From NCBI GenBank assembly GCA_947089855.1, contig CAMUML010000023.1, positions 1 to 61,099 on the forward strand: 61,099 bases of DNA, read 5' to 3'. Positions 1 through 61,099 of this stretch are shown here, piece by piece. The notes below the pieces were generated by a model. It had not been told where the DNA came from, did no database searches, and worked only from the letters and a program-made list of their open reading frames with translations. Within the stretch, counting starts at the first letter, position 1; the number at the start of each line of letters is the position of its first letter. Source of the DNA: an uncultured Eubacterium sp. (GTDB lineage: Bacteria; Bacillota; Clostridia; Lachnospirales; Lachnospiraceae). The position numbers and the translations under genes are program-made.

Positions 1-55
1 CCCCCCCCCCCCCCGCCCCATCTTCCAGCGTCCGCACATCCATCTCCCCCCCCCC
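1..55. repeat. Two poly-C homopolymer tracts
   Basis: A run of 14 C (1-14) and a run of 10 C (46-55) lie just beyond the stop codon of the pseudouridine synthase gene. Read on the minus strand they are poly-G runs. An ATG with a GGATAGGG-like ribosome site opens just before the 10-base run, so a phase-variable reading frame leaving the window is possible. The position at the exact window edge also fits a contig end or a sequencing artefact. Confidence 0.5.
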
Positions 56-66
56 ACATCCCTATC

Positions 67-969
67 CTAATTGTCCAAAACGCCCACATCAAAAAACCCC
101 CGCATATCCTCCGGAAGCGGCGCCGTAAACCGCATCGCCTCCATCGTAACCGGATGCATAAATACAAGCCCCCCAGCATGCAGGGCCTGGCGCCCCATAC
201 AAGTATCGCCTGGATTATAAAGGAAATCCCCAATAAGCGGATACCCGATATAGCTCATATGCACCCGGATTTGGTGCGTGCGCCCAGTTTCCAGTGTGAG
301 CCGCAAAAAGGAAAGCCCATCCCTGCGAAAAAGCCGCTCATAGTGGGTAATGGCAGGTTCCCCGGACACCGCGTCTACCGTACGTTCTATAACCGTATGC
401 CCTTTGCGTGCAATCGGTGCATTAACCGTACCGCTTCTAGGTGTTTCCCCCTGCACGATCGCATAATACGTCCGGTGGATGTTGCGCCCTGCCATCTGCC
501 GGTATAGCAGGCAGGCACTATAGGCGTTTTTTGCAACGATTGCAAGCCCGCTTGTATCGCGGTCCAACCGGTTGATGCAGCGGAACGGGTATGCTTCGCC
601 TGCCTGTTTTGCATGGAAACGGACGGCGTTTGCAAGCGTATCGTTGTAATGCCCCATCGAAGGGTGTACCGGCATACCAGCAGGCTTGTTTACTACCAGC
701 AGGTCTTCATCTTCATATAGGACAGATATGGGGAGGTCTACCGCCAAGATACCAGTATTTTCGCCAGGTTCCAAAAGCTGGGCCGTCAGCTGGTCATGTT
801 CCTGCAAGATCTGGTTCACATAGGCCCACTCGCCGTTGACCAGGATGCCCTTGTTTGTTTTTTTCAATTGTACGATCACACTGTGTGAAAAATGGTTTTC
901 TTTCAAAAATTTTAATATCGTCCAGCCGGCATTCTCTTTGCCGATGTGATAAGTAAGTATTCGCTCCAT
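67..969 (-). CDS. RluA/RluD-family rRNA pseudouridine synthase
   Basis: The 300-residue product would isomerise specific uridines in structured RNA, probably 23S rRNA, to pseudouridine in the cytoplasm. The signature INRLDRDTSG near residues 132-141 contains the catalytic aspartate of the RluA family, and ETGRTHQIRVHM near residue 228 is the second family motif. The first ~80 residues look like an S4-type RNA-binding region. Length is normal for the family. It is transcribed divergently from the sigma factor gene with 93 bp between the starts. No clear Shine-Dalgarno sequence precedes the ATG. The exact target uridine cannot be assigned from sequence, so no gene symbol is given. Confidence 0.93.
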   Translation of the reverse strand: MERILTYHIGKENAGWTILKFLKENHFSHSVIVQLKKTNKGILVNGEWAYVNQILQEHDQLTAQLLEPGENTGILAVDLPISVLYEDEDLLVVNKPAGMPVHPSMGHYNDTLANAVRFHAKQAGEAYPFRCINRLDRDTSGLAIVAKNAYSACLLYRQMAGRNIHRTYYAIVQGETPRSGTVNAPIARKGHTVIERTVDAVSGEPAITHYERLFRRDGLSFLRLTLETGRTHQIRVHMSYIGYPLIGDFLYNPGDTCMGRQALHAGGLVFMHPVTMEAMRFTAPLPEDMRGFFDVGVLDN

Positions 970-1007
970 ACGCTTATTTTACACTAAAATCTGAAAATTG
1001 GAAAGGC

Positions 1008-1035
1008 ACGAAGCGGTATACGGATACATACAATA
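1008..1035 (+). promoter_or_regulatory. SigE/SigK-type sporulation promoter
   Basis: CATACAATA at 1027-1035 matches the -10 consensus of mother-cell sigma factors (CATACAAT for SigE, CATANNNTA for SigK). An AC dinucleotide at 1008-1009, 17 bases upstream, fits the short SigK -35 element. It lies directly before the sigK-like gene, which fits the known SigE/SigK control of sigK. The promoter is predicted by consensus only. Confidence 0.55.
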
Positions 1036-1062
1036 TAAGAAAGCGGCTTTGAGGTGCGGGTT

Positions 1063-1704
1063 TTGAAGACTTTTTTACCGCCTTTGGGAATACAGGAGGA
1101 GAAAAAAGTTTTGGAAGAAATGCAGGGAGGAAGCCTTGAGGCCAGAAATACATTAATTATACGGAACATGCGCCTAGTAGCGCATATTGTAAAAAAGTAC
1201 CAGAATACAGACGAAGATATGGAAGAAATGATTTCCATCGGAACCATTGGTTTAATTAAGGCGGTTATGACCTTCCATCCCGAAAAAGGCTCTCGATTGT
1301 CAACCTATGCTGCAAGGTGTATTGACAATGAGCTTTTGATGCATCTGCGCAGCCGGCGCAAAGTGTCTAGGGAAGTATCTATTTATGAGCCGATCGGGAC
1401 AGATAAAGAAGGCAACCAGATTAATTTTATAGACATTATCGAAAGTGAAGAGCCGGATGTTGTGGAACGTATGGATAAAAATGGGAAAATAAGCCGGCTC
1501 CAAAAGCTTCTGCCAGAGCTTTTAACGGATAGGGAACAAGAGATTATTATCCTCCGTTATGGGCTGAAGGACGACCAGCCTGTGACGCAAAAGCAGATAG
1601 CAGGCAAGCTTGGGATCTCACGGTCTTATGTCAGCCGGATTGAAAAGCGGGCACTGGAAAAAATGCGTGCAGGGCTGGAACACGACCCGCCTGCGATTCC
1701 GTAA
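1063..1704 (+). CDS. sigK: RNA polymerase sporulation sigma factor, SigK-like
   Basis: A sigma-70 family protein of about 213 residues, expected to direct late mother-cell gene expression during sporulation. Region 2 carries RNMRLVAHIVKKY and SIGTIGLIKAVMTF followed by STYAARCIDNE, wording typical of SigK and SigE. Region 4 has LTDREQEIIILRYGL and a helix-turn-helix ISRSYVSRIEKRAL near the C-terminus. The TTG at 1063 is preferred because GAGGTG (1051-1056) sits six bases upstream; a GTG at 1054 would add three residues but lies very close to the predicted transcription start. The gene is intact, with no skin-like interruption inside the frame. SigK is preferred over SigE from motif wording and length, but this is not proven. 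Confidence 0.85.
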   Translation: MKTFLPPLGIQEEKKVLEEMQGGSLEARNTLIIRNMRLVAHIVKKYQNTDEDMEEMISIGTIGLIKAVMTFHPEKGSRLSTYAARCIDNELLMHLRSRRKVSREVSIYEPIGTDKEGNQINFIDIIESEEPDVVERMDKNGKISRLQKLLPELLTDREQEIIILRYGLKDDQPVTQKQIAGKLGISRSYVSRIEKRALEKMRAGLEHDPPAIP

Positions 1705-1801
1705 CAAGTAAAGGGGAGCAAAATAGAACAGTAACTGTCAATGCGCGGATGACCATTGGAACAAACAATGATAAAATCCGCCAATTGTAAGCCTTTGTCC
1801 A

Positions 1802-2256
1802 TCACAGTGATTGATTACACGGAAACCATATTTGAAAGATCAACCAACCGTCTTTGATAGTTGCTGTAATTCCCCCTTTATGAAGTTCCACGATCCTTTT
1901 GACAATTGCCAAACCAAGTCCGCAGCTGCGCGTATCACTGCGAGATGCATCACCCCGGTAAAAGCGTTCATTTGTCTTCTTGTAAAAAATCATGCCCCTT
2001 TATCTGATTTTTCATCTGGACGATAAAGGTATCCCCAGCAGTTTCGCCGGCAATAATCACGTTGGAACCTTCTTTTGCATATTTTTTGGCATTGTCAAAC
2101 AGATTTTGGAAGGCGCGTACTATTTTATTTACATCCAGATCTATTTCCATACACGAATCTGTAATACAAATTTGAAGGGACAGCCCCAAGATAAATGCCG
2201 AGCAGGTTTCGAATATCTTTGTCATCGTCTACGATCAGGATGTATCCTTCTTCCAT
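1802..2256 (-). pseudogene. Decayed VanR/VanS-type two-component pair (fused remnants)
   Basis: Reading from 2256 on the minus strand, an AAGGAG site precedes an ATG that opens a response-regulator N-terminus containing the acidic pocket ILIVDDDKDIRNLLG. After about 23 codons the homology jumps, in another frame, to a histidine-kinase ATPase domain: the N box (FQNLFDNAKKYA, near 2100) and, after another frame change near 1970-1990, the sequence ERFYRGDASRS and the G2 box GLGLAIVKRIVELH (near 1880-1930). A deletion evidently joined the start of a regulator gene to the end of its kinase gene, and a later indel broke the kinase frame. It lies downstream of the VTT gene on the same strand, with its ribosome site embedded in the end of that gene, so it was once the distal part of that operon. 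It should be non-functional. Confidence 0.8.
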
Positions 2257-2261
2257 CTGTA

Positions 2262-2879
2262 TTACAACTCCTTGCACCGGTTGTATGCTTTAAAAATATA
2301 AGAAACGATGTGGACGAATAATAGTTCCGCTAGTATTACCTGCCATTTTTCTAAAGAAAGCAAGCCCGCGATTTCCCCTGCGTATACCACCATCCCTATC
2401 GAAACACTTTTTGCCATTATAGCAAGGATTAAAAATTCTGGCAAGCTAATTTTTATTACGGCAGCCCCTATCGAAATCATTATATCTGGAAAGACAGGGA
2501 TAATAAAAAGCATTGCTATGATTTTTGCCTTATAGTGTGCGATATATCCCCGGAAACAATTTATTACTGCACACCAGTTAAATTTACAGTATAACCTGAC
2601 TGCAGACCGCCAGCCAGGCACTTTCTTGGCTAACATTACTGTACATTCTGGCGGTTTGCAGTATACATAGTTCCCACAGTCCAGTTTTCTTTCGATCCAG
2701 CCGTACATTTTAGAAGAAATCAGGTACATACTGGCGATTCCGGCAACAGAGCCTAAGACGCCCACAGCCAGTGCCGGAAATAATCCGACCTGCCCGCTTC
2801 CCCACAATACCAGCAATGTTTCCGGCACCGGCAGGCAGATTGGCCGTAACAGGCAGCACAGAAAATAGAAAGCCGTCAT
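2262..2879 (-). CDS. VTT/DedA-like membrane protein with repeat insertion
   Basis: A 205-residue hydrophobic protein with several membrane segments, near residues 1-30, 33-55, 120-140, 145-165 and 175-195. The pattern resembles the VTT (DedA/TMEM41-type) family, whose bacterial members are implicated in lipid transport. The start overlaps the methyltransferase stop (ATGA), showing translational coupling. Roughly residues 72-105 are encoded by a 101-bp repeat (2565-2665) also found at two intergenic places in this window. The repeat is read through without a stop and adds a cysteine-rich basic loop with no family counterpart. The typical DedA motif region around the re-entrant helix may be disturbed, so activity is uncertain. 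The downstream two-component genes are decayed, so the whole operon may be losing function. Confidence 0.6.
   Translation of the reverse strand: MTAFYFLCCLLRPICLPVPETLLVLWGSGQVGLFPALAVGVLGSVAGIASMYLISSKMYGWIERKLDCGNYVYCKPPECTVMLAKKVPGWRSAVRLYCKFNWCAVINCFRGYIAHYKAKIIAMLFIIPVFPDIMISIGAAVIKISLPEFLILAIMAKSVSIGMVVYAGEIAGLLSLEKWQVILAELLFVHIVSYIFKAYNRCKEL
2565..2665 (-). repeat. 102-bp palindromic repeat, copy 1 (inside VTT gene)
   Basis: This copy is about 101 bp. It starts at TACTGCA and ends at TGCAGTATA, so the ends are inverted repeats; the left end has decayed relative to the other copies. Internally CTGCAGACCGCCAG pairs with CTGGCGGTTTGCAG to form a hairpin. The other copies are at 8256-8357 (same orientation on the plus strand) and 34910-35011 (inverted). 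Here the element lies within a reading frame. It resembles a small non-autonomous (MITE- or REP-like) element. Confidence 0.85.
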
Positions 2880-3451
2880 ACCCCATCCCTCCAGCCTGCT
2901 TTTTGCTTCATCACCATAACATAGGCAGGGGGCAGGTTTTTCAGTTCCAAAAGGCAGCCTGCCAGCTTGAAATACTGTTCAAAAAATTTCTGTTTTACCA
3001 AGCTGTACTGGAATGTAATAAACCTTCCCCTGGTTCCAATTGCACGTTTTGTTGCCCGCAATATTTTTTCGGAAGCCTCCTTCGGAAGTGAAGTAAATGG
3101 CAGGCCAGAAACGATGTAATCTGCATGTTTGGCTCCATATTGCAGCAGATACTGGTTTACATTTGCTGCGTCTCCAAAAATAACTTCAACATTTTTGCAC
3201 GGGCCAAATTCCCGAAGCAGCTTCTTGTAAAATGCAGGGTTGTTTTCTATCAAAATAAGCTTTGTGCCTTCTTTTTTGTATTTCAAAAGCTTCCTTGTAA
3301 AAGAACCTGTTCCTGGGCCATATTCCACGATACACCGTGCGCCGCCAAAGCGGATTGGCTCCATCATCTTTTCAGCAAGGGCATCCCCGCTTGGCAGTAC
3401 GGCGCCAACCGATCTTGGATGCTTTAGAAATTCCATTAAAAAACCTAACAT
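2876..3451 (-). CDS. Class I SAM-dependent methyltransferase (rRNA adenine dimethylase/PmtA-like)
   Basis: A 191-residue protein. The SAM-binding loop is EYGPGTGSFTRKLL near residue 43 of the short form, followed by an acidic strand LILIENN, as in phospholipid N-methyltransferases and rRNA adenine N6-methyltransferase-fold proteins. The start at 3451 is chosen because AGGAGG (3461-3466) lies nine bases upstream and the product then begins MLGFLMEFLKHPRSVGAV, the usual start of this family; longer upstream extensions lack a ribosome site. It overlaps the VTT gene by four bases. Pairing with a lipid-linked membrane protein favours a lipid head-group substrate, but an RNA substrate cannot be excluded. 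Confidence 0.75.
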   Translation of the reverse strand: MLGFLMEFLKHPRSVGAVLPSGDALAEKMMEPIRFGGARCIVEYGPGTGSFTRKLLKYKKEGTKLILIENNPAFYKKLLREFGPCKNVEVIFGDAANVNQYLLQYGAKHADYIVSGLPFTSLPKEASEKILRATKRAIGTRGRFITFQYSLVKQKFFEQYFKLAGCLLELKNLPPAYVMVMKQKAGWRDGV

Positions 3452-3613
3452 ATGAAAAAACCTCCTAGTCTGTTGTATATTAGGCATCATAATAAACAAC
3501 AGATCTAAAGAGGGTTCTGTATAAATTATAAATTTTTCTTTAGGTTTAAAATCCAGGCAAACCATACGGGGCACAGCAGCCAGGGGCTAAACTTTATCGC
3601 CCATGAGTATCTG

Positions 3614-4993
3614 TTAACGCAAAAAGCGGCGTATCAAAAAATCCGATACCTGTTTATATGGCTGGTAACGCATCGGCAGGTCCAGCCAAGTTTTTTTATC
3701 CACAATACTTTTATAATGGGAAAACGTGTCAAATCCAGCTTTTCCATGATATGCGCCCATACCGCTTTCCCCAAACCCGCCAAACCCAAGCTCTGTAGAA
3801 GCAAGGTGGATTATTGTATCGTTAATGCATCCGCCGCCAAACCCACAGCGGGCAATGGTTTTTCTGGCGGCAGTTTTGTCGCTGGTAAAAATATACAAAG
3901 CAAGCGGATGGGGCAGGAAATTAATATTGCGGATTGCCTCATCCAAGGTATCGTAAGTAAGGATAGGAAGCAGCGGGCCAAAAATTTCTTCCTGCATCGC
4001 TGCATCCGCAAACGTCACTTCATCCAGCAAGGTCGGTTCTATCTGCATGCTGCCCTGGCCGGCCCGTCCTCCAAAAACAACCTTTTTAGGGTCAATCAGC
4101 CCGCATAAACGGTTAAAATGTTTTTCATTGATTATCTTTCCATAATCCGGGTTGTCCAGCGGGTTTTTGCCATACTGGCGGCGGATCTGGTGTTTGAGTT
4201 CTTTGACCAGGCGGCCTTTGACCCTGCGGTCGCAATAGATATAATCAGGTGCCACACAGGTCTGCCCGCAGTTTAAAAATTTACCAAATACGATCCGTCT
4301 GGCAGCCAGCTTTAAATCCGCGCTTTTTTCCACAATACAAGGGCTTTTTCCGCCAAGCTCCAGGGTAACGGGCGTTAAGTGCAGTGCAGCTTTTTTCATA
4401 ACCTCCTTGCCGACGGCCTGGCTTCCAGTAAAGAAAATATAGTCAAAATGCCCAAGCAAAAGGCATTCATTTTCCGCACGGCCGCCAGTAACCACACAGA
4501 CATATTTGGAAGGGAAACACTCCTGTAATATTTTTTGTATTACCCTGCTCGTATGGGCGGAATAGGCGCTTGGTTTTACAACCGCAGTATTCCCGGCTGC
4601 AATCGCATCCACAAGCGGCCCGATGGCCAGCAGGAAAGGATAGTTCCAAGGGCTAATGACCAGTACCGTCCCATATGGGGCAGGTTTTTGGTAGCTGCGG
4701 GCCGGGAACTGTGCGGCTGGTGTCCACACGGTGGTTTCTTTGGCAAATTCCGGGAGATGTTTGAGCATATAGCTGATCTCATGCAAAACCATGCCTGTTT
4801 CGCATAAATAGCTTTCGCAGGCGCTTTTTCCAAGGTCTTTTTTGAGTGCGCCGTTGATTTCCGGTTCATATTTTAAAATGGTGTTTTTAAGCCGGTATAG
4901 TGCCTGTAGCCGGAAACGGACAGGAAATGGGGTTTTGGTACGGAAAAACCTGCGTTGTTCTAAAAGTATTTGATCGATCTGAGTTTTTGTCAT
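3614..4993 (-). CDS. Aldehyde dehydrogenase, class 3-like
   Basis: A 459-residue NAD(P)-dependent aldehyde dehydrogenase that should oxidise an aldehyde, probably aliphatic or aromatic, to its acid. The general-base motif LELGGKSP lies near residues 208-215 and the nucleophile region FLNCGQTCVAPDY near 240-252, with the catalytic Cys in GQTC. EEIFGPLLPI near 336 is also family typical. Length and motif wording match the short ALDH3/fatty-aldehyde group rather than the ~500-residue class 1/2 enzymes. An AAAGGA ribosome site sits about eight bases before the ATG, and its own promoter is visible upstream. It is monocistronic. The physiological substrate is unknown. Confidence 0.92.
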   Translation of the reverse strand: MTKTQIDQILLEQRRFFRTKTPFPVRFRLQALYRLKNTILKYEPEINGALKKDLGKSACESYLCETGMVLHEISYMLKHLPEFAKETTVWTPAAQFPARSYQKPAPYGTVLVISPWNYPFLLAIGPLVDAIAAGNTAVVKPSAYSAHTSRVIQKILQECFPSKYVCVVTGGRAENECLLLGHFDYIFFTGSQAVGKEVMKKAALHLTPVTLELGGKSPCIVEKSADLKLAARRIVFGKFLNCGQTCVAPDYIYCDRRVKGRLVKELKHQIRRQYGKNPLDNPDYGKIINEKHFNRLCGLIDPKKVVFGGRAGQGSMQIEPTLLDEVTFADAAMQEEIFGPLLPILTYDTLDEAIRNINFLPHPLALYIFTSDKTAARKTIARCGFGGGCINDTIIHLASTELGFGGFGESGMGAYHGKAGFDTFSHYKSIVDKKTWLDLPMRYQPYKQVSDFLIRRFLR

Positions 4994-5045
4994 TGTCGGG
5001 GTCCTTTCTATGGATGGAGCTTTTTATCTATCTGGAGCTTTTATG

Positions 5046-5073
5046 ATTATAACATAAGATTTAGAAAAAACAA
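5046..5073 (-). promoter_or_regulatory. Sigma-A-type promoter for the aldehyde dehydrogenase
   Basis: On the minus strand TTGTTT (5068-5073) and TATAAT (5046-5051) are separated by 16 bases and lie about 50 bases upstream of the ALDH start. The -10 is perfect and the -35 is weak. The remaining sequence to 5120 is AT-rich with nothing further recognisable. Confidence 0.5.
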
Positions 5074-5117
5074 AAAAATTTCCAAAATGAAATACGCCTG
5101 GAATACGGTTTGTTCCC

Positions 5118-5168
5118 TATAAAAAAGCAGTCTCAAAAAGTGTACTTTTTGAGACTGCTTTTTTTTCT
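5118..5168 (+). terminator. Hairpin with U-tract ahead of TnpB-like gene 1
   Basis: An A-tract, a perfect stem (GCAGTCTCAAAAAG pairing with CTTTTTGAGACTGC, loop TGTA) and a run of eight or more T form a textbook intrinsic terminator. The A and T tracts on both sides would let it work in either direction. Its stem is also the left member of a pair of palindromes flanking the promoter of the TnpB-like gene. The corresponding hairpin in island II is at 37888-37930. Confidence 0.8.
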
Positions 5169-5285
5169 TCAAACCGAGCTATATTCTAATATAATATCGT
5201 CAAAAAGTCAAGGAAGTTAACCCCATTTTTTTAGTAATTTTGCTCAAAAAAATTTTTGTCTCAAAAAGTACACTTTTTGAGACAA
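5124..5285 (+). promoter_or_regulatory. Conserved palindrome-flanked leader of TnpB-like gene 1
   Basis: Two palindromes with half-site GTCTCAAAAAGT (centres near 5141 and 5271) bracket about 105 bases. The interior holds a probable promoter, TTCAAA near 5167 and TATAAT near 5190, 16 bases apart, and an extra half-site TCAAAAAGT near 5200. The whole segment is nearly identical to 37891-38050 upstream of the second TnpB-like gene, although the two proteins differ at about 30 percent of positions. This indicates a shared regulatory region, a remnant transposon end, or recent homogenisation. Confidence 0.6.
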
Positions 5286-5341
5286 CTAAAAAAGCCCGCA
5301 CCATGCGGATTCCACGCATGTCTGACAGGGACGCAGGGGGG

Positions 5342-6670
5342 ATGGCGTTGGAACAGGGCAAGCTATGGAAAACCATATGCCAGCAGAACCAGGAGCCTGT
5401 ACCGCAGGAAGATATGGAACGGCTGCTAGAAGTGGCCCGCGGCTATCAGGCGGTGAAAAATTATGTGTACCAGCGCTACGGCAGCATCAAAAGCCTTTCC
5501 AAAATCTACCCCGGCTATACCGTGCAGAATGAAATGACAAAGAGCGGGCTGCGGGAGCGCCTGGGGGTGCCGTCCGTCTATTTTTACCTGTCTATTTTCG
5601 ATGCGCTTGGCGACATTAAAAGCCAGTGGACACGGACCAAGTCGGCCGTAGGCAAACGGCTGGAACAAAACAGGGGCTTTTCACCGCAAGAAAAGCACTA
5701 TCTGCGTTTCCTGTTAAAAGTCAGCAATGCCTTTGCGCAGGTGTTAAACGGGGAAACTGTAGAACTCAAAAAAGGGGTGCAAACACAGTACCGGGCGCTG
5801 GCAGCAGAGGTAGATACGGATAGGCTGTGCCGCTACCTATGCCGCCAGGTACGCAAGCATCATGTAAAACTGCATACAAACTGTGCATCCGGCTTTTCCC
5901 TTTCTGAACGGGCCTACCGGTATGGAGACCACGGGATCTATGTATCTGTAAAAGAAAAGCGCAGGCGTGTATTTATCCCTTTGACAGACAGCCATGCATA
6001 TACGCGGCAGCTATATTTGAAATTATATCCGCAGGAAGGGAATGTGGAAATCCGCGTCCCGGTTGCAGTCAATATCCGCCACCATGCAGACTATACCAGC
6101 CAGGTTGGTTTGGCGCTGGGCATGTATACAATGCTGACGACCGATGAGGGGCATTGCTATGGGCAGCGGCTGGGGGAATACCAGTCTGCCTATACCGAAT
6201 GGCTAAGGATGCAGCTAGCAGCCCGCCAGCGCAGCCAGGGGCAGGGTGGCGGGCGTAAAAAGTACCATGCCAGGAAACGGCGGTACGAAGGGCAGCTCCA
6301 CAGCTATATTAACCAAGAATTAAACCGCTTTCTCAAAGAAGAAAAGCCAGGGGCCATTTATATCCAGAAATTTCCAAAGCCGCAGGCTGGCGGCGGCAAT
6401 AAACAGGTCAATTATGCCGTGTCGCTTTGGCAGCGCGGCTATATCCGCAGAAGGCTTTTGTATAAGTGCAGGAAAGAGTCCATCACAGCTATAGAAGTAT
6501 TCGGAAAAGGCATCAGCATCGAATGCAGCGCCTGCGGGGCAGCAGGCACAAAAAAAGACGGAATTTTTACCTGTGCCGTATGCGGGTTGGGGATACCTGA
6601 GAAAGTAAATACGGCCCGGAATGCAAAAAAGCGGGGGCAGGGGGATGGGGCAATCAGATACCAGTCATAA
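5342..6670 (+). CDS. TnpB-like protein 1, predicted nuclease-dead
   Basis: A 442-residue protein of the IS200/IS605 TnpB/Cas12-ancestor fold. The C-terminal half has the RuvC-like layout with a zinc ribbon (CSAC and CAVC, residues ~396-414) and the terminal NTARNAKKRG motif. All three catalytic acids appear lost: the RuvC-I Asp is Ala258 (VGLALGM), the RuvC-II Glu is Gln342 (AIYIQKFPKP), and the RuvC-III Asp position is Lys421 (EKVNTARN). No TnpA transposase is nearby. The start is placed at 5342, or TTG 5348, by alignment with the second copy and a GCAGGGGGG ribosome site; the frame stays open upstream through the palindrome, but no start there is convincing. A structured RNA follows immediately. 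By analogy with TldR proteins it may be an RNA-guided DNA-binding repressor; this is inference. Confidence 0.8.
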   Translation: MALEQGKLWKTICQQNQEPVPQEDMERLLEVARGYQAVKNYVYQRYGSIKSLSKIYPGYTVQNEMTKSGLRERLGVPSVYFYLSIFDALGDIKSQWTRTKSAVGKRLEQNRGFSPQEKHYLRFLLKVSNAFAQVLNGETVELKKGVQTQYRALAAEVDTDRLCRYLCRQVRKHHVKLHTNCASGFSLSERAYRYGDHGIYVSVKEKRRRVFIPLTDSHAYTRQLYLKLYPQEGNVEIRVPVAVNIRHHADYTSQVGLALGMYTMLTTDEGHCYGQRLGEYQSAYTEWLRMQLAARQRSQGQGGGRKKYHARKRRYEGQLHSYINQELNRFLKEEKPGAIYIQKFPKPQAGGGNKQVNYAVSLWQRGYIRRRLLYKCRKESITAIEVFGKGISIECSACGAAGTKKDGIFTCAVCGLGIPEKVNTARNAKKRGQGDGAIRYQS

Positions 6671-6675
6671 AGGCG

Positions 6676-6976
6676 GCTTCTTAGATAAATCCAGCACAGG
6701 CCGGGTTTTACCGCAAGGACTAAGCAAGTGCCTATGATAAGCAGGGGACGTGCAGCGGCTAGGCTGCCTTTTGGCAGTACCGGCAGGCTGTACCTGCCAT
6801 AGAAAAACAGCAAACGGCATTAGAAGGCAGGCGTTGCCTGCGCATTGGGTATGCCAAGACCCTGCGAACATGCCGCTGCACGATTCTGATTTTGTCCGGA
6901 TGGTGTAGCCCATGAGGTAGCAGGGAGCGAAGCGGGCAGTCCCGCATTATCTGCAAAGCCAGATAACCAATATGCC
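6676..6976 (+). ncRNA. Structured RNA downstream of TnpB-like gene 1 (candidate guide RNA)
   Basis: This ~300-base stretch has no gene. It aligns with 39396-39606 and contains helices kept by compensatory change: CTTAG/CTAAG (6680-6684, 6720-6724; CTTGG/CCAAG in copy 2), GCAGGC/GCCTGC (6827-6832, 6836-6841; GCAGC/GCTGC in copy 2), GCGGG/CCCGC (6932-6945) and TTATCTG/CAGATAA (6947-6953, 6960-6966; TTGCCTG/CAGGCAA in copy 2). GGCAT at 6816-6820 can pair with ATGCC at 6851 or 6972. Copy 1 has extra hairpins at 6755-6797. Its place directly 3' of a TnpB-like gene is that of an omega/guide RNA scaffold. The A-rich bases after 6977 would then be the guide. It could instead be a leader of the downstream transferase mRNA. 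Confidence 0.65.
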
Positions 6977-7109
6977 TTATTATAAAATAAAAGAAGGGCA
7001 TTTTTGCAAGCAGCCGGACGGCTGTAAAAAAATTGAAGCAGAAAGCAAAGGGGATATAAAAACAGTTCCGCGAAAAAAGTGGAAACAAACCAAGAGGGTA
7101 GCACCGGCT

Positions 7110-8225
7110 ATGAAATTAAAACATTGTACGATAGATGAATTTGCACAAAGGACACAGGATAAAAAAATCGTGTGTTTTGGCGCTTATGTAATGCCATTAA
7201 GCCTGTGCAATGAATTTGAAGGATACCATTTTGAAAACCGGATTGCCTATCTGGTGGATAATGACAAGAAAAAGCATGGGACGGATTTTTGCCTGCCAAA
7301 TGGGCAGGTTAGGGAAATCCTTTCGGTAGGGCAGTTTGTAAGCCGGGCGGATAGCCAGACCGTGCTGCTAATTACAAGCGATTATTTTGCAGCGATTATC
7401 GGGCAGCTGGACCAATACCGGGAACTAGACCGATTGCCCTGCTATATCTATCCGTTTATGAAATATGATATGGAATACCCGGACAAGATACCATTAAAGC
7501 ACGCGGGCCAGCCGCTGATCCCAAAAACAATCCATTATTTTTGGTTTGGCAGGAATAAAAAAAACAGCCTAATGGAGCAGTGTATCCAAAGCTGGAAGAA
7601 GTTCTGCCCAGATTACAGGATCATAGAGTGGAATGAGGACAATTACGATATAACCAGGCATAAGTTTATGGAACAGGCATATAATTCCGGGAAATATAGC
7701 TTTGTTACAGACTATGCCAGGCTGGATGTTGTAAACCGCTATGGAGGTATTTACTTTGATACGGATGTAGAGGTGATAAAAAATATAGATGGCTTGCTGT
7801 ATAACGAAGCATTTTTTGGGCTGGGCACTTATGGGAGGATAGCTACCGGGCTGGGCTTTGGCGCAGTAAAGCAGCAAAAAGCGGTACAAAAGCTATTAGA
7901 GGCATATGGCCGGTTTTCATTTCTCAAAGAAGATGGGTCGTATGACCTGCGGACGAATACGATACGGGAGGCGCCCGTATTCCAGGAACTGGGCCTAATG
8001 CAAAAAAATAAATTCCAGATGGTTGCAGGCGCATCGGTCTTCCCATCGGATGTTATGTCCCCGCAGATACCGGGGTTCCATTCTTACCGGACGACCTGCA
8101 ATACGGTAACGGTACACCACAATGGATTCTCATGGGCCAGCGGGGCGCAGAAAGAGGAATTTGAAAGGTCGAAAGATGCATATGAAACGATCCGGGCAAG
8201 GTTTTGCCAGGAAGGGGAAGATTGA
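7110..8225 (+). CDS. GT32-family glycosyltransferase with N-terminal Rossmann-like domain
   Basis: A 371-residue cytoplasmic transferase. Residues ~1-125 form a Rossmann-like domain (KIVCFGAYVMPLSLC, YLVDND). Residues ~135-340 are an Och1/GT32-type catalytic domain opening IPKTIHYFWFG, with WNEDNYD and the metal-binding motif GGIYFDTDVEVI (DxD) near residue 215. The ATG at 7110 is chosen for the upstream AAGAGGG and because it aligns with the paralogue at 39710. It is the first gene of a transferase trio repeated in island II. The sugar donor and acceptor are unknown; GT32 members often use GDP-mannose or UDP-hexoses. Confidence 0.85.
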   Translation: MKLKHCTIDEFAQRTQDKKIVCFGAYVMPLSLCNEFEGYHFENRIAYLVDNDKKKHGTDFCLPNGQVREILSVGQFVSRADSQTVLLITSDYFAAIIGQLDQYRELDRLPCYIYPFMKYDMEYPDKIPLKHAGQPLIPKTIHYFWFGRNKKNSLMEQCIQSWKKFCPDYRIIEWNEDNYDITRHKFMEQAYNSGKYSFVTDYARLDVVNRYGGIYFDTDVEVIKNIDGLLYNEAFFGLGTYGRIATGLGFGAVKQQKAVQKLLEAYGRFSFLKEDGSYDLRTNTIREAPVFQELGLMQKNKFQMVAGASVFPSDVMSPQIPGFHSYRTTCNTVTVHHNGFSWASGAQKEEFERSKDAYETIRARFCQEGED

Positions 8226-8255
8226 TAAAAATAGATAGGCCAGCGGGGAGCCATT

Positions 8256-8357
8256 TATACTGCACACCAGTTAAATTTATAGTATAACCTGACTGCAGAC
8301 CGCCAGCCAGGCGCTTTCTTAGTTGTATTACTGTACATTCTGGCGGTTTGCAGTATA
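8256..8357 (+). repeat. 102-bp palindromic repeat, copy 2
   Basis: Perfect nine-base terminal inverted repeats (TATACTGCA and TGCAGTATA) enclose the same internal hairpin as the copies at 2565-2665 and 34910-35011. It fills the gap between the GT32-like gene and the CDP-glycerol-transferase-like gene. Island II has no such element at the equivalent place (40838-40937), so it inserted after the duplication or was lost there. Confidence 0.85.
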
Positions 8358-8395
8358 GAAAACAAGTTTGCCGACAAGGGGAGGGGGTATGGCAT

Positions 8396-9946
8396 TTGCG
8401 CAGGATGGAACAAAAACAGCTGGTAGACGTACTTGCCACCGTTTGGCATGGCATAGAAATGGTACCGGGCAAAAACCTGGATCCAGCTTCTGCGAAGGAA
8501 ATATTGGGAGAGTGCTGTAGGGCATTTGACGTAATCGGGGAAGCGGCAGAGAAAAGTGCGGCGCATGAAAGGCTGCCTTTATACCAGTCGGCCATACAAA
8601 AAGCAAAAAGGGGCATACAGGGTTTAGGGCAAGCCCTACAACGGCCAGAAGCAGGGCAAGGCCCACAGCATCCAGAAGCAGGGAAAAGCCTGGCGCAGCC
8701 TACAGCACTGCTGCCGCAGCTTAAACAGGATATAGAAAATTTGAAACAGGTGATCCTAGAAGAAACAAAGATCGAATATGCCATATTGTTCCTGCCCTAT
8801 AAAGCAAGCATGTGGGATTCGATGGAATCCATATGGCGCAGTGCAAAAGAAGACCCAAGGTGCAGCGCCTATGTCGCACCGGTCCCTTATTTTGACCGCA
8901 GCCCGGACGGTTCCTTTGGGCAGATGCACTATGAAGGCAGCCTGCTGCCGGATTATGTAGAGCTAACCGACTGCAGCAACCTGCACCTTGAGCTGCTCCA
9001 GCCGGATGCTATCTATATCCACAACCCTTATGATGACTGCAACTATGTGACTTCGGTACACCCGGCATTTTATTCTGGGGAGCTGAAAAAATATACCGGC
9101 CTTTTAGTATATGTATCATATTTCATAGCCGGTGTGTACAGCTCGATGGAAACAGCCTCTGTTTTTTGCCAGTCGCCGGGGATGGTGAATGCAGACCTTA
9201 TTATTGCACAATCAAACGTACATAAGCAGCTGCTGGCGGGAAACGGCAACCATCCAGGTAAAATAGCAGTGCTTGGAAGCCCGAAACTGGATTATGCCAT
9301 CAACCATATCAAGGATGCGCAGATACCGGAAGAATGGAGCGCAAAACTGGCAGGGGATACGGTATTCCTGGTATGCAGCAGCATTGGCCTGTTCCTGGCA
9401 TGGGAAAAAATGATGGATATTCATAGCGGGCTGCTGGATATGCTGCTCAACCGCTATCATGCTGCTGTTATCTACCGTCCACACCCGCTTTTGGAAGCAA
9501 CACTGCAGTCTATGCGCCCAGGCCAGTACAGCCGGTTTCAGGCATTCCTTTCCAAATATAAAGGGCATCCCAAATTTATATTAGATAAAACTGGCGATTT
9601 TATACCGGCAGCAGCAGCCTCCAACTGCCTGATCAGCGATTACAGTTCCGTCTGCTTTTCCTATGAGGCCATCGGCAAGCCCGTAGCCATGATGACCGAT
9701 GGGCCGCCGCCCGCGGACAACTATTACTTTGCTTTTGATTACCGCGGCGTTTCTTTTATCAATGTACAGGATTATTTTGATAAAAGCATGGATGGAGACG
9801 GGGCGCTGGAGCAATTTGTTTCACAGGTCATGGCAGGCAATGATTTTGGGAAGGAAACAAGGATGCAGATACTAAAACAGTCTGGCATATCCTTGGATGG
9901 CAAAAGCGGGGACAGGATACATAAGTATGTTATGGATTTATTATAA
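8396..9946 (+). CDS. CDP-glycerol glycerophosphotransferase-like protein
   Basis: A 516-residue protein. The N-terminal ~120 residues are a variable, partly Pro/Gln/Ala-rich helical segment. The rest matches the TagB/TagF-type fold, with VIYRPHPLLE near residue 356 and CLISDYSSVCFSYEAIGKPV near residue 412, where the D-Y-S-S motif binds the nucleotide diphosphate. It may transfer glycerol phosphate or another CDP/CMP-linked group to the growing glycan. The TTG at 8396 is preferred: GGAGGGGG lies eight bases upstream and the product then starts like its island II paralogue (ATG 40938). An upstream ATG at 8348 falls inside the 102-bp repeat and is unlikely. The transferred group is not known. 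Confidence 0.78.
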   Translation: MRRMEQKQLVDVLATVWHGIEMVPGKNLDPASAKEILGECCRAFDVIGEAAEKSAAHERLPLYQSAIQKAKRGIQGLGQALQRPEAGQGPQHPEAGKSLAQPTALLPQLKQDIENLKQVILEETKIEYAILFLPYKASMWDSMESIWRSAKEDPRCSAYVAPVPYFDRSPDGSFGQMHYEGSLLPDYVELTDCSNLHLELLQPDAIYIHNPYDDCNYVTSVHPAFYSGELKKYTGLLVYVSYFIAGVYSSMETASVFCQSPGMVNADLIIAQSNVHKQLLAGNGNHPGKIAVLGSPKLDYAINHIKDAQIPEEWSAKLAGDTVFLVCSSIGLFLAWEKMMDIHSGLLDMLLNRYHAAVIYRPHPLLEATLQSMRPGQYSRFQAFLSKYKGHPKFILDKTGDFIPAAAASNCLISDYSSVCFSYEAIGKPVAMMTDGPPPADNYYFAFDYRGVSFINVQDYFDKSMDGDGALEQFVSQVMAGNDFGKETRMQILKQSGISLDGKSGDRIHKYVMDLL

Positions 9947-9960
9947 GAAAGAGGGGGACC

Positions 9961-11142
9961 GTGGCAGCCGAACCATTTATATCGGTGATTATGCCGGTTT
10001 ATAATAATGAAACTTATTTACCGATTGCTGCAAAAAGTGTATTAGGCCAGGGGGTTGCGCAGCTGGAGCTGATTATTATTGATGACGGTTCCACAGACCG
10101 CACGCCTGTAGTGGCAGACCAGATAGCTGCCAGTGATAGCCGGGTAAGCGTTTTGCACCAAAAAAACCAGTGGATTTATGCGAGCTTTAATCATGGCATA
10201 GCCGCTGCGCGCGGCAAGTATATTTATATCCTAAATTCCGACGATACGTTAAGGCAGGGGGCACTGCCGCTGCTGTGCCACTGGGCACAACGTTACCAGC
10301 CGGATGTGGTGTGGACAAAGGTATTGCCTCACCTGTGTGACAGCCGCCAGCGTATTTTAAAATATGATATTTACGGCTATGGCAGGCTGGTGGAGGAAGA
10401 CCGCTATTATGCAGATGAACAGGCGGTAAGGGAAAATTGGCTGTATTTTTACCGGTCCAAACTGGCGTTTAACCAGGCAAACTTATACCGTAGGCAGATT
10501 GCCGCAGCCCATCCGTTCCGCAACGACGTATATGGGGCAGACCAATTTTTTAACCTATCCATTGCACCGGATGTCAAGTCAGCTGTAGTATTGCGTGAAC
10601 CGGTTTATGACCATTTCCTTTATGAAGCGGAAGGGATGAATGTTTCCAAAGGGAATTATTTTGGGTATGAACACCGTATGTTCAATGAATTATATGAGGC
10701 ATACACGGCCTTGTTCCGCTCCTGGGGGCTGTTAGGCCAGGAAGCGTCGGATGTATTTGCTGCTATGCGCCTAAATAACTTGACCAATGAAATCCGCAGC
10801 CTGTCCGCGAAACGGTGCCCGCTAGGTTTGGAGCAAAAACTGGAAAAAGTCTTTTCCGAATCCATCGATGAAACCGTATACCAATGTGCGGCCTCCACTG
10901 GGAGGATGGAAGAACTAAACAGCCGGGTACTGTCTGGCTGCCGGGAGCTGCTTTGTGCAGGGGCTGGGCAAAACCTGGGCCAGTACCAGTTTGTGTACGA
11001 CTATCTGGATTCTATGCTGCGGTATGAAAAAACAGAAACGGACTGGGAAAAGATCAAACGGGCAGTTTTCCATAAAAGGAACCCATACCGGATCGGTAAA
11101 AATTTTTATGACAAGCTGTTGGCGGCGGGCCATGTACAGTAG
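9961..11142 (+). CDS. Family 2 glycosyltransferase
   Basis: A 393-residue GT-A enzyme. The N-terminal ~110 residues have the GT2 pattern: ISVIMPVYNNE, LIIIDDGSTDRTP and the DxD-like YILNSDDT. The C-terminal half is an extended region found only with this subgroup. It starts at GTG behind GAGGGGG, 14 bases after the preceding stop, so it is co-transcribed. It is the third member of the trio duplicated in island II (42618-43808). Donor and linkage are unknown. Confidence 0.87.
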   Translation: MAAEPFISVIMPVYNNETYLPIAAKSVLGQGVAQLELIIIDDGSTDRTPVVADQIAASDSRVSVLHQKNQWIYASFNHGIAAARGKYIYILNSDDTLRQGALPLLCHWAQRYQPDVVWTKVLPHLCDSRQRILKYDIYGYGRLVEEDRYYADEQAVRENWLYFYRSKLAFNQANLYRRQIAAAHPFRNDVYGADQFFNLSIAPDVKSAVVLREPVYDHFLYEAEGMNVSKGNYFGYEHRMFNELYEAYTALFRSWGLLGQEASDVFAAMRLNNLTNEIRSLSAKRCPLGLEQKLEKVFSESIDETVYQCAASTGRMEELNSRVLSGCRELLCAGAGQNLGQYQFVYDYLDSMLRYEKTETDWEKIKRAVFHKRNPYRIGKNFYDKLLAAGHVQ

Positions 11143-11224
11143 ATGCAAACAGGCCTTTTGTGGACATGGACATGTTTAGGCATCTGTGGGCCGTGGGCTT
11201 TTAATAAGGGGCAGGGATGGATTT

Positions 11225-12319
11225 ATGAAAAAGGTTTTGATACTCCAGCGTATTATATCCTCTTATAATATGCCGTTATACAAACAAATAAATAAAAAAT
11301 ATGATGTTTTATTGGCTTATGGGCAGCAAGCTGAGGAGGAATGCGCAGAAATAGAAATGGTAAAGGTGCATTATCCGGATTACCAGGCATTTAAAGAAAT
11401 GCCGGAGGAAGCCTTTGGCCGTTTTATGGATGGGCTCTTATCAGCCTGTGAGGGCCGGGACATAGCGGTCCTTCCAATGGAGCCGCACAGCCGGATCTTA
11501 TCTATGATCGAGCGGCTGCATAAAAACAAGGTCAAAGCCGTCTTATGGGGTATTGGGGTCGCAGCTGGGTACAACACCAGGTATGATTCCCAGGATTACC
11601 GTTCCCCATCTTTTGAAAGTATGGTGGCAATGGCGGATGCCAGCGTGTTTTATACTGCATATCCAGTAAAAAAATATAGCAGCCGCTGTATCCCAAAGGA
11701 AAAGATGTTTGTGGCGCATAATACGGTAGCAGTGGATCCGGTGCAGGAAGCACCATGCAAAAGGGACCTTTTCCTGTTTGTAGGGACGCTGCTAAAGCAA
11801 AAAAGGGTGGATGTCCTGTTACGGGCATATGCACAGTGCCTGGAAGAAATGCCGGATGCACCGGACCTTGTAGTTATAGGGAAAGGCGAAGAATATGGAC
11901 CATGCAAAGAATGGGTGGAACAAAACGGGCTGGATGGAAAAATTACGCTGGCAGGCCCAATCTATGAGGAAGCGGTTTTAAAAGGCTATTTTTCCAGGGC
12001 CTTAGCGGTAGTATCTCCAGACCAGGCGGGGCTTTCCGTATTAAAGGCAATGGGGTATGGGGTTCCGTTTATCACTTGTTCCAACGCCATTACCGGAGGG
12101 GAAATTTTTAATATCGAACATGGTGTAAACGGTGTACTGTTTGACGATTTTTCTGAGTTAAAAGGTATTTTGTGCGATATTGCAGGCCACCCGGAAAAAT
12201 ATAGGCAGATGGGGGAACGTGCTTATGCACATTACCATTCCTGCCGGACAGTGGCAGACTGTGCCAAGGGGTTTTTCGATGCGTTTGCCTATGTACTAGA
12301 TGAGGGGGAAAACAGATGA
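11225..12319 (+). CDS. GT-B glycosyltransferase (GT4-like)
   Basis: A 364-residue protein. The C-terminal half has LFLFVGTLLKQKRVDVLLRAY, IGKGEEYG and a donor-site region SPDQAGLSVLKAMGYGVPFI, as in GT4 retaining transferases (E replaced by Q/A variants near the EX7E site). The N-terminus VLILQRIISSYNMPLY is typical of acceptor domains. The start at 11225 is set by AGGGATGG upstream; an earlier in-frame start at 11186 lacks support. Its TGA overlaps the next ATG (ATGA), so it is coupled to wecC. It has no counterpart in island II. Confidence 0.82.
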   Translation: MKKVLILQRIISSYNMPLYKQINKKYDVLLAYGQQAEEECAEIEMVKVHYPDYQAFKEMPEEAFGRFMDGLLSACEGRDIAVLPMEPHSRILSMIERLHKNKVKAVLWGIGVAAGYNTRYDSQDYRSPSFESMVAMADASVFYTAYPVKKYSSRCIPKEKMFVAHNTVAVDPVQEAPCKRDLFLFVGTLLKQKRVDVLLRAYAQCLEEMPDAPDLVVIGKGEEYGPCKEWVEQNGLDGKITLAGPIYEEAVLKGYFSRALAVVSPDQAGLSVLKAMGYGVPFITCSNAITGGEIFNIEHGVNGVLFDDFSELKGILCDIAGHPEKYRQMGERAYAHYHSCRTVADCAKGFFDAFAYVLDEGENR

Positions 12320-13536
12320 TAAATGTGATTGGGCTTGGCTATATCGGGCTGCCGACTGCTTTGATGCTGGCGGCAAACGGAAACCAGGTAGTTGGGACAG
12401 ACCATAACGCGGAATTGGTAGAAAAATTAAACCGCAGGGAAGCAGTTTTTGAAGAAGAGGGGTTAAAACCGTTGTTTTTGCAGGCGGTGGGGCAGGGGAT
12501 ACAGTTTACCTGCACATACCAGTCCTGTGAAATGTATATTGTAGCAGTCCCGACCCCTTACCAGAAAGCCAGTAAACAGATCGACCCCAAATATGTAGTC
12601 GATGCGGTAGCCAAAATTTTAGAGGTATGCCCAAAAGGCGCTGTTATTGTTATAGAATCCACGGTTTCCCCAAAAACGGTCGACCGCTATATCCGGCCGC
12701 TCGTAGCAAAGGCAGGCTTTGCCGACCCGGAAGGCATCCACCTCGTACATGCGCCAGAGCGGATTATCCCTGGAAATATGGTGTATGAATTGCAGCATAA
12801 TTCCAGGGCCATTGGTGCAGACAGCCCTGAAATTGCACAAAAAGTCCGTGCAGTATACGAAACATTCTGCAAAGGCGAAATTGTGTTGACCGATATACAA
12901 ACGGCTGAGATGTCAAAAATAGTAGAAAATACATTCCGTGATATAAACATTGCCTATGCAAACGAACTGGCGAAAATCTGCCACGCAGGCGGGCTGGACG
13001 TCTATGAAGTGATCCGCATAGCAAATATGCACCCAAGGGTACAGGTCCTTTCCCCAGGGCCAGGGGTCGGGGGCCATTGCATATCGGTCGACCCGTGGTT
13101 TTTGGTCGGGGACTATCCGCAGGATGCCACACTGATCCGTTCTGCAAGGACGGTGAACGATGCTATGCCCGCCTATGTAATGGAGCGCATCTTACAGATT
13201 ATGAAACAGGAAGGGATTTCGGATATACGAAGGGTAGGCCTGTATGGGTTAAGCTATAAGGAAAATGTAGACGATACCCGCGAAAGCCCATCCCTCCAGC
13301 TGCTATCCTATATGCAGAAATATTTTCTGGATGGGGCCAAATCCTATGACCCTTATGTAAAAGCAGATATTGTGGATAACCAGTACCATGATTTGGAAGC
13401 ATTTTTAGCGCAAGTGGATATGGTTGTTGTGATGGCGGCGCATAACGTGCTGCTTGCTAACCAGGGGCGGCTGGAAGGCAAAGTGGTATTTGATACAAGG
13501 AACAGGCTTGCATTGGAGCATCGGTACTGCCTGTAG
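12316..13536 (+). CDS. wecC: UDP-N-acetyl-D-mannosamine dehydrogenase
   Basis: A 406-residue UDP-sugar 6-dehydrogenase making UDP-ManNAcA from UDP-ManNAc with two NAD. The N-terminal Rossmann motif is GLGYIGLPTALMLA. The substrate domain includes VHAPERIIPGN, and the nucleophile Cys is in PGPGVGGHCISVDPWFL, wording typical of WecC/WbpA-like enzymes rather than UDP-glucose dehydrogenase. GLSYKENVDDTRESPS marks the C-terminal domain. It lies next to mnaA, which supplies its substrate, supporting the ManNAcA assignment. Confidence 0.9.
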   Translation: MINVIGLGYIGLPTALMLAANGNQVVGTDHNAELVEKLNRREAVFEEEGLKPLFLQAVGQGIQFTCTYQSCEMYIVAVPTPYQKASKQIDPKYVVDAVAKILEVCPKGAVIVIESTVSPKTVDRYIRPLVAKAGFADPEGIHLVHAPERIIPGNMVYELQHNSRAIGADSPEIAQKVRAVYETFCKGEIVLTDIQTAEMSKIVENTFRDINIAYANELAKICHAGGLDVYEVIRIANMHPRVQVLSPGPGVGGHCISVDPWFLVGDYPQDATLIRSARTVNDAMPAYVMERILQIMKQEGISDIRRVGLYGLSYKENVDDTRESPSLQLLSYMQKYFLDGAKSYDPYVKADIVDNQYHDLEAFLAQVDMVVVMAAHNVLLANQGRLEGKVVFDTRNRLALEHRYCL

Positions 13537-13568
13537 CCGGTGCGGTTTGGAAGGGGCAGGAGGGGGCC

Positions 13569-14705
13569 ATGAAAAAAGTAATGCTGGTTTTTGGGACACG
13601 GCCGGAAGCTGTGAAAATGTGCCCGCTTGTGCTGGAGCTAAAAAAACGGAAGTCATTGGAAGTTGTAGTATGCGTGAGCGGGCAGCACCGGGAAATGCTG
13701 GCAAGCGTCCTGGAGGTGTTTGGCGTTGTGCCTGGCTATAACCTGGATATTATGAAAAGCCGCCAGGCTTTATCGGATATTACGGCGGGTATTTTGCTGT
13801 CGATCGGTGAAGTCTTGTCCAAAGAAAAGCCAGGGCTTGTACTGGTTCACGGGGACACAACCACGGCTTTTACCACGGCTTTGGCCTGCTTTTACCAAAA
13901 AATACCCGTAGGGCACATCGAGGCCGGCCTGCGTACCTACAACCTCGCTTCGCCTTATCCAGAAGAATTTAACCGGCAGGCAGTGGGACTGCTGGCGCAA
14001 TACCATTTTGCGCCGACAAAACAGGCAAAGGAAAACCTGATTTTGGAGCACAAGCCGGAGGGTTCCATTTTTGTAACGGGGAATACCGTGATTGACGCTA
14101 TGAAAGTAACGGTTAAGGGGCAGTTTACCCATCCAGTACTGGCATGGGCCAAAGGAGCCAGGCTGATCCTTTTGACTGCGCACAGGCGGGAAAATATCGG
14201 GCAGGGGCTGGCCAATATTTTTCGGGCAATGCGCAGGGTTGCCAGCGAAAATCCGGATGTAAAGATCGTATACCCAGCCCATTTAAACCCCCAGGTCCGT
14301 GAACAGTGCCATGAGTTATTAAGCGGGTGCAGCGGCATCCGGGTGGTAGAACCTTTGGATGTTATAGAGTTCCACAATATTATGGCCAGAAGCTGCCTTG
14401 TGGTAACAGACAGCGGCGGCATCCAGGAGGAAGCGCCTTCCCTTGGGAAACCCGTGGTTGTATGCCGGGATACAACCGAACGCCCGGAAGGCATCCTGGC
14501 AGGTACCCTGCGGCTGGCCGGGACGTCGGAGGAGGGCATTTATGAAGCGGTTTGTAGGCTGCTCAACGATCCGGACGAATACCGCAAAATGGCAAAGGCA
14601 GCGAATCCTTACGGGGATGGCAGGGCGTGTGTGCGGATTGCGGATATTATTGAATTTGGCAAAGAAAACAGGGGCAGTGCAGCGGCAGACCTTATCGATG
14701 GCTGA
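13569..14705 (+). CDS. mnaA: UDP-N-acetylglucosamine 2-epimerase (non-hydrolysing)
   Basis: A 378-residue GT-B-fold epimerase converting UDP-GlcNAc to UDP-ManNAc. Family motifs are VFGTRPEAVKMCPLV, VHGDTTTAF, GHIEAGLRTY, LTAHRRENIG and VTDSGGIQEEAPSLGKPV. Length is normal. It is 32 bases after wecC and behind a GGCAGGAGGG ribosome site. A CapG-type role (UDP-L-FucNAc formation) was considered because capE and capF lie downstream, but the sequence reads as canonical MnaA/WecB. Confidence 0.93.
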   Translation: MKKVMLVFGTRPEAVKMCPLVLELKKRKSLEVVVCVSGQHREMLASVLEVFGVVPGYNLDIMKSRQALSDITAGILLSIGEVLSKEKPGLVLVHGDTTTAFTTALACFYQKIPVGHIEAGLRTYNLASPYPEEFNRQAVGLLAQYHFAPTKQAKENLILEHKPEGSIFVTGNTVIDAMKVTVKGQFTHPVLAWAKGARLILLTAHRRENIGQGLANIFRAMRRVASENPDVKIVYPAHLNPQVREQCHELLSGCSGIRVVEPLDVIEFHNIMARSCLVVTDSGGIQEEAPSLGKPVVVCRDTTERPEGILAGTLRLAGTSEEGIYEAVCRLLNDPDEYRKMAKAANPYGDGRACVRIADIIEFGKENRGSAAADLIDG

Positions 14706-14714
14706 AACCAACAG

Positions 14715-14820
14715 CAGAAAGCAGCAGTGGCCGCCAGATAAATAATTGAAGGAAAGCAGCAGTAGCGCCGTATAGATAAAGGAAAGGAAGCAGCAAAAGC
14801 CACCACATGGATTCTGGAAT
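14715..14820 (+). repeat. Three imperfect ~35-base tandem repeats
   Basis: Units beginning AGCAGCAGTGGCC, AGCAGCAGTAGCG and AGCAGCAAAAGCC and ending near a GGAAGG/GAATGG stretch follow each other between mnaA and the next gene. The last unit runs into that gene's start. Each carries a purine-rich, ribosome-site-like end, so the repeat may have arisen by slippage around an initiation region. Confidence 0.45.
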
Positions 14821-15997
14821 GGATATACAAAAAAAACAAAACAATGGCAATTTCAAAACAGCGGCTATAGGCAGGCAAAAGAAACCCGGATCCGGCAAGA
14901 GGGGTTCCCGCAGGCCAGCGGAGGCAGTACACCTATGTACGATTTTCGACTCCAATTACTTGGACAAAGGGCTGGCATTGTATGAATCCCTGGAAAAAAA
15001 CTGCAGGCGGTTTTGGCTATACATCTTTGCATTTGACGATATTGCATATGGCATTTTAAATAGGCTTTCCTTACCCCATGCAAAGATTATCAGCCTGCAG
15101 GAATTTGAAACGCCGCAGCTGGCAGCCTGCAGGGAGAAACGTTCCAAAGGGGAATACTGCTGGACCTGTACGCCGGCGGCGGTTGAATATGTGCTGGACC
15201 ATTTTCAGGTGCCGGTATGCACCTATATTGATTCTGACTTATATTTTTATAGTTCCCCGCAGGTGCTGCTCCAGGAATTTGAAAACAGCAATTGTTCCGT
15301 TGGCCTGGTAAAACACGGGTTTCCGGATACCGCCCACGGCAGGCAGAGCGAAAAAAGGTCCGGGAAATACTGCGTAGAGTTTAATACGTTCCGCAATGAC
15401 GCGCCAGGCAGGCAGCTGCTTACCTTATGGAAAAACTTATGCCTAGAGGAATGCTCGATTGAAACTGGCGGCGACCAGTACTATTTAACGGATTGGGGCA
15501 GTAAATACCCGCAGGTATACGAATACCAGAATGCCGGGGCAGGCGTAGCACCGTGGAACCTTATGAAATATAAGCTGGAAAAAGGCGATGGCAGGATCAA
15601 AGTGGCCTATAAAAAGAAACGGTACCAGCTCGTTTTTTACCATTTCCAGGGCATCCAGTATTCGGACGGCGGATACGTCAATATCAAGCTGGTTGCTGTC
15701 CCTGACGGGAGCCTGATTGGCAGGGGGACAGTCCGGATGCTCTACTATCCATACCTTGCCCATATCGAAGCAATCCGGCAGCAATTAAAAACCGCATACG
15801 GCCTGGACGTTTACCAGGATGGGTGCAGCCGTACTTTTGAGGTTGTACCATTCCGGCTGCTGCCATTTTTAAAAGCCGTAGCCAGAAAGGCAGTCCAGGA
15901 ATCGTTATGGTCGTCGTTAGATTTAATCATCCGTGTGTGCAGAAAAAGGGACGATATAATCAAACTTTGCAGCATAAAGGGGGAAGGCCAGCTATGA
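14807..15997 (+). CDS. Putative glycosyltransferase with DSD motif
   Basis: A 396-residue protein. The first ~35 residues are basic and variable. The core starts HLCTIFDSNYLDKGLALYESL and contains PVCTYIDSDLYFYSSPQ (DSD at about residue 145), the arrangement of GT8-like nucleotide-diphospho-sugar transferases seen in many polysaccharide loci. GGDQYYLTDWG and NLMKYK later in the chain fit that group. The stop overlaps the next ATG (ATGA). A start at 14819 is equally possible. Substrate unknown. Confidence 0.7.
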   Translation: MDSGMDIQKKQNNGNFKTAAIGRQKKPGSGKRGSRRPAEAVHLCTIFDSNYLDKGLALYESLEKNCRRFWLYIFAFDDIAYGILNRLSLPHAKIISLQEFETPQLAACREKRSKGEYCWTCTPAAVEYVLDHFQVPVCTYIDSDLYFYSSPQVLLQEFENSNCSVGLVKHGFPDTAHGRQSEKRSGKYCVEFNTFRNDAPGRQLLTLWKNLCLEECSIETGGDQYYLTDWGSKYPQVYEYQNAGAGVAPWNLMKYKLEKGDGRIKVAYKKKRYQLVFYHFQGIQYSDGGYVNIKLVAVPDGSLIGRGTVRMLYYPYLAHIEAIRQQLKTAYGLDVYQDGCSRTFEVVPFRLLPFLKAVARKAVQESLWSSLDLIIRVCRKRDDIIKLCSIKGEGQL

Positions 15998-16467
15998 ATG
16001 TACATGAGCATTTTAAGGTATTTGAATTTAACGAAATGGGGGACGAGCGCGGCAGCCTTGTTGTGATCGAAGGGGATGAGGACATCCCATTTGAGATTAA
16101 ACGGGTCTTTTATATGTATGGGACATCTGGCAGCTGGATACGGGGGCAGCATGCCAATAAGAAATCCGATTTTGTCCTGGTCAATGTCGCGGGGGCTTCT
16201 AAGGTGAAAATAGACGACGGCTTTTCCACCGCAGTATTGGAATTAAATAAACCGCGGATGGGTGTTTATATCCCTAAGATGATCTGGAAAGAAATGTTTG
16301 ATTTTTCCAAAGATTCGGTCATGCTTGTGCTTTCCAACGAACACTATGATGCGGATGAATATATTAGGGATTATGACGAGTATTTAAGGCAGGTGAAAGC
16401 GGCTTCTATACAAAGGGCAAAGGAAGGCCAGCCGCTGCAAAGGAGATCACAGGAACAGGAGAAATAG
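15994..16467 (+). CDS. fdtA: Sugar 3,4-ketoisomerase, FdtA/WxcM-like cupin
   Basis: A 157-residue cupin-fold enzyme of the FdtA/QdtA group, which isomerises dTDP-4-keto-6-deoxyglucose to the 3-keto sugar. Visible motifs are ERGSLVVIEG, VFYMYGT and RGQHANKKSDFVLVNVAG, which contains the catalytic His. It is coupled by ATGA overlap to the upstream transferase and followed by the matching aminotransferase. RmlA and RmlB, needed to make its substrate, are not in the window. Confidence 0.88.
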   Translation: MNVHEHFKVFEFNEMGDERGSLVVIEGDEDIPFEIKRVFYMYGTSGSWIRGQHANKKSDFVLVNVAGASKVKIDDGFSTAVLELNKPRMGVYIPKMIWKEMFDFSKDSVMLVLSNEHYDADEYIRDYDEYLRQVKAASIQRAKEGQPLQRRSQEQEK

Positions 16468-16516
16468 CTCGTACAAAAAGCAGCAAGGCAGGGGATGCCA
16501 ATTTAGGGGATAGATT

Positions 16517-17653
16517 ATGGGTAATTGTAATACGGAACAAAGCCATACCGGAAATACCAGCCGGATCAAAAGCAACCGGCTTGACCGGGCATTTTACCAA
16601 TACCAGCAGGAGTTCGAACAGAAAGCATTGGAGGTGCTGCGTAGCGGATGGTATGTGCTAGGGGAAGAAGTGCGTTCTTTTGAACAGGAGTTTGCGGCAT
16701 TTACCGGGGCTGGCTACTGCGTAGGGCTGGCCAGCGGCCTGGATGCGTTATGGATCTCCATGCGTGCGCTTGGGGTTGGGGCTGGCGACGAAGTGATTAT
16801 ACAGGGCAATTCCTATATCGCAGGGGTGATTGGGATAACGGCAAACGGGGCGGTACCGGTATTTGTGGAACCAGACCGTTATTACCAGATCGATGCATCC
16901 AAAATAGAAGAAAAAATAACTCCCAAAACCAAAGCTGTGCTGGTTGTCCATTTATACGGGCATGTTGCCCAAATGGATGAGGCCGTGCGCATCTGTAAAA
17001 AATATGGGCTGTACCTGGTTGAAGACTGTGCGCAGGCACATGGGGCTGCCTTTCAAAAAAAACATGTGGGTACGTTCGGGGATATTGGCTGTTTTTCCTT
17101 TTACCCGTCCAAAAACCTTGGCGCTTTTGGAGATGCGGGCGCCATTATTACAAACCGCCCGGAACTAGCTTCGTTTATCAAAGTCTTCCGCAATTATGGA
17201 AGTGAAAAAAAGTATTATAACCAAATGGCAGGGGCCAATTCCAGGCTGGATGAACTGCAGGCCGGGCTGCTGCGTGTCAGGCTAAGGCATATGCGGGAGA
17301 TTATTGAAGAACGCAAAAAGATGGCGGCAGCCTACCAAAACGGCATTCAAAATGAAAAGGTTATAAAACCGCAGGAACGGGAAGGGACGTCCAGCGTCTG
17401 GCACCAATATGTAGTCCGGCTAAAGGAGCGGGATTTGCTGGCCCAATATCTGGAAGAGCGGGGCATTGAAAGCACGGTCCATTACCCAATCCCGCCGCAT
17501 TTATCCGAAGCATACCAGTATCTGGGGCTAAAAAAAGGCTCCCTGCCGGTTACGGAGTCCTATGCAGATACGATATTGTCCCTGCCGTTTTACAGCGGGA
17601 TGGAAGAAGGAGAGCAGGCTTTGGTCGTCGATGCGGTCAATGCCTTTTGCTAA
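16517..17653 (+). CDS. fdtB: PLP-dependent sugar 3-aminotransferase, FdtB-like
   Basis: A 378-residue DegT/DnrJ/EryC1-family aminotransferase, expected to aminate the 3-keto product of FdtA, giving dTDP-Fuc3N or dTDP-Qui3N. The PLP region shows [12 protein letters not shown] and the lysine in [42 protein letters not shown] is the family's substrate loop (two motifs joined here). An AGGGGA site precedes the ATG. No N-acetyltransferase of the FdtC type is seen in this island. Confidence 0.87.
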
Positions 17654-17718
17654 AACCGCTTGCAGCGTCGGCGGGCAGGCATAAAAAATAGAAAAAGGAT
17701 CCCCAAAAGAAGGAAAAA

Positions 17719-18444
17719 ATGAAGATAAAACATTATGAGATATTTAAGGCGGAACTGCCAGGAAGCCGTCTGGACCAGGAAACATGGGGCGCATTGCGCA
17801 TGGGCAGCGACTACGCATATGGGATTGAAGAAAATGCGCAGTCATATGAACAAAATTGTATGCAGATGAAATCCTACCAGACAGCAGCCAAAAAGATATG
17901 CGGTATCGTAAAACGGAGCCATTGCCGCCATATCATTACCTTTGGCGGTGGAAAAGGCATCTTAGAATGGCATATAAAAAAACTGCTGCCGCAGGTTTAT
18001 CTGGAATGTACGGATTATGCAAAAGAATCTATTGATAAATTAAAAAAAGTATTTTTAAACTGCGATGCCTTATATGCATTCGATATGTTAAAAGGCGATT
18101 ATAGGAATTTTGACAAAAAGGCATTTTTCATTTTTTACCGCGTTTCCGAAGAATTAAATTTTAAGCAGTGGTGTCAATGCCTGAAAAAACTATATGCAGC
18201 AAAAATCGAAACGGTTATTTTTGTACCTGATGAACTGGCTACAGCTGCGGTTGCAAAGCGGGAATGGAAAAAACATTGGAAAAATAAACTTGCCCGTAAA
18301 AAGGATGTGTTCTGCGGCTGGATCTATTCGGAGGAAACAATAGAAAAGATATTTCGTAAATGTGGATATAAAATAGCAGAGAAAAGGCCGTTGGACCATA
18401 CTTATTTATATGTACTGCGTTATTATCGGCGCAAGTTGTTTTAA
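17719..18444 (+). CDS. Class I methyltransferase-like protein
   Basis: A 241-residue protein. A degenerate SAM-binding loop, IITFGGGKGILEWHIKKLL, lies near residues 74-92 and is followed by an acidic strand LECTDYAKES, as in class I methyltransferases. The C-terminus (EETIEKIFRKCGYKIAEKRPL) is also typical of that fold. It lacks the usual GxGxG spacing, so activity is uncertain. By location it could methylate a sugar or act as a scaffold. It is more AT-rich than its neighbours. Confidence 0.55.
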   Translation: MKIKHYEIFKAELPGSRLDQETWGALRMGSDYAYGIEENAQSYEQNCMQMKSYQTAAKKICGIVKRSHCRHIITFGGGKGILEWHIKKLLPQVYLECTDYAKESIDKLKKVFLNCDALYAFDMLKGDYRNFDKKAFFIFYRVSEELNFKQWCQCLKKLYAAKIETVIFVPDELATAAVAKREWKKHWKNKLARKKDVFCGWIYSEETIEKIFRKCGYKIAEKRPLDHTYLYVLRYYRRKLF

Positions 18445-18489
18445 CCGGCAGCCAGCGGGCATTTCTGGCAGGTTTTAAGGAGATGACAT

Positions 18490-19536
18490 ATGTTTGATGG
18501 AAGTACGCTTTTAATTACAGGGGGTACTGGCTCTTTTGGAAATGCCGTATTAAACCATTTTCTCAATACCGGCATCAAAGAGATCCGTATTTTTTCACGC
18601 GATGAAAAAAAGCAGGATGATATGCGCCACGAATACCAGTCTGCCTATCCGCAGGCCAGCAATAAAATCAAATTTTATATTGGGGATGTCCGTAATTTCC
18701 ATTCGATCCGCAATGCGGTTTTGGGGGTAGATTACATTTTCCATGCGGCCGCATTAAAGCAGGTCCCTTCCTGCGAATTTTTTCCGTTGGAAGCAGTTAT
18801 GACAAATGTCTTAGGGACAGAGCATGTCCTGCAGGCCGGGATCGAAGCAGGGGTAAAAACAATCATCTGCCTGTCTACCGATAAAGCAGCCTATCCGGTC
18901 AATGCAATGGGGACGTCAAAGGCTATGATGGAAAAAGTAGCCGTAGCCAAAGCAAGGGCGGCTGCACCGGAAAAAACAAAGATCTGCTGTACACGCTATG
19001 GAAATGTGATGTGCTCCAGAGGGTCGGTCATCCCGCTGTTTATTGAACAGATCTTAGACGGAAAGCCAATGACCATTACCGAACCAAAGATGACGCGCTT
19101 TATTATGTCTTTGCAGGAAGCCGTCGAGCTGGTCTTGTTTGCATTTGCCCACGGGGAAAGCGGGGACATCCTGGTGCAAAAAGCGCCGGCTTGTACGATC
19201 GGAGTGCTTGCGCAAGCCGTAGCGGAACTATTTGATCCAGGCCATGAAATGAAAACCATCGGCATACGGCACGGCGAAAAAATGTACGAAACGCTTCTGA
19301 CCAGTGAGGAATGCGCGTATGCGCAAGACCTTGGGCAGTTTTACCGGGTACCCTGCGACAAGCGGGATTTAAATTATGACAAATATTTTAAGGATGGCAA
19401 TACCAAAAAGCCGGATATAACGGAATTTAATTCCAACAATACACAGCTGCTGGAGGTGGGGCAGGTAAAAGAGAAGTTATTAACCCTTCCTTATATCCAG
19501 GAACAGCTCAAAAGGTACCAGGGTAAAAACCGGTAA
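18490..19536 (+). CDS. capE: UDP-GlcNAc 4,6-dehydratase/5-epimerase, CapE-type
   Basis: A 348-residue extended SDR. TGGTGSFG binds the cofactor; STDKAAYPVNAMGTSKAM gives an MxxxK in place of YxxxK, as in the inverting dehydratase CapE. It should form UDP-2-acetamido-2,6-dideoxy-beta-L-arabino-4-hexulose from UDP-GlcNAc. HGEKMYETLL and CDKRDLNYDKYF near the end are CapE/FlaA1-like. capF follows after 41 bases. A paralogue lies in island II (51725-52804). Confidence 0.88.
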   Translation: MFDGSTLLITGGTGSFGNAVLNHFLNTGIKEIRIFSRDEKKQDDMRHEYQSAYPQASNKIKFYIGDVRNFHSIRNAVLGVDYIFHAAALKQVPSCEFFPLEAVMTNVLGTEHVLQAGIEAGVKTIICLSTDKAAYPVNAMGTSKAMMEKVAVAKARAAAPEKTKICCTRYGNVMCSRGSVIPLFIEQILDGKPMTITEPKMTRFIMSLQEAVELVLFAFAHGESGDILVQKAPACTIGVLAQAVAELFDPGHEMKTIGIRHGEKMYETLLTSEECAYAQDLGQFYRVPCDKRDLNYDKYFKDGNTKKPDITEFNSNNTQLLEVGQVKEKLLTLPYIQEQLKRYQGKNR

Positions 19537-19577
19537 CGTACCGGCGAAAAGACTAGTTTCCGAAAGGGGAAAGTATC

Positions 19578-20732
19578 GTGAAGGTTTTGGTTACAGGCGC
19601 ACAAGGGTTTGTAGGCCGTAATTTGACGGCTGCCCTTTCCCATATGGAAGCAGCAAATATCCAAGTTTTCCAATATGGCCGTAGGAATACAAAAAAAGAG
19701 CTGGAAACCTTCTGCAAAGAGGCCGGGTTTGTGTACCATTTAGCCGGTGTAAACCGCCCGCAGTCCGAAACGGAATTTATGGAAGGCAATTACCAGTTTA
19801 CTTATGATTTATTGGAACTGCTGAAAAAATACCACAATACCTGCCCGGTACTGTATGCCTCTTCCATCCAGGCAAGCCTGGCAGGGCGTTACGCAGGCAG
19901 CAAGTACGGCCAAAGCAAAAAGGCCGGGGAGGGCCTGCTGCTTGCCCACCGGCAAAAAACAGGCGCCAAAGTATATATTTACCGTTTCCCCAACCTTTTT
20001 GGAAAATGGTGCCGGCCAATGTACAACAGCGTAGTTGCAACCTTTTGCTACCAGGCTGTACGCGGCCTACCGCTCCAGGTACATAATGCGTCTACGGTCC
20101 TGCGGCTTTCTTATATTGATGATGTTGTTGCAGAACTGACGGCTGCATTGCTTGGAGGCGCGAATGAAAAGCCGGATGGGTTTTGCTATGTCCCGGCTGA
20201 ATACCAAAAAGGGCTCGGGCAGATAGCGGATCTTTTAACTTCGTTCCAAAACAGCCGCCTGGATGGCCACATTCCGGATATGGGGGATGGCTTTACCAAA
20301 AAATTATACGCAACGTATTTAAGCTATCTGCCGGAAACCGCATTTGCCTATCCTTTAAACATGCATACGGATAGCCGGGGCAGTTTTACCGAACTGTTAA
20401 GGTCCGCCGACCGGGGCCAGGTTTCGGTCAATGTCTGCAGGCCAGGGGTTACGAAAGGGGACCACTGGCACCAGACCAAACATGAAAAATTTATCGTGGT
20501 AAGCGGCGAAGGGTGTATCCGGCTGCGGAAAGTAGGGGCAAACCCCGATACGCAGGAAAATTACCCGGTGGCCGAAATCCCCGTCAGCGGCAGGGAATTA
20601 AAGGCAGTCGATATTCCGCCGGGATATACCCATCAGATTGTAAATACCGGCCAGACGGATTTGGTAACAGTGATCTGGTGCAATGAACTGTGGGATAAGG
20701 AACGGCCAGATACTTATTATGAATGCGTATAG
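19578..20732 (+). CDS. capF: Bifunctional UDP-sugar reductase, CapF-type
   Basis: A 384-residue CapF-like protein with an N-terminal reductase SDR domain (VLVTGAQGFVGRNL; YGQSKKAGE as YxxxK) and a C-terminal metal-binding cupin domain (GVTKGDHWHQTKHEKFIVV). It epimerises C3 and reduces C4 of the CapE product, giving UDP-6-deoxy-L-talNAc-type sugars. The partner CapG 2-epimerase for UDP-L-FucNAc is not recognised in the window, so the final sugar may be a L-talosamine/pneumosamine form. Paralogue at 52809-54047. Confidence 0.88.
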   Translation: MKVLVTGAQGFVGRNLTAALSHMEAANIQVFQYGRRNTKKELETFCKEAGFVYHLAGVNRPQSETEFMEGNYQFTYDLLELLKKYHNTCPVLYASSIQASLAGRYAGSKYGQSKKAGEGLLLAHRQKTGAKVYIYRFPNLFGKWCRPMYNSVVATFCYQAVRGLPLQVHNASTVLRLSYIDDVVAELTAALLGGANEKPDGFCYVPAEYQKGLGQIADLLTSFQNSRLDGHIPDMGDGFTKKLYATYLSYLPETAFAYPLNMHTDSRGSFTELLRSADRGQVSVNVCRPGVTKGDHWHQTKHEKFIVVSGEGCIRLRKVGANPDTQENYPVAEIPVSGRELKAVDIPPGYTHQIVNTGQTDLVTVIWCNELWDKERPDTYYECV

Positions 20733-20766
20733 GAAAGCAAAATAACAGAATACATAGGAGGCTTTA

Positions 20767-22410
20767 TTGGGTCAGTCAAATCAGATGGATAAAGGATATG
20801 GCATCCGGGACGGCAGGCTTATCCAGTCTGTCCAGCCATATCCTCGGATTGTAATCTACGGGGCAGGGGAAATAGCTGATTTATTGTATAGCACGTTAGA
20901 AAAGCATGTGGTTGCCCCAGTTTATTGTGTGGTAACAGCAAATAAAAACGGGAAGGGTACATGGCATGGCCTGCCCGTCTACACGCTGCAGGAACGTGCC
21001 AGCGATTTACGCAGGGAAGATACGGTTGTAGTTGTGGCAGTCAGTTCCATTTATGAAAAGGAGATTAAACAGGCCTTGGCTTCCTGCCAGATTTCCAATT
21101 ACATATTTGCTTCTTCGTTCCTGGGGAAAGTAGTATCGTTTGAACATTATAAAGGCCGCACATGCGGGGAGTATCTGGACGAAATTGCCGGGTGGTATGT
21201 AGAAATCCATTCCCCCAATGGGGCAGATTTATATAAGGAACAAGAAAGGATCCAAAAACTGGCGCTCCATCGGGAAACCGATCCCCATGAAATCGTATTT
21301 GTGGTTGGAAAACTATCGCCGAGGGTAGCAAAAATAGCAAAAGCCTTGCACAATCAAAATTATAAAATTAGAATTTTATTTACTCCAAATGCAAATGTAA
21401 ACGAACAGGATTTGTTTTTTGTAAATATTATAAATTGTTGTGATTCTTATTGTCTATGCAGCTTTATTGAGCAATTAATGTACGAATTAATAATTTCAAA
21501 AGCAATCGTAGTCCATATCTTTTCCCAGATTGGGACGGTGGAGGCTGCAGCTATACTAATTCATGGAAAGAAGCTGTTTCCTGCCATTATTTTTGAACAG
21601 TACGATATTGCAAATGGGATGTATACACAGATCCCAAAGATGTTGCTGGAAGTGGAACGCTACTGCATTGGGCATGCGGACGGCGTATGCTGCAGGGGGT
21701 TTGAATACGAATATTTGTTGGAAGCGGCCGGGATAGCCAGGCAGGGCAAGCTATTTAAGTTTTTTGACTATTGTGACAGTACCAATTTGGGCAGCCAGGC
21801 AGTAGGCCAGCCAAGCCCTTCATCTTCAGATGAAGAGGAATTGTCTTTGTGTTGTGCTGGAGGGATTTCTACCGAAACGGAGCAGCCCGGAGTATCCATT
21901 GCCTGTTGGCTGGATTTTGCAAAGATGTGCAAAGACAACCACTGCCACCTGCATTTATACCCGGCAAACTGGGACAGTGGCAGGTATGCAGGCTACCTGC
22001 AGTTAGAACAGCAAAATCAATATTTCCATCTCCACCAACCCGTAAAATACCAGGAATTAATCCAGGAACTTTCGAAATATGACTACGGAATTACCCCTAT
22101 TCGAAAAGAATTCCGGACGAAAAAAATAGATGCCTGCTATACGCTGAATAAACATATCTATGCAGAATCCAACCGCTATTATGATTATCTGGATGCAGGG
22201 CTTGCCATTGTCGCAACGCATCCAATGCGGCAGGCAGAATACTTGGAACGCAAAGGGGTTTTAATAAATTTTGCAATGGAAGAATATGATTTTGCACAAT
22301 TACGCAAAAAGAAAACGCAGTTGAAAAACAACGTGGCAAAGGTAAAACGCGAATTGGACATTAAAAACCATATTGGGGAATTGATTGGGTTCTACCATTC
22401 CTTTGCATAA
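20767..22410 (+). CDS. Glycosyltransferase fused to PglD-like nucleotide-binding domain
   Basis: A 547-residue protein. Residues ~25-130 are a Rossmann-like domain (PRIVIYGAGEIADLLYSTL, VVVAVSSIYE) like those in sugar acyltransferases of the PglD type. Residues ~180-540 look like a GT-B transferase (FVVGKLSPRVAKIAKAL, YDYGITPIRKEF, YYDYLDAGLAIVATHP). TTG at 20767 is taken as start because AGGAGG lies five bases upstream; ATG 20785 is the alternative. Bases 21340-21500 are strikingly AT-rich against their surroundings, suggesting a recombined segment. Substrate unknown. Confidence 0.65.
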   Translation: MGQSNQMDKGYGIRDGRLIQSVQPYPRIVIYGAGEIADLLYSTLEKHVVAPVYCVVTANKNGKGTWHGLPVYTLQERASDLRREDTVVVVAVSSIYEKEIKQALASCQISNYIFASSFLGKVVSFEHYKGRTCGEYLDEIAGWYVEIHSPNGADLYKEQERIQKLALHRETDPHEIVFVVGKLSPRVAKIAKALHNQNYKIRILFTPNANVNEQDLFFVNIINCCDSYCLCSFIEQLMYELIISKAIVVHIFSQIGTVEAAAILIHGKKLFPAIIFEQYDIANGMYTQIPKMLLEVERYCIGHADGVCCRGFEYEYLLEAAGIARQGKLFKFFDYCDSTNLGSQAVGQPSPSSSDEEELSLCCAGGISTETEQPGVSIACWLDFAKMCKDNHCHLHLYPANWDSGRYAGYLQLEQQNQYFHLHQPVKYQELIQELSKYDYGITPIRKEFRTKKIDACYTLNKHIYAESNRYYDYLDAGLAIVATHPMRQAEYLERKGVLINFAMEEYDFAQLRKKKTQLKNNVAKVKRELDIKNHIGELIGFYHSFA

Positions 22411-22484
22411 CGCATAGGCCTGGCCAGGGCAATTGGCGGTATAAGGTGCAGCAGTATGCAATGAGCAGATACATTGGGAGGCAT

Positions 22485-23054
22485 ATGGACAGCTATATTC
22501 AGGAATTATTGGATACATTAAATGCTACGCAAATATGGCAGGGTACTTCAAAAAAGGCGGCCAGCTACCACATTGGCATAGAACTTTTGGTAGAACAGTT
22601 TTTTTCCCATAAGGCGGCACAGGCAGGGGCCTTTTTTATTGGCAACGGTGGAAGCTGTGCCATTGCCAGCCATATGGCAGCGGATTTTATGAAAAACGGT
22701 GAAATGAACGCCTGTAGTTTATGCGACCATGCAGTGATGACCTGTATGGGGAATGATTATGGATATGAATACGTATATGCAAAACCGCTAGAATTTCTGG
22801 CAAAGCCAGGCGACCTGCTTGTGGCGGTCAGCAGTTCCGGAAATTCTGCGAATATTGTAAAGGCAGTGGAAACGGCAAAGTCTAAAGGAGCGGATGTCAT
22901 AACCTTTACAGGGTTTTTGCCGGATAACCGGGTAAAACAGATGGGGGATTATAACGTATATGTACCATGTGAAAAATATGGGATAGTAGAATCTATCCAC
23001 AATTTAATCTTACAGCAGGCCGTAGACTGTATGAAGCAGCGGATGGAGGCTTAG
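22485..23054 (+). CDS. gmhA: Sedoheptulose 7-phosphate isomerase, GmhA-like (SIS domain)
   Basis: A 189-residue SIS-domain isomerase. FFIGNGGSCAIASHMAADF and AVSSSGNSANIVKAVETA are the phosphosugar-binding loops of GmhA. GmhA converts sedoheptulose 7-phosphate to D-glycero-manno-heptose 7-phosphate, the first step to NDP-heptoses. The downstream HldE-like gene and the transketolase halves at 30351-32100, which could supply sedoheptulose 7-phosphate, support this role. Start choice between 22461 and 22485 is uncertain. Confidence 0.85.
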   Translation: MDSYIQELLDTLNATQIWQGTSKKAASYHIGIELLVEQFFSHKAAQAGAFFIGNGGSCAIASHMAADFMKNGEMNACSLCDHAVMTCMGNDYGYEYVYAKPLEFLAKPGDLLVAVSSSGNSANIVKAVETAKSKGADVITFTGFLPDNRVKQMGDYNVYVPCEKYGIVESIHNLILQQAVDCMKQRMEA

Positions 23055-23085
23055 TATTGCATTGCGGAAAGGAGAGGGGAAACGT

Positions 23086-24084
23086 ATGGTTTCGTTAGTA
23101 ACAGGGGGATGCGGTTTTATCGGCTCCCATATGGTGGACAGGCTCTTACAGGAAGGGCATGAAGTCCGGGTGGTGGATAACCTGACGACCGGCAGGGAGG
23201 AAAACCTTGCACATCAGGCAGGCAATGGAAATTTGTCCATCTACCATCTGGACATCCGTAACCGGCAGGAAATAGAACCAATATTTGCAGGCGTTGATTA
23301 TGTGTTCCATTTTGCTGCGCTGGCGGATATTGTGCCTTCGATCCAAAGGCCGTGGGATTATTATTCCTCCAATGTTTTAGGGACCTACCAGGTAGCAGAA
23401 TGTGCGAAACAGGCAAAGGTAAAAAAGCTGGTATATGCCGCTTCCTCTTCCTGCTATGGCATACCGGATTCCTACCCGACCAAAGAATCTGCCCAGATCC
23501 GGCCGCAGTACCCGTATGCGTTGACCAAACGGCTGGGGGAAGAGACAGTTTTGCATTGGGGGCAGGTGTATGGGCTTCCGGTTGTTACCTTAAGGCTGTT
23601 TAATGTATATGGTACACGCTCCCGGACATCTGGCACGTATGGTGCTGTTTTTGGAGTCTTTCTAGCACAAAAATTGGCGTGCAAACCATTTACTGTTGTA
23701 GGCACAGGGGAACAGACTAGGGACTTTACCTATGTAACGGATATTGTAGATGCTTTTTATACCGCGGCAGTTTCTGACGCAGTGCAGGAAACGTTTAATG
23801 TAGGCAGCGGCGGGACTTATTCCGTAAACAGCCTGTGCAGGCTGTTAGGCGGCGAGATCATCCATATCCCTAAACGACCAGGGGAACCGGACTGTACGTT
23901 TGCGGATACGTCGAAAATTGAACAGGCACTTGGATGGAAAGCCAAGATAACGTTTGAACAGGGCGTCCAAAAAGTATTGGAACATATCGATTATTGGAGC
24001 AAGGCGCCGGTCTGGACACCGGATACGATCGGGGATGCAACAAAGGACTGGTTCCAGTACCTAGGCCCGGACAGTAAACCGTAA
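23086..24084 (+). CDS. NAD-dependent sugar-nucleotide epimerase/dehydratase
   Basis: A 332-residue extended SDR. TGGCGFIGSHMVDRLL binds NAD; YALTKRLGEE contains the YxxxK pair. The overall wording (SSCYGIPDSYPTKESA, LRLFNVYGTRS) is that of GalE-like 4-epimerases. In this heptose context it may act on an NDP-heptose, but UDP-hexose 4-epimerase activity is equally compatible. ATG 23086 is chosen for the GGAGAGGGG site upstream. Confidence 0.82.
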   Translation: MVSLVTGGCGFIGSHMVDRLLQEGHEVRVVDNLTTGREENLAHQAGNGNLSIYHLDIRNRQEIEPIFAGVDYVFHFAALADIVPSIQRPWDYYSSNVLGTYQVAECAKQAKVKKLVYAASSSCYGIPDSYPTKESAQIRPQYPYALTKRLGEETVLHWGQVYGLPVVTLRLFNVYGTRSRTSGTYGAVFGVFLAQKLACKPFTVVGTGEQTRDFTYVTDIVDAFYTAAVSDAVQETFNVGSGGTYSVNSLCRLLGGEIIHIPKRPGEPDCTFADTSKIEQALGWKAKITFEQGVQKVLEHIDYWSKAPVWTPDTIGDATKDWFQYLGPDSKP

Positions 24085-24116
24085 ACGTAGAAGGCCCCAA
24101 GGAAAAGGAGTGCAGA

Positions 24117-25556
24117 ATGAAAGTAGTATTAGTTGTAGCAAATTACGAATGGTTTGGAAAAAGGCCGTGGCGGGAAATGACGACTTCCGTCCCAATCCTT
24201 ACGGCTGTATTAAAAGGCAAATTTGACCTGTCTGTGGTCGATGCAAATTTATATGGATATACCCAGGAAGAGGTAAAGGCCAAATTGGCAGAAAAAGAAC
24301 CGGAAGCAGTTATGATCACCGCTTTATCGGCAGAGTACTTCCGGACCTACCATGCCGTTGCAGCTTTGTCCAAAGAAGTGCTGCCAGAGGTACCAGTAAT
24401 TATGGGCGGCGTTTACCCTACTGTATGCCCGGAACATGTAGTGGAAGATAAAAATATTGATTTCGCAATGATGGGCCATGCAGAGGGACGCCTGGATGTT
24501 TTTTTAACACTGCTTCAAGAAAAAAACTGGGAAGCGGCCAGGAAGTTTGCGGGCATTGCATATTTAGGGGAGCAAGGGCCGGTGATCAACCCTATGAAAT
24601 CCTTTATCGGCGACGTCGAAAAAATGGTGCAGCCGGATTATTCCTTAGTTGATGTGGATGGGTATCTGGATGCAGAAAGAAAAGCGGTTTCCAATCAAAA
24701 CCTGGAGCCAAAAGGCAGGACGGCCAGCATTATTACTTCTTATGGATGCCCGTACAACTGCCTGTTTTGCGCTACAAGGACTATTAGTGGCAGGAAAGTG
24801 GCATACCGCCCGGCAGACGATGTCTTAGATGAAATTGACTTTTTTGTCCGGGAAAAACAGGTGGAAACTATTGTATTTTTGGACGATTGTATGCTGGCGG
24901 ATAAAAAGCGGGCGGAATATATTTTTGAAGAGATTATTAAACGTGGGTATCATATCGAAATCCAGATCCTGACCGTTGCTGCATGGCATTTAGACCGGGG
25001 GATTTTGGAGCTGATGAAACGGGCAGGGCTGACAAAATTCGGCATATCAATTGAATCTGGAAACGAACGCGTCTTGCATAAGATTATACATAAGCCATTA
25101 AAAATAGAAATTATCCCAAATATCGTTGCCATCTGCAGGGAATTGGATATTTTAATGCGCGCAAATTTTGTAATCGGCTTTCCAGGGGAAACCTGGGATG
25201 AAATTAGAGATTCTTTAAGGGTTGCAGAGGAATTGGATCTGGATTTGGTTGAGATTAAGATTGCAACGGTACTGCCGAAGACCGAGTTGTATGACCTGGC
25301 AGTCAAGACCCATTCCCTGCCGGAAGGCTTTACCTTTTTTGACGATGATATTAACTTTGGGTTTGGCAAAGGGAATATTACGACAGAAGAGTTTACCCCG
25401 CAAGAGCTGGCCGTAATCCGCTCTTATGAGTGGGACCGGATTAATTTTTCCACGCCCGAAAAGAGGGAGCGCGCCTGCCGGGTGATGGATATTACACTGG
25501 ACGAACTGCAGGAATACCGCAGGCAGACAAGGCAGCATTGCGGGTTCTATTTTTAA
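24117..25556 (+). CDS. B12-binding-domain radical SAM protein
   Basis: A 479-residue protein with an N-terminal cobalamin-binding-like domain (residues ~1-150; VMITALSAEYFRTYH, PVIMGGVYPTVCPEHV) and a radical SAM core whose cluster motif is YGCPYNCLFC near residue 207. It belongs to the BchE-like group, which perform methylations or cyclisations at unactivated carbons. Within a sugar array it may C-methylate or otherwise modify a sugar nucleotide. The usual His of the cobalamin DxHxxG motif is not evident, so B12 binding is uncertain. Confidence 0.82.
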   Translation: MKVVLVVANYEWFGKRPWREMTTSVPILTAVLKGKFDLSVVDANLYGYTQEEVKAKLAEKEPEAVMITALSAEYFRTYHAVAALSKEVLPEVPVIMGGVYPTVCPEHVVEDKNIDFAMMGHAEGRLDVFLTLLQEKNWEAARKFAGIAYLGEQGPVINPMKSFIGDVEKMVQPDYSLVDVDGYLDAERKAVSNQNLEPKGRTASIITSYGCPYNCLFCATRTISGRKVAYRPADDVLDEIDFFVREKQVETIVFLDDCMLADKKRAEYIFEEIIKRGYHIEIQILTVAAWHLDRGILELMKRAGLTKFGISIESGNERVLHKIIHKPLKIEIIPNIVAICRELDILMRANFVIGFPGETWDEIRDSLRVAEELDLDLVEIKIATVLPKTELYDLAVKTHSLPEGFTFFDDDINFGFGKGNITTEEFTPQELAVIRSYEWDRINFSTPEKRERACRVMDITLDELQEYRRQTRQHCGFYF

Positions 25557-25581
25557 TGGTGCGTATGAGGGCTGTTTGGTT

Positions 25582-27120
25582 ATGGGGAAAATCGTATCAA
25601 AAGAGGAATTTAAAACTAGCATCCGGCCAAAATTAAAGCAGGCAGGAAAAACTATCGCTTTATGCCACGGTGTATTTGACCTGCTGCATCCAGGGCATGT
25701 GATCCATTTAGAGCAGGCAAAGGGGATGGCCGATAAGCTGGCCGTATCGATTACTGCAGCACAGTATGTACGCAAAGGGCCAGGCAGGCCCTATTTCGAT
25801 GATGAATTGCGGATGAAAGTATTGGCATCTTTGGAATGTGTCGACTATGTCCTGCTGTCGGAAGGATATACTGGGAAAGATACTATTGCATGCGTGGAAC
25901 CGGATATTTATGTCAAAGGGGAAGAATACAGCCGGGCGGGCGATGATATTACCGGGAAAATCACAGAAGAACAGGCATTTGTAGAAGCGCATGGCGGAAG
26001 CATCCGGTTTACGTCAGGGCAGGTGTTTAGCTCTACGAAATTGATCAATATGGCATTCCCAAGTTTGTCCGGGGAAGCAAAGGCTTATATGGAAAACTTC
26101 CATACACGGTATGGCCTACCGGAAATACTAGACTACGCACAGGCGGCCAGCAAGCTAAAAATTCTGGTCATAGGGGATGTGATTATTGACAAATACACCT
26201 ACTGCTGCCTGCAGGGGATGATGTCAAAAGATATGGGGTATTCGGCCAGCCTGTCCCATTCAGAAGAATACTTGGGCGGGGCGGCTGCGATAGCTAGGCA
26301 TTTGTCGTCGTTTGCAGGCCAGGTGACGCTGATGTCGATGATTGGAAGCGAAGAACCGGTCAGGCTGCGCCTGTTTGATGAATTGTCTGATAAAATGCGG
26401 CTTAGGCTGACGTATGACGTCCAAGGAGGGGTGCCGACGATTATCAAGCACCGGTACTTAACGCGCAATGAAAAACGCGAGGAATATAAAAAAATATTTG
26501 CGGTCAACAATATCCCGCAAAATGTGCATTATGAAGGCAAAGTTTATGCATCGTTTAAAGAAAAGCTAAAAAGTACATGCGCGGATTATGACGCCGTTTT
26601 CCTATGTGATTTTGGGCATGGCCTGGTGGACCGGGAAGTGATGGAGATTGTCCAAAAACAGGCAAAATTCTTAGCGCTGAATTGCCAGACAAATTCCGCA
26701 AACAAGGGCCTAAATATTATAACAAAATATACAAGGGCAGATGTCTTTACCGTCGACCAGCAGGAGTTAAAGCTTGCGTTCCCAGAGGAAGCAGGGGATG
26801 AAAAGGCAGGGCTGCGCAAACTGGCAGGGCATTTAAAAGGCTGCGGGTTTTTAACAAGGGGTTCCAAGGGCGCCTATGGTATAGGTAAAGCAGGGATACA
26901 GGACTGCCCGGCATTTACGTTAAACGTAAAAGATACCATTGGGGCTGGTGATGCATTTTTTGCGGTAGCAGGTATTTTTACCGCAGCAGGAGCCCCGCCG
27001 GAAGCAGGCATATTTGCCGGTAATGTCGCAGGTGCGCTGGGCGCGAATATCGTGGGCAATAAAGAAGCGGTAGAAAAAGTAAATGTATTGAAATATGCGG
27101 GTACATTAATGAATATTTAA
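25582..27120 (+). CDS. HldE-like nucleotidyltransferase-kinase with swapped domain order
   Basis: A 512-residue fusion. Residues ~15-150 are a cytidylyltransferase-like nucleotidyltransferase (CHGVFDLLHPGHVIHLEQAK, with the HxGH motif). Residues ~190-510 are a PfkB/ribokinase-fold sugar kinase (ILVIGDVIIDKYTYC, EYLGGAAAIARHL, and VKDTIGAGDAFFAVAG with the catalytic Asp). The classical HldE has kinase first and transferase second; here the order is reversed. It probably phosphorylates and then activates heptose. No GmhB phosphatase is visible. ATG 25582 follows GAGGG. Confidence 0.85.
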   Translation: MGKIVSKEEFKTSIRPKLKQAGKTIALCHGVFDLLHPGHVIHLEQAKGMADKLAVSITAAQYVRKGPGRPYFDDELRMKVLASLECVDYVLLSEGYTGKDTIACVEPDIYVKGEEYSRAGDDITGKITEEQAFVEAHGGSIRFTSGQVFSSTKLINMAFPSLSGEAKAYMENFHTRYGLPEILDYAQAASKLKILVIGDVIIDKYTYCCLQGMMSKDMGYSASLSHSEEYLGGAAAIARHLSSFAGQVTLMSMIGSEEPVRLRLFDELSDKMRLRLTYDVQGGVPTIIKHRYLTRNEKREEYKKIFAVNNIPQNVHYEGKVYASFKEKLKSTCADYDAVFLCDFGHGLVDREVMEIVQKQAKFLALNCQTNSANKGLNIITKYTRADVFTVDQQELKLAFPEEAGDEKAGLRKLAGHLKGCGFLTRGSKGAYGIGKAGIQDCPAFTLNVKDTIGAGDAFFAVAGIFTAAGAPPEAGIFAGNVAGALGANIVGNKEAVEKVNVLKYAGTLMNI

Positions 27121-27142
27121 CAAAGGGGCGTAGGGCAGACAA

Positions 27143-28204
27143 ATGGCAGAAAATATTAGGATGGATTCCCACAAATTGATCTACCACCCGCAGGTGGTGG
27201 CCAGATGGGCGGCTGGGGAGGATATTTATCCCATTGAGTTGGAAGTTGGCCTGACAAATGCATGCAACCACCGCTGCACGTTTTGTGCGGTCGACTATAC
27301 AGGCTACCAGGCCAACTACATAGACAGCCGGATGCTTCTTAGCAACCTGCAGGAACTGGCACCAAAAGGCGTAAAAAGTATTATTTATGCAGGGGAGGGA
27401 GAGCCGCTGCTGCACAAAGATGCCCCAGATATGATAAACCGGACAAAAAGCTACGGTATCGACGCAGCCATGTCGACCAATGGGGTACTGCTAAAGCCGG
27501 AGGTTTCCAGAGAATGCCTAAAATCCTTGACTTGGGTGCGGTTTAGTATGTCAGGCATTCAAGAAAAAACTTACCACAGCATCCAACGTGGCAGGGAAGG
27601 GGATTTATCCAGGGTGCTTTCTAATATCCAGGAAGCAGTAAAGGTAAAAAAAGACCAGGGCCTGCAGACAACGTTAGGGGTACAGCTTTTGCTCTTGCCG
27701 GAAAACAAAGATGAAATTGTGCAGATGGGGAAAGAACTAAGGAGCATTGGTGTCGATTATTTTACGGTCAAGCCTTTTTCCAAACATCCGCAAAGCGGAA
27801 ACTTGGTGCAGGTAGACTACAAAGAAATGCTGGAACTGGAAAGTGAAGTAGCAGGGCTTAAAACCGACAGCTTCCAAGTTTATTTCCGGGCGCATTCCAT
27901 GAAAAAGCTGGAGTGCAAAAGAAGTTACCAGCATTGCTGGGCACTGCCGTTTATGGTTTATTTGGATGCCAAAGGCAACCTGTGGCCATGCATTGTATTT
28001 ATGGGGAAAGAAGAACTAAAGTACGGGAATATATATGAACAGACATTTGTAAAAATATGGGAAGGCAACCATAGGAAAAGCATAAATGATTATTTTATGC
28101 ATATGGACCTGGAACAAAACTGCAGGGAATTATGCCGCCTAGATGAGATGAACCGGTATTTAAACGAGCTGGTATATCCAGGCGCGCATGTCAATTTTAT
28201 ATAG
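27143..28204 (+). CDS. Radical SAM/SPASM enzyme 1
   Basis: A 353-residue radical SAM protein. The cluster motif is NACNHRCTFC near residue 38. A C-terminal SPASM-type cysteine set is visible (KRSYQHCWALPF, LWPCIVFMG, QNCRELCRLDEM). It is a tandem paralogue of the next gene; both share WHLDRV/YHPQVV-like N-termini and AGEGEPLLH/IGEGEPTLN. In a sugar-nucleotide array a role in radical dehydration, epimerisation or oxidation of a sugar is plausible, but no family with known function was recognised. Confidence 0.78.
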   Translation: MAENIRMDSHKLIYHPQVVARWAAGEDIYPIELEVGLTNACNHRCTFCAVDYTGYQANYIDSRMLLSNLQELAPKGVKSIIYAGEGEPLLHKDAPDMINRTKSYGIDAAMSTNGVLLKPEVSRECLKSLTWVRFSMSGIQEKTYHSIQRGREGDLSRVLSNIQEAVKVKKDQGLQTTLGVQLLLLPENKDEIVQMGKELRSIGVDYFTVKPFSKHPQSGNLVQVDYKEMLELESEVAGLKTDSFQVYFRAHSMKKLECKRSYQHCWALPFMVYLDAKGNLWPCIVFMGKEELKYGNIYEQTFVKIWEGNHRKSINDYFMHMDLEQNCRELCRLDEMNRYLNELVYPGAHVNFI

Positions 28205-28287
28205 CAGTATTGTCTTAGGCAAAAGGATATGCGCAGCCATTTTGCGCCAACAGCAAGTTTATCGGATAGCAGGTAAGGAGGACAAAA

Positions 28288-29367
28288 ATGGATAAGTATA
28301 AAATGGGGGGACATAAATTATTATGGCATCTAGACCGGGTGCTGGCTTGGCAGAAAGGGGAACGTATTGCGCCACTGTCGATTGACGTCGGCTTAAGCAA
28401 AGGCTGCAATATCCGCTGCGAGTACTGTTTTGGGCAGATGCAGGGCAATGGGTATAAAGATAAGGCAAACATTATCTTTCCGCGCGAGGCGCTGTTAAAT
28501 TATGTGCGCGATGCCGGAAAACTGGGGGTACGTTCCATGGCCCTAATAGGCGAAGGGGAACCGACCCTAAACCCGGCAGTGTACGATGCAATAATCGAAG
28601 GCAAAAAGGCCGGCGTGGATATGGCTTTAGGGACAAACGGCATTCTATTTGATAAGGGCAGCAAAGGGGAGGAGGCATTAAAAAACCTGACCTGGATCCG
28701 TTTTAATTTAAGCGCCGCATCTAAAGAAGCGTATCAAAGGGTACATAACAGCGAAATGTTTGATACGGTAATGGATAAGATTTCATTTTGCGTAGCGACA
28801 AAGAATAAGTACCACCTGCCAGTAACGATTGGCCTGCAGATGGTGCTTACGCCAACCAATGTAGACCAAGTTGTGCCGTTGGCAAAATTAGGGGCAGGCC
28901 TGGGGGTAGACTATTTTGTTGTAAAACAATGTTCCGATGTAAAAGACAATACATTAGGGGTTTATTCTAAACTGGGCGAATACCAGAATTTCAGCGATTT
29001 ATTAAAAGCGGCCGAAGCAGAAAGCAATGAACGCTATAATGTAATTATCAAATGGCAGCATATTACCAATGAAGGAAAAAGAAATTACAAACGGTGCTTA
29101 GGTGCCCCATTTTTCTTGTATTCCAGCGGCGATGGCAGGCTTTATCCATGTGGCATGTTTTTTGACAAATATGAAGAAGAATACCGCCTGGGCGACCTGA
29201 CCAAACAGTCGTTTCCGGAGATCTTGCATAGTGAACGCTATTGGGAAGTGATGAAAAAAGTAGCAGAAATTGATACCGATACCTGTTATACCAACTGCCG
29301 CACGCATATGATCAATGATTTTGCATGGCAGATCAAAAATCCGCCGGAGCATATTAATTTTGTTTGA
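28288..29367 (+). CDS. Radical SAM/SPASM enzyme 2
   Basis: A 359-residue radical SAM protein with cluster motif KGCNIRCEYC near residue 37 and a C-terminal cysteine set (KRCLGAPFFLY, LYPCGMFF, DTCYTNCRTHM) of the SPASM type. It is paralogous to the preceding gene and starts with an AAGGAGG site eight bases before ATG. The pair probably acts on the same pathway or on successive intermediates. Confidence 0.78.
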   Translation: MDKYKMGGHKLLWHLDRVLAWQKGERIAPLSIDVGLSKGCNIRCEYCFGQMQGNGYKDKANIIFPREALLNYVRDAGKLGVRSMALIGEGEPTLNPAVYDAIIEGKKAGVDMALGTNGILFDKGSKGEEALKNLTWIRFNLSAASKEAYQRVHNSEMFDTVMDKISFCVATKNKYHLPVTIGLQMVLTPTNVDQVVPLAKLGAGLGVDYFVVKQCSDVKDNTLGVYSKLGEYQNFSDLLKAAEAESNERYNVIIKWQHITNEGKRNYKRCLGAPFFLYSSGDGRLYPCGMFFDKYEEEYRLGDLTKQSFPEILHSERYWEVMKKVAEIDTDTCYTNCRTHMINDFAWQIKNPPEHINFV

Positions 29368-29451
29368 TTTCCAAATGTCAGGGGTGCTGCCTATTATTTG
29401 AGGCAGGTATACGGCCAAATTATACTGCATGAAAGATTGGTAAGGTGGAAA

Positions 29452-30360
29452 ATGAAAGTTTTAATTACAGGCATTAATGGGCTAGTGGGAAAGGATATTG
29501 GGCACGTTTTTCTAGAACGCGGGGGCTTTGACGTCTATGGGGCAGGGCGTGCGGAATGCATGGACCCAAAGGTCAAATACGAAAAACTGGATCTGGCTGA
29601 CCTTGCAAAATTGGATGCTTTCCTAGCAAAAGTAAAGCCGGAACTAATTATCCATTGCGCAGCTTATACAAAATTGGACGACTGCGAAAAAAACCAGGCC
29701 TATGCAGACCGCATGAATGTGGGCGTTACCCGGTTTTTGGCACACCATACCGGCCAATTTGTTTATATTTCCAGCGATGCCGTTTTTAGCGGCAACAAAG
29801 GCAATTACAAAGAAGAAGATCCGTCAGATGCCGTCAATTATTATGGCTATACCAAATACCAGGGTGAAATAGCCGCGATGCAAAATAAGCAAGCGCTGGT
29901 GGTCCGTTCCAGTATTTACGGATATAATACAAATGAAAACCAATCCATTGCCGAATGGGGAGCAAGGAATTTAACCAAAGGGATGCAGATCAACGGTTTT
30001 ACCGATGTGAAATTTAACCCCCTGTATTCCTTGCAGCTGGCAGGGCTGCTATATGAAATGGTAAAAAAAGGCTGCAAAGGCACCTTCCATTTGGGGTCGG
30101 ATACAACGGTTTCCAAATATCGGTTTTTCCAGTTGTTGGCACAGGCATTGGGCAAAGACCCTGCGCTTGTCCATCCAGTATCCGTGGCATCCATCGATTT
30201 CTTGGCAAAACGGACTACCGACACCAGCTTGGATATTGGAAAAATATCCAGCGTTAGCGGGATAGCAGTAGGGCAATACAATGGCCTGCAGGATGGGATC
30301 CGGACCTTAGTAGCGGATATGAAAAGCCATAAGAGGCTTGGAGAGGAAACATGGAAGTAG
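29452..30360 (+). CDS. RmlD-like NAD(P)-dependent sugar reductase
   Basis: A 302-residue SDR like dTDP-4-dehydrorhamnose reductase: VLITGINGLVGKDIG cofactor loop, IIHCAAYTKLDDCEKN, SSDAVFSGNKGNY and YYGYTKYQGE (YxxxK). It reduces a 4-keto sugar nucleotide. RmlA, RmlB and RmlC are absent, so its substrate may come from another pathway. ATG 29452 follows AAGGTGG. It overlaps the transketolase gene by ten bases. Confidence 0.83.
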   Translation: MKVLITGINGLVGKDIGHVFLERGGFDVYGAGRAECMDPKVKYEKLDLADLAKLDAFLAKVKPELIIHCAAYTKLDDCEKNQAYADRMNVGVTRFLAHHTGQFVYISSDAVFSGNKGNYKEEDPSDAVNYYGYTKYQGEIAAMQNKQALVVRSSIYGYNTNENQSIAEWGARNLTKGMQINGFTDVKFNPLYSLQLAGLLYEMVKKGCKGTFHLGSDTTVSKYRFFQLLAQALGKDPALVHPVSVASIDFLAKRTTDTSLDIGKISSVSGIAVGQYNGLQDGIRTLVADMKSHKRLGEETWK

Positions 30361-31169
30361 AAAAAAGGGCGCAGGAAATCAGAAAAAAGATTTATAAAAT
30401 AGCGCATTATGCAGGCGGCGGGCATTTAGGCGCGGCATTTTCCGTAGCAGATATTCTGGCTGTTTTATATTTTGGCCAAGTACTGCAATACGATGCCAAA
30501 AACCCATACTGGGAAGACAGGGACAAACTGATCTTAAGCAAGGGCCATGCGTGCTATGCATTATATGCAGCCCTGGCAGAAGCAGGGTATTTTCCACAGG
30601 AACGGCTATGGGGAGCTGGAAAACCAGGTTCCAGCTTTGGCGGCCATCCCAAAATGAACGAAGTGCCAGGGGTAGAAGCCTCAACAGGTGCCCTTGGGCA
30701 TGGGCTGTCTTTTGGGATCGGCATTGCCTATGCAGGCAAAGCAGACAAAAAAAACAGCCATGTATATGTCATCTTAGGGGACGGCGAATGCCAGGAAGGT
30801 TCCATTTGGGAAGGGGCATTGTCCGCCCCGGCCCTGGGCCTAGATAACCTGACCGTTATCATTGACCACAACAAGCTCCAGGCAATGGATTCATTAGAAG
30901 CCATCGTAGGGATGAAGCCGTTTGCAGACAAATGGAAAGCTTTTAACTGGAATGTAGTAGAAATTAACGGCCACGACTATCATCAGATCCGCCAGGCATT
31001 GTTAACTAGGAAAAAAGGCAAGCCGACACTAGTCCTTGCCCATACAGTCAAAGGAAAAGGCGTTTCCTTTATGGAAAACAAGCCAATCTGGCATTACCGT
31101 ATGCCAAACGGACAGGAACTGCCGGTTCTGATGGAAGAACTAGGTTTCACGCAAGAGGATTTGAAATAG
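30351..31169 (+). CDS. Transketolase, N-terminal (thiamine diphosphate) subunit
   Basis: A 272-residue split transketolase half. GHLGAAFSVADILAVLYF and LSKGHACYALYAAL are family motifs; GDGECQEGSIWEGAL with IIDHN thirty residues on is the ThDP-Mg site. It pairs with the next gene to form the full enzyme. In this location it could supply sedoheptulose 7-phosphate for GmhA, or carry out a dedicated two-carbon transfer onto a sugar. Confidence 0.92.
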   Translation: MEVEKRAQEIRKKIYKIAHYAGGGHLGAAFSVADILAVLYFGQVLQYDAKNPYWEDRDKLILSKGHACYALYAALAEAGYFPQERLWGAGKPGSSFGGHPKMNEVPGVEASTGALGHGLSFGIGIAYAGKADKKNSHVYVILGDGECQEGSIWEGALSAPALGLDNLTVIIDHNKLQAMDSLEAIVGMKPFADKWKAFNWNVVEINGHDYHQIRQALLTRKKGKPTLVLAHTVKGKGVSFMENKPIWHYRMPNGQELPVLMEELGFTQEDLK

Positions 31170-31188
31170 GGAAAGGTGCCAGGCCAAT

Positions 31189-32100
31189 ATGAGGACAGCT
31201 TATTTAGATACGTTGTATCAAATTGCGAAGGAAGATAAGAGGGTATATGCTTTAATCTCGGATAATGGGGCAATTGTATATGATAAATACCGCAAAGGCC
31301 TGCCAAGCCAATATTTGAATCTCGGTATATCCGAAGCAAATATGCTTGGCATGGCAGCAGGCATGGCAAGCTGCGGTAAAATACCGTTTGCCTATACCAT
31401 AGGGGCATTCCTATCTTACCGTGCATATGAATTTATACGCAACGACATTTGCCTGCAAAATCAAAATGTCAAAATCGTAGGGACCGGTGCAGGAGAGGTA
31501 TACAGTGCCTTAGGGCCAACCCACCATACAACGGAAGACCTGGGCGGGCTGCGGGCATTGCCAAACCTAACGGTCCTATGCCCGGCAAGCCCGCTGGAAG
31601 TAAAAAGGGCGGTGGCTGCGGCTTATCAGCAGGAAGGTCCGGTTTATCTAAGGCTTGGAACCAACAAGGAGCCGGAACTATACCAACAGGATTATTTATT
31701 TGAGGTTGGAAAGGCAGTTACGCTAAAAGAAGGCAAGGATATAGCCCTGATAGGTACTGGCAGTATTCTAAAAGATGTTTTGGAGGTTGCAGGCTTATTG
31801 GAAAAAGAGGGGATCCAGGCAAAGGTGGTCAATATCCATACGCTAAAGCCTATTGATAAGGAGGCCATTTTGCAGGCTGTGGAAGAAACCGGCCGAGTGG
31901 TTACGGTAGAAGACCATAGCATTATTGGCGGTCTTGGAAGCGCTGCCGCAGAGGTTATTGCGGAATCTGGGCAGGCGGTTTCTTTCAGGCGGTTTGGGCT
32001 TAAGGGCTTTTCTAAGGGGTATGGGACTTATGCACAGGTAAAAGAGCAAAATGGGATTGGGGTTGGGCAGATGTTCCGTGAAATTATGGAATGGATGTAA
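31189..32100 (+). CDS. Transketolase, C-terminal subunit
   Basis: A 303-residue split transketolase half with a pyrimidine-binding domain (NLGISEANMLGMAAGMA, where the Glu activates ThDP; IPFAYTIGAFLSYRAYE) and a C-terminal domain (VVNIHTLKPIDKEAI, VEDHSIIGGLG). The gap of 19 bases from its partner and parallel length show a two-subunit enzyme. The following 109 bases hold a direct repeat of ACATTGTTCAA (32115 and 32145) with no known role. Confidence 0.92.
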   Translation: MRTAYLDTLYQIAKEDKRVYALISDNGAIVYDKYRKGLPSQYLNLGISEANMLGMAAGMASCGKIPFAYTIGAFLSYRAYEFIRNDICLQNQNVKIVGTGAGEVYSALGPTHHTTEDLGGLRALPNLTVLCPASPLEVKRAVAAAYQQEGPVYLRLGTNKEPELYQQDYLFEVGKAVTLKEGKDIALIGTGSILKDVLEVAGLLEKEGIQAKVVNIHTLKPIDKEAILQAVEETGRVVTVEDHSIIGGLGSAAAEVIAESGQAVSFRRFGLKGFSKGYGTYAQVKEQNGIGVGQMFREIMEWM

Positions 32101-32209
32101 TGCCGCAAGCAAGTACATTGTTCAACAGCCGTATACTATATAACACATTGTTCAAAAGGCAGGAGACACCACATAAATAACCCATATCATCCCCAGGGAG
32201 GCAAAACCA

Positions 32210-33070
32210 ATGAAACAGAAAACGCCAAAAAAAATCGAACTATCCGGCCAGGATTTACGCAAACTCCAGCTAAACTTATTGGAAATGTTGATCGAAATCG
32301 ACCGCATTTGCCGCAAATACCACATCAAATATTCGCTGGATGGCGGCACTTTGTTAGGCGCCGTGCGCCACGGCGGCTTTATCCCTTGGGATGACGATAT
32401 TGACGTCATTATGCGTAGGGAAGAGTACCGGAAATTTTACAAAGCCTGCCGCAAGGACTTGGATACCAGCCGCTTTTTCCTGCAGGAGTACCGGACAGAC
32501 CCTTATTACCGCTGGGGTTACGAAAAGCTGCGGCGGAAAAACACAGAGTTTATCCGTCTGGGGCAGGAGCATTTAAAAATACGGACGGGGGTGTTTGTAG
32601 ACATCTTTGTGGCCGACAATGTACCGGACAGCCCAGCCATACGCCGGCTGCACCTGTTTGCCTGCTATATGATTAGAAAGCTGCTGTATGCAGAGCTTGG
32701 GATGTGGAACGCGGATACAAAGGCGATGCGGACGTGGTACTGGCTGCTTTACCGTCTGGTGCCACGCGATGCCATTTTCTGCTGGAGGAACCGGATAGCC
32801 AGGCGGTGCAACCAGAAAAAGACCCGCCTGGTGCGGCATATGACGTACCCTTATAAACGGTCGCGTTACGGTATGCCAGGGGAGTGCTTTGAAGAAATGG
32901 CAGATATTTCGTTTGAGGGCTATACATTCCAGGCATTTAAGGAATATGATAAGTACCTGTCCGCATTGTACGGGGATTACAAAAAATTGCCTCCAAAGGA
33001 ACAGCAGGTGGCACACTTGGAAGTGTCGAGCATCAAACTTTTGGAACCAGAGGAGTTAAATCTTCCTTAA
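32210..33070 (+). CDS. LicD-family phosphotransferase
   Basis: A 286-residue protein of the LicD/FKRP nucleotidyltransferase-fold family. The signature SLDGGTLLGAVRHGGFIPWD with DDDIDV lies near residues 44-68, and the acidic residues bind metal. LicD enzymes transfer phosphocholine or a similar phospho-group onto surface glycans. It closes island I immediately before a strong terminator. The donor substrate is unknown; no licABC genes are in the window. Confidence 0.85.
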   Translation: MKQKTPKKIELSGQDLRKLQLNLLEMLIEIDRICRKYHIKYSLDGGTLLGAVRHGGFIPWDDDIDVIMRREEYRKFYKACRKDLDTSRFFLQEYRTDPYYRWGYEKLRRKNTEFIRLGQEHLKIRTGVFVDIFVADNVPDSPAIRRLHLFACYMIRKLLYAELGMWNADTKAMRTWYWLLYRLVPRDAIFCWRNRIARRCNQKKTRLVRHMTYPYKRSRYGMPGECFEEMADISFEGYTFQAFKEYDKYLSALYGDYKKLPPKEQQVAHLEVSSIKLLEPEELNLP

Positions 33071-33073
33071 ATA

Positions 33074-33115
33074 TAAAAAAACGCCAGGGCAAGGACTGCC
33101 CGTGGCGTTTTTTTG
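33074..33115 (+). terminator. Intrinsic terminator at end of island I
   Basis: A-tract, stem ACGCCA-GGGCA pairing with TGCCC-GTGGCGT around loop AGGAC, then seven Ts. The flanking A and T tracts also pair. It lies five bases after the LicD stop. The rest of the gap (33116-33391) is AT-rich, includes a TATAAT at about 33166 with a poor -35, and shows no other feature; it must contain the pdxS promoter. Confidence 0.9.
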
Positions 33116-33391
33116 TTTGGCAGGCATGCCTGTTTTCTGTGTGGCTTTTTTGAAATTGGATCTATATAATTTTTGAAAATTGGAACTTTAAAAAGAACCA
33201 ATCGGATGATATATTGTAGCCCATCATCACACCTATATGGATGTAAACGGTATAGAACATCAAAGTACTGGAAGCAGATTATCTGGTAAATGCTGCAAAA
33301 CATCATTATTCAGATAAATCGCCTGTTTTTACCGGAAAGCAATGAATATGGGGAGTACTGTAATGAAAATTTATGAAAGAAGGATTTTAAA

Positions 33392-34267
33392 ATGGAAAAC
33401 AACAGATTTGAACTCAACAAGAATTTAGCCCAAATGTTAAAAGGCGGTGTCATTATGGATGTCACGACGCCGGAACAGGCAAAAATTGCAGAAGCAGCGG
33501 GTGCCTGTGCGGTTATGGCACTTGAACGTATTCCGGCAGATATACGTTCAGCCGGAGGTGTTTCACGTATGAGCGACCCCAAAATGATAAAGGGCATACA
33601 GAATGCCGTTTCTATCCCAGTTATGGCAAAATGCAGGATTGGCCATTTCGCGGAAGCGCAGATTTTGCAGGCGATTGAAATTGACTATATTGACGAGAGC
33701 GAGGTACTTTCCCCTGCCGATGATAAGTATCACATTGATAAAACAAAGTTTGATGTTCCGTTTGTCTGTGGAGCGAAAGACCTCGGTGAAGCCCTGCGGA
33801 GGATTAACGAGGGTGCTGCTATGATCCGGACAAAAGGGGAACCCGGCACAGGTGATGTTGTGCAGGCAGTCCGCCATATGCGTATGATGCAGTCGGAAAT
33901 ACGGCGGATTGGTTCTATGGCGGATGACGAACTGTTTGATGTGGCAAAACAGCTTCAGGTTCCCTATGGCTTGGTATTATATGTCCATGAAAACAAAAAA
34001 CTTCCTGTTGTCAATTTTGCTGCAGGTGGTGTTGCTACCCCTGCTGATGCGGCGCTTATGATGCAGCTTGGCGCAGAAGGCGTATTCGTCGGTTCTGGTA
34101 TTTTCAAGTCAGGAAATCCCGAAAAGCGGGCAGCGGCGATTGTGAAAGCGGTCACCAACTTTAATGACGCCAAAATGCTTGCCGGGCTTTCAGAGGATTT
34201 AGGTGAAGCAATGGTTGGCATCAACGAGCAGGAGATAGAGCTTTTAATGGCGGAAAGAGGAAAATAA
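33392..34267 (+). CDS. pdxS: Pyridoxal 5'-phosphate synthase, PdxS subunit
   Basis: A 291-residue (beta/alpha)8 synthase that makes pyridoxal 5'-phosphate from ribose 5-phosphate, glyceraldehyde 3-phosphate and ammonia supplied by Pdx[28 protein letters not shown] and [20 protein letters not shown] are near-invariant PdxS motifs. Lys-containing strands MAKCRIGH and [16 protein letters not shown] fit the Schiff-base lysines. PdxT follows after three bases. PLP serves the several aminotransferases of the islands, though housekeeping use is sufficient explanation. Confidence 0.97.
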
Positions 34268-34270
34268 ATC

Positions 34271-34855
34271 ATGCGGATCGCTATACTTGCCCTGCAAGGG
34301 GCTTTTATGGAACATGAGCAGATGTTGGAGCGGCTAGGCGTATCTTCCTTTGAAATCCGGCAGAGAAAAGATATTGAGCAGGCTTTTGACGGACTGGTTA
34401 TTCCTGGCGGTGAAAGTACTGTGCAGGGAAAACTTTTGCGGGAACTGGATCTCTTTGAATCGCTGAAAATGAAAATCGCAGATGGTTTGCCTGTATTTGG
34501 AACCTGCGCAGGGCTGCTTCTTTTAGCGAAAAAGGTTAAAAACGACGACAGGATTCATTTTGCCGCTATGGATATTACCGCCATAAGAAATGCTTATGGC
34601 AGACAGCTTGGCAGCTTTTATACCGAATCGGAATTTAAAGGGATTGGAAAAATACCTATGACTTTTATCCGGGCTCCATATATTGAGGCTGTATACGGAA
34701 ATGCTAAGATTCTGGCAACGGTTAACGGCAAAATTGTTGCTGCAAGAGAGGACAATATGCTGGTTACTGCTTTTCATCCGGAATTGAACAAGGATTTGTC
34801 TGTGCACCGTTACTTTATTGAGATGATAGAAGAATGCCGGGCAATTCATTTGTGA
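34271..34855 (+). CDS. pdxT: Pyridoxal 5'-phosphate synthase, PdxT glutaminase subunit
   Basis: A 194-residue class I glutaminase. [21 protein letters not shown] and the nucleophile elbow [10 protein letters not shown] (Cys near residue 79) are typical; the C-terminal HPELNKD gives the His and Glu of the triad. It delivers ammonia to PdxS. A GC-rich hairpin (34870-34888) follows the stop. Confidence 0.96.
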
Positions 34856-34869
34856 TTTTTCAGAAATCA

Positions 34870-34888
34870 ACCCGGCGTTCTGCCGGGT
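34870..34888 (+). terminator. Hairpin after pdxT
   Basis: ACCCGGC and GCCGGGT pair around the loop GTTCT 14 bases after the pdxT stop. Only an AT-rich stretch follows, with no true T-run, so termination may be weak or the hairpin may protect the 3' end. Confidence 0.5.
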
Positions 34889-34909
34889 ATAGAAATATAT
34901 TACATCGTC

Positions 34910-35011
34910 TATACTGCAGACCGCCAGAATTTACAGTAATACAACCAGGAAAGTACTTGGCTGGCGGTCTGCAGTCGGGGCATACTGTAAATTTAACTGG
35001 TGTGCAGTATA
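34910..35011 (-). repeat. 102-bp palindromic repeat, copy 3
   Basis: Perfect terminal inverted repeats (TATACTGCA at 34910, TGCAGTATA ending at 35011) bound an element that is inverted relative to copies 1 and 2. The internal hairpin arms are CTGCAGACCGCCAG and CTGGCGGTCTGCAG, here fully complementary except for none or one base. It sits between pdxT and the BlaI operators. Confidence 0.85.
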
Positions 35012-35072
35012 AATTGATTTCACACGTAAATTTATTGTAATAAAAAATATCCCCGTTTAGCCAAAATTAGGG

Positions 35073-35126
35073 TTGACATTTTCAGTCTAACGCGTTAAAC
35101 TAAAATCAAGTTTAATGCATTAGACT
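35073..35126 (+). promoter_or_regulatory. BlaI-family promoter with two operators
   Basis: TTGACA (35073-35078) and TAAACT (35096-35101) are 17 bases apart. Two 18-base near-palindromes, at 35084-35101 (core TAACGCGTTA) and 35109-35126 (core TAATGCATTA), share outer halves AGTCTAA/AGTTTAA. The first covers the -10 and the second follows the probable start site. This is the usual layout for autorepression by BlaI/MecI-type dimers binding the gene that follows. Confidence 0.8.
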
Positions 35127-35174
35127 TTCTGTTTCAAAAAATCCATTGGTGCAAAGCCAGAAAGGAGGCTGCCC

Positions 35175-35531
35175 TTGGAAACACCCAAAATTTTTGAAAG
35201 CGAGTACCGCTTTTGTGAAATCCTATGGGAACAGGAACCCATTTCAAGCGGGGAACTGGTAAAACTGTGCCAGGAACGGCTGGAATGGAAAAAATCGACC
35301 ACTTACACCGTCATCCGGCGGCTTACAGAACGCGGGGTCCTAAAATCGGAACATGCAGTTGTGACGTCCCTTGTTTCAAAGGAGGAAGTGCAGGCCAGTA
35401 CGAGTGCGGAAGTTGTCGAGCGTACCTTTTCGGGTTCCCTGCCAAGGTTTATTGCCGCATTTACGCGCAAAAAAACACTGACGCCAAAAGAGGCGGACGA
35501 GATACAAAAAATTATTGACGCGTATAAATAA
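35175..35531 (+). CDS. BlaI/MecI/CopY-family repressor
   Basis: A 118-residue winged-helix repressor. ILWEQEPISSGELVKLCQ and TTYTVIRRLTERGVLKSEH make up the DNA-binding domain; the C-terminus provides dimerisation and the protease-cleaved region. It starts at TTG seven bases after AAAGGAGG. Two matching operators lie upstream, and the gene for an M56 peptidase follows after 33 bases, forming a sensor-repressor pair. No beta-lactamase or penicillin-binding protein is adjacent. Confidence 0.92.
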   Translation: METPKIFESEYRFCEILWEQEPISSGELVKLCQERLEWKKSTTYTVIRRLTERGVLKSEHAVVTSLVSKEEVQASTSAEVVERTFSGSLPRFIAAFTRKKTLTPKEADEIQKIIDAYK

Positions 35532-35564
35532 TGGCAGGGCGACAGGGCAGGAGAGGAGGATTCC

Positions 35565-37253
35565 ATGAAAGGGCTGTTTTTAACCGTTTTACGGATGGGT
35601 ATATCTGCCAGCTATCTGATCCTGGCTGTGGTAGCTGCGCGGTTCTTATTGAAAAAAGCGCCAAAGGGCATAATTTGTATGCTGTGGGCCGTGGTAGGGC
35701 TGCGGCTGCTGTGCCCATTCCCAGTGGAAACCGCATTTAGCCTGCTGCCGGAACAAACCGGCCCTTTTGCATCCCAGATGGATAGCACGGAGCTTGCAGT
35801 ACAGGGGGAGGCAGTGCCAGAAGCGCCTCTTTTGCCGGATACGGGCCTTCCGCAGGCAGGTACCGGAAAAGTAGAAGGCAAACAGGCAGGCGGTGCTTCC
35901 AGAGGGGAAACAGCGGCTGCATGGATATGGATGGCAGGGGCCGCCTGTATGGCTGCATATATGCTATGGAGCTGGTACCGGCTCCGCAGGCAGGTGTCAG
36001 AAGCGGTCCCTTCCTGGGCAGGGGGCATCCGGTTTTACCAGTGCGCGGCAGTTTCTTCGCCGTTCCTATTTGGCCTGGCAGCCCCAAAGATTTATGTGCC
36101 GTTTTCGGTTTCTGGGCAGGAGCTGTTTTATATTTTGAAACACGAACAGGCACATAAAAAACGCTATGACCATCTGTCCAAGGTGGCCGGCTATCTAATT
36201 TTATCTATATACTGGTTCCAGCCGCTTGTATGGGCTGCGTACCTGCTGTTTTGCCGGGATATAGAACTGGCATGTGATGAAAGTGTGGTAAAGGAAATTG
36301 GGGAAGGCTGCAAAAAGGCGTATTCACAGGCGCTTTTGTCCAATTCATTAAAGCATAATGCTGGCGTGGTATATCCGGTAGCATTTGGAGAGGTAGGGGT
36401 GAAAAATAGGGTGAAACATATATTAAAATACAAAAAACCAGGCTGCCTGGCCATATTTGCCGCAGCGGCGGTTTGCGTAGCTGTTGCGCTTTGCTTTGCA
36501 ACAGAAGCAAAAAGCAAACGCACGGTGCAGGCACAGCCGGATATAACTGGGTATACAAAAAACTTGGATGCGGTAAAAGCGTGCGTTGAAAAATGGGCAA
36601 AAGCTTTCTGCGGCAGGGATGCAAAGGCCATTTACGGCATGCTGGACGGCACAGGCAGAAAACAGCTCAGTGATGCGGGAATGCTGGATGGGGAACATTC
36701 TTTTGGGTGGTCCAGCCCGTGGCCGTGGGATGTGGATGTACTAGACGGCCAGCAAAACTACCGGATCCTGTCTGTAGATGAGGAATCTGCTGAAATTTTA
36801 TATTACGCATGGACGTCTGACCCGCATGTGACGGTCTGGCACCAGTCCATTGCGTATGAATATGCAGGCGGGGCGGATGGAATGGCGGTGTACAGCACCC
36901 AATTGGAAATTTTAGACAGTATCCATACCGCAGGGCAGTTTTTTACCGCTTACCCGGATGGGGCGATCGATGGCACAAGGATGGACTATTACCATGGAAA
37001 CGGCGCCGGGGAAGCATTGAACCGGAATGCCCTGCAAAACGGCTATTGGGATGTCTTGTCGCAGCCAGAAACGGCAGCGGTTTTCCTGCTGAATATCCAA
37101 GACGACCCGTCAGTGGTAAAAGTAGCCAGGACAGGCCAGGATGGGGAAACGGCCGTAACGTTTACATTTTTAGAAGACGGCAGCACTGCAAGCGTAAAAA
37201 TGGTGCAGCTGGCAGGGAAAAAAAGCATCTGGGTGCCGCAGACCAAAAAGTAA
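35565..37253 (+). CDS. M56-family (BlaR1/MecR1-like) membrane metallopeptidase
   Basis: A 562-residue membrane protein. Hydrophobic segments lie near residues 5-28, 33-50, 115-138, 208-228 and 293-312. The zinc motif is HEQAHKKRYDH near residue 193 (HEXXH), with the third ligand likely in CRDIELACDESV. It should sense an external signal and cleave or trigger cleavage of the BlaI-like repressor. The C-terminal ~230 residues are extracytoplasmic and do not read as the penicillin-binding sensor of BlaR1, so the signal is probably something else. Confidence 0.87.
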   Translation: MKGLFLTVLRMGISASYLILAVVAARFLLKKAPKGIICMLWAVVGLRLLCPFPVETAFSLLPEQTGPFASQMDSTELAVQGEAVPEAPLLPDTGLPQAGTGKVEGKQAGGASRGETAAAWIWMAGAACMAAYMLWSWYRLRRQVSEAVPSWAGGIRFYQCAAVSSPFLFGLAAPKIYVPFSVSGQELFYILKHEQAHKKRYDHLSKVAGYLILSIYWFQPLVWAAYLLFCRDIELACDESVVKEIGEGCKKAYSQALLSNSLKHNAGVVYPVAFGEVGVKNRVKHILKYKKPGCLAIFAAAAVCVAVALCFATEAKSKRTVQAQPDITGYTKNLDAVKACVEKWAKAFCGRDAKAIYGMLDGTGRKQLSDAGMLDGEHSFGWSSPWPWDVDVLDGQQNYRILSVDEESAEILYYAWTSDPHVTVWHQSIAYEYAGGADGMAVYSTQLEILDSIHTAGQFFTAYPDGAIDGTRMDYYHGNGAGEALNRNALQNGYWDVLSQPETAAVFLLNIQDDPSVVKVARTGQDGETAVTFTFLEDGSTASVKMVQLAGKKSIWVPQTKK

Positions 37254-37272
37254 AAAAAGGAGGCAGCTTATT

Positions 37273-37692
37273 ATGAAAAAATTTGCAAAACAGCTTTTAT
37301 TAGCTGCAATGGTATGCAGCCTGGCCCTTGGGCTAGCCACTCAGGTTCAGGCGAAAAGCAGCAGCTACTGGATCACAGGGATTTCAAAAGGCGCGGGCGG
37401 GCAGCTGCAGATGTATTACCAGGACGGTTCTATTTTATTAAAAGGGAAAGCAAAAAAATCAGCAACCCAAAGTACGCTGCAAAACACAAAGCCAAAAAAA
37501 ATCCAGAAGGCATTTAAAGTTGCGGACAATTGTAAAATAGTTTTTGTAGAAGCTGAGGAAACGGCTACATCTGCCTACAAAGATTGGCTCAAAGTCAGCT
37601 GTGAATATAAAGAAGGCGATGAGATGTCCTTTATATCGGTTGATATTAAGGTCAAGGATAAAAAAATTGTAAAGATAATTTTTTCAGCTTAA
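37273..37692 (+). CDS. Small secreted protein, function unknown
   Basis: A 139-residue protein. The N-terminus is a clear signal peptide: KKFAKQLLLAAMVCSLALG with probable cleavage after VQA near residue 27. The mature part is lysine-rich, with a predicted beta-rich C-terminus (SVDIKVKDKKIVKIIFS). It follows the M56 gene by 19 bases behind AAAGGAGG, so it belongs to the same operon and may be an output or co-sensor. No family was recognised. Confidence 0.8.
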   Translation: MKKFAKQLLLAAMVCSLALGLATQVQAKSSSYWITGISKGAGGQLQMYYQDGSILLKGKAKKSATQSTLQNTKPKKIQKAFKVADNCKIVFVEAEETATSAYKDWLKVSCEYKEGDEMSFISVDIKVKDKKIVKIIFSA

Positions 37693-37887
37693 TATAAACA
37701 TCGTTTCCGTAAGCCCGGTAGAATAGATGCGGGTTATTCATAGGGAAGCCCGTGATTTTTCTCCACAGCCTGGGGCTGCCCATAGCAACCATTCGCCGCG
37801 ATATGGAAAACCCTTACATAATCCAGACCGAAAAATACCTTCCATATCAAGGATTTTTGCCGTCAACTTTTGCCAATTTTTAACCAG
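37693..37887. other. Intergenic gap without a recognised gene
   Basis: The gap between the secreted protein and the palindromic leader of TnpB-like gene 2 contains a short stop-bounded frame (about 37735-37883, plus strand) reading GLPIATIRRDMENPY with no good start codon. It may be a fragment of a lost gene or chance. Nothing else is seen. Confidence 0.4.
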
Positions 37888-37930
37888 AAAGGCCGTCTCA
37901 AAAAGTACACTTTTTGAGACGGCCTTTTTT
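37888..37930 (+). terminator. Hairpin with U-tract ahead of TnpB-like gene 2
   Basis: AAAGGCCGTCTCAAAAAG pairs with its complement ending GACGGCCTTT around a short loop and is followed by seven Ts. Compared with 5118-5168 the central part of the stem (GTCTCAAAAAG) is the same, but the base pairs at the foot differ (GGCC/GGCC against GCA/TGC), a paired change showing selection for the stem. Confidence 0.8.
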
Positions 37931-38050
37931 TCTTCAAATCGAGCTATATTCTAATATAATATCGTCAAAAAGTCAAGGAAGTTAACCCCATTTTTTTAGT
38001 AATTTTGCTCAAAACAAAATTTGTCTCAAAAAGTGTACTTTTTGAGACAG
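37891..38050 (+). promoter_or_regulatory. Conserved palindrome-flanked leader of TnpB-like gene 2
   Basis: This is the counterpart of 5124-5285. The interior between the palindromes differs at only about one to six bases over ~100, with the same TTCAAA (37934) and TATAAT (37956) promoter elements and the same internal TCAAAAAGT half-site. The second palindrome (38022-38049) lies about 40 bases before the TnpB-like start and has no T-run, so it is more likely a protein site or leader hairpin than a terminator. Confidence 0.6.
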
Positions 38051-38086
38051 CGCCAAAGCCGCAGAAAATGCGGGCAGGAAGGGGAA

Positions 38087-39385
38087 ATGGCAATGCCGCC
38101 GGAAAAGGTATGCAAGATGGTGCGCCAGATCAATCAACGGCCAGTTCCAAAAGAAGATATGGAACGCCTGTTGGCCGTTGCGAAGGATTACTGTGCGGTA
38201 AAAAATTACGTGTACCAGCGTTACGGCGGCATCCGCAGCCTTTCAAAGCTGTACCCAGGGTATACCGTCCAAAATGAAATGACCAAAAGCGGCCTGCGTT
38301 CACAGCTTGGCCTTCCTTCCGTCTATTTTTACCTGGCCGTATTTGATGCGCTGGGGGATATTAAGGCCCAGTGGTCACGGACAAAAACCGTGCTGTTAAA
38401 ACATATCAGCCAAAACAGCGGATTTACGCCGCAGGATAAGCATTACCTAAGGTTCCTTTTAAAAGCCGGGGATGCAATGGGCCAGGTGCTATGCGGCAGG
38501 CCGGTGGAGCTGGGCCAGGGGCTGCAGCAGCAGTACGTGCGTCTCTCCCAGGAAGTAGATACCGCCAGGCTGTGCCGTTACTTATGCCGCCAGGTGCGCA
38601 GGAACCATAAAAAGCTGCAGACACAGGATACATCCGGTTTTTCCGTGTCAGAGCGTGCCTACCGGTATGGGGGCCACGGGGTCTACTTATCGGTCAAGGA
38701 AAAGCGCAGGCGTGTCTTTGTGCCGCTGACCGACAATAACCAGTATAAACGCCAGCTCTATGTCAAGCTGTACCCGCAGCAGGGCAATATCTGCATCCAT
38801 GCCCCAGTAGATGTCCGTGTTCACAGCCATCCGGATTACCGCAGGGAGGTTGGCCTTGCACTCGGCATGTTTACCATGCTGACTACAGACGAGGGGCACC
38901 CGTATGGGGAAGCATTTGGCAGCTACCAGTCCAGCTACAGCAGCTGGCTATGCGGGCAGGCAGCTGTGCGCCGCCAAGGCAGCGGGGGCAGGGGCAAGAA
39001 ATACCTTGCGAAAAAAAGGCGCCTGGAAAGTCAGCTGCACAGCTATATTAACCAGGAGCTCAACCGGTTTTTGCGCGAAGAAAAACCGCAGGCCGTCTAT
39101 ATTCCAAAATTCCCAAAACCGCAGGCAGGCGGCTGGGACAAAAAGGCCAACCAGGCGGCAGCCTTATGGCAGCGTGGATATATCCGCAGGCGTCTTGCAC
39201 AAAAATGCAGGGAGGAATCGGTCGCCTTTGTCGAAGTTTTTGGAAAAGGCATCAGCCGGGAGTGCAGCCAATGCGGGGCGCAGGGAATAAAAAAAGACGG
39301 AGCCTTTAGCTGCCCGGTATGTGGGTTTAAAGCAGAAGAAAAGACAAATACCGCCCGCAATGCAAAGAAGCGGGGCCGGGTTTAG
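38087..39385 (+). CDS. TnpB-like protein 2, predicted nuclease-dead
   Basis: A 432-residue paralogue of the protein at 5342, about 70 percent identical by eye. The RuvC positions are again non-acidic: VGLALGMFTML has Ala for the first Asp, AVYIPKFPKP has Pro for the Glu, and EEKTNTARN has Lys for the last Asp. The zinc ribbon (CSQC, CPVC) and the N-terminal region (YVYQRYG, PGYTVQNEMTKSGLR) are conserved, so the fold and RNA/DNA binding are kept while cleavage is lost. ATG 38087 or 38093 follows AGGAAGGGG. A structured RNA follows and no TnpA is present. Function as an RNA-guided repressor is inferred. Confidence 0.8.
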   Translation: MAMPPEKVCKMVRQINQRPVPKEDMERLLAVAKDYCAVKNYVYQRYGGIRSLSKLYPGYTVQNEMTKSGLRSQLGLPSVYFYLAVFDALGDIKAQWSRTKTVLLKHISQNSGFTPQDKHYLRFLLKAGDAMGQVLCGRPVELGQGLQQQYVRLSQEVDTARLCRYLCRQVRRNHKKLQTQDTSGFSVSERAYRYGGHGVYLSVKEKRRRVFVPLTDNNQYKRQLYVKLYPQQGNICIHAPVDVRVHSHPDYRREVGLALGMFTMLTTDEGHPYGEAFGSYQSSYSSWLCGQAAVRRQGSGGRGKKYLAKKRRLESQLHSYINQELNRFLREEKPQAVYIPKFPKPQAGGWDKKANQAAALWQRGYIRRRLAQKCREESVAFVEVFGKGISRECSQCGAQGIKKDGAFSCPVCGFKAEEKTNTARNAKKRGRV

Positions 39386-39395
39386 CCATAAGGGC

Positions 39396-39606
39396 CCTGC
39401 TTGGATGAACAACGGCGCAAGCCGGGGTTTTACCGCAAGGACCAAGCAGGCGCCCATAAAATAGAAAAACAACCATCGGCATTAGAAGGCAGCAAAGCTG
39501 CGTATTGGGTATGCCAAGACCACGTGAACATGCGGGTGCATGATGTAGCGGGGAGCGAAGCGGGAAAGCCCGCATTGCCTGTATCAGACCAGGCAACCAA
39601 TGTGCC
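39396..39606 (+). ncRNA. Structured RNA downstream of TnpB-like gene 2 (candidate guide RNA)
   Basis: This is a compact counterpart of 6676-6976. Helices: CCTGCTTGG/CCAAGCAGG (39396-39404, 39442-39450), GCAGC/GCTGC (39489-39493, 39497-39501), GCGGG/CCCGC (39560-39573) and TTGCCTG/CAGGCAA (39575-39581, 39590-39596). The single-stranded connections, such as TTTTACCGCAAGGAC, GGGTATGCCAAGACC and GGGAGCGAAGCGGG, are nearly unchanged between copies, the pattern of a functional RNA. The A-rich bases after TTATTA (39607 onward) would be the guide if this is an omega RNA. The rest of the gap to 39709 has no gene. Confidence 0.65.
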
Positions 39607-39709
39607 TTATTAAAAAAATAAAGAAGGCAGCAGTGCCACAGGCAAATGGCCTGGAGGCCCATATTGTAAATGGGGCTAGCAAAAACCCCATACAGTTTTG
39701 GAGGGGGCT

Positions 39710-40837
39710 ATGGAATTAAAACATTGTTCAGTTCAAGAATTTGCACACAGGACAGCAGATAAAAAAATTATCTGCTTTGGCGCCTATGTCATGCCCCTTA
39801 GCCTATGCAGGGAATATGAAGAATACCATTTTGAAGACCGGATCCTTTACCTCGCGGACAACGATCAACAAAAACAGGGGAAGGAATTTACCTTGCCTGG
39901 CGGTAAGAAACGCAAGATTATTTCGGCCAGGCAGCTGGTGGAACTTGCAGATAACGATACCGTACTGATTATTACGAGCGACTATTTTGCCGCGATCATA
40001 GAACAACTGGACAAATATCCGCAGCTGGACCATATGCACTGCTATATCTACCCTTTTATGAAATATGATATGGGGCATACGGAACAAATCCCTGCCCGGC
40101 ACAGCACTACGCTCCAAATCCCAAAAACCATCCACTGTATCTGGTTTGGGAAAAAGCCAAAAACAGGGCTGATGGAACAGTGTATCTGCAGCTGGAAGAA
40201 ATATTGCCCGGATTACGAAATAATCGAATGGAATGAAGATAATTATGACATTTCCAAAAACCCATTTATGAAGGCATCCTATGATGCTGGAAAATACGGC
40301 TGCGTTTCGGATTATGCCAGGCTGGATATTGTCTGCCAGTATGGAGGCATATATTTTGATACTGATGTAGAAGTTATTAAAAATATTGACAGTATGCTTT
40401 ATAATGAAGCGTTTTTTGGGTTCGGGAACTACGGCCGCGTTGCCACAGGGCTTGGTTTTGGGGCAGTAAAGCAGCACAAGGTGGTTAAAAAACTGCTGGA
40501 AGCCTATGGTTCTTTTACCTTCGACCAGGGCGCCGGGCTATGGGCACAGGCAACCAATACCATAAGGGAAGAGCCAGTGTTCCTGGAACTGGGCCTAAAA
40601 CCCAAAGATATGTTCCAGACAGTAGGCGGGGCCAGCATATTTCCATCGGATTTTATGGCACCAATGATACCAGGCTTTTGTAGCAGCAGGATTACCTGCA
40701 ATACCATTACCATCCACCATAACCGGTTTTCCTGGGCGTCCAAAGAACAGCTCCAGGAATTTCAAAAGTCCGGAAACGAATACGAAAACATCCGCAGGCG
40801 GTTTCAGGAGGGTGAAGCCGCAGAGGGGGATTTGTAA
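39710..40837 (+). CDS. GT32-family glycosyltransferase, island II copy
   Basis: A 375-residue paralogue of the protein at 7110, with the same two-domain plan: a Rossmann-like N-terminus (IICFGAYVMPLSLC) and a GT32 catalytic domain (IPKTIHCIWFG; GGIYFDTDVEVI). The ATG at 39710 follows GGAGGGGG. High similarity, roughly 70 percent by eye, with the island I copy suggests the same donor type. It heads the second transferase trio, directly after the structured RNA. Confidence 0.86.
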   Translation: MELKHCSVQEFAHRTADKKIICFGAYVMPLSLCREYEEYHFEDRILYLADNDQQKQGKEFTLPGGKKRKIISARQLVELADNDTVLIITSDYFAAIIEQLDKYPQLDHMHCYIYPFMKYDMGHTEQIPARHSTTLQIPKTIHCIWFGKKPKTGLMEQCICSWKKYCPDYEIIEWNEDNYDISKNPFMKASYDAGKYGCVSDYARLDIVCQYGGIYFDTDVEVIKNIDSMLYNEAFFGFGNYGRVATGLGFGAVKQHKVVKKLLEAYGSFTFDQGAGLWAQATNTIREEPVFLELGLKPKDMFQTVGGASIFPSDFMAPMIPGFCSSRITCNTITIHHNRFSWASKEQLQEFQKSGNEYENIRRRFQEGEAAEGDL

Positions 40838-40937
40838 ACATCCATTAAAATTTTGCCCTGCGCTAGCAAAAATCAGTCAGCGCATAATATGAATTTCCGC
40901 CCATATGGAGTACGAAAGCAAGGAGATGGATAATACC

Positions 40938-42563
40938 ATGAGGAAGATGGAGCAAAAAAAGCTGATAGGGCTTTTAGATGCAGTAAAACGCGGCACATGC
41001 GCTGCAGCACAGGGCGGCTTTCAGGCAGAATCCGCTAGTATATTGGAAGACTGCCTTGCCGCTTTGGGGGCAATGGAAGAAACCATATGCAGGGATGTTT
41101 CCAAGGGCCGCAGCATCGTATACCAGGCAGTGCTTGGCAGGGCAAAAAGCAGCATGGAAGCCGTCCGCCGGTTTATACAGGCAACTACGCCTGAAAATAC
41201 AGCCGATGGAAAACGCGGCAATATAGGCTGTCCATCAGAAACCGGGGGTGCTGTACCTGTGCAAAACGCTCCCGAAAAACCATCTTCAGCGGATGCAGCT
41301 GTCCAAAAAAACATAGGGCAGTGCCTGGAAGCCGTGGCAAAACTGCGGGATGAGCTGCTTGCGGAAAAGGAAATCCAGTATCTTATTTTCTTCCTGCCCT
41401 ATAAAGCAAGCATGTGGGATTCTATGGAGTCTATCTGGATGGCCGCAAAAGAAGACCCGCGCTGTACCGCCTGCGTAGCCCCAATCCCTTATTTTGACCG
41501 CATCCAGGACGGTTCCTTTGGTGAATTGCATTACGAAGGCAGCCTGCTGCCGGGCTACGTAGATATTGTAGACTGTACAAAACTGGATTTTGAACAGATA
41601 CGTCCAGACGCCATATATTTCCACAACCCTTATGACGGGGGCAACTATGTAACATCCGTCCATCCAGCCTTTTATTCCAGCGAATTAAAAAAATATACGG
41701 ATTTATTAATCTATGTGCCGTACTTTATCCCAGGGGTTTACGAATCGGCGCAAGGGGCGGCTGCATTTTGCCAGGTGCCTGGCATGTACCAGGCGGACTG
41801 TATCATTGTGCAGTCGCAGGTACAAAAAACGCTGCTGGCTGCAAACGGGCACAATCCGGATAAAATCGCAGTGCTTGGAAACCCAAAGCTGGATTATGTA
41901 GTAAACCATAGCAACGGTACCAAAGCCCCATCTGGCTGGCAGGAGCGGCTGCAGGGGAAAAAAGTATTCCTGGTCTGTATCAGCGTCGGCCCGTTCCTTG
42001 GCGTAGATAGGACAATTGAACTCTACAGCCAGATGGTGGAAAGCCTGATCAGCCAATACCATGCGGCAGTCATCTACCGTCCGCATCCGCTGCTGGAAGC
42101 AACCATCCGGTCTATGCGCCCGCACAAGTATGCACAGTACCAGGCTTTCCTCCAAACATACAGCCAGAATGAAAACTTTGTACTGGATCTTTCCGGTGAC
42201 CCAATGGCAGCAGTCTGCGCTTCCAATTTTATGATCAGCGATTACAGTTCCCTCTGCTTTTCTTATGCCGTTACACGCAAGCCGGTAGCAATGGCCATAT
42301 GGGGCGACCATAAGGAAGTGCTTACAGACAGCCTGTATTACGCATTTGACTACCGCGGGATTTATTTTATTAATATTACCCAATATATGGAACAGGATAT
42401 ACTGCCAGAAGACTTTTTCCGTTTTGCTTCCGATATGATGGCCGGGAAAGATGCCCAAAAAGAAAGGCGGATGGCACTGATCCAAAAGTCGGTAGTAAAC
42501 CTGGACGGTACAAGTGGCAGGAAAATACATGGGTATATTATGGAAAAACTAAAGCTGGGGTAG
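40938..42563 (+). CDS. CDP-glycerol glycerophosphotransferase-like protein, island II copy
   Basis: A 541-residue paralogue of the protein at 8396. The catalytic part is well conserved (FFLPYKASMWDSMESIW, AVIYRPHPLLEATIRSMR, MISDYSSLCFSYAVTRKPV), while the N-terminal ~140 residues diverge and are of uneven composition. An AAGGAG site precedes ATG 40938; starts at 40926 or 40905 are less likely. The donor is probably a CDP- or CMP-activated group, which in this island could even be CMP-legionaminate, but that is speculation. Confidence 0.78.
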   Translation: MRKMEQKKLIGLLDAVKRGTCAAAQGGFQAESASILEDCLAALGAMEETICRDVSKGRSIVYQAVLGRAKSSMEAVRRFIQATTPENTADGKRGNIGCPSETGGAVPVQNAPEKPSSADAAVQKNIGQCLEAVAKLRDELLAEKEIQYLIFFLPYKASMWDSMESIWMAAKEDPRCTACVAPIPYFDRIQDGSFGELHYEGSLLPGYVDIVDCTKLDFEQIRPDAIYFHNPYDGGNYVTSVHPAFYSSELKKYTDLLIYVPYFIPGVYESAQGAAAFCQVPGMYQADCIIVQSQVQKTLLAANGHNPDKIAVLGNPKLDYVVNHSNGTKAPSGWQERLQGKKVFLVCISVGPFLGVDRTIELYSQMVESLISQYHAAVIYRPHPLLEATIRSMRPHKYAQYQAFLQTYSQNENFVLDLSGDPMAAVCASNFMISDYSSLCFSYAVTRKPVAMAIWGDHKEVLTDSLYYAFDYRGIYFINITQYMEQDILPEDFFRFASDMMAGKDAQKERRMALIQKSVVNLDGTSGRKIHGYIMEKLKLG

Positions 42564-42617
42564 AGAAAGTATTTTTAGCAAAGCAATAAAGGAACGCAGG
42601 CAATGCAGGAGGGGCAG

Positions 42618-43808
42618 ATGAAGCCGTTAATTTCTTTTATTATGCCAGTCTACAACAATGAAACCTATTTCCAGGCAGCCGTAGAAAGCGTGCTGGGTCA
42701 GGGGGATGCCAATATCGAACTGGTGATTATAGACGATGGCTCGACGGACCAGACGCCGCAGATTGCAGACCGGTATGCTGCCGCAGATGCCAGGGTAAAA
42801 GTGGCTCACCAGGAAAACCAGTGGATTTATGCCAGCTTTAACAACGGGATACGGGCAGCGGAAGGCGAATATATCTACATATTAAATTCCGATGATAGGC
42901 TGCGGGACGGTTCGGTTCCGCTGCTGTGCCAAACAGCCCTCACATACCGCCCCGATGTCGTATGGACTAAGGTGCTGCCGCATAGCTGCGATGCCAGGCA
43001 GCAGGTAACCGCCTATGATGTTTACCACTACGGCAGGCTGGTGCAGCAGGATATGGCCTGTTTGGATACTGCGTCGGTAAGGGCAAACTGGCTGTATTTT
43101 TATACATCAAAGCTGGCATTTAACCAGGCAAACTTATACCGCAGGGAACTGGCGCTGCGCCACCCATTCCGCAACGATGTGTATGGGGCTGACCAGCTGT
43201 TTAATCTGTCAATTGCACCAGACGTCCAGTCGGCCGTTGTGTTAAAAGAGCCGGTATATGACCACTTCCTCTATGAAGCAGATGGCATGAACGTTTCCAA
43301 AGGGAACTATTATGGTTATGAGCACCAGATGTTCCATGAAATCTACCAGGGGTATGTAGAGCTGTTCCGTTCGTGGGGCCTTTATGATAAAAAGACAGCC
43401 GGTTTATTTGCGGCCATGCGCCTTAACAATGTCACCAACGAAATCAGGAGCCTTTGCTCTAAGCGGTGTGCATTGCCAATTAAAAAGAAGCTGGAAAAAG
43501 TATTTACTGAGACGCTGGACAGCCTGGTATGGGATTGTGCAGTAAAGGCAGGCAGGGTAGAAGAGCTGAACGCCAGGGTGCTTTCCGGCTGCCGTGAACT
43601 GCTGGTACAAGAATGGCTGCAGGGTCACGGGGATATACAGTCGCTGGGGGAGTACCGGTTTGTCTATGATTATCTGGAAGCAGTGCTGCGGTATGAAAAG
43701 ACGGAGGAAGACTTAGAAAAGATGCGGCATGCGGTGTTCCATAAGCGGAACCAGTACCGTATTGGGCATATGTTTTATGAGAAATTGTCAGGAAGCAAAA
43801 AATGGTAA
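42618..43808 (+). CDS. Family 2 glycosyltransferase, island II copy
   Basis: A 396-residue paralogue of the GT2 protein at 9961: FIMPVYNNETYFQAAVESVL, LVIIDDGSTDQTP and YILNSDDR. The ATG at 42618 lies four bases after GGAGGGG; 42603 is an alternative five codons earlier. The C-terminal domain includes an insertion relative to the island I copy (QEWLQGHGDIQSLG). It closes the duplicated trio. Confidence 0.86.
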   Translation: MKPLISFIMPVYNNETYFQAAVESVLGQGDANIELVIIDDGSTDQTPQIADRYAAADARVKVAHQENQWIYASFNNGIRAAEGEYIYILNSDDRLRDGSVPLLCQTALTYRPDVVWTKVLPHSCDARQQVTAYDVYHYGRLVQQDMACLDTASVRANWLYFYTSKLAFNQANLYRRELALRHPFRNDVYGADQLFNLSIAPDVQSAVVLKEPVYDHFLYEADGMNVSKGNYYGYEHQMFHEIYQGYVELFRSWGLYDKKTAGLFAAMRLNNVTNEIRSLCSKRCALPIKKKLEKVFTETLDSLVWDCAVKAGRVEELNARVLSGCRELLVQEWLQGHGDIQSLGEYRFVYDYLEAVLRYEKTEEDLEKMRHAVFHKRNQYRIGHMFYEKLSGSKKW

Positions 43809-43831
43809 AGTGGCGTATAGGGTAGGGGAAA

Positions 43832-45208
43832 ATGGGGAAAATAGTTGATTTTCTTTTCGTATATGAAGTAAAAAACAGGGAAGTTGAAAATATTTGCCTA
43901 GTTGCAAATCAACTTAGAAAAGAAGGGTATACCGTAGAATTTGTAAATACATGGTATACCATTAATCATTATTATAAAAAATATAAGGCTCGTGTCATTA
44001 TTGGTTTTGCAGGTTTTAATAGCAATGTTGTAAACTTTGTTCTGAAACACTGTATTTGTGCAGAAAAATATGTAGATATGCAATGGGAACAGCTCTTAGG
44101 TGATGTAGATATAAGTGATATAACGAAATTTCAGGGGAAAGCAAGAAATGTTGTGCATATTTCGTGGGGAAAAGATAATTATAACCGTTTAACAAACTAT
44201 TATGGGTTGGATAAAGAAAAATGCCTGTTATGCGGGCATCTCACAATGGATTTCTATCGTCCTCAGCTGCGTGGGTATTATTTATCAAGGGAAGAACTAT
44301 TGAAGCAATACCATATACCAGAAAATAAAAAAATCATACTTTATATTTCCAGTGGCAATTCCTTAATTAACCAGCCAGAAAAACAACTGCAAAATATCCG
44401 GGATATTATGAAATGTACCGATGGGCAGCTGAATGAATTGATCTGTCAGCTGATAAAAACGGAGCAGACCATTGAAGATTGGATTGTAAAGTTTTTGAAG
44501 GCGCATAAAGAATACTGTTTAGTATACAGGCCGCATGAAGGGGACCGGATATATAAGAAATTCAGGCAGTTAGAAAAGCAAATGGATTCCCTTTATATTA
44601 TTGGCGGACGTTCTATAAAGCAGTGGATATTGTGTTCAGATATTTGCTTTACAACATTAAGTACTGCTATTAGCGAAGTGTTTTTCGCAGGGAAACAATG
44701 TGGTATTTTACGGCCGTTTCCAATTCCACAGTTTGCAGATTTAGAGTTATTTCATGGTGCGCAGACCATCACTACATACAGTGGGTTTGAGAAGGCCGCA
44801 AGGAAAGGGTTGGATCAATTTCCAATTCGTGAAGAAAAAATCCGTAGTTACTATTATGTGTCAGAAAAGCAGGCATGTTATCAGAGGATTTCCAAACATC
44901 TTATCAGGATATTAAAAGACAGTAATTTTAATATGCCATCCGGATATAATTTGAACGCAAATTACTGGCGGAGGCTGCAATGGATATTAAGTACTACGCA
45001 TATCTATAAACGGTATATTATGCGGTGTTTAAATTCAGATAGCAGCCGTAAAAATGTTATAAAAATAAAAGGGAAATATGATAAGGATTATTTAAAGTTT
45101 ATCAAAGAAGAACAAAGGGCCAATTATATGACAAAACAGCAGTTGTATGCAATGATGGACCATATTGACCATACCATATGTAAAAATAGGGATTTATTGC
45201 CTGGTTGA
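43832..45208 (+). CDS. Putative surface-carbohydrate glycosyltransferase
   Basis: A 458-residue protein with a GT-B-like pattern: CLVYRPHEGDRIYKKF and SDICFTTLSTAISEVFFAGKQ near residues 230-290 recall CDP-glycerol-transferase and sialic/Kdo-type transferases that use CMP or CDP donors. From here onward base composition is clearly more AT-rich than in the preceding trio, marking a junction. As the transferase closest to the legionaminic pathway it is a candidate to transfer the nonulosonic acid, but no known Maf, PseE or sialyltransferase family was recognised. Confidence 0.55.
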   Translation: MGKIVDFLFVYEVKNREVENICLVANQLRKEGYTVEFVNTWYTINHYYKKYKARVIIGFAGFNSNVVNFVLKHCICAEKYVDMQWEQLLGDVDISDITKFQGKARNVVHISWGKDNYNRLTNYYGLDKEKCLLCGHLTMDFYRPQLRGYYLSREELLKQYHIPENKKIILYISSGNSLINQPEKQLQNIRDIMKCTDGQLNELICQLIKTEQTIEDWIVKFLKAHKEYCLVYRPHEGDRIYKKFRQLEKQMDSLYIIGGRSIKQWILCSDICFTTLSTAISEVFFAGKQCGILRPFPIPQFADLELFHGAQTITTYSGFEKAARKGLDQFPIREEKIRSYYYVSEKQACYQRISKHLIRILKDSNFNMPSGYNLNANYWRRLQWILSTTHIYKRYIMRCLNSDSSRKNVIKIKGKYDKDYLKFIKEEQRANYMTKQQLYAMMDHIDHTICKNRDLLPG

Positions 45209-45237
45209 AGCGTAAAAAGAAAGGCGGTAGTTGTAAA

Positions 45238-46410
45238 ATGGACAAGTTCATTCCGCTATCTGTACCAAATTTTGCAGGAAATGAGTTGGCATATGTATCG
45301 GAAGCAATCAGGTCTGAGTGGGTTTCAACAAGTGGGGTGTATGTGGATCAATTTGAAAAAAAAGTTGCAGGTTATGTAGGGGCGTCGGGAGCGGTTGCCT
45401 GCCAAAATGGGACATCCGGGCTGCATATTGCATTGATGGTCAGTGACGTTACCAAAGGCCAGGCAGTCATTGTACCGGCACTAACGTTTATCGCAGCCGT
45501 TAATCCAGTCCGCTACCTTGGGGCAGAACCCATTTTTATGGATTGTGATGATTCCCTTTGTATGGATCCAGTAAAGTTAAAAGAATTTTGTGTGAAAGAA
45601 TGCAGTTTTCAAAATGGAGAGCTGGTACATGTAAAATCTAAGAAAGCCATCCGATGCCTTGTAGTGGTACATGTATTTGGGAATATGGCGGATATGGAAA
45701 AATTAATGGCAATTGCTTCCGAATACCATTTGAATGTAGTTGAGGATGCCACAGAAGCACTTGGTACGCATTATACTTCCGGGATCTATGCAGGCAGATA
45801 TGCAGGGGCGATTGGGAATATTGGTGTATATTCTTTTAATGGCAATAAAATTATAACATCTGGAGGGGGCGGGGCAATTGTTTCTAACAATGAAATATTT
45901 CTAAAACAGGCAAAGCATCTTACAACCCAGGCAAAAAGTGATGAACTTTATTATACGCATGATGAGGTAGGGTATAATTACCGTATGACGAACTTACAGG
46001 CGGCATTGGGTTTGGCGCAATTGGAAGAGCTTGAACAATTTATAAAAATAAAAAAGATACATTTTGAACAATACCAGGCTAAAATTTCCCATATGCAGGG
46101 GTTAAGTTTACTTCAGGTACGGGATGGTATCCGGGCAAATTATTGGTTTTATGCTCTGTATTGCAGCGAGCGGTTTGGAAAGGCAAGGGATGAGGTTATT
46201 GGGTATTTAAATAAACATAAAATACAGTCCCGCCCAATATGGGGGCTGATCCATGAACAAAAGCCATATAGCGGCTGTACTGCCTATAAAATTGAAAAGG
46301 CGGTTCATTATTGGAGGCATGTGGTAAACATTCCATGCAGTACTAAATTAACGGAAAATGAAATAGATGCTGTCGTCCAGGCATTGTTGGAATTGCAACA
46401 GGGCGGTTAA
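45238..46410 (+). CDS. legC: LegC-family sugar 4-aminotransferase
   Basis: A 390-residue PLP-dependent DegT-family aminotransferase opening IPLSVPNFAGNELAYVSEAI and EWVSTSGVYVDQFE, wording typical of LegC. VVEDATEALGTHY and SFNGNKIITSGGGGAI contain the PLP Asp and Lys. It aminates the LegB 4-keto product to the 4-amino sugar for legionaminic acid. ATG 45238 follows AAAGGCGG; the previous gene ends 29 bases earlier. LegB follows directly. Confidence 0.9.
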   Translation: MDKFIPLSVPNFAGNELAYVSEAIRSEWVSTSGVYVDQFEKKVAGYVGASGAVACQNGTSGLHIALMVSDVTKGQAVIVPALTFIAAVNPVRYLGAEPIFMDCDDSLCMDPVKLKEFCVKECSFQNGELVHVKSKKAIRCLVVVHVFGNMADMEKLMAIASEYHLNVVEDATEALGTHYTSGIYAGRYAGAIGNIGVYSFNGNKIITSGGGGAIVSNNEIFLKQAKHLTTQAKSDELYYTHDEVGYNYRMTNLQAALGLAQLEELEQFIKIKKIHFEQYQAKISHMQGLSLLQVRDGIRANYWFYALYCSERFGKARDEVIGYLNKHKIQSRPIWGLIHEQKPYSGCTAYKIEKAVHYWRHVVNIPCSTKLTENEIDAVVQALLELQQGG

Positions 46411-46436
46411 GCCAAAAAGCAGATATAAGGAGAAAA

Positions 46437-47414
46437 ATGAAAATACTAGTAACAGGGGCAGACGGGTTTATTGGCAGCCATTTAACAGAAGAACTGGTAA
46501 AGTCTGGTTATGAAGTAAGGGCTTTTACTTTCTATAACTCCTTTAATACCTGGGGGTGGCTGGATACTTTGCCAAGGCCCATTATGGAAAACGTAGATGT
46601 ATTTCAAGGGGATATAAGGGATCCCTACGGAGTAGAACAAGCAGTCAAAGGTATGGATGCGGTTTTTCATCTTGCTGCATTGATTGCGATTCCATTTAGC
46701 TACTATTCTCCAGATACTTATATAGAAACAAATATAAAAGGTACGTTACATGTTTTGCAGGCAGCAAGAAAATATTCTGTGTCCAGAATCCTGATTACTT
46801 CGACATCGGAAGTATATGGGACGGCACAGTATGTACCGATTGATGAACATCATCCATATCAGGGGCAGTCGCCTTATTCGGCTACGAAAATAGGGGCAGA
46901 TCGGCTGGCAGAATCTTTTTACCGTTCGTTCCAACTTCCGGTAACCATTGTAAGGCCATTTAATACCTATGGGCCAAGGCAGTCTGCGAGGGCAGTTATA
47001 CCAACGGTTATTACACAATTGCTGTCTGGCAAAGAGGAAATTAAGCTTGGCGCAGTAACTCCGACAAGGGATTTTAACTATGTTAAAGATACGGTAAAAG
47101 GGTATATTGAGATTTATAAATCCAGCCTGACGATTGGTGAAGAGGTCAACATTGCAACGCAAAAAGAAATATCTATTGGTGATTTGGCTGAAGAATTAAT
47201 CCGTCAGATAAATCCGAATGCACGGATTGTTTGTGATAAACAGCGGCTGCGCCCAGATAAAAGTGAGGTAAATCGTTTATTGGGCTGTAATGAAAAGATT
47301 ACCCGGTTAACAGGCTGGAGGCCGCAGTACACACTCGGACAAGGGCTAAAGGAAACGATACACTTTTTAAAAGATCATTTGGATCAATATAAAACAGAGA
47401 TATATAATATCTAG
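46437..47414 (+). CDS. legB: LegB-type NAD-dependent 4,6-dehydratase
   Basis: A 325-residue extended SDR. VTGADGFIGSHLTEELVKSG and AFTFYNSFNTWGWLDTLP are signature LegB wording; YSATKIGADRLAESFY gives YxxxK, and TSTSEVYGTAQYVP is the catalytic Thr/Ser-Glu region. It dehydrates an NDP-GlcNAc (GDP-GlcNAc in the Campylobacter pathway) to the 4-keto-6-deoxy intermediate. Confidence 0.93.
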   Translation: MKILVTGADGFIGSHLTEELVKSGYEVRAFTFYNSFNTWGWLDTLPRPIMENVDVFQGDIRDPYGVEQAVKGMDAVFHLAALIAIPFSYYSPDTYIETNIKGTLHVLQAARKYSVSRILITSTSEVYGTAQYVPIDEHHPYQGQSPYSATKIGADRLAESFYRSFQLPVTIVRPFNTYGPRQSARAVIPTVITQLLSGKEEIKLGAVTPTRDFNYVKDTVKGYIEIYKSSLTIGEEVNIATQKEISIGDLAEELIRQINPNARIVCDKQRLRPDKSEVNRLLGCNEKITRLTGWRPQYTLGQGLKETIHFLKDHLDQYKTEIYNI

Positions 47415-47431
47415 TTTTTAAGGGCATATGT

Positions 47432-48511
47432 ATGAATCAACCACAGATGAATAAATTTCTTGCAGGGGAATCTATGACTATGGTAGAGGCCATGCAGAAA
47501 ATTGACCAAAATGCAAAAGGTATCCTATTTATAGTTTCACAAAATAATCAATTATTGGGAACCGTAACGGATGGGGATATTCGTCGGGCTATTATCCGGA
47601 CGGGAAATTTGAAATTAAAAATTTTAGATATTATGAACCGCAGCCCAAAAGCGGTATTGCCTAGCGAAAACTTAAAGCCGAAGGAGCTTTTCAAAGAATA
47701 TGGCGTCCATGCGGTTGCGGTTGTGGATGTATCTGGAACGTTAGTAAATATTGTTTTTGATCAAGATAATGGTGAAGAAATACTAACAGGCAGCCAGGGT
47801 GGCCTGGATGGTGTCCCGGTTGTTATTATGGCTGGTGGACAGGGGACAAGGTTGTACCCATTTACAAAAATATTGCCAAAGCCGTTAATACCAATTGGGG
47901 ATGTGCCTATGATAGACCGGATTATTGATAAATTTTATAGGTATGGGGCCAGCCAGTTTTTTGTCAGCGTTAATTATAAGAAAAATATGATCAAATCTTA
48001 TCTGGCAGAGAAAGCTCATTTAGCTATTCAATATATCGAAGAAGAAAAACCGCTAGGTACAGCAGGCAGTTTACGGATTGCTATGGATGATTTGAAAAAA
48101 GCATTTTTTGTAACGAACTGTGATATTTTGATTCAGGAAGATTATAGCAAAATATATCAATATCATGTAAAAGAAAAAAACCTGCTTACGGTTATTTCAG
48201 CGTTAAAAAACATAGAAATCCCTTATGGAGTGATACAGGCGAAAGAGAATGGAAATGTATTTGCTCTGGAAGAAAAACCAAAATTATCTTATTTGATCAA
48301 TACAGGTATGTATGTACTGGATCCAGAATGCCTCCAATGGATCCCGAAAGATAAATTTTTCCATATGACACAGCTGATAAATATGATTTTGCAAAATCAG
48401 GGGAAAATAGGAATGTATCCAATTAGTGGGCATTCATTTTTAGATATGGGCGAATGGGAGCAATTGCAGCGTATGGAACAAAAATTAAAGCAAAGTACAG
48501 ATGAAAAATAA
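47432..48511 (+). CDS. CBS-domain sugar-phosphate nucleotidyltransferase, PtmE-like
   Basis: A 359-residue fusion of two CBS domains (residues ~1-120; GTVTDGDIRRAIIR) with a nucleotidyltransferase (VVIMAGGQGTRLYPFTKILP, FFVTNCDILI). This is the arrangement of PtmE, which makes GDP-glucosamine for legionaminic acid in Campylobacter. The CBS pair may bind an adenine nucleotide and regulate entry into the pathway. GDP as the product nucleotide is inferred from the family. Confidence 0.83.
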   Translation: MNQPQMNKFLAGESMTMVEAMQKIDQNAKGILFIVSQNNQLLGTVTDGDIRRAIIRTGNLKLKILDIMNRSPKAVLPSENLKPKELFKEYGVHAVAVVDVSGTLVNIVFDQDNGEEILTGSQGGLDGVPVVIMAGGQGTRLYPFTKILPKPLIPIGDVPMIDRIIDKFYRYGASQFFVSVNYKKNMIKSYLAEKAHLAIQYIEEEKPLGTAGSLRIAMDDLKKAFFVTNCDILIQEDYSKIYQYHVKEKNLLTVISALKNIEIPYGVIQAKENGNVFALEEKPKLSYLINTGMYVLDPECLQWIPKDKFFHMTQLINMILQNQGKIGMYPISGHSFLDMGEWEQLQRMEQKLKQSTDEK

Positions 48512-48575
48512 GAAAGTAAGTGCAGTATATTTCGGATGCTGTAATAAAAGCTTTATGTTTTAGGGGAGATTATCA

Positions 48576-49490
48576 ATGGACCATAAATTAAGGATTGGAT
48601 ATTTTGCAGATGGGCTGTGGGCGCATAAAGCATTTGATAAGATGGCCAGGGACGATTCGCTTGAAATCGTTTTTATATGTGTAAGGTACCATAACCAGGA
48701 TACCAAGTTTATAGAGTATGGGCAAAGGTATGGGATACCTGTAGTTAGGCATAAAAATATTAATTCGCAGGAATTTTATGATGAGGTTTATCCGTACCGG
48801 GCCGATCTGTTTGTATCTATGTCTTTTGACCAGATCTTTCAAAAAAATATCATGGATATGCCGCCATTAAAAACAATCAATTGCCATGCTGGAAAACTGC
48901 CTTTTTATAGGGGGAGGAATATTTTAAACTGGGCGCTGATCAATGACGAGAAAGAGTTTGGCATTACCGTCCATTATATGGATGAAGGGATTGATACAGG
49001 GGATATTATCCTTCAAAAGACCTATCCCATTTCAGATAATGATACCTATCAAACATTGTTGCAACAGGCGTATAGCGGCTGCGCAGATTTATTATATCAA
49101 GCGGTGAAGCTGATCCAGGAAGGGAAAGCCAGGACGGTTCGGCAGGCAGATATAAATCCGGCCGGTTTTTATTGTGGGATCCGTAAAGAAGGCGATGAAC
49201 GGCTGGATTGGAACCAGACAAGCAGGGATATTTTTAATTTTGTGAGGGCTATTACATCCCCAGGGCCCATTGCAAGGTCTTTTATCGGGGATCATGAGAT
49301 GAAAATCAAAAAAGTCTGTATGGTAGAAGGGGTCCCGGACTATAAAGGGATTCCAGGGCAGGTTTTAGGAAAGACAAAGAAAGGGTTTCTCGTTAAGACA
49401 CAGGATACGGTTGTAGAAGTGGTTGATTATGAGTATCATGGCTGCGTCAGGGTAGGGGACAGGTTTGAAAATCTGGGTGGCATTCATTGA
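48576..49490 (+). CDS. Formyltransferase-family protein (sugar N-formyltransferase candidate)
   Basis: A 304-residue protein of the methionyl-tRNA/GART formyltransferase fold. INCHAGKLPFYRGRNILNWA and FGITVHYMDEGIDTGDII show the Asn-His-Asp catalytic set. With no tRNA-specific context and lying between sugar genes, it more likely transfers a formyl group from 10-formyl-tetrahydrofolate to an amino sugar, giving an N-formyl nonulosonic acid or precursor. The stop overlaps the next start (TTGA). Confidence 0.78.
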   Translation: MDHKLRIGYFADGLWAHKAFDKMARDDSLEIVFICVRYHNQDTKFIEYGQRYGIPVVRHKNINSQEFYDEVYPYRADLFVSMSFDQIFQKNIMDMPPLKTINCHAGKLPFYRGRNILNWALINDEKEFGITVHYMDEGIDTGDIILQKTYPISDNDTYQTLLQQAYSGCADLLYQAVKLIQEGKARTVRQADINPAGFYCGIRKEGDERLDWNQTSRDIFNFVRAITSPGPIARSFIGDHEMKIKKVCMVEGVPDYKGIPGQVLGKTKKGFLVKTQDTVVEVVDYEYHGCVRVGDRFENLGGIH

Positions 49491-50503
49491 AAGGGATTTA
49501 TATCATAGCAGAAGCTGGAGTGAACCACAATGGAAATATAGAAATCGCAAAGGCATTGGTGGATGCTGCGGCGCAAGCCGGGGCGGATGCAATAAAATTT
49601 CAGACCTTTCAAGCGGGGAAACTGGTATGTAAAAATGCAGAAAAAGCTGCCTATCAAAAAAAGGCGACCAATGCGTCTGAAACGCAATATGAAATGTTAA
49701 AAAAATTAGAACTATCGCAGCAGATGCATGTAGATTTAATGGTATACTGCAGGCACAAAAGGATACAATTCCTTTCTACGCCATTTGATATAGAGAGTAT
49801 ACAGATGCTTGTGGATTTAAATATCCCAATTATAAAAATACCATCTGGTGAAGTTACCAATTACCCATATTTGAAAATGGCAGGGCGGACAGGGAAGCAT
49901 ATTATTTTGTCTACCGGGATGAGCAGTATGGATGAAGTACGACATGCATTGGCGATTTTAAAAGAATACGGAGCTGGAAGCATGGTAGCCCTTCACTGCA
50001 ATTCCCAGTATCCGACGCCAATGGAAGATGTAAATTTAAGGGCAATGCTTTCCATGAGGGAGAAATTAAATATAGCAACCGGATATTCAGACCATACCGA
50101 AGGGATTGAAGTTCCGATTGCAGCCGCTGCATTGGGGGCTTGCGTCATTGAAAAGCACATTACCTTAGACCGTAATATGGAAGGGCCAGACCAAAATGCA
50201 AGTATTGAACCCCAGGAACTAAAGCAGATGGTAAGGTGTATAAGGAATATAGAAAAAGCTTTGGGTACAGTAGAAAAGAAAGTAAGCCCGTCAGAAGAAT
50301 CCAATATACTGGTTGTTAGAAAAAGTATTGTAGCAGCCAAAAAGATACGGAAAGGGGAACTTTTTTCAGAGGAGAACCTTACGGTAAAACGGCCAGGGAC
50401 TGGAATATCCCCGATGAAATGGGAAAAGGTAATTGGAAAATATGCAGAAAAAGATTATGAACCAGATGAAATGATTCAAAGCAGGCCAGTTTTGGGGGAT
50501 TAG
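49487..50503 (+). CDS. legI: NeuB/LegI-type nonulosonic acid synthase
   Basis: A 338-residue synthase condensing phosphoenolpyruvate with a 6-carbon N-acyl amino sugar. IIAEAGVNHNGNIEIAKALV, DAIKFQTFQAGKL, KIPSGEVTNYPYL and GYSDHTEGIEVPIAAAALGA are NeuB motifs; a SAF (antifreeze-like) domain occupies residues ~275-335 (RKSIVAAKKIRKGELF). The TTG start at 49487 overlaps the previous stop. LegI is preferred over NeuB or PseI because of the LegB/LegC/NeuC-like neighbours. Confidence 0.9.
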   Translation: MKGIYIIAEAGVNHNGNIEIAKALVDAAAQAGADAIKFQTFQAGKLVCKNAEKAAYQKKATNASETQYEMLKKLELSQQMHVDLMVYCRHKRIQFLSTPFDIESIQMLVDLNIPIIKIPSGEVTNYPYLKMAGRTGKHIILSTGMSSMDEVRHALAILKEYGAGSMVALHCNSQYPTPMEDVNLRAMLSMREKLNIATGYSDHTEGIEVPIAAAALGACVIEKHITLDRNMEGPDQNASIEPQELKQMVRCIRNIEKALGTVEKKVSPSEESNILVVRKSIVAAKKIRKGELFSEENLTVKRPGTGISPMKWEKVIGKYAEKDYEPDEMIQSRPVLGD

Positions 50504-50511
50504 GGGTAGCT

Positions 50512-51678
50512 ATGAAAAAAATATGCATAGTAACCGGTTCGAGGGCGGAATATTACCTATTGCTGCCTCTGATGAAAGAAATACAAAAAGATAATGAATT
50601 AGATTTATTGCTTGCCGTAACTGGCTCCCACCTCAGTGAAAGATATGGGAATACTTACCAGGATATAGAAAAAGATGGTTTTAAAATAAATAGGAAAGTA
50701 CCCATCCTGCAAGATTCCGATGAACCGGATGATATTTGTATAGCGATGGGCAGGGCGATCGTAGGGTTCAGTAAATATTTTCAGGAATGTAAACCAGATA
50801 TGGTTATTTTGTTAGGGGACCGTTATGAAGTATTGTCGGTAGCAATTGCTGCAATGAACCACCAGGTACCCATTGCACATTTACATGGCGGGGAAACTAC
50901 AGAGGGTGCGGTTGATGAATGCATACGCCATGCAGTCAGTAAAATCAGCTATCTGCATTTTACAAGCTGCGAAGCTTATAGAAAGCGGGTAATCCAGCTG
51001 GGTGAAAGTCCGGGCAGGGTATTTAATGTTGGGGCAATTGGGTTGGAAAATATTAGAAATCTGCCAGATATGCCATTGGAAGAATTAGGTGGCAGCCTTC
51101 GCTTTGCGTTAGAAACCCCATTTGCAGTAGTTACGTTCCACCCAGTTACACTTGAAAAAAATACGGCTGGCGAAGAATTTCAACAGCTCCTACATGCCCT
51201 TAACTGTTTCGAACAGCTGAAGGTAATCTTTACAAAATCAAACGCAGATCATGGTGGGCTTTGGATCAACCAGATGATTGATGGGTATGTAGCAGAGCAT
51301 CCAGGCCGTTGTAAAGCGGTATACAGCCTTGGTATGGTACGGTATTTGACAGCACTGAAATTTGCTTCCGTTGTAATAGGAAATTCGTCCAGCGGTATTA
51401 TCGAAACGCCTTCTTTTGGCACACCAACAGTCAATATAGGGGATCGGCAAAGGGGAAGGATCCAGGCTAAAAATATCATAAACTGCAGCCCGGTAAAAAA
51501 TGAAATAGTGGAAGCAATCCGTCAGGCGTTAAGCGATGAATTTCGGGGATATGTAAAAGATACTGTAAATCCATATGGTGATGGCAAGGTGGCTTCCAAA
51601 ATTCTTTTTCAAATCAAAAAATTTTTGCAGCCGGAAAAAATAGACTTAAAAAAAACATTTTATAGCGATGCAGGATAG
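50512..51678 (+). CDS. legG: Hydrolysing UDP/GDP-sugar 2-epimerase, NeuC/LegG-like
   Basis: A 388-residue epimerase that releases the nucleotide and inverts C2. It opens CIVTGSRAEYYLLLPLMKEI and has LLGDRYEVLSVAIAA, IAHLHGGETTEGAVDECIRH and NSSSGIIETPSFGTPTVNIG, which distinguish the hydrolysing NeuC type from the MnaA type at 13569. In the legionaminic route it yields 2,4-diacetamido-2,4,6-trideoxymannose for LegI. Confidence 0.9.
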   Translation: MKKICIVTGSRAEYYLLLPLMKEIQKDNELDLLLAVTGSHLSERYGNTYQDIEKDGFKINRKVPILQDSDEPDDICIAMGRAIVGFSKYFQECKPDMVILLGDRYEVLSVAIAAMNHQVPIAHLHGGETTEGAVDECIRHAVSKISYLHFTSCEAYRKRVIQLGESPGRVFNVGAIGLENIRNLPDMPLEELGGSLRFALETPFAVVTFHPVTLEKNTAGEEFQQLLHALNCFEQLKVIFTKSNADHGGLWINQMIDGYVAEHPGRCKAVYSLGMVRYLTALKFASVVIGNSSSGIIETPSFGTPTVNIGDRQRGRIQAKNIINCSPVKNEIVEAIRQALSDEFRGYVKDTVNPYGDGKVASKILFQIKKFLQPEKIDLKKTFYSDAG

Positions 51679-51724
51679 GCGATGCTTTGGCATTGAAATA
51701 TCATATGGAAAGGAATAGAGGTGT

Positions 51725-52804
51725 ATGCAGTTATCATCATTATTCAAAGATAAAACGCTTATGATTACTGGTGGGACAGGGTCTTTTGGCTCAACCGTTT
51801 TAAAGCATCTATTGGATTCTGACCTTGCTGAAATCCGGATTTTTTCCAGGGATGAAAAAAAGCAGGACGATATGAGGCATTTGCTGCAGGCGCAATATCC
51901 GGCATTTGCAGGGAAAGTGAAGTTTTATATCGGGGATGTGCGTGATATACGTTCCGTGCAGGATGCCATGCAGGGGGTAGATTACCTGTTTCATGCAGCG
52001 GCTTTAAAGCAGGTGCCGTCTTGTGAATTTTTTCCGATGGAAGCGGTGCGGACGAATGTAGATGGGACAGACAACGTGCTGCATGCGGCAGTTGGGGCGG
52101 GTGTCCAAAAAGTGGTATGCCTGTCGACCGACAAAGCGGCCTATCCAATTAATGCAATGGGCATTTCAAAAGCAATGATGGAAAAGGTAATCGGTGCAAA
52201 TGCCAGGGTTGCCGCAGGAAAAACGACAATTTGCTGTACCAGGTATGGAAATGTGATGTGCAGCAGGGGTTCCGTTATTCCGCTCTTTATTGGCCAGATC
52301 CAGTCAGGCAGCCCGATTACGGTTACGAACCCGGATATGACACGGTTTTTGATGAATTTGGACGAAGCAGTTGCTTTGGTAGTGTTTGCGTTTGAACATG
52401 GAAGGCCAGGGGATTTGTTTATCCAAAAATCAGACGCCAGTACGGTCGGGGTATTGGCGAAAGCCGTTCAGCAGCTATTTGGGGATACTGGAATCAAAAC
52501 GATTGGTACCAGGCATGGGGAAAAATTATATGAGACTTTAATGACAAGGGAAGAATGTTTGAAAAGTATTGATATGGGGCAGTATTTCCGTATACCTCCG
52601 GATGGCAGGGATTTAAACTATGATAAATATTTTCTGGAAGGGCAAATACGGGCAATGGAAAAAGAAGGATATACGTCCCATAATACCAAAAGGCTGGATG
52701 TAAAAGCTGCTGTGCAAAAAATTCTGACAACGGATTATGTAAAAAAAGCATTGGGCAGCGGGTCAAAGCAGATGCAGGATTTTAGGGCAGGAATGGAAGG
52801 GTAA
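51725..52804 (+). CDS. capE: CapE-type UDP-GlcNAc 4,6-dehydratase, island II copy
   Basis: A 359-residue paralogue of the protein at 18490: TGGTGSFGSTVLKHLL, STDKAAYPINAMGISKAM (MxxxK) and GRDLNYDKYFLEGQ. The function should be the same inverting dehydration. It has a longer C-terminal tail than the island I copy. CapF follows after four bases. Confidence 0.87.
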   Translation: MQLSSLFKDKTLMITGGTGSFGSTVLKHLLDSDLAEIRIFSRDEKKQDDMRHLLQAQYPAFAGKVKFYIGDVRDIRSVQDAMQGVDYLFHAAALKQVPSCEFFPMEAVRTNVDGTDNVLHAAVGAGVQKVVCLSTDKAAYPINAMGISKAMMEKVIGANARVAAGKTTICCTRYGNVMCSRGSVIPLFIGQIQSGSPITVTNPDMTRFLMNLDEAVALVVFAFEHGRPGDLFIQKSDASTVGVLAKAVQQLFGDTGIKTIGTRHGEKLYETLMTREECLKSIDMGQYFRIPPDGRDLNYDKYFLEGQIRAMEKEGYTSHNTKRLDVKAAVQKILTTDYVKKALGSGSKQMQDFRAGMEG

Positions 52805-52808
52805 AGAC

Positions 52809-54047
52809 ATGAAAATACTGGTTACCGGCGCAAAAGGCTTTGTTGGGAAAAATCTGGTGTCAGCTTTGGAAGGTATCCGGGATGGCAAGGATAAGGTGCA
52901 TCGATTCAATGGGATAGGGCTGGAAAAGACGGAATGTTTGGAAATTATCCCATGCGGCCGGGAATTTACAGATATGCAGATGGAAAATGCCTGCAGGGAT
53001 TGTAGTTTTGTATTTCATTTCGCTGGGGTAAACCGTCCAAATGAACAGCCTGAATTTATGGAAGGCAACTATTGCACAACCAAAAAGCTTTTAGGTTATT
53101 TAAAAAAATACAATCCGAAATGCCCAGTGATGCTGGCATCGTCTATCCAGGCTTCTTTAATTGGGGCATACGAGGGATCCGAATACGGGAAATCGAAACT
53201 GGCGGCTGAAGGGCTCGTATTTTCCTACACAGAGGAAACCGGGGCAGAGGTATATGTATACCGTTTCCCAAATCTGTTCGGAAAATGGTGCAGGCCAAAT
53301 TATAACAGTGTGGTAGCGACTTTTTGTTATAACCTGGCCAGGGGCCTGCCGATCCAGGTCAACGGCTTTGAAACAGAACTGCAGCTAGTTTATATTGACG
53401 ACCTTATCGATGAAATGCGGTGTGCCTTAAATGGAAAGGCACACCGTTGTGGGTACGATGGACTGGTGGCAAAAGCGCAGGATGGTGGCAGGTTTTGCTT
53501 TGTACCTGTGGCTTATAAAAAAACATTAGGTGAAATTGCAGGTTTGTTAGAGCAATTTAAAAAACTGCCACAGACAGCCCAGATGCCGCAGATGCCATGC
53601 CAATCATTTGAAAAAAAGCTATATACAACGTACCTGTCGTATTTACCGCCAGAAAAAATGCGGTTTCCTCTAAATGTCAATACAGATAGCCGCGGAAGTT
53701 TTATAGAGTTGATGCGGACGGCAGGCTGCGGGCAATTTTCTGTGAATATCAGTAAGCCTGGAGTAACCAAAGGGCAGCACTGGCATCATTCCAAATGGGA
53801 ATATTTTGTTGTCGTAGCAGGGCATGGGCTGATTCAAGAACGGCAGGTTGGTGTAGATGGAGCAGGCAATCCATATCCAATATTGGAATTTGAAGTCAGT
53901 GGAGAAAAGATGGAAGTAGTCTATATGCTGCCGGGTTATGTACACAATATTATAAATCTATCGGATTGCGAGGATCTAATCACATTTGTATGGGCAAATG
54001 AGCCTTTTGACCAGGCAGATCCAGATACTTATTCAGAGCTGGTATAA
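52809..54047 (+). CDS. capF: CapF-type bifunctional reductase, island II copy
   Basis: A 412-residue paralogue of the protein at 19578, with an N-terminal SDR domain (VTGAKGFVGKNLVSAL; YGKSKLAAE) and a cupin domain (GVTKGQHWHHSKWEYFVVV). It carries insertions of about 28 residues after the cofactor loop and in the linker. CapG is again missing, so both islands share the same incomplete CapEFG route. Confidence 0.87.
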   Translation: MKILVTGAKGFVGKNLVSALEGIRDGKDKVHRFNGIGLEKTECLEIIPCGREFTDMQMENACRDCSFVFHFAGVNRPNEQPEFMEGNYCTTKKLLGYLKKYNPKCPVMLASSIQASLIGAYEGSEYGKSKLAAEGLVFSYTEETGAEVYVYRFPNLFGKWCRPNYNSVVATFCYNLARGLPIQVNGFETELQLVYIDDLIDEMRCALNGKAHRCGYDGLVAKAQDGGRFCFVPVAYKKTLGEIAGLLEQFKKLPQTAQMPQMPCQSFEKKLYTTYLSYLPPEKMRFPLNVNTDSRGSFIELMRTAGCGQFSVNISKPGVTKGQHWHHSKWEYFVVVAGHGLIQERQVGVDGAGNPYPILEFEVSGEKMEVVYMLPGYVHNIINLSDCEDLITFVWANEPFDQADPDTYSELV

Positions 54048-54071
54048 TGTTAAAATGGATGGGGGTATTTT

Positions 54072-55067
54072 ATGAAGGCAATCATAGTCGGATTGGGATC
54101 TATGGGCAGGAGGCGCGCGCGCCTGCTGCACCAGTTTGACCATACCATTCCAATATTCGGAATTGATATGCAAGAAGCAAGGAGGAAGCAGGCGGAACTG
54201 GAATTAGGCATACAAACGTTTGGTTCTATCAAAGAAGCTTGTATGAAATATGCTCCGGATATAGCTTTTGTTTCTACGCCGCCCCTTTCGCACCCTTCCA
54301 TTATTAGGGAATGCCTGAACCAGCATCTTCATGTATTTACAGAGCTAAATTTATATGATATTGGATATAACGAAAATATGGAGCTGGCAGACAGCAACGG
54401 GCTGGTATTATTCCTTTCCTCTACATTTTTATACCGCAGGGAAATCCAATATATAAAAGATGCCGTAGATAATTGTGGATGCAGGCTTTCTTATACATAC
54501 CATGCAGGGCAATATCTTCCAGACTGGCATCCGTGGGAAAGCTACCAGGATTTTTTTGTAGGAAAAAAAGAGACCAATGGATGCCGGGAATTTATGGCGG
54601 TAGAGTTTCCGTGGTTAACCGATGTATTTGGGCAGGTCAAGGCAGTACATTCCATATGCAGCAGGGACAGCAGTTTGCAAATTGATTTTCCGGATACTTA
54701 TCAGATAATATTTGAACATGAATCTGGACATAAGGGGATGGCCTGTATTGATGTCGTTTCCAGAAAAGCGGTAAGGAGGTTTGAACTATCGGGTGAGCAT
54801 TTGTATTTGACATGGAATGGGACACCAGATAGTTTATTCAGATATAATTTTGAAACAAAGGAAGAGCTTCCCGTTTCCTTATACAGTACGGTTGACCGAA
54901 GGGAAGGATATAGCCCATTTATTATAGAAGATGCCTATACAAGTGAGATTGTGAATTTTCTAAATGTGGTCAAAGGGGAAGAACACCCCAGATATTCTTT
55001 TGAAAAAGATAAAATAGTCCTTTCCATAATAGATAAGATTGAAAAAGTGAGGGAAAAACAAAAATGA
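54072..55067 (+). CDS. Gfo/Idh/MocA-family oxidoreductase 1
   Basis: A 331-residue NAD(P)-dependent oxidoreductase. IVGLGSMGRRRARLL is the cofactor loop and the second domain begins YHAGQYLPDWHPWESYQ. The usual EKP motif of the family is replaced by ELN (FTELNLYD). It is paralogous to the protein at 57088, sharing YLPDWHPWE. The stop overlaps the next ATG. It may oxidise or reduce a sugar hydroxyl before amination by the next enzyme. Substrate unknown. Confidence 0.82.
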   Translation: MKAIIVGLGSMGRRRARLLHQFDHTIPIFGIDMQEARRKQAELELGIQTFGSIKEACMKYAPDIAFVSTPPLSHPSIIRECLNQHLHVFTELNLYDIGYNENMELADSNGLVLFLSSTFLYRREIQYIKDAVDNCGCRLSYTYHAGQYLPDWHPWESYQDFFVGKKETNGCREFMAVEFPWLTDVFGQVKAVHSICSRDSSLQIDFPDTYQIIFEHESGHKGMACIDVVSRKAVRRFELSGEHLYLTWNGTPDSLFRYNFETKEELPVSLYSTVDRREGYSPFIIEDAYTSEIVNFLNVVKGEEHPRYSFEKDKIVLSIIDKIEKVREKQK

Positions 55068-56365
55068 TGCTTAATGAAATTTATGGACAGAAAGCCCACA
55101 GCCTGATTCCTGCCGGGGCACATACATACAGCAGGACAGATGAGGTATTTCCAGAAAATGCACCCCGGGTAATAGAACGTACAAGCGGGGTATATTGCTG
55201 GGATGTTGATGGAAATAAGTTTCTGGATTATGGAATGGCATGTAGGTCTGTTACGGTTGGGTATGGTTATGAAAGGATAGCAGATGCTGCGGTCGCACAA
55301 ATCCGTAACGGAAACACAGCTACAAAGGCGTCCAAGGTAGAAGTAGATGCGGCAGAGGCATTGGTAAACCTTATGCCGTGGGTGGATATGGTTAAGTTTG
55401 CTAAAAATGGTTCCACAGTAACCACGGCTGCGGTAAAACTGGCAAGGGCTTATACGGGGCGCAAATACATTGTCCGGTGCAAGGAGCATTCTTTCTTTTC
55501 CTATGACGACTGGTTCATTGGGGATACGGTGATGGATTGCGGTATCCCGCAGGAAATAAAAAGTTTGACCCTGGATTTTCATTATAACGACCTGGATTCT
55601 GTCAGGCAAATTTTTGAGGACTACAAAGGGCAGGTTGCATGCCTGATTATGGTACCTACGGAATCGGAGGAGCCGAAAAATAATTTCCTTCAGGAAGTTG
55701 GGAAACTTTGTAAGGAGTATGGCGTTGTCTATATCCTCGATGAAATGATTACTGGGTTCCGGTGGGATCTGCAGGGGGCCTGCCAGTATTATGGGGTAGA
55801 ACCAGACCTGGTAACCTATGGAAAAGGGATGGCAAATGGATTTTCGGTAACAGCGTTGGGCGGAAAAAGGGAAATTATGGAATTAGGCGGGCTGTCTCCG
55901 GGAAAAGAAAGGGTGTTCCTTATTTCTACTACGCATGGGGCAGAAATGAGCGGGATGGGGGCTTTTTTGGAGACGATCAAGGTATATCAGGAATTGCAGG
56001 TTACAAGCCATTTGTGGAGTATGGGCAAAAAGCTGTGCTGTGGGCTAATGGATATTGCCAAAGAATATAAGCTGCAGGACTACTTTTATATAACTGGGGC
56101 AGAGTGTTCTCCAAACCTTGTTATTTGTGGACAAGACCAATCCCCATCCTTTCCATATAGGACCGTTTTTCTGCAGGAAATGTTGCGGGAGGGTATTTTA
56201 ATGCCATATATTTCATTGGCTTATGAACATGGGGAGTTCGAAATAGAGATGACTTTGGATGCGGCAAGGAAGGCTATGAAGGTGTATTTGGATTCCTTAA
56301 ATGGAAATGTGGATCAGTTTATTATGGGAAATATCATTCAACCGGTTTTCAGAAAGTACAACTAG
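55064..56365 (+). CDS. Class III (glutamate-1-semialdehyde mutase-like) aminotransferase
   Basis: A 433-residue PLP enzyme of class III. AKNGSTVTTAAVKLARAYTG, ILDEMITGFRWD and LVTYGKGMANGFSVTALGG, with the PLP lysine, are typical. The wording resembles glutamate-1-semialdehyde aminomutase, but the location between an oxidoreductase and CMP-sugar synthase points to a sugar or sugar-side-chain substrate. It is coupled by ATGA overlap to the upstream oxidoreductase. Confidence 0.85.
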   Translation: MMLNEIYGQKAHSLIPAGAHTYSRTDEVFPENAPRVIERTSGVYCWDVDGNKFLDYGMACRSVTVGYGYERIADAAVAQIRNGNTATKASKVEVDAAEALVNLMPWVDMVKFAKNGSTVTTAAVKLARAYTGRKYIVRCKEHSFFSYDDWFIGDTVMDCGIPQEIKSLTLDFHYNDLDSVRQIFEDYKGQVACLIMVPTESEEPKNNFLQEVGKLCKEYGVVYILDEMITGFRWDLQGACQYYGVEPDLVTYGKGMANGFSVTALGGKREIMELGGLSPGKERVFLISTTHGAEMSGMGAFLETIKVYQELQVTSHLWSMGKKLCCGLMDIAKEYKLQDYFYITGAECSPNLVICGQDQSPSFPYRTVFLQEMLREGILMPYISLAYEHGEFEIEMTLDAARKAMKVYLDSLNGNVDQFIMGNIIQPVFRKYN

Positions 56366-56377
56366 AGGGGGATTTGA

Positions 56378-57091
56378 ATGTACAAAGGAAAAAAGATACT
56401 TGCAGTTGTAACCGCAAGGGGCGGTTCTAAAGGGTTGCCTGGTAAAAATATTATGCTGTTAAAAGGAAAACCGCTGATTGGATATACCATTGACCAAATT
56501 AAGGCAAGTAAATATTTGGATCAGACTTTTATATCGACTGACAGTAAAGAGATTGCTTTGGTTTGTGAAAGGTGCGGGATTGCGGTACCTCAGTTGCGCC
56601 CAGATGAACTGGCACAGGATACGTCTTCTTCGTCAGATGTCATTTCTTATACGGTAGATTTGCTGGAAAAGCAAGGCCAGCGGTACGATTATCTGATCCT
56701 TTTAGAGCCTACTTCACCGCTGAGAAAAAATGGCGATATAGACCGGATGATAGAAATCGCAGTGGAACATCCGCAGGCAGACGGTGTGGTATCGCTTGGC
56801 AAAGTACATATGGAACATCCTTCGATTCTAAAAAAGCTAGATTCTAATGGTTATATCATACCATATATCGATAATGGAAAACACCTTTATCAAAGGCAGC
56901 AGGAAGATGCTGTATATTTTCCTTATGGTGTGGGTTATCTGTTAAAAATAGAAGCATTTAAAAAGGCACGTGCCATATATATGGACGGTATGATGCCATA
57001 TTTTATTGAACGGTGGCAAAATTATGAAGTAGATGATATTTATGATTTTCAATGTGTGGAAGCCGTAATGGATATGGAGATGGGAAAATGA
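56378..57091 (+). CDS. legF: CMP-nonulosonate cytidylyltransferase, NeuA/LegF-like
   Basis: A 237-residue CMP-sugar synthase. AVVTARGGSKGLPGKNIMLL, ISTDSKEIALVCERCG, DTSSSSDVISYTVDLL and LLEPTSPLRKNGDIDRMI are NeuA-family motifs. It activates the nonulosonic acid as CMP-sugar. The assignment to legionaminate rests on the pathway neighbours. The TGA overlaps the next ATG. Confidence 0.9.
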   Translation: MYKGKKILAVVTARGGSKGLPGKNIMLLKGKPLIGYTIDQIKASKYLDQTFISTDSKEIALVCERCGIAVPQLRPDELAQDTSSSSDVISYTVDLLEKQGQRYDYLILLEPTSPLRKNGDIDRMIEIAVEHPQADGVVSLGKVHMEHPSILKKLDSNGYIIPYIDNGKHLYQRQQEDAVYFPYGVGYLLKIEAFKKARAIYMDGMMPYFIERWQNYEVDDIYDFQCVEAVMDMEMGK

Positions 57092-58086
57092 ACGGATATT
57101 ATGTAATTGGGTTAGGGTCTATGGGGAAAAGGCGGATCCGGTGCCTGATGGCCCTTGGCGTAAAGCCAGAAAAACTATGGGGGATCGATATAAGAAAAGA
57201 CCGCTGTAGGGAAGCCAAGGAAAAATATGGGATCAATATTGCCATAGATGAGTCAGAAGTGGATTTTAAAAATATTAATGGGGTGATTGTATCACTCCCT
57301 CCAAACCAGCATTTGGTGGGTGTGGAAGCTGCTGTCCGCCATCAGAAACCTGTTTTTATTGAGGCTAGTGTAGTCAGGGAAGAAGTTGAGGCGATTAAGC
57401 GCAAGAGCGGAACTATTTTTGCCGCACCGTCTTGTACCTTTATATTCCATCCAATAATCAAAGAAGTAAAAAGGATTGTTGCCTCTGGCGAATTTGGCAA
57501 AGTATGCAATTTTTCCTACCATAGTGGGCAATATTTACCAGACTGGCATCCTTGGGAGGATGTCAATGATTTTTATGTCAGCAACCGGCTGACTGGAGGT
57601 GCAAGGGAAATTGTACCATATGAACTGACATGGATTACAGATATATTCGGGTTTCCGCAAGATGCCAGGGGGTACTTTAGAAAAACGGGGGAAATTGGCT
57701 GTAATATAGAAGACAGCTATGCATGCAGTTTATGTTATGGCGATATGCTGGGAAGTCTGTTGGTTGATGTAGTAAGCAGATACCCATCAAGGAACCTGAT
57801 TATTAATTTCCAGGAAGGGCAAATACAGTGGAAATGGGATAAGGGGCAATTGGACGTATATAACGCGAAAACAGGGGAAATGAGTTTTATCAAACAAAAC
57901 AAGCCATTACATGAAGAAGGGTACAGTGCAATGATTGATGAACAGATGTATATTGATGAAATTGCTGCTTTTTTGAAAGGTATCCAGGATCCGGCTGCTT
58001 ATCCAAATACGCTGGATAAGGATTGGAAGGTCCTTCAACTGCTGCATAAAATTGAAAATTCCGATGGCGGATTTACCAGGGGTTGA
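57088..58086 (+). CDS. Gfo/Idh/MocA-family oxidoreductase 2
   Basis: A 332-residue paralogue of the protein at 54072: VIGLGSMGKRRIRCLM, YHSGQYLPDWHPWEDVNDF and GGAREIVPYELTWITDIFG. The EKP position reads EAS (FIEASVVRE), so both copies deviate from the family. ATG 57088 overlaps the NeuA stop. Having two related oxidoreductases around the cytidylyltransferase suggests tailoring of the nonulosonic acid or a separate side-chain sugar. Confidence 0.82.
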   Translation: MNGYYVIGLGSMGKRRIRCLMALGVKPEKLWGIDIRKDRCREAKEKYGINIAIDESEVDFKNINGVIVSLPPNQHLVGVEAAVRHQKPVFIEASVVREEVEAIKRKSGTIFAAPSCTFIFHPIIKEVKRIVASGEFGKVCNFSYHSGQYLPDWHPWEDVNDFYVSNRLTGGAREIVPYELTWITDIFGFPQDARGYFRKTGEIGCNIEDSYACSLCYGDMLGSLLVDVVSRYPSRNLIINFQEGQIQWKWDKGQLDVYNAKTGEMSFIKQNKPLHEEGYSAMIDEQMYIDEIAAFLKGIQDPAAYPNTLDKDWKVLQLLHKIENSDGGFTRG

Positions 58087-58092
58087 CAGGCG

Positions 58093-58650
58093 ATGTTTGA
58101 AGTTTTAGGAAAGAATATAAAACTGCAGGAATTTGTAGAAAACGATGCAGATTTTGAAATTTATTATCATTGGATCAGGGATTACGAAACGATACGTTTT
58201 ATTGGGCGGAGGGAATACCTTCTTTCTGTGGATAAAGATGATATTAGGGAATATATCCGCCGGTTAAACAAAAGCCCTAAGGATTGCTTTTTTAAGGCCA
58301 TTTATAATGAAAAATTTATTGGAACACTAAAAATCGGCCATATAAATTGGGAAACACAGACTGCTGATATGGGGATTATGATCGGTGCTGAAAATATGAG
58401 GGGAAAAGGGCTTTCTTACGGAATAATGGCTGTTGGAGTAGCATATGCCTTTGAAAAACTTGGGTTAAGGAAATTAACAGGGGGATGTGCGCAGCAAAAC
58501 GGCCCGATGCAGAAATGTTTTGAAAAATGCGGTTTTTTAAAGGAAGGATGCGAAAGGCAGTCCCTTTATATAGAAGGGCAGTATCAAGACCATATCTGGT
58601 ATGGAATTTTAAGAGAAGAATATGAAAGGGGACAACATGCAGGTTTGTAA
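58093..58650 (+). CDS. GNAT-family N-acetyltransferase
   Basis: A 185-residue acetyl-CoA-dependent transferase of the RimJ/PseH-like kind. MGIMIGAENMRGKGLSYGI provides the CoA-binding loop and KLTGGCAQQNGPMQKCFEKC is the typical end (AxNxxMxxxxEKxGF pattern). In this context it could N-acylate the 4-amino group, doing the LegH step, or modify another amino sugar. Its end overlaps the next gene's start region. Confidence 0.83.
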   Translation: MFEVLGKNIKLQEFVENDADFEIYYHWIRDYETIRFIGRREYLLSVDKDDIREYIRRLNKSPKDCFFKAIYNEKFIGTLKIGHINWETQTADMGIMIGAENMRGKGLSYGIMAVGVAYAFEKLGLRKLTGGCAQQNGPMQKCFEKCGFLKEGCERQSLYIEGQYQDHIWYGILREEYERGQHAGL

Positions 58651-59737
58651 GCGATGCCTTATGGTTGAGACCCGTCCAAGGCTAAAATATACAGAGGATG
58701 GGCTTTGTATGGCTTGTGAATGGGATGATATAAAAAGGGATGAAATTGATTGGGAAAGCCGTCAGAAGGAACTGCGGGATTTGTGTGATTCGATCCGTGG
58801 CAAGAACCAATGGGATTGCATTGTACCGGTTTCAGGGGGCAAGGATTCTACTTATGTGGCAGATAAGATGAAAAATGAATACGGGCTGAATGTCCTTACC
58901 GTTACCATTACGCCGCCGCTTGAAACAGAAATTATCCAGCAAAATTTAACCCGTTTTTTGGAGAAAGGGTTTTGTAATATTAAGGTGACGCCAAATCCGG
59001 AAATTACCCGGGCGATTAATAAAAAGTGCTTTATTGAACAGGGGCGGCCGTTAAACGGCTGGACATCCTGTGTTAATACGGTGATGTTCCGGTTTGCCAC
59101 TTATTACCATATTCCATTGGTCATGTTTGGCGAAGAAGGGGAAACGGAATATGGCGGGACAGCGGAATTAAGGTATGTCCCATATTACGATATGGATTTT
59201 GCCATTAAAGTTTATACAGAAGGGAATGATCCAAGCAAATACCTTACAATGTATCCGGAAGGGGATTTAAGATGGTGGCTGTATCCAAGCAAAGAGGATA
59301 TGAAAAAAGCAGATTTTAAAGTAGGGCACTGGTCTTATTTTGAAAACTGGGATCCATATGACCACTATGTCTTTGCAGAGAAATATTATGGGATGCAAAA
59401 GAATGCCGAACGCAATATTGGGACATATTCTGACTTTGGCCAGATAGATACGCCTATGTATATCCTGCATACTTATATGATGTATTTAAAATTTGGTTTC
59501 GGCCGGTGCCTCCAGGATGCTTGTATTGATATACGCCGGGGCAGGTTAACAAGAAAAGAAGCCATTGATAGGGTAAACCGGTACGACGGGGAACCAATTG
59601 ATGCATATATTCCAGTGTTTCTTGATTATTTCCAGATGGATAGAAAAGAATTTGACCAGGTATTAAAAAAGCACACAAATAAGGAGCTGTTTGAATGGAA
59701 GGATGGGGTACTGGTAAAAAAATTTTCTATAAAGTAG
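58637..59737 (+). CDS. PP-loop N-acetyl-sugar amidotransferase, WbpG/PseA/LegA-like
   Basis: A 366-residue ATP-pyrophosphatase-fold amidotransferase. The N-terminus has zinc-binding cysteines (VCKRCLM and LCMACEW). The PP-loop is VPVSGGKDSTYVADKM near residue 61. Family members convert an N-acetyl group to an acetamidino group on nonulosonic acids or hexuronic acids, using ammonia from a glutaminase. No HisH/HisF-type partner is present here; the nitrilase-like gene directly downstream may substitute. ATG 58637 follows AAAGGGG. Confidence 0.88.
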   Translation: MQVCKRCLMVETRPRLKYTEDGLCMACEWDDIKRDEIDWESRQKELRDLCDSIRGKNQWDCIVPVSGGKDSTYVADKMKNEYGLNVLTVTITPPLETEIIQQNLTRFLEKGFCNIKVTPNPEITRAINKKCFIEQGRPLNGWTSCVNTVMFRFATYYHIPLVMFGEEGETEYGGTAELRYVPYYDMDFAIKVYTEGNDPSKYLTMYPEGDLRWWLYPSKEDMKKADFKVGHWSYFENWDPYDHYVFAEKYYGMQKNAERNIGTYSDFGQIDTPMYILHTYMMYLKFGFGRCLQDACIDIRRGRLTRKEAIDRVNRYDGEPIDAYIPVFLDYFQMDRKEFDQVLKKHTNKELFEWKDGVLVKKFSIK

Positions 59738-59798
59738 GATGCAGGGAGTCAAAGGGCTGCCGTTCCTAACGGTGAAAAGAAATGGAAGGTTTCAGAAA

Positions 59799-60599
59799 AT
59801 GGATGCTGCAAAAACACTTCGGATCAGCCTTATCCAGCCGCATATCAAGTGGGAAGACAAGGCTTATAATATAGAACTTGCACAAAGGGCAGTTGACAAG
59901 CAGCGCAAAGCAGGGATGGAATTGGTTTTATTTCCAGAAATGAGTTTTACTGGTTTTTCAATGAATACGGCTGTTACAGGGGAAAATAGCCAATGGACAG
60001 TTCAAACGATGTCAGAAGTTGCAAAGAAAAACCAATTAGGTATTGGATTTGGCTGGGTACGTAAACTAGGGGATAAATGTGAAAATGTCTATTCTATGGT
60101 AGATAAAAAAGGCAGGCTTGTCACAGAATATGTAAAAATACACCCGTTTTCCTTTGCCGGTGAAAACGAGAAATTTATAGGCGGGGCAAACCTTGTTACC
60201 TTTGAAATGAAAGGGATTTGGTTTACGGTATTCCTATGCTATGACCTGCGTTTTCCAGAACTGTTCCGGCTGGCTTGCCCGGATGTGTCTGCTGTAATCC
60301 TTCCGGCATGTTGGCCTGCAAAAAGGGCCGAACACTGGAAAACATTGCTTCGGGCAAGGGCAATTGAAAATCAGGTATATATTTTTGCGGTCAATTGCCA
60401 AGGGGAAATAAATGGGCAGTATTATTCGGGTGACAGCTGTGTGGTCAATCCGGATGGGCAGGTATTCAATATGCTTTCTAATACTGACGGGGCGATCCAT
60501 TATGATTTGATAGATGATGTCCATAAGTTCCGTTCCGTTTTTCCTGCTTTGGACGATCGGAGGCTTCCATGTTGCCCTGGATGCCTTGTTAGTAAATAA
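59799..60599 (+). CDS. Carbon-nitrogen hydrolase (nitrilase/omega-amidase family)
   Basis: A 266-residue nitrilase-superfamily enzyme. The Glu-Lys-Cys triad is visible: LVLFPEMSFTG, TEYVKIHPFSF and VFLCYDLRFPELFR. CRARAIENQVYIFAVN-type wording (RARAIENQVYIFAVNCQG) is also family typical. ATG 59799 follows GGAAGG; an ATG at 59739 would start one base after the previous stop but lacks a ribosome site. The same fold provides the glutaminase domain of NAD synthetase, feeding a PP-loop synthetase, and here it lies next to a PP-loop sugar amidotransferase. Omega-amidase activity is an alternative. Confidence 0.85.
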   Translation: MDAAKTLRISLIQPHIKWEDKAYNIELAQRAVDKQRKAGMELVLFPEMSFTGFSMNTAVTGENSQWTVQTMSEVAKKNQLGIGFGWVRKLGDKCENVYSMVDKKGRLVTEYVKIHPFSFAGENEKFIGGANLVTFEMKGIWFTVFLCYDLRFPELFRLACPDVSAVILPACWPAKRAEHWKTLLRARAIENQVYIFAVNCQGEINGQYYSGDSCVVNPDGQVFNMLSNTDGAIHYDLIDDVHKFRSVFPALDDRRLPCCPGCLVSK

Positions 60600-60620
60600 G
60601 CTGGAAATACAGTAACAGTT

Positions 60621-60754
60621 GTACCGCATTGTATGAATTCCGGCACAATGGATACCTGTAAATACTAGGGAAAGGAAACAGGCAGTGTAGTGGGTGGCAT
60701 TGCTGTTAAAATTTGCAGGGTGCCCATTGTGCAGGAATTGATGCAATGCGGTAC
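60621..60754. repeat. Long imperfect inverted repeat (MITE-like)
   Basis: The left arm 60621-60664 (starting GTACCGCATTG) and right arm 60711-60754 (ending CAATGCGGTAC) are complementary over about 44 bases with a handful of mismatches, and the centre can pair further (AACAGGCAGTG with CATTGCTGTT). It lies between the hydrolase and the NeuD-like gene. The size and shape fit a miniature transposable element or a large hairpin that processes the operon mRNA. Confidence 0.65.
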
Positions 60755-60821
60755 GAAATAGATATGTTAATGAAATATTAAATTAAAAATAAATTTTTGC
60801 GATAAAAGGTAAATAAAAGTA

Positions 60822-61099
60822 GTGGATGAACATAGGCGGCTTGTTTTGGTAGGAGGCGGAGGGCATTGTAAATCTGTACTAGATGCTGTCCTTACAGCAG
60901 GTTATTATCTTGAAATTATAATAACGGACCAGATATTACAAGCAGGGAGCGAAGTTATGGGGTGCAAGGTAGCTGGGACAGATGAGGTGCTTCCAGAATT
61001 ATATAGAAAAGGTTTTAGAAATGCGTTTGTTTCGGTAGGAAGCATGGGGGGGGGTATAGGTAAGAGAAAGAAATTATATCAGCAATTACAAAAAATTGG
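60822..61099 (+). CDS. NeuD/PglD-like sugar acetyltransferase (N-terminal part, cut by window)
   Basis: The frame opens at GTG 60822 behind AAAAGG and runs off the end of the window (92 codons seen). RLVLVGGGGHCKSVLDAVL is the nucleotide-binding N-terminus of NeuD/PglD-type O- or N-acetyltransferases, whose left-handed beta-helix domain would follow beyond 61099. In this pathway it would be a LegH-type or modifying acyltransferase. A run of nine G (61035-61043) lies in frame where the family usually has a GDN-R motif, giving GSMGGGIGKR, so the gene may be phase-variable. In this sequence the frame is open. Confidence 0.75.
   Translation, partial: MDEHRRLVLVGGGGHCKSVLDAVLTAGYYLEIIITDQILQAGSEVMGCKVAGTDEVLPELYRKGFRNAFVSVGSMGGGIGKRKKLYQQLQKI
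61035..61043 (+). repeat. Poly-G tract inside NeuD-like gene
   Basis: Nine consecutive G follow AGCAT within the coding frame. Homopolymeric G tracts of this length slip during replication and switch surface-glycan genes on and off in other bacteria such as Campylobacter. No other G or C run of this length lies inside a gene in the window. Confidence 0.7.

What the first reader, a model, noticed from the sequence alone, without database searches (positions are those of the whole stretch)
5342..6670. TnpB-like protein lacking all three RuvC acids at the head of a glycan locus
The positions expected to hold Asp, Glu and Asp read Ala258, Gln342 and Lys421, while the zinc ribbon and the overall fold are kept. 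There is no TnpA gene and no intact insertion sequence. Known nuclease-dead TnpB homologues (TldR) act as RNA-guided transcription repressors; those described sit beside flagellin (fliC) or transporter (oppF) genes. A copy heading a surface-glycan locus would be a new setting and perhaps a new RNA-guided control of glycosylation.
Basis: partly seen in the sequence, partly recalled or inferred. Interest (0 to 1): 0.93.

Follow-up and report, generated by a model that had tools for sequence, protein, structure and literature searches.

The report
Dead TnpB regulator of surface-glycan operons
A gut bacterium carries, at the head of several surface-sugar gene clusters, a disarmed relative of a CRISPR-like DNA-cutting protein together with a guide-like RNA and a flippable promoter, which suggests that RNA-guided switches help decide which sugar coat the cell wears.

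The parts
5121..5164 (.). Hairpin with perfect 21-bp stem around the left 26-bp palindrome; terminator-like by eye
   Evidence: I2; sequence
5130..5155 (.). Left inverted repeat GTCTCAAAAAGTGTACTTTTTGAGAC
5156..5257 (.). 102-bp putative invertible promoter segment, 92-95% identical at three loci of this genome
5183..5211 (-). Promoter-like TTGACT-17-TAGAAT facing away from the tnpB-like gene (OFF orientation)
   Evidence: inverted in L007
5258..5283 (.). Right inverted repeat GTCTCAAAAAGTACACTTTTTGAGAC, 128 bp from the left one
5342..6670 (+). Nuclease-dead TnpB-like (TldR-like) gene, copy 1
6671..6971 (+). Guide-RNA-like scaffold ending in CCAAT (6967-6971)
6972..6991 (+). Candidate guide ATGCCTTATTATAAAATAAA (extent uncertain)
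   Evidence: inference
7110..8225 (+). First glycan gene, DXD glycosyltransferase; the start at 7110 is inferred by comparison with copy 2 (ORF listing starts at 6972, inside the candidate guide)
8348..9946 (+). Second glycan gene, Glyphos_transf-like
9105..9122 (+). In-ORF site TAGTATATGTATCATATT, one mismatch from the site motif
37895..37920 (.). Left inverted repeat of locus 2
37921..38022 (.). 102-bp promoter segment of locus 2 (OFF; TTGACT-17-TAGAAT on - at 37976-37948)
38023..38048 (.). Right inverted repeat of locus 2
38087..39385 (+). Nuclease-dead TnpB-like gene, copy 2 (68% identical to copy 1)
39386..39601 (+). Guide-RNA-like scaffold of locus 2, ending in CCAAT
39602..39621 (+). 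Candidate guide GTGCCTTATTAAAAAAATAA (extent uncertain)
   Evidence: inference
39710..40837 (+). First glycan gene of locus 2, homologous by eye to the first gene of locus 1
   Evidence: comparison by eye
40905..42563 (+). Second glycan gene of locus 2, Glyphos_transf-like

Best explanation
The gene encodes a domesticated, nuclease-dead TnpB of TldR type. It and its adjacent ~300-nt guide RNA are made when an invertible promoter upstream flips to face it; the same transcript reads into a surface-glycan operon. The protein-RNA complex binds short TAM-flanked sites (AAGTWTAT + RTRYYTTATT) in the leaders, and perhaps in an early ORF, of other surface operons and blocks their transcription. A cell that switches one glycan locus ON thus tends to silence chosen others. 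Shown here: TnpB fold with the acids absent, covarying RNA, conserved synteny, promoter seen in both orientations among relatives, the same words with a TAM-like flank at other loci. Inferred: RNA binding, the exact guide boundary, DNA binding, repression, mutual exclusion.
Against: The cross-match excess is modest (7 of 24, expected 3.8, P=0.037) and not significant at 11-13 nt (P 0.21-0.28); the lack of own matches is not significant either (P=0.22). With one mismatch allowed the motif is no commoner in the eight genomes than its reversed control (55 against 58 hits), so only exact hits carry signal there, and no reversed exact control was run for them. Of the 12 exact hits outside leaders, 10 carry all-A/T words and only the one in the window's genome matches a guide exactly. 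Site words GTATTTTATT and GTATTATATT found no matching guide in their genomes. Of the window's four guides only L002's has an exact TAM-flanked match in the 90%-complete assembly. G025, G100, G103, G153 and G238 bear the gene but have no exact motif hit, nor has G009. Five of the eight motif genomes were known to hold leader sites before the scan. Synonymous positions at the ORF site vary freely in many loci. No expression or binding data exist.
Confidence: 0.57

Rival explanations
1. The protein and RNA act in cis on their own long operon, as an antitermination or leader regulator (in the place that UpxY holds in Bacteroides capsule operons, recalled), and the shared word is a promoter or processing element rather than a guide.
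For: The RNA lies between gene and operon; several sites sit shortly before an ORF, a promoter-like place; many site words have no matching guide, and 10 of 12 non-leader sites are all A/T.
Against: The word is preceded by different conserved sequences in RNAs and sites, and the exact motif is at background in genomes without the gene, which a plain promoter would not explain unless its factor co-occurs.
Confidence: 0.2
2. The variable word pairs with the scaffold (hairpin loop GTATG) as a pseudoknot or repeat:anti-repeat and is not the guide; the guide begins after TTATT.
For: 62 of 79 loci pair fully with the loop, and the A/G and C/T variation is wobble-compatible.
Against: 12 of 12 loops with a T-to-G change lose that pair without compensation; the same word recurs with a TAM-like flank at other places.
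Confidence: 0.16
3. The dead TnpB-RNA complex controls DNA inversion of its upstream promoter rather than transcription of other loci.
For: Constant neighbourhood of gene and promoter segment; a tyrosine recombinase gene lies next to the gene at 12 places.
Against: Guides match their own 450 upstream nt no better than shuffled guides (77 loci); the 8 recombinase-adjacent loci examined show no exact 12-bp inverted repeat there.
Confidence: 0.05
4. A decaying or passively mobile TnpB remnant without regulatory function.
For: No TnpA beside the own copies; a few relatives have internal stops.
Against: Long open frames in nearly all loci scanned, constant non-acidic columns, covarying RNA and stable synteny.
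Confidence: 0.02

Closest known systems
TldR of flagellin-remodelling prophages (fliC-TldR, Enterobacter; PMC13418256, passages read)
   Same: Nuclease-dead TnpB with guide RNA, tied to a surface-structure gene.
   Different: There prophage-borne with an alternative flagellin, repression reported; here the copies read head long glycan or surface operons, repression not shown; no relative in viral contigs by one scan with this protein.
csrA-associated TldR of Oscillibacter/Flavonifractor (PMC13418256, section 11 read)
   Same: Several loci per genome, predicted cross-targeting, targets inside ORFs, ~120-bp promoter inversions upstream.
   Different: There hin (serine invertase), a FliA-dependent promoter and flagellin; here palindromic 26-bp repeats, a sigma-70-like promoter, tyrosine recombinases beside some loci, surface glycans.
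Bacteroides fragilis capsule loci with invertible promoters and UpxY/UpxZ (recalled; search listing only)
   Same: Invertible promoters before surface-polysaccharide operons; a regulator in first place; one locus acting on others.
   Different: Protein antitermination there; an RNA-guided DNA-binding fold here.
IS200/IS605 TnpB and Cas12f (structures 8h1j, 8j3r)
   Same: Fold, zinc ribbon; 3' RNA as in TnpB.
   Different: RuvC acids absent in 44 of 44 aligned; no TnpA beside the own copies.

Membership tests
TldR (TnpB-like nuclease-dead repressor) | TnpB fold and ancestry | tested here: met
   (guided_TnpB E 2.5e-12, below curated cut-off)
TldR (TnpB-like nuclease-dead repressor) | RuvC acids lost | tested here: met
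   0 of 44 with an acid at the three columns; Glu column placed by strand pattern
TldR (TnpB-like nuclease-dead repressor) | Guide RNA encoded next to the gene | tested here: met
   covarying RNA directly 3'; expression and binding not tested
TldR (TnpB-like nuclease-dead repressor) | Guide complementary to a chromosomal target beside a TAM | tested here: inconclusive
   7 of 24 leader sites exactly matched over 10 nt by another locus's guide, P=0.037, not significant at 11 nt or more; AAGTWTAT flank
TldR (TnpB-like nuclease-dead repressor) | Separation from transposase and stable link to a non-transposon gene | tested here: met
   own copies; relatives: conserved RNA and operon heads; TnpA not searched in the relatives' loci
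TldR (TnpB-like nuclease-dead repressor) | RNA-guided transcription repression | not testable with these tools
   needs RIP-seq, ChIP-seq, expression
Active IS200/IS605 or IS607 TnpB element | Intact RuvC D-E-D | tested here: not met
Active IS200/IS605 or IS607 TnpB element | TnpA partner or near-identical recent copies | tested here: not met
   no Y1 TnpA on the contig of the window or beside the other own copies; paralogues only 66-69% identical; serine TnpA of IS607 not searched
Invertible-promoter (phase-variable) locus | Inverted repeats flanking a promoter found in both orientations | tested here: met
   across related genomes; not shown within one strain

The most novel reading that the evidence does not exclude
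An RNA-guided mutual-exclusion (allelic-exclusion-like) code for bacterial surface glycans: each phase-variable glycan locus carries its own dead TnpB and guide, and guide and site words form a hierarchy in which an ON locus silences specified others but never itself (in S. musculi, GTGCC loci over GTATC loci over the ATATT locus).
Probability: 0.36. Interest if true: 0.95.

Novelty: new variant of a known kind. Interest (0 to 1): 0.85.

Why it matters
If true, RNA-guided transcription factors derived from transposons are a recurring way to run phase-variable surface structures, here glycans of gut Lachnospiraceae rather than flagella. It would give a readable code (guide word against leader site) for which surface coat excludes which, and make the logic of exclusive surface expression directly testable. 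No description of this glycan-linked family was seen in the held library (search listings; the 2024 paper that founded TldR, cited from recall, is not held, so its list of clades could not be checked).

Tried and rejected
Rfam: nothing reached its gathering score; weak matches cluster on the AT palindrome. A word-scaffold pseudoknot: not taken as main reading because 12 of 12 loop changes are uncompensated, though 62 of 79 loci pair fully. Extra crRNA-like units (secondary repeats as guides): dropped because those repeats carry a TAM-like flank and recur before operons without the gene. The ORF motif Y[IV]PYF as pure coincidence: first thought so, then the codon test favoured selection in a subset; left open. 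Guide against own upstream segment: no enrichment. Inverted repeats near adjacent recombinases: none in 8 of 8. Relatives in viral contigs with this one protein: none. hhalign against own fragment L227: no match.

Rows dropped: L005, L006 and L009 (duplicates or truncated); L061 and L072 (unreliable RNA end); L041 from the protein alignment (internal stop) and, with L061 and L072. One search aligned 85 of 86 downstream regions; one search placed the RNA end in 83 of 86 loci (none for L040, L071, L084). Long RNAs, L004's among them, were left out of the 39-sequence RNA alignment. Three leader sites (L135, L138, L208) were added by hand to the 21. In one search, L047 (counted OFF) and six of the eight undecided loci (L007, L024, L026, L043, L063, L072) have other kinds of repeat; 28 of 86 loci gave none.

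Full report

Not one gene but a family. The genome holds four copies, two in this window, 66-69% identical to the first. One scan of named genomes detected 211 relatives by tblastn and listed 80, in records titled Lachnospiraceae, Dorea, Clostridia and the like. S. musculi has seven copies, isolate B50_50 seven, Dorea sp. 5-2 four (its fourth as two adjacent matches), Schaedlerella three. The gene is rare: 6 of 250 genomes of the family sample and 3 of 61 relatives, the own genome counted in both. Downstream genes given to Pfam are mostly glycan genes (three of the five given for Dorea locus L011 had no Pfam match, its first two genes among them); some loci seem to head surface-protein genes (by eye).

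The RNA. Downstream of the gene lies a conserved, covarying RNA: three core motifs in 80 of 80 loci examined (chosen as told under evidence), and a consensus fold of 39 sequences with 52 pairs, 41 of them with compensated changes. It ends in a stem, then CCAAT, then RTRYYTTATT and A/T-rich variable sequence. Nothing in Rfam reaches its gathering score.

The promoter segment. Upstream of three own copies two 26-bp palindromes stand exactly 128 bp apart around a promoter. The 102-bp segments are 92-95% identical between loci whose proteins are only 66-69% identical. In the window both promoters point away from the gene. In same-genus L007 the same promoter points to the gene and, by eye, the half-palindromes are exchanged as expected after inversion. 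Of 86 loci scanned, 49 had repeats scored 16 or more: 36 OFF, 5 ON, 8 undecided (some of these are other repeats, see Tried and rejected). The fourth own copy starts at the very beginning of contig C3 and contig C64 ends at the same palindrome, as an inversion or a repeat would cause. At 12 places a tyrosine recombinase gene lies beside the gene, 97-444 bp away in the eight measured (L008 from coordinates), and no such repeats were found at these eight.

Targets. The word after CCAAT also occurs behind AAGTWTAT 37-205 nt further downstream in 16 of 86 loci, none of which holds the Glyphos gene in the fetched stretch; exact motif hits in the 86 loci are 18 against 0 for the reversed pattern. 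Genome-wide, 25 exact hits fell in 7 of 8 gene-bearing genomes: 13 in leaders of tnpB-like loci, 12 elsewhere. Of 11 of these 12 whose context was listed, 8 lie before an ORF on their strand, 2 overlap the beginning of an open frame and 1 lies inside an ORF; by eye the genes look like glycan, teichoic-acid or surface genes, one like sulfate activation (Pfam-checked only for own contig C21). In 244 family genomes without the gene there were 23 exact hits, in 58 relatives without it 8, both like their reversed controls. Against this: with one mismatch the eight genomes give 55 hits against 58 reversed; 10 of the 12 non-leader words are all A/T; five further gene-bearing genomes and G009 had no exact hit. 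Guides match sites of other loci, never their own: 7 of 24 sites against 3.8 expected (P=0.037), own 0 against 1.4 (P=0.22); at 11-13 nt the excess is not significant. One of the seven, L022 matched by L220, was found only after the site was known; for the sites of G067, G292, G293, G297, and for those of L207 (G296) and L208 (G295), no exact guide was found.

Mechanism. The pieces fit a TldR-type repressor complex under a phase switch that blocks other surface operons. Fold, lost acids, RNA, promoter segment and flanked words are shown by sequence; RNA loading, DNA binding, repression and exclusion are inferred. Guides as short as 6 nt sufficed to reduce motility with a flagellin TldR (PMC13418256, passage), so 10-nt words could act.

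Known or new. A glycan-linked family with palindromic promoter repeats was not seen in the held papers (listings). I file it as a new variant of a known kind, TldR-like, with repression untested.

Noticed in passing
window 6972-11142 and 39698-43808: Two glycan operons with the same gene order (DXD glycosyltransferase, Glyphos-like, GT2-like; copy 2 partly by eye) lie in the same window, each behind its own dead TnpB and promoter segment.
   Followed up: partly
L034/L115 (S. musculi), about 1640-1800 of L115: The guide RNA carries three near-identical repeats of a stem-loop-like element (seen by eye), so the scaffold seems to tolerate large expansions.
   Followed up: no
L050, L071, L072 downstream of the gene: A different word (ATATCGGYTATAAA) follows the CCAAT end, and L050 has two CCAAT ends in a row.
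   Followed up: no
L008, L129, L029, L046, L059, L065, L077, L078, L085, L133, L135, L143: A tyrosine recombinase gene lies beside the tnpB-like gene; the eight loci examined lack exact 12-bp inverted repeats there.
   Followed up: partly
L129, L133, L143 (52% identical copies): Remote copies in which the RNA core motif was not found; they may use a different RNA and other words.
   Followed up: no
L091 1500-1860 (G000:C21 about 28003-28360): Glycan operon without a tnpB-like gene in the stretch but with two site-like words and what looks like a decayed nucleotidyltransferase start between them (by eye).
   Followed up: partly
L225 1480-2139 (G000:C6): Fragment of a canonical TnpB with Asp at both tested positions, so an ordinary TnpB lineage also left a copy in this genome.
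   Followed up: yes
G049:C4:151946-156476: Two exact site motifs 4.5 kb apart, one GTGCCTTATT, in a genome of another family where no tnpB-like gene was found at E 1e-10.
   Followed up: no
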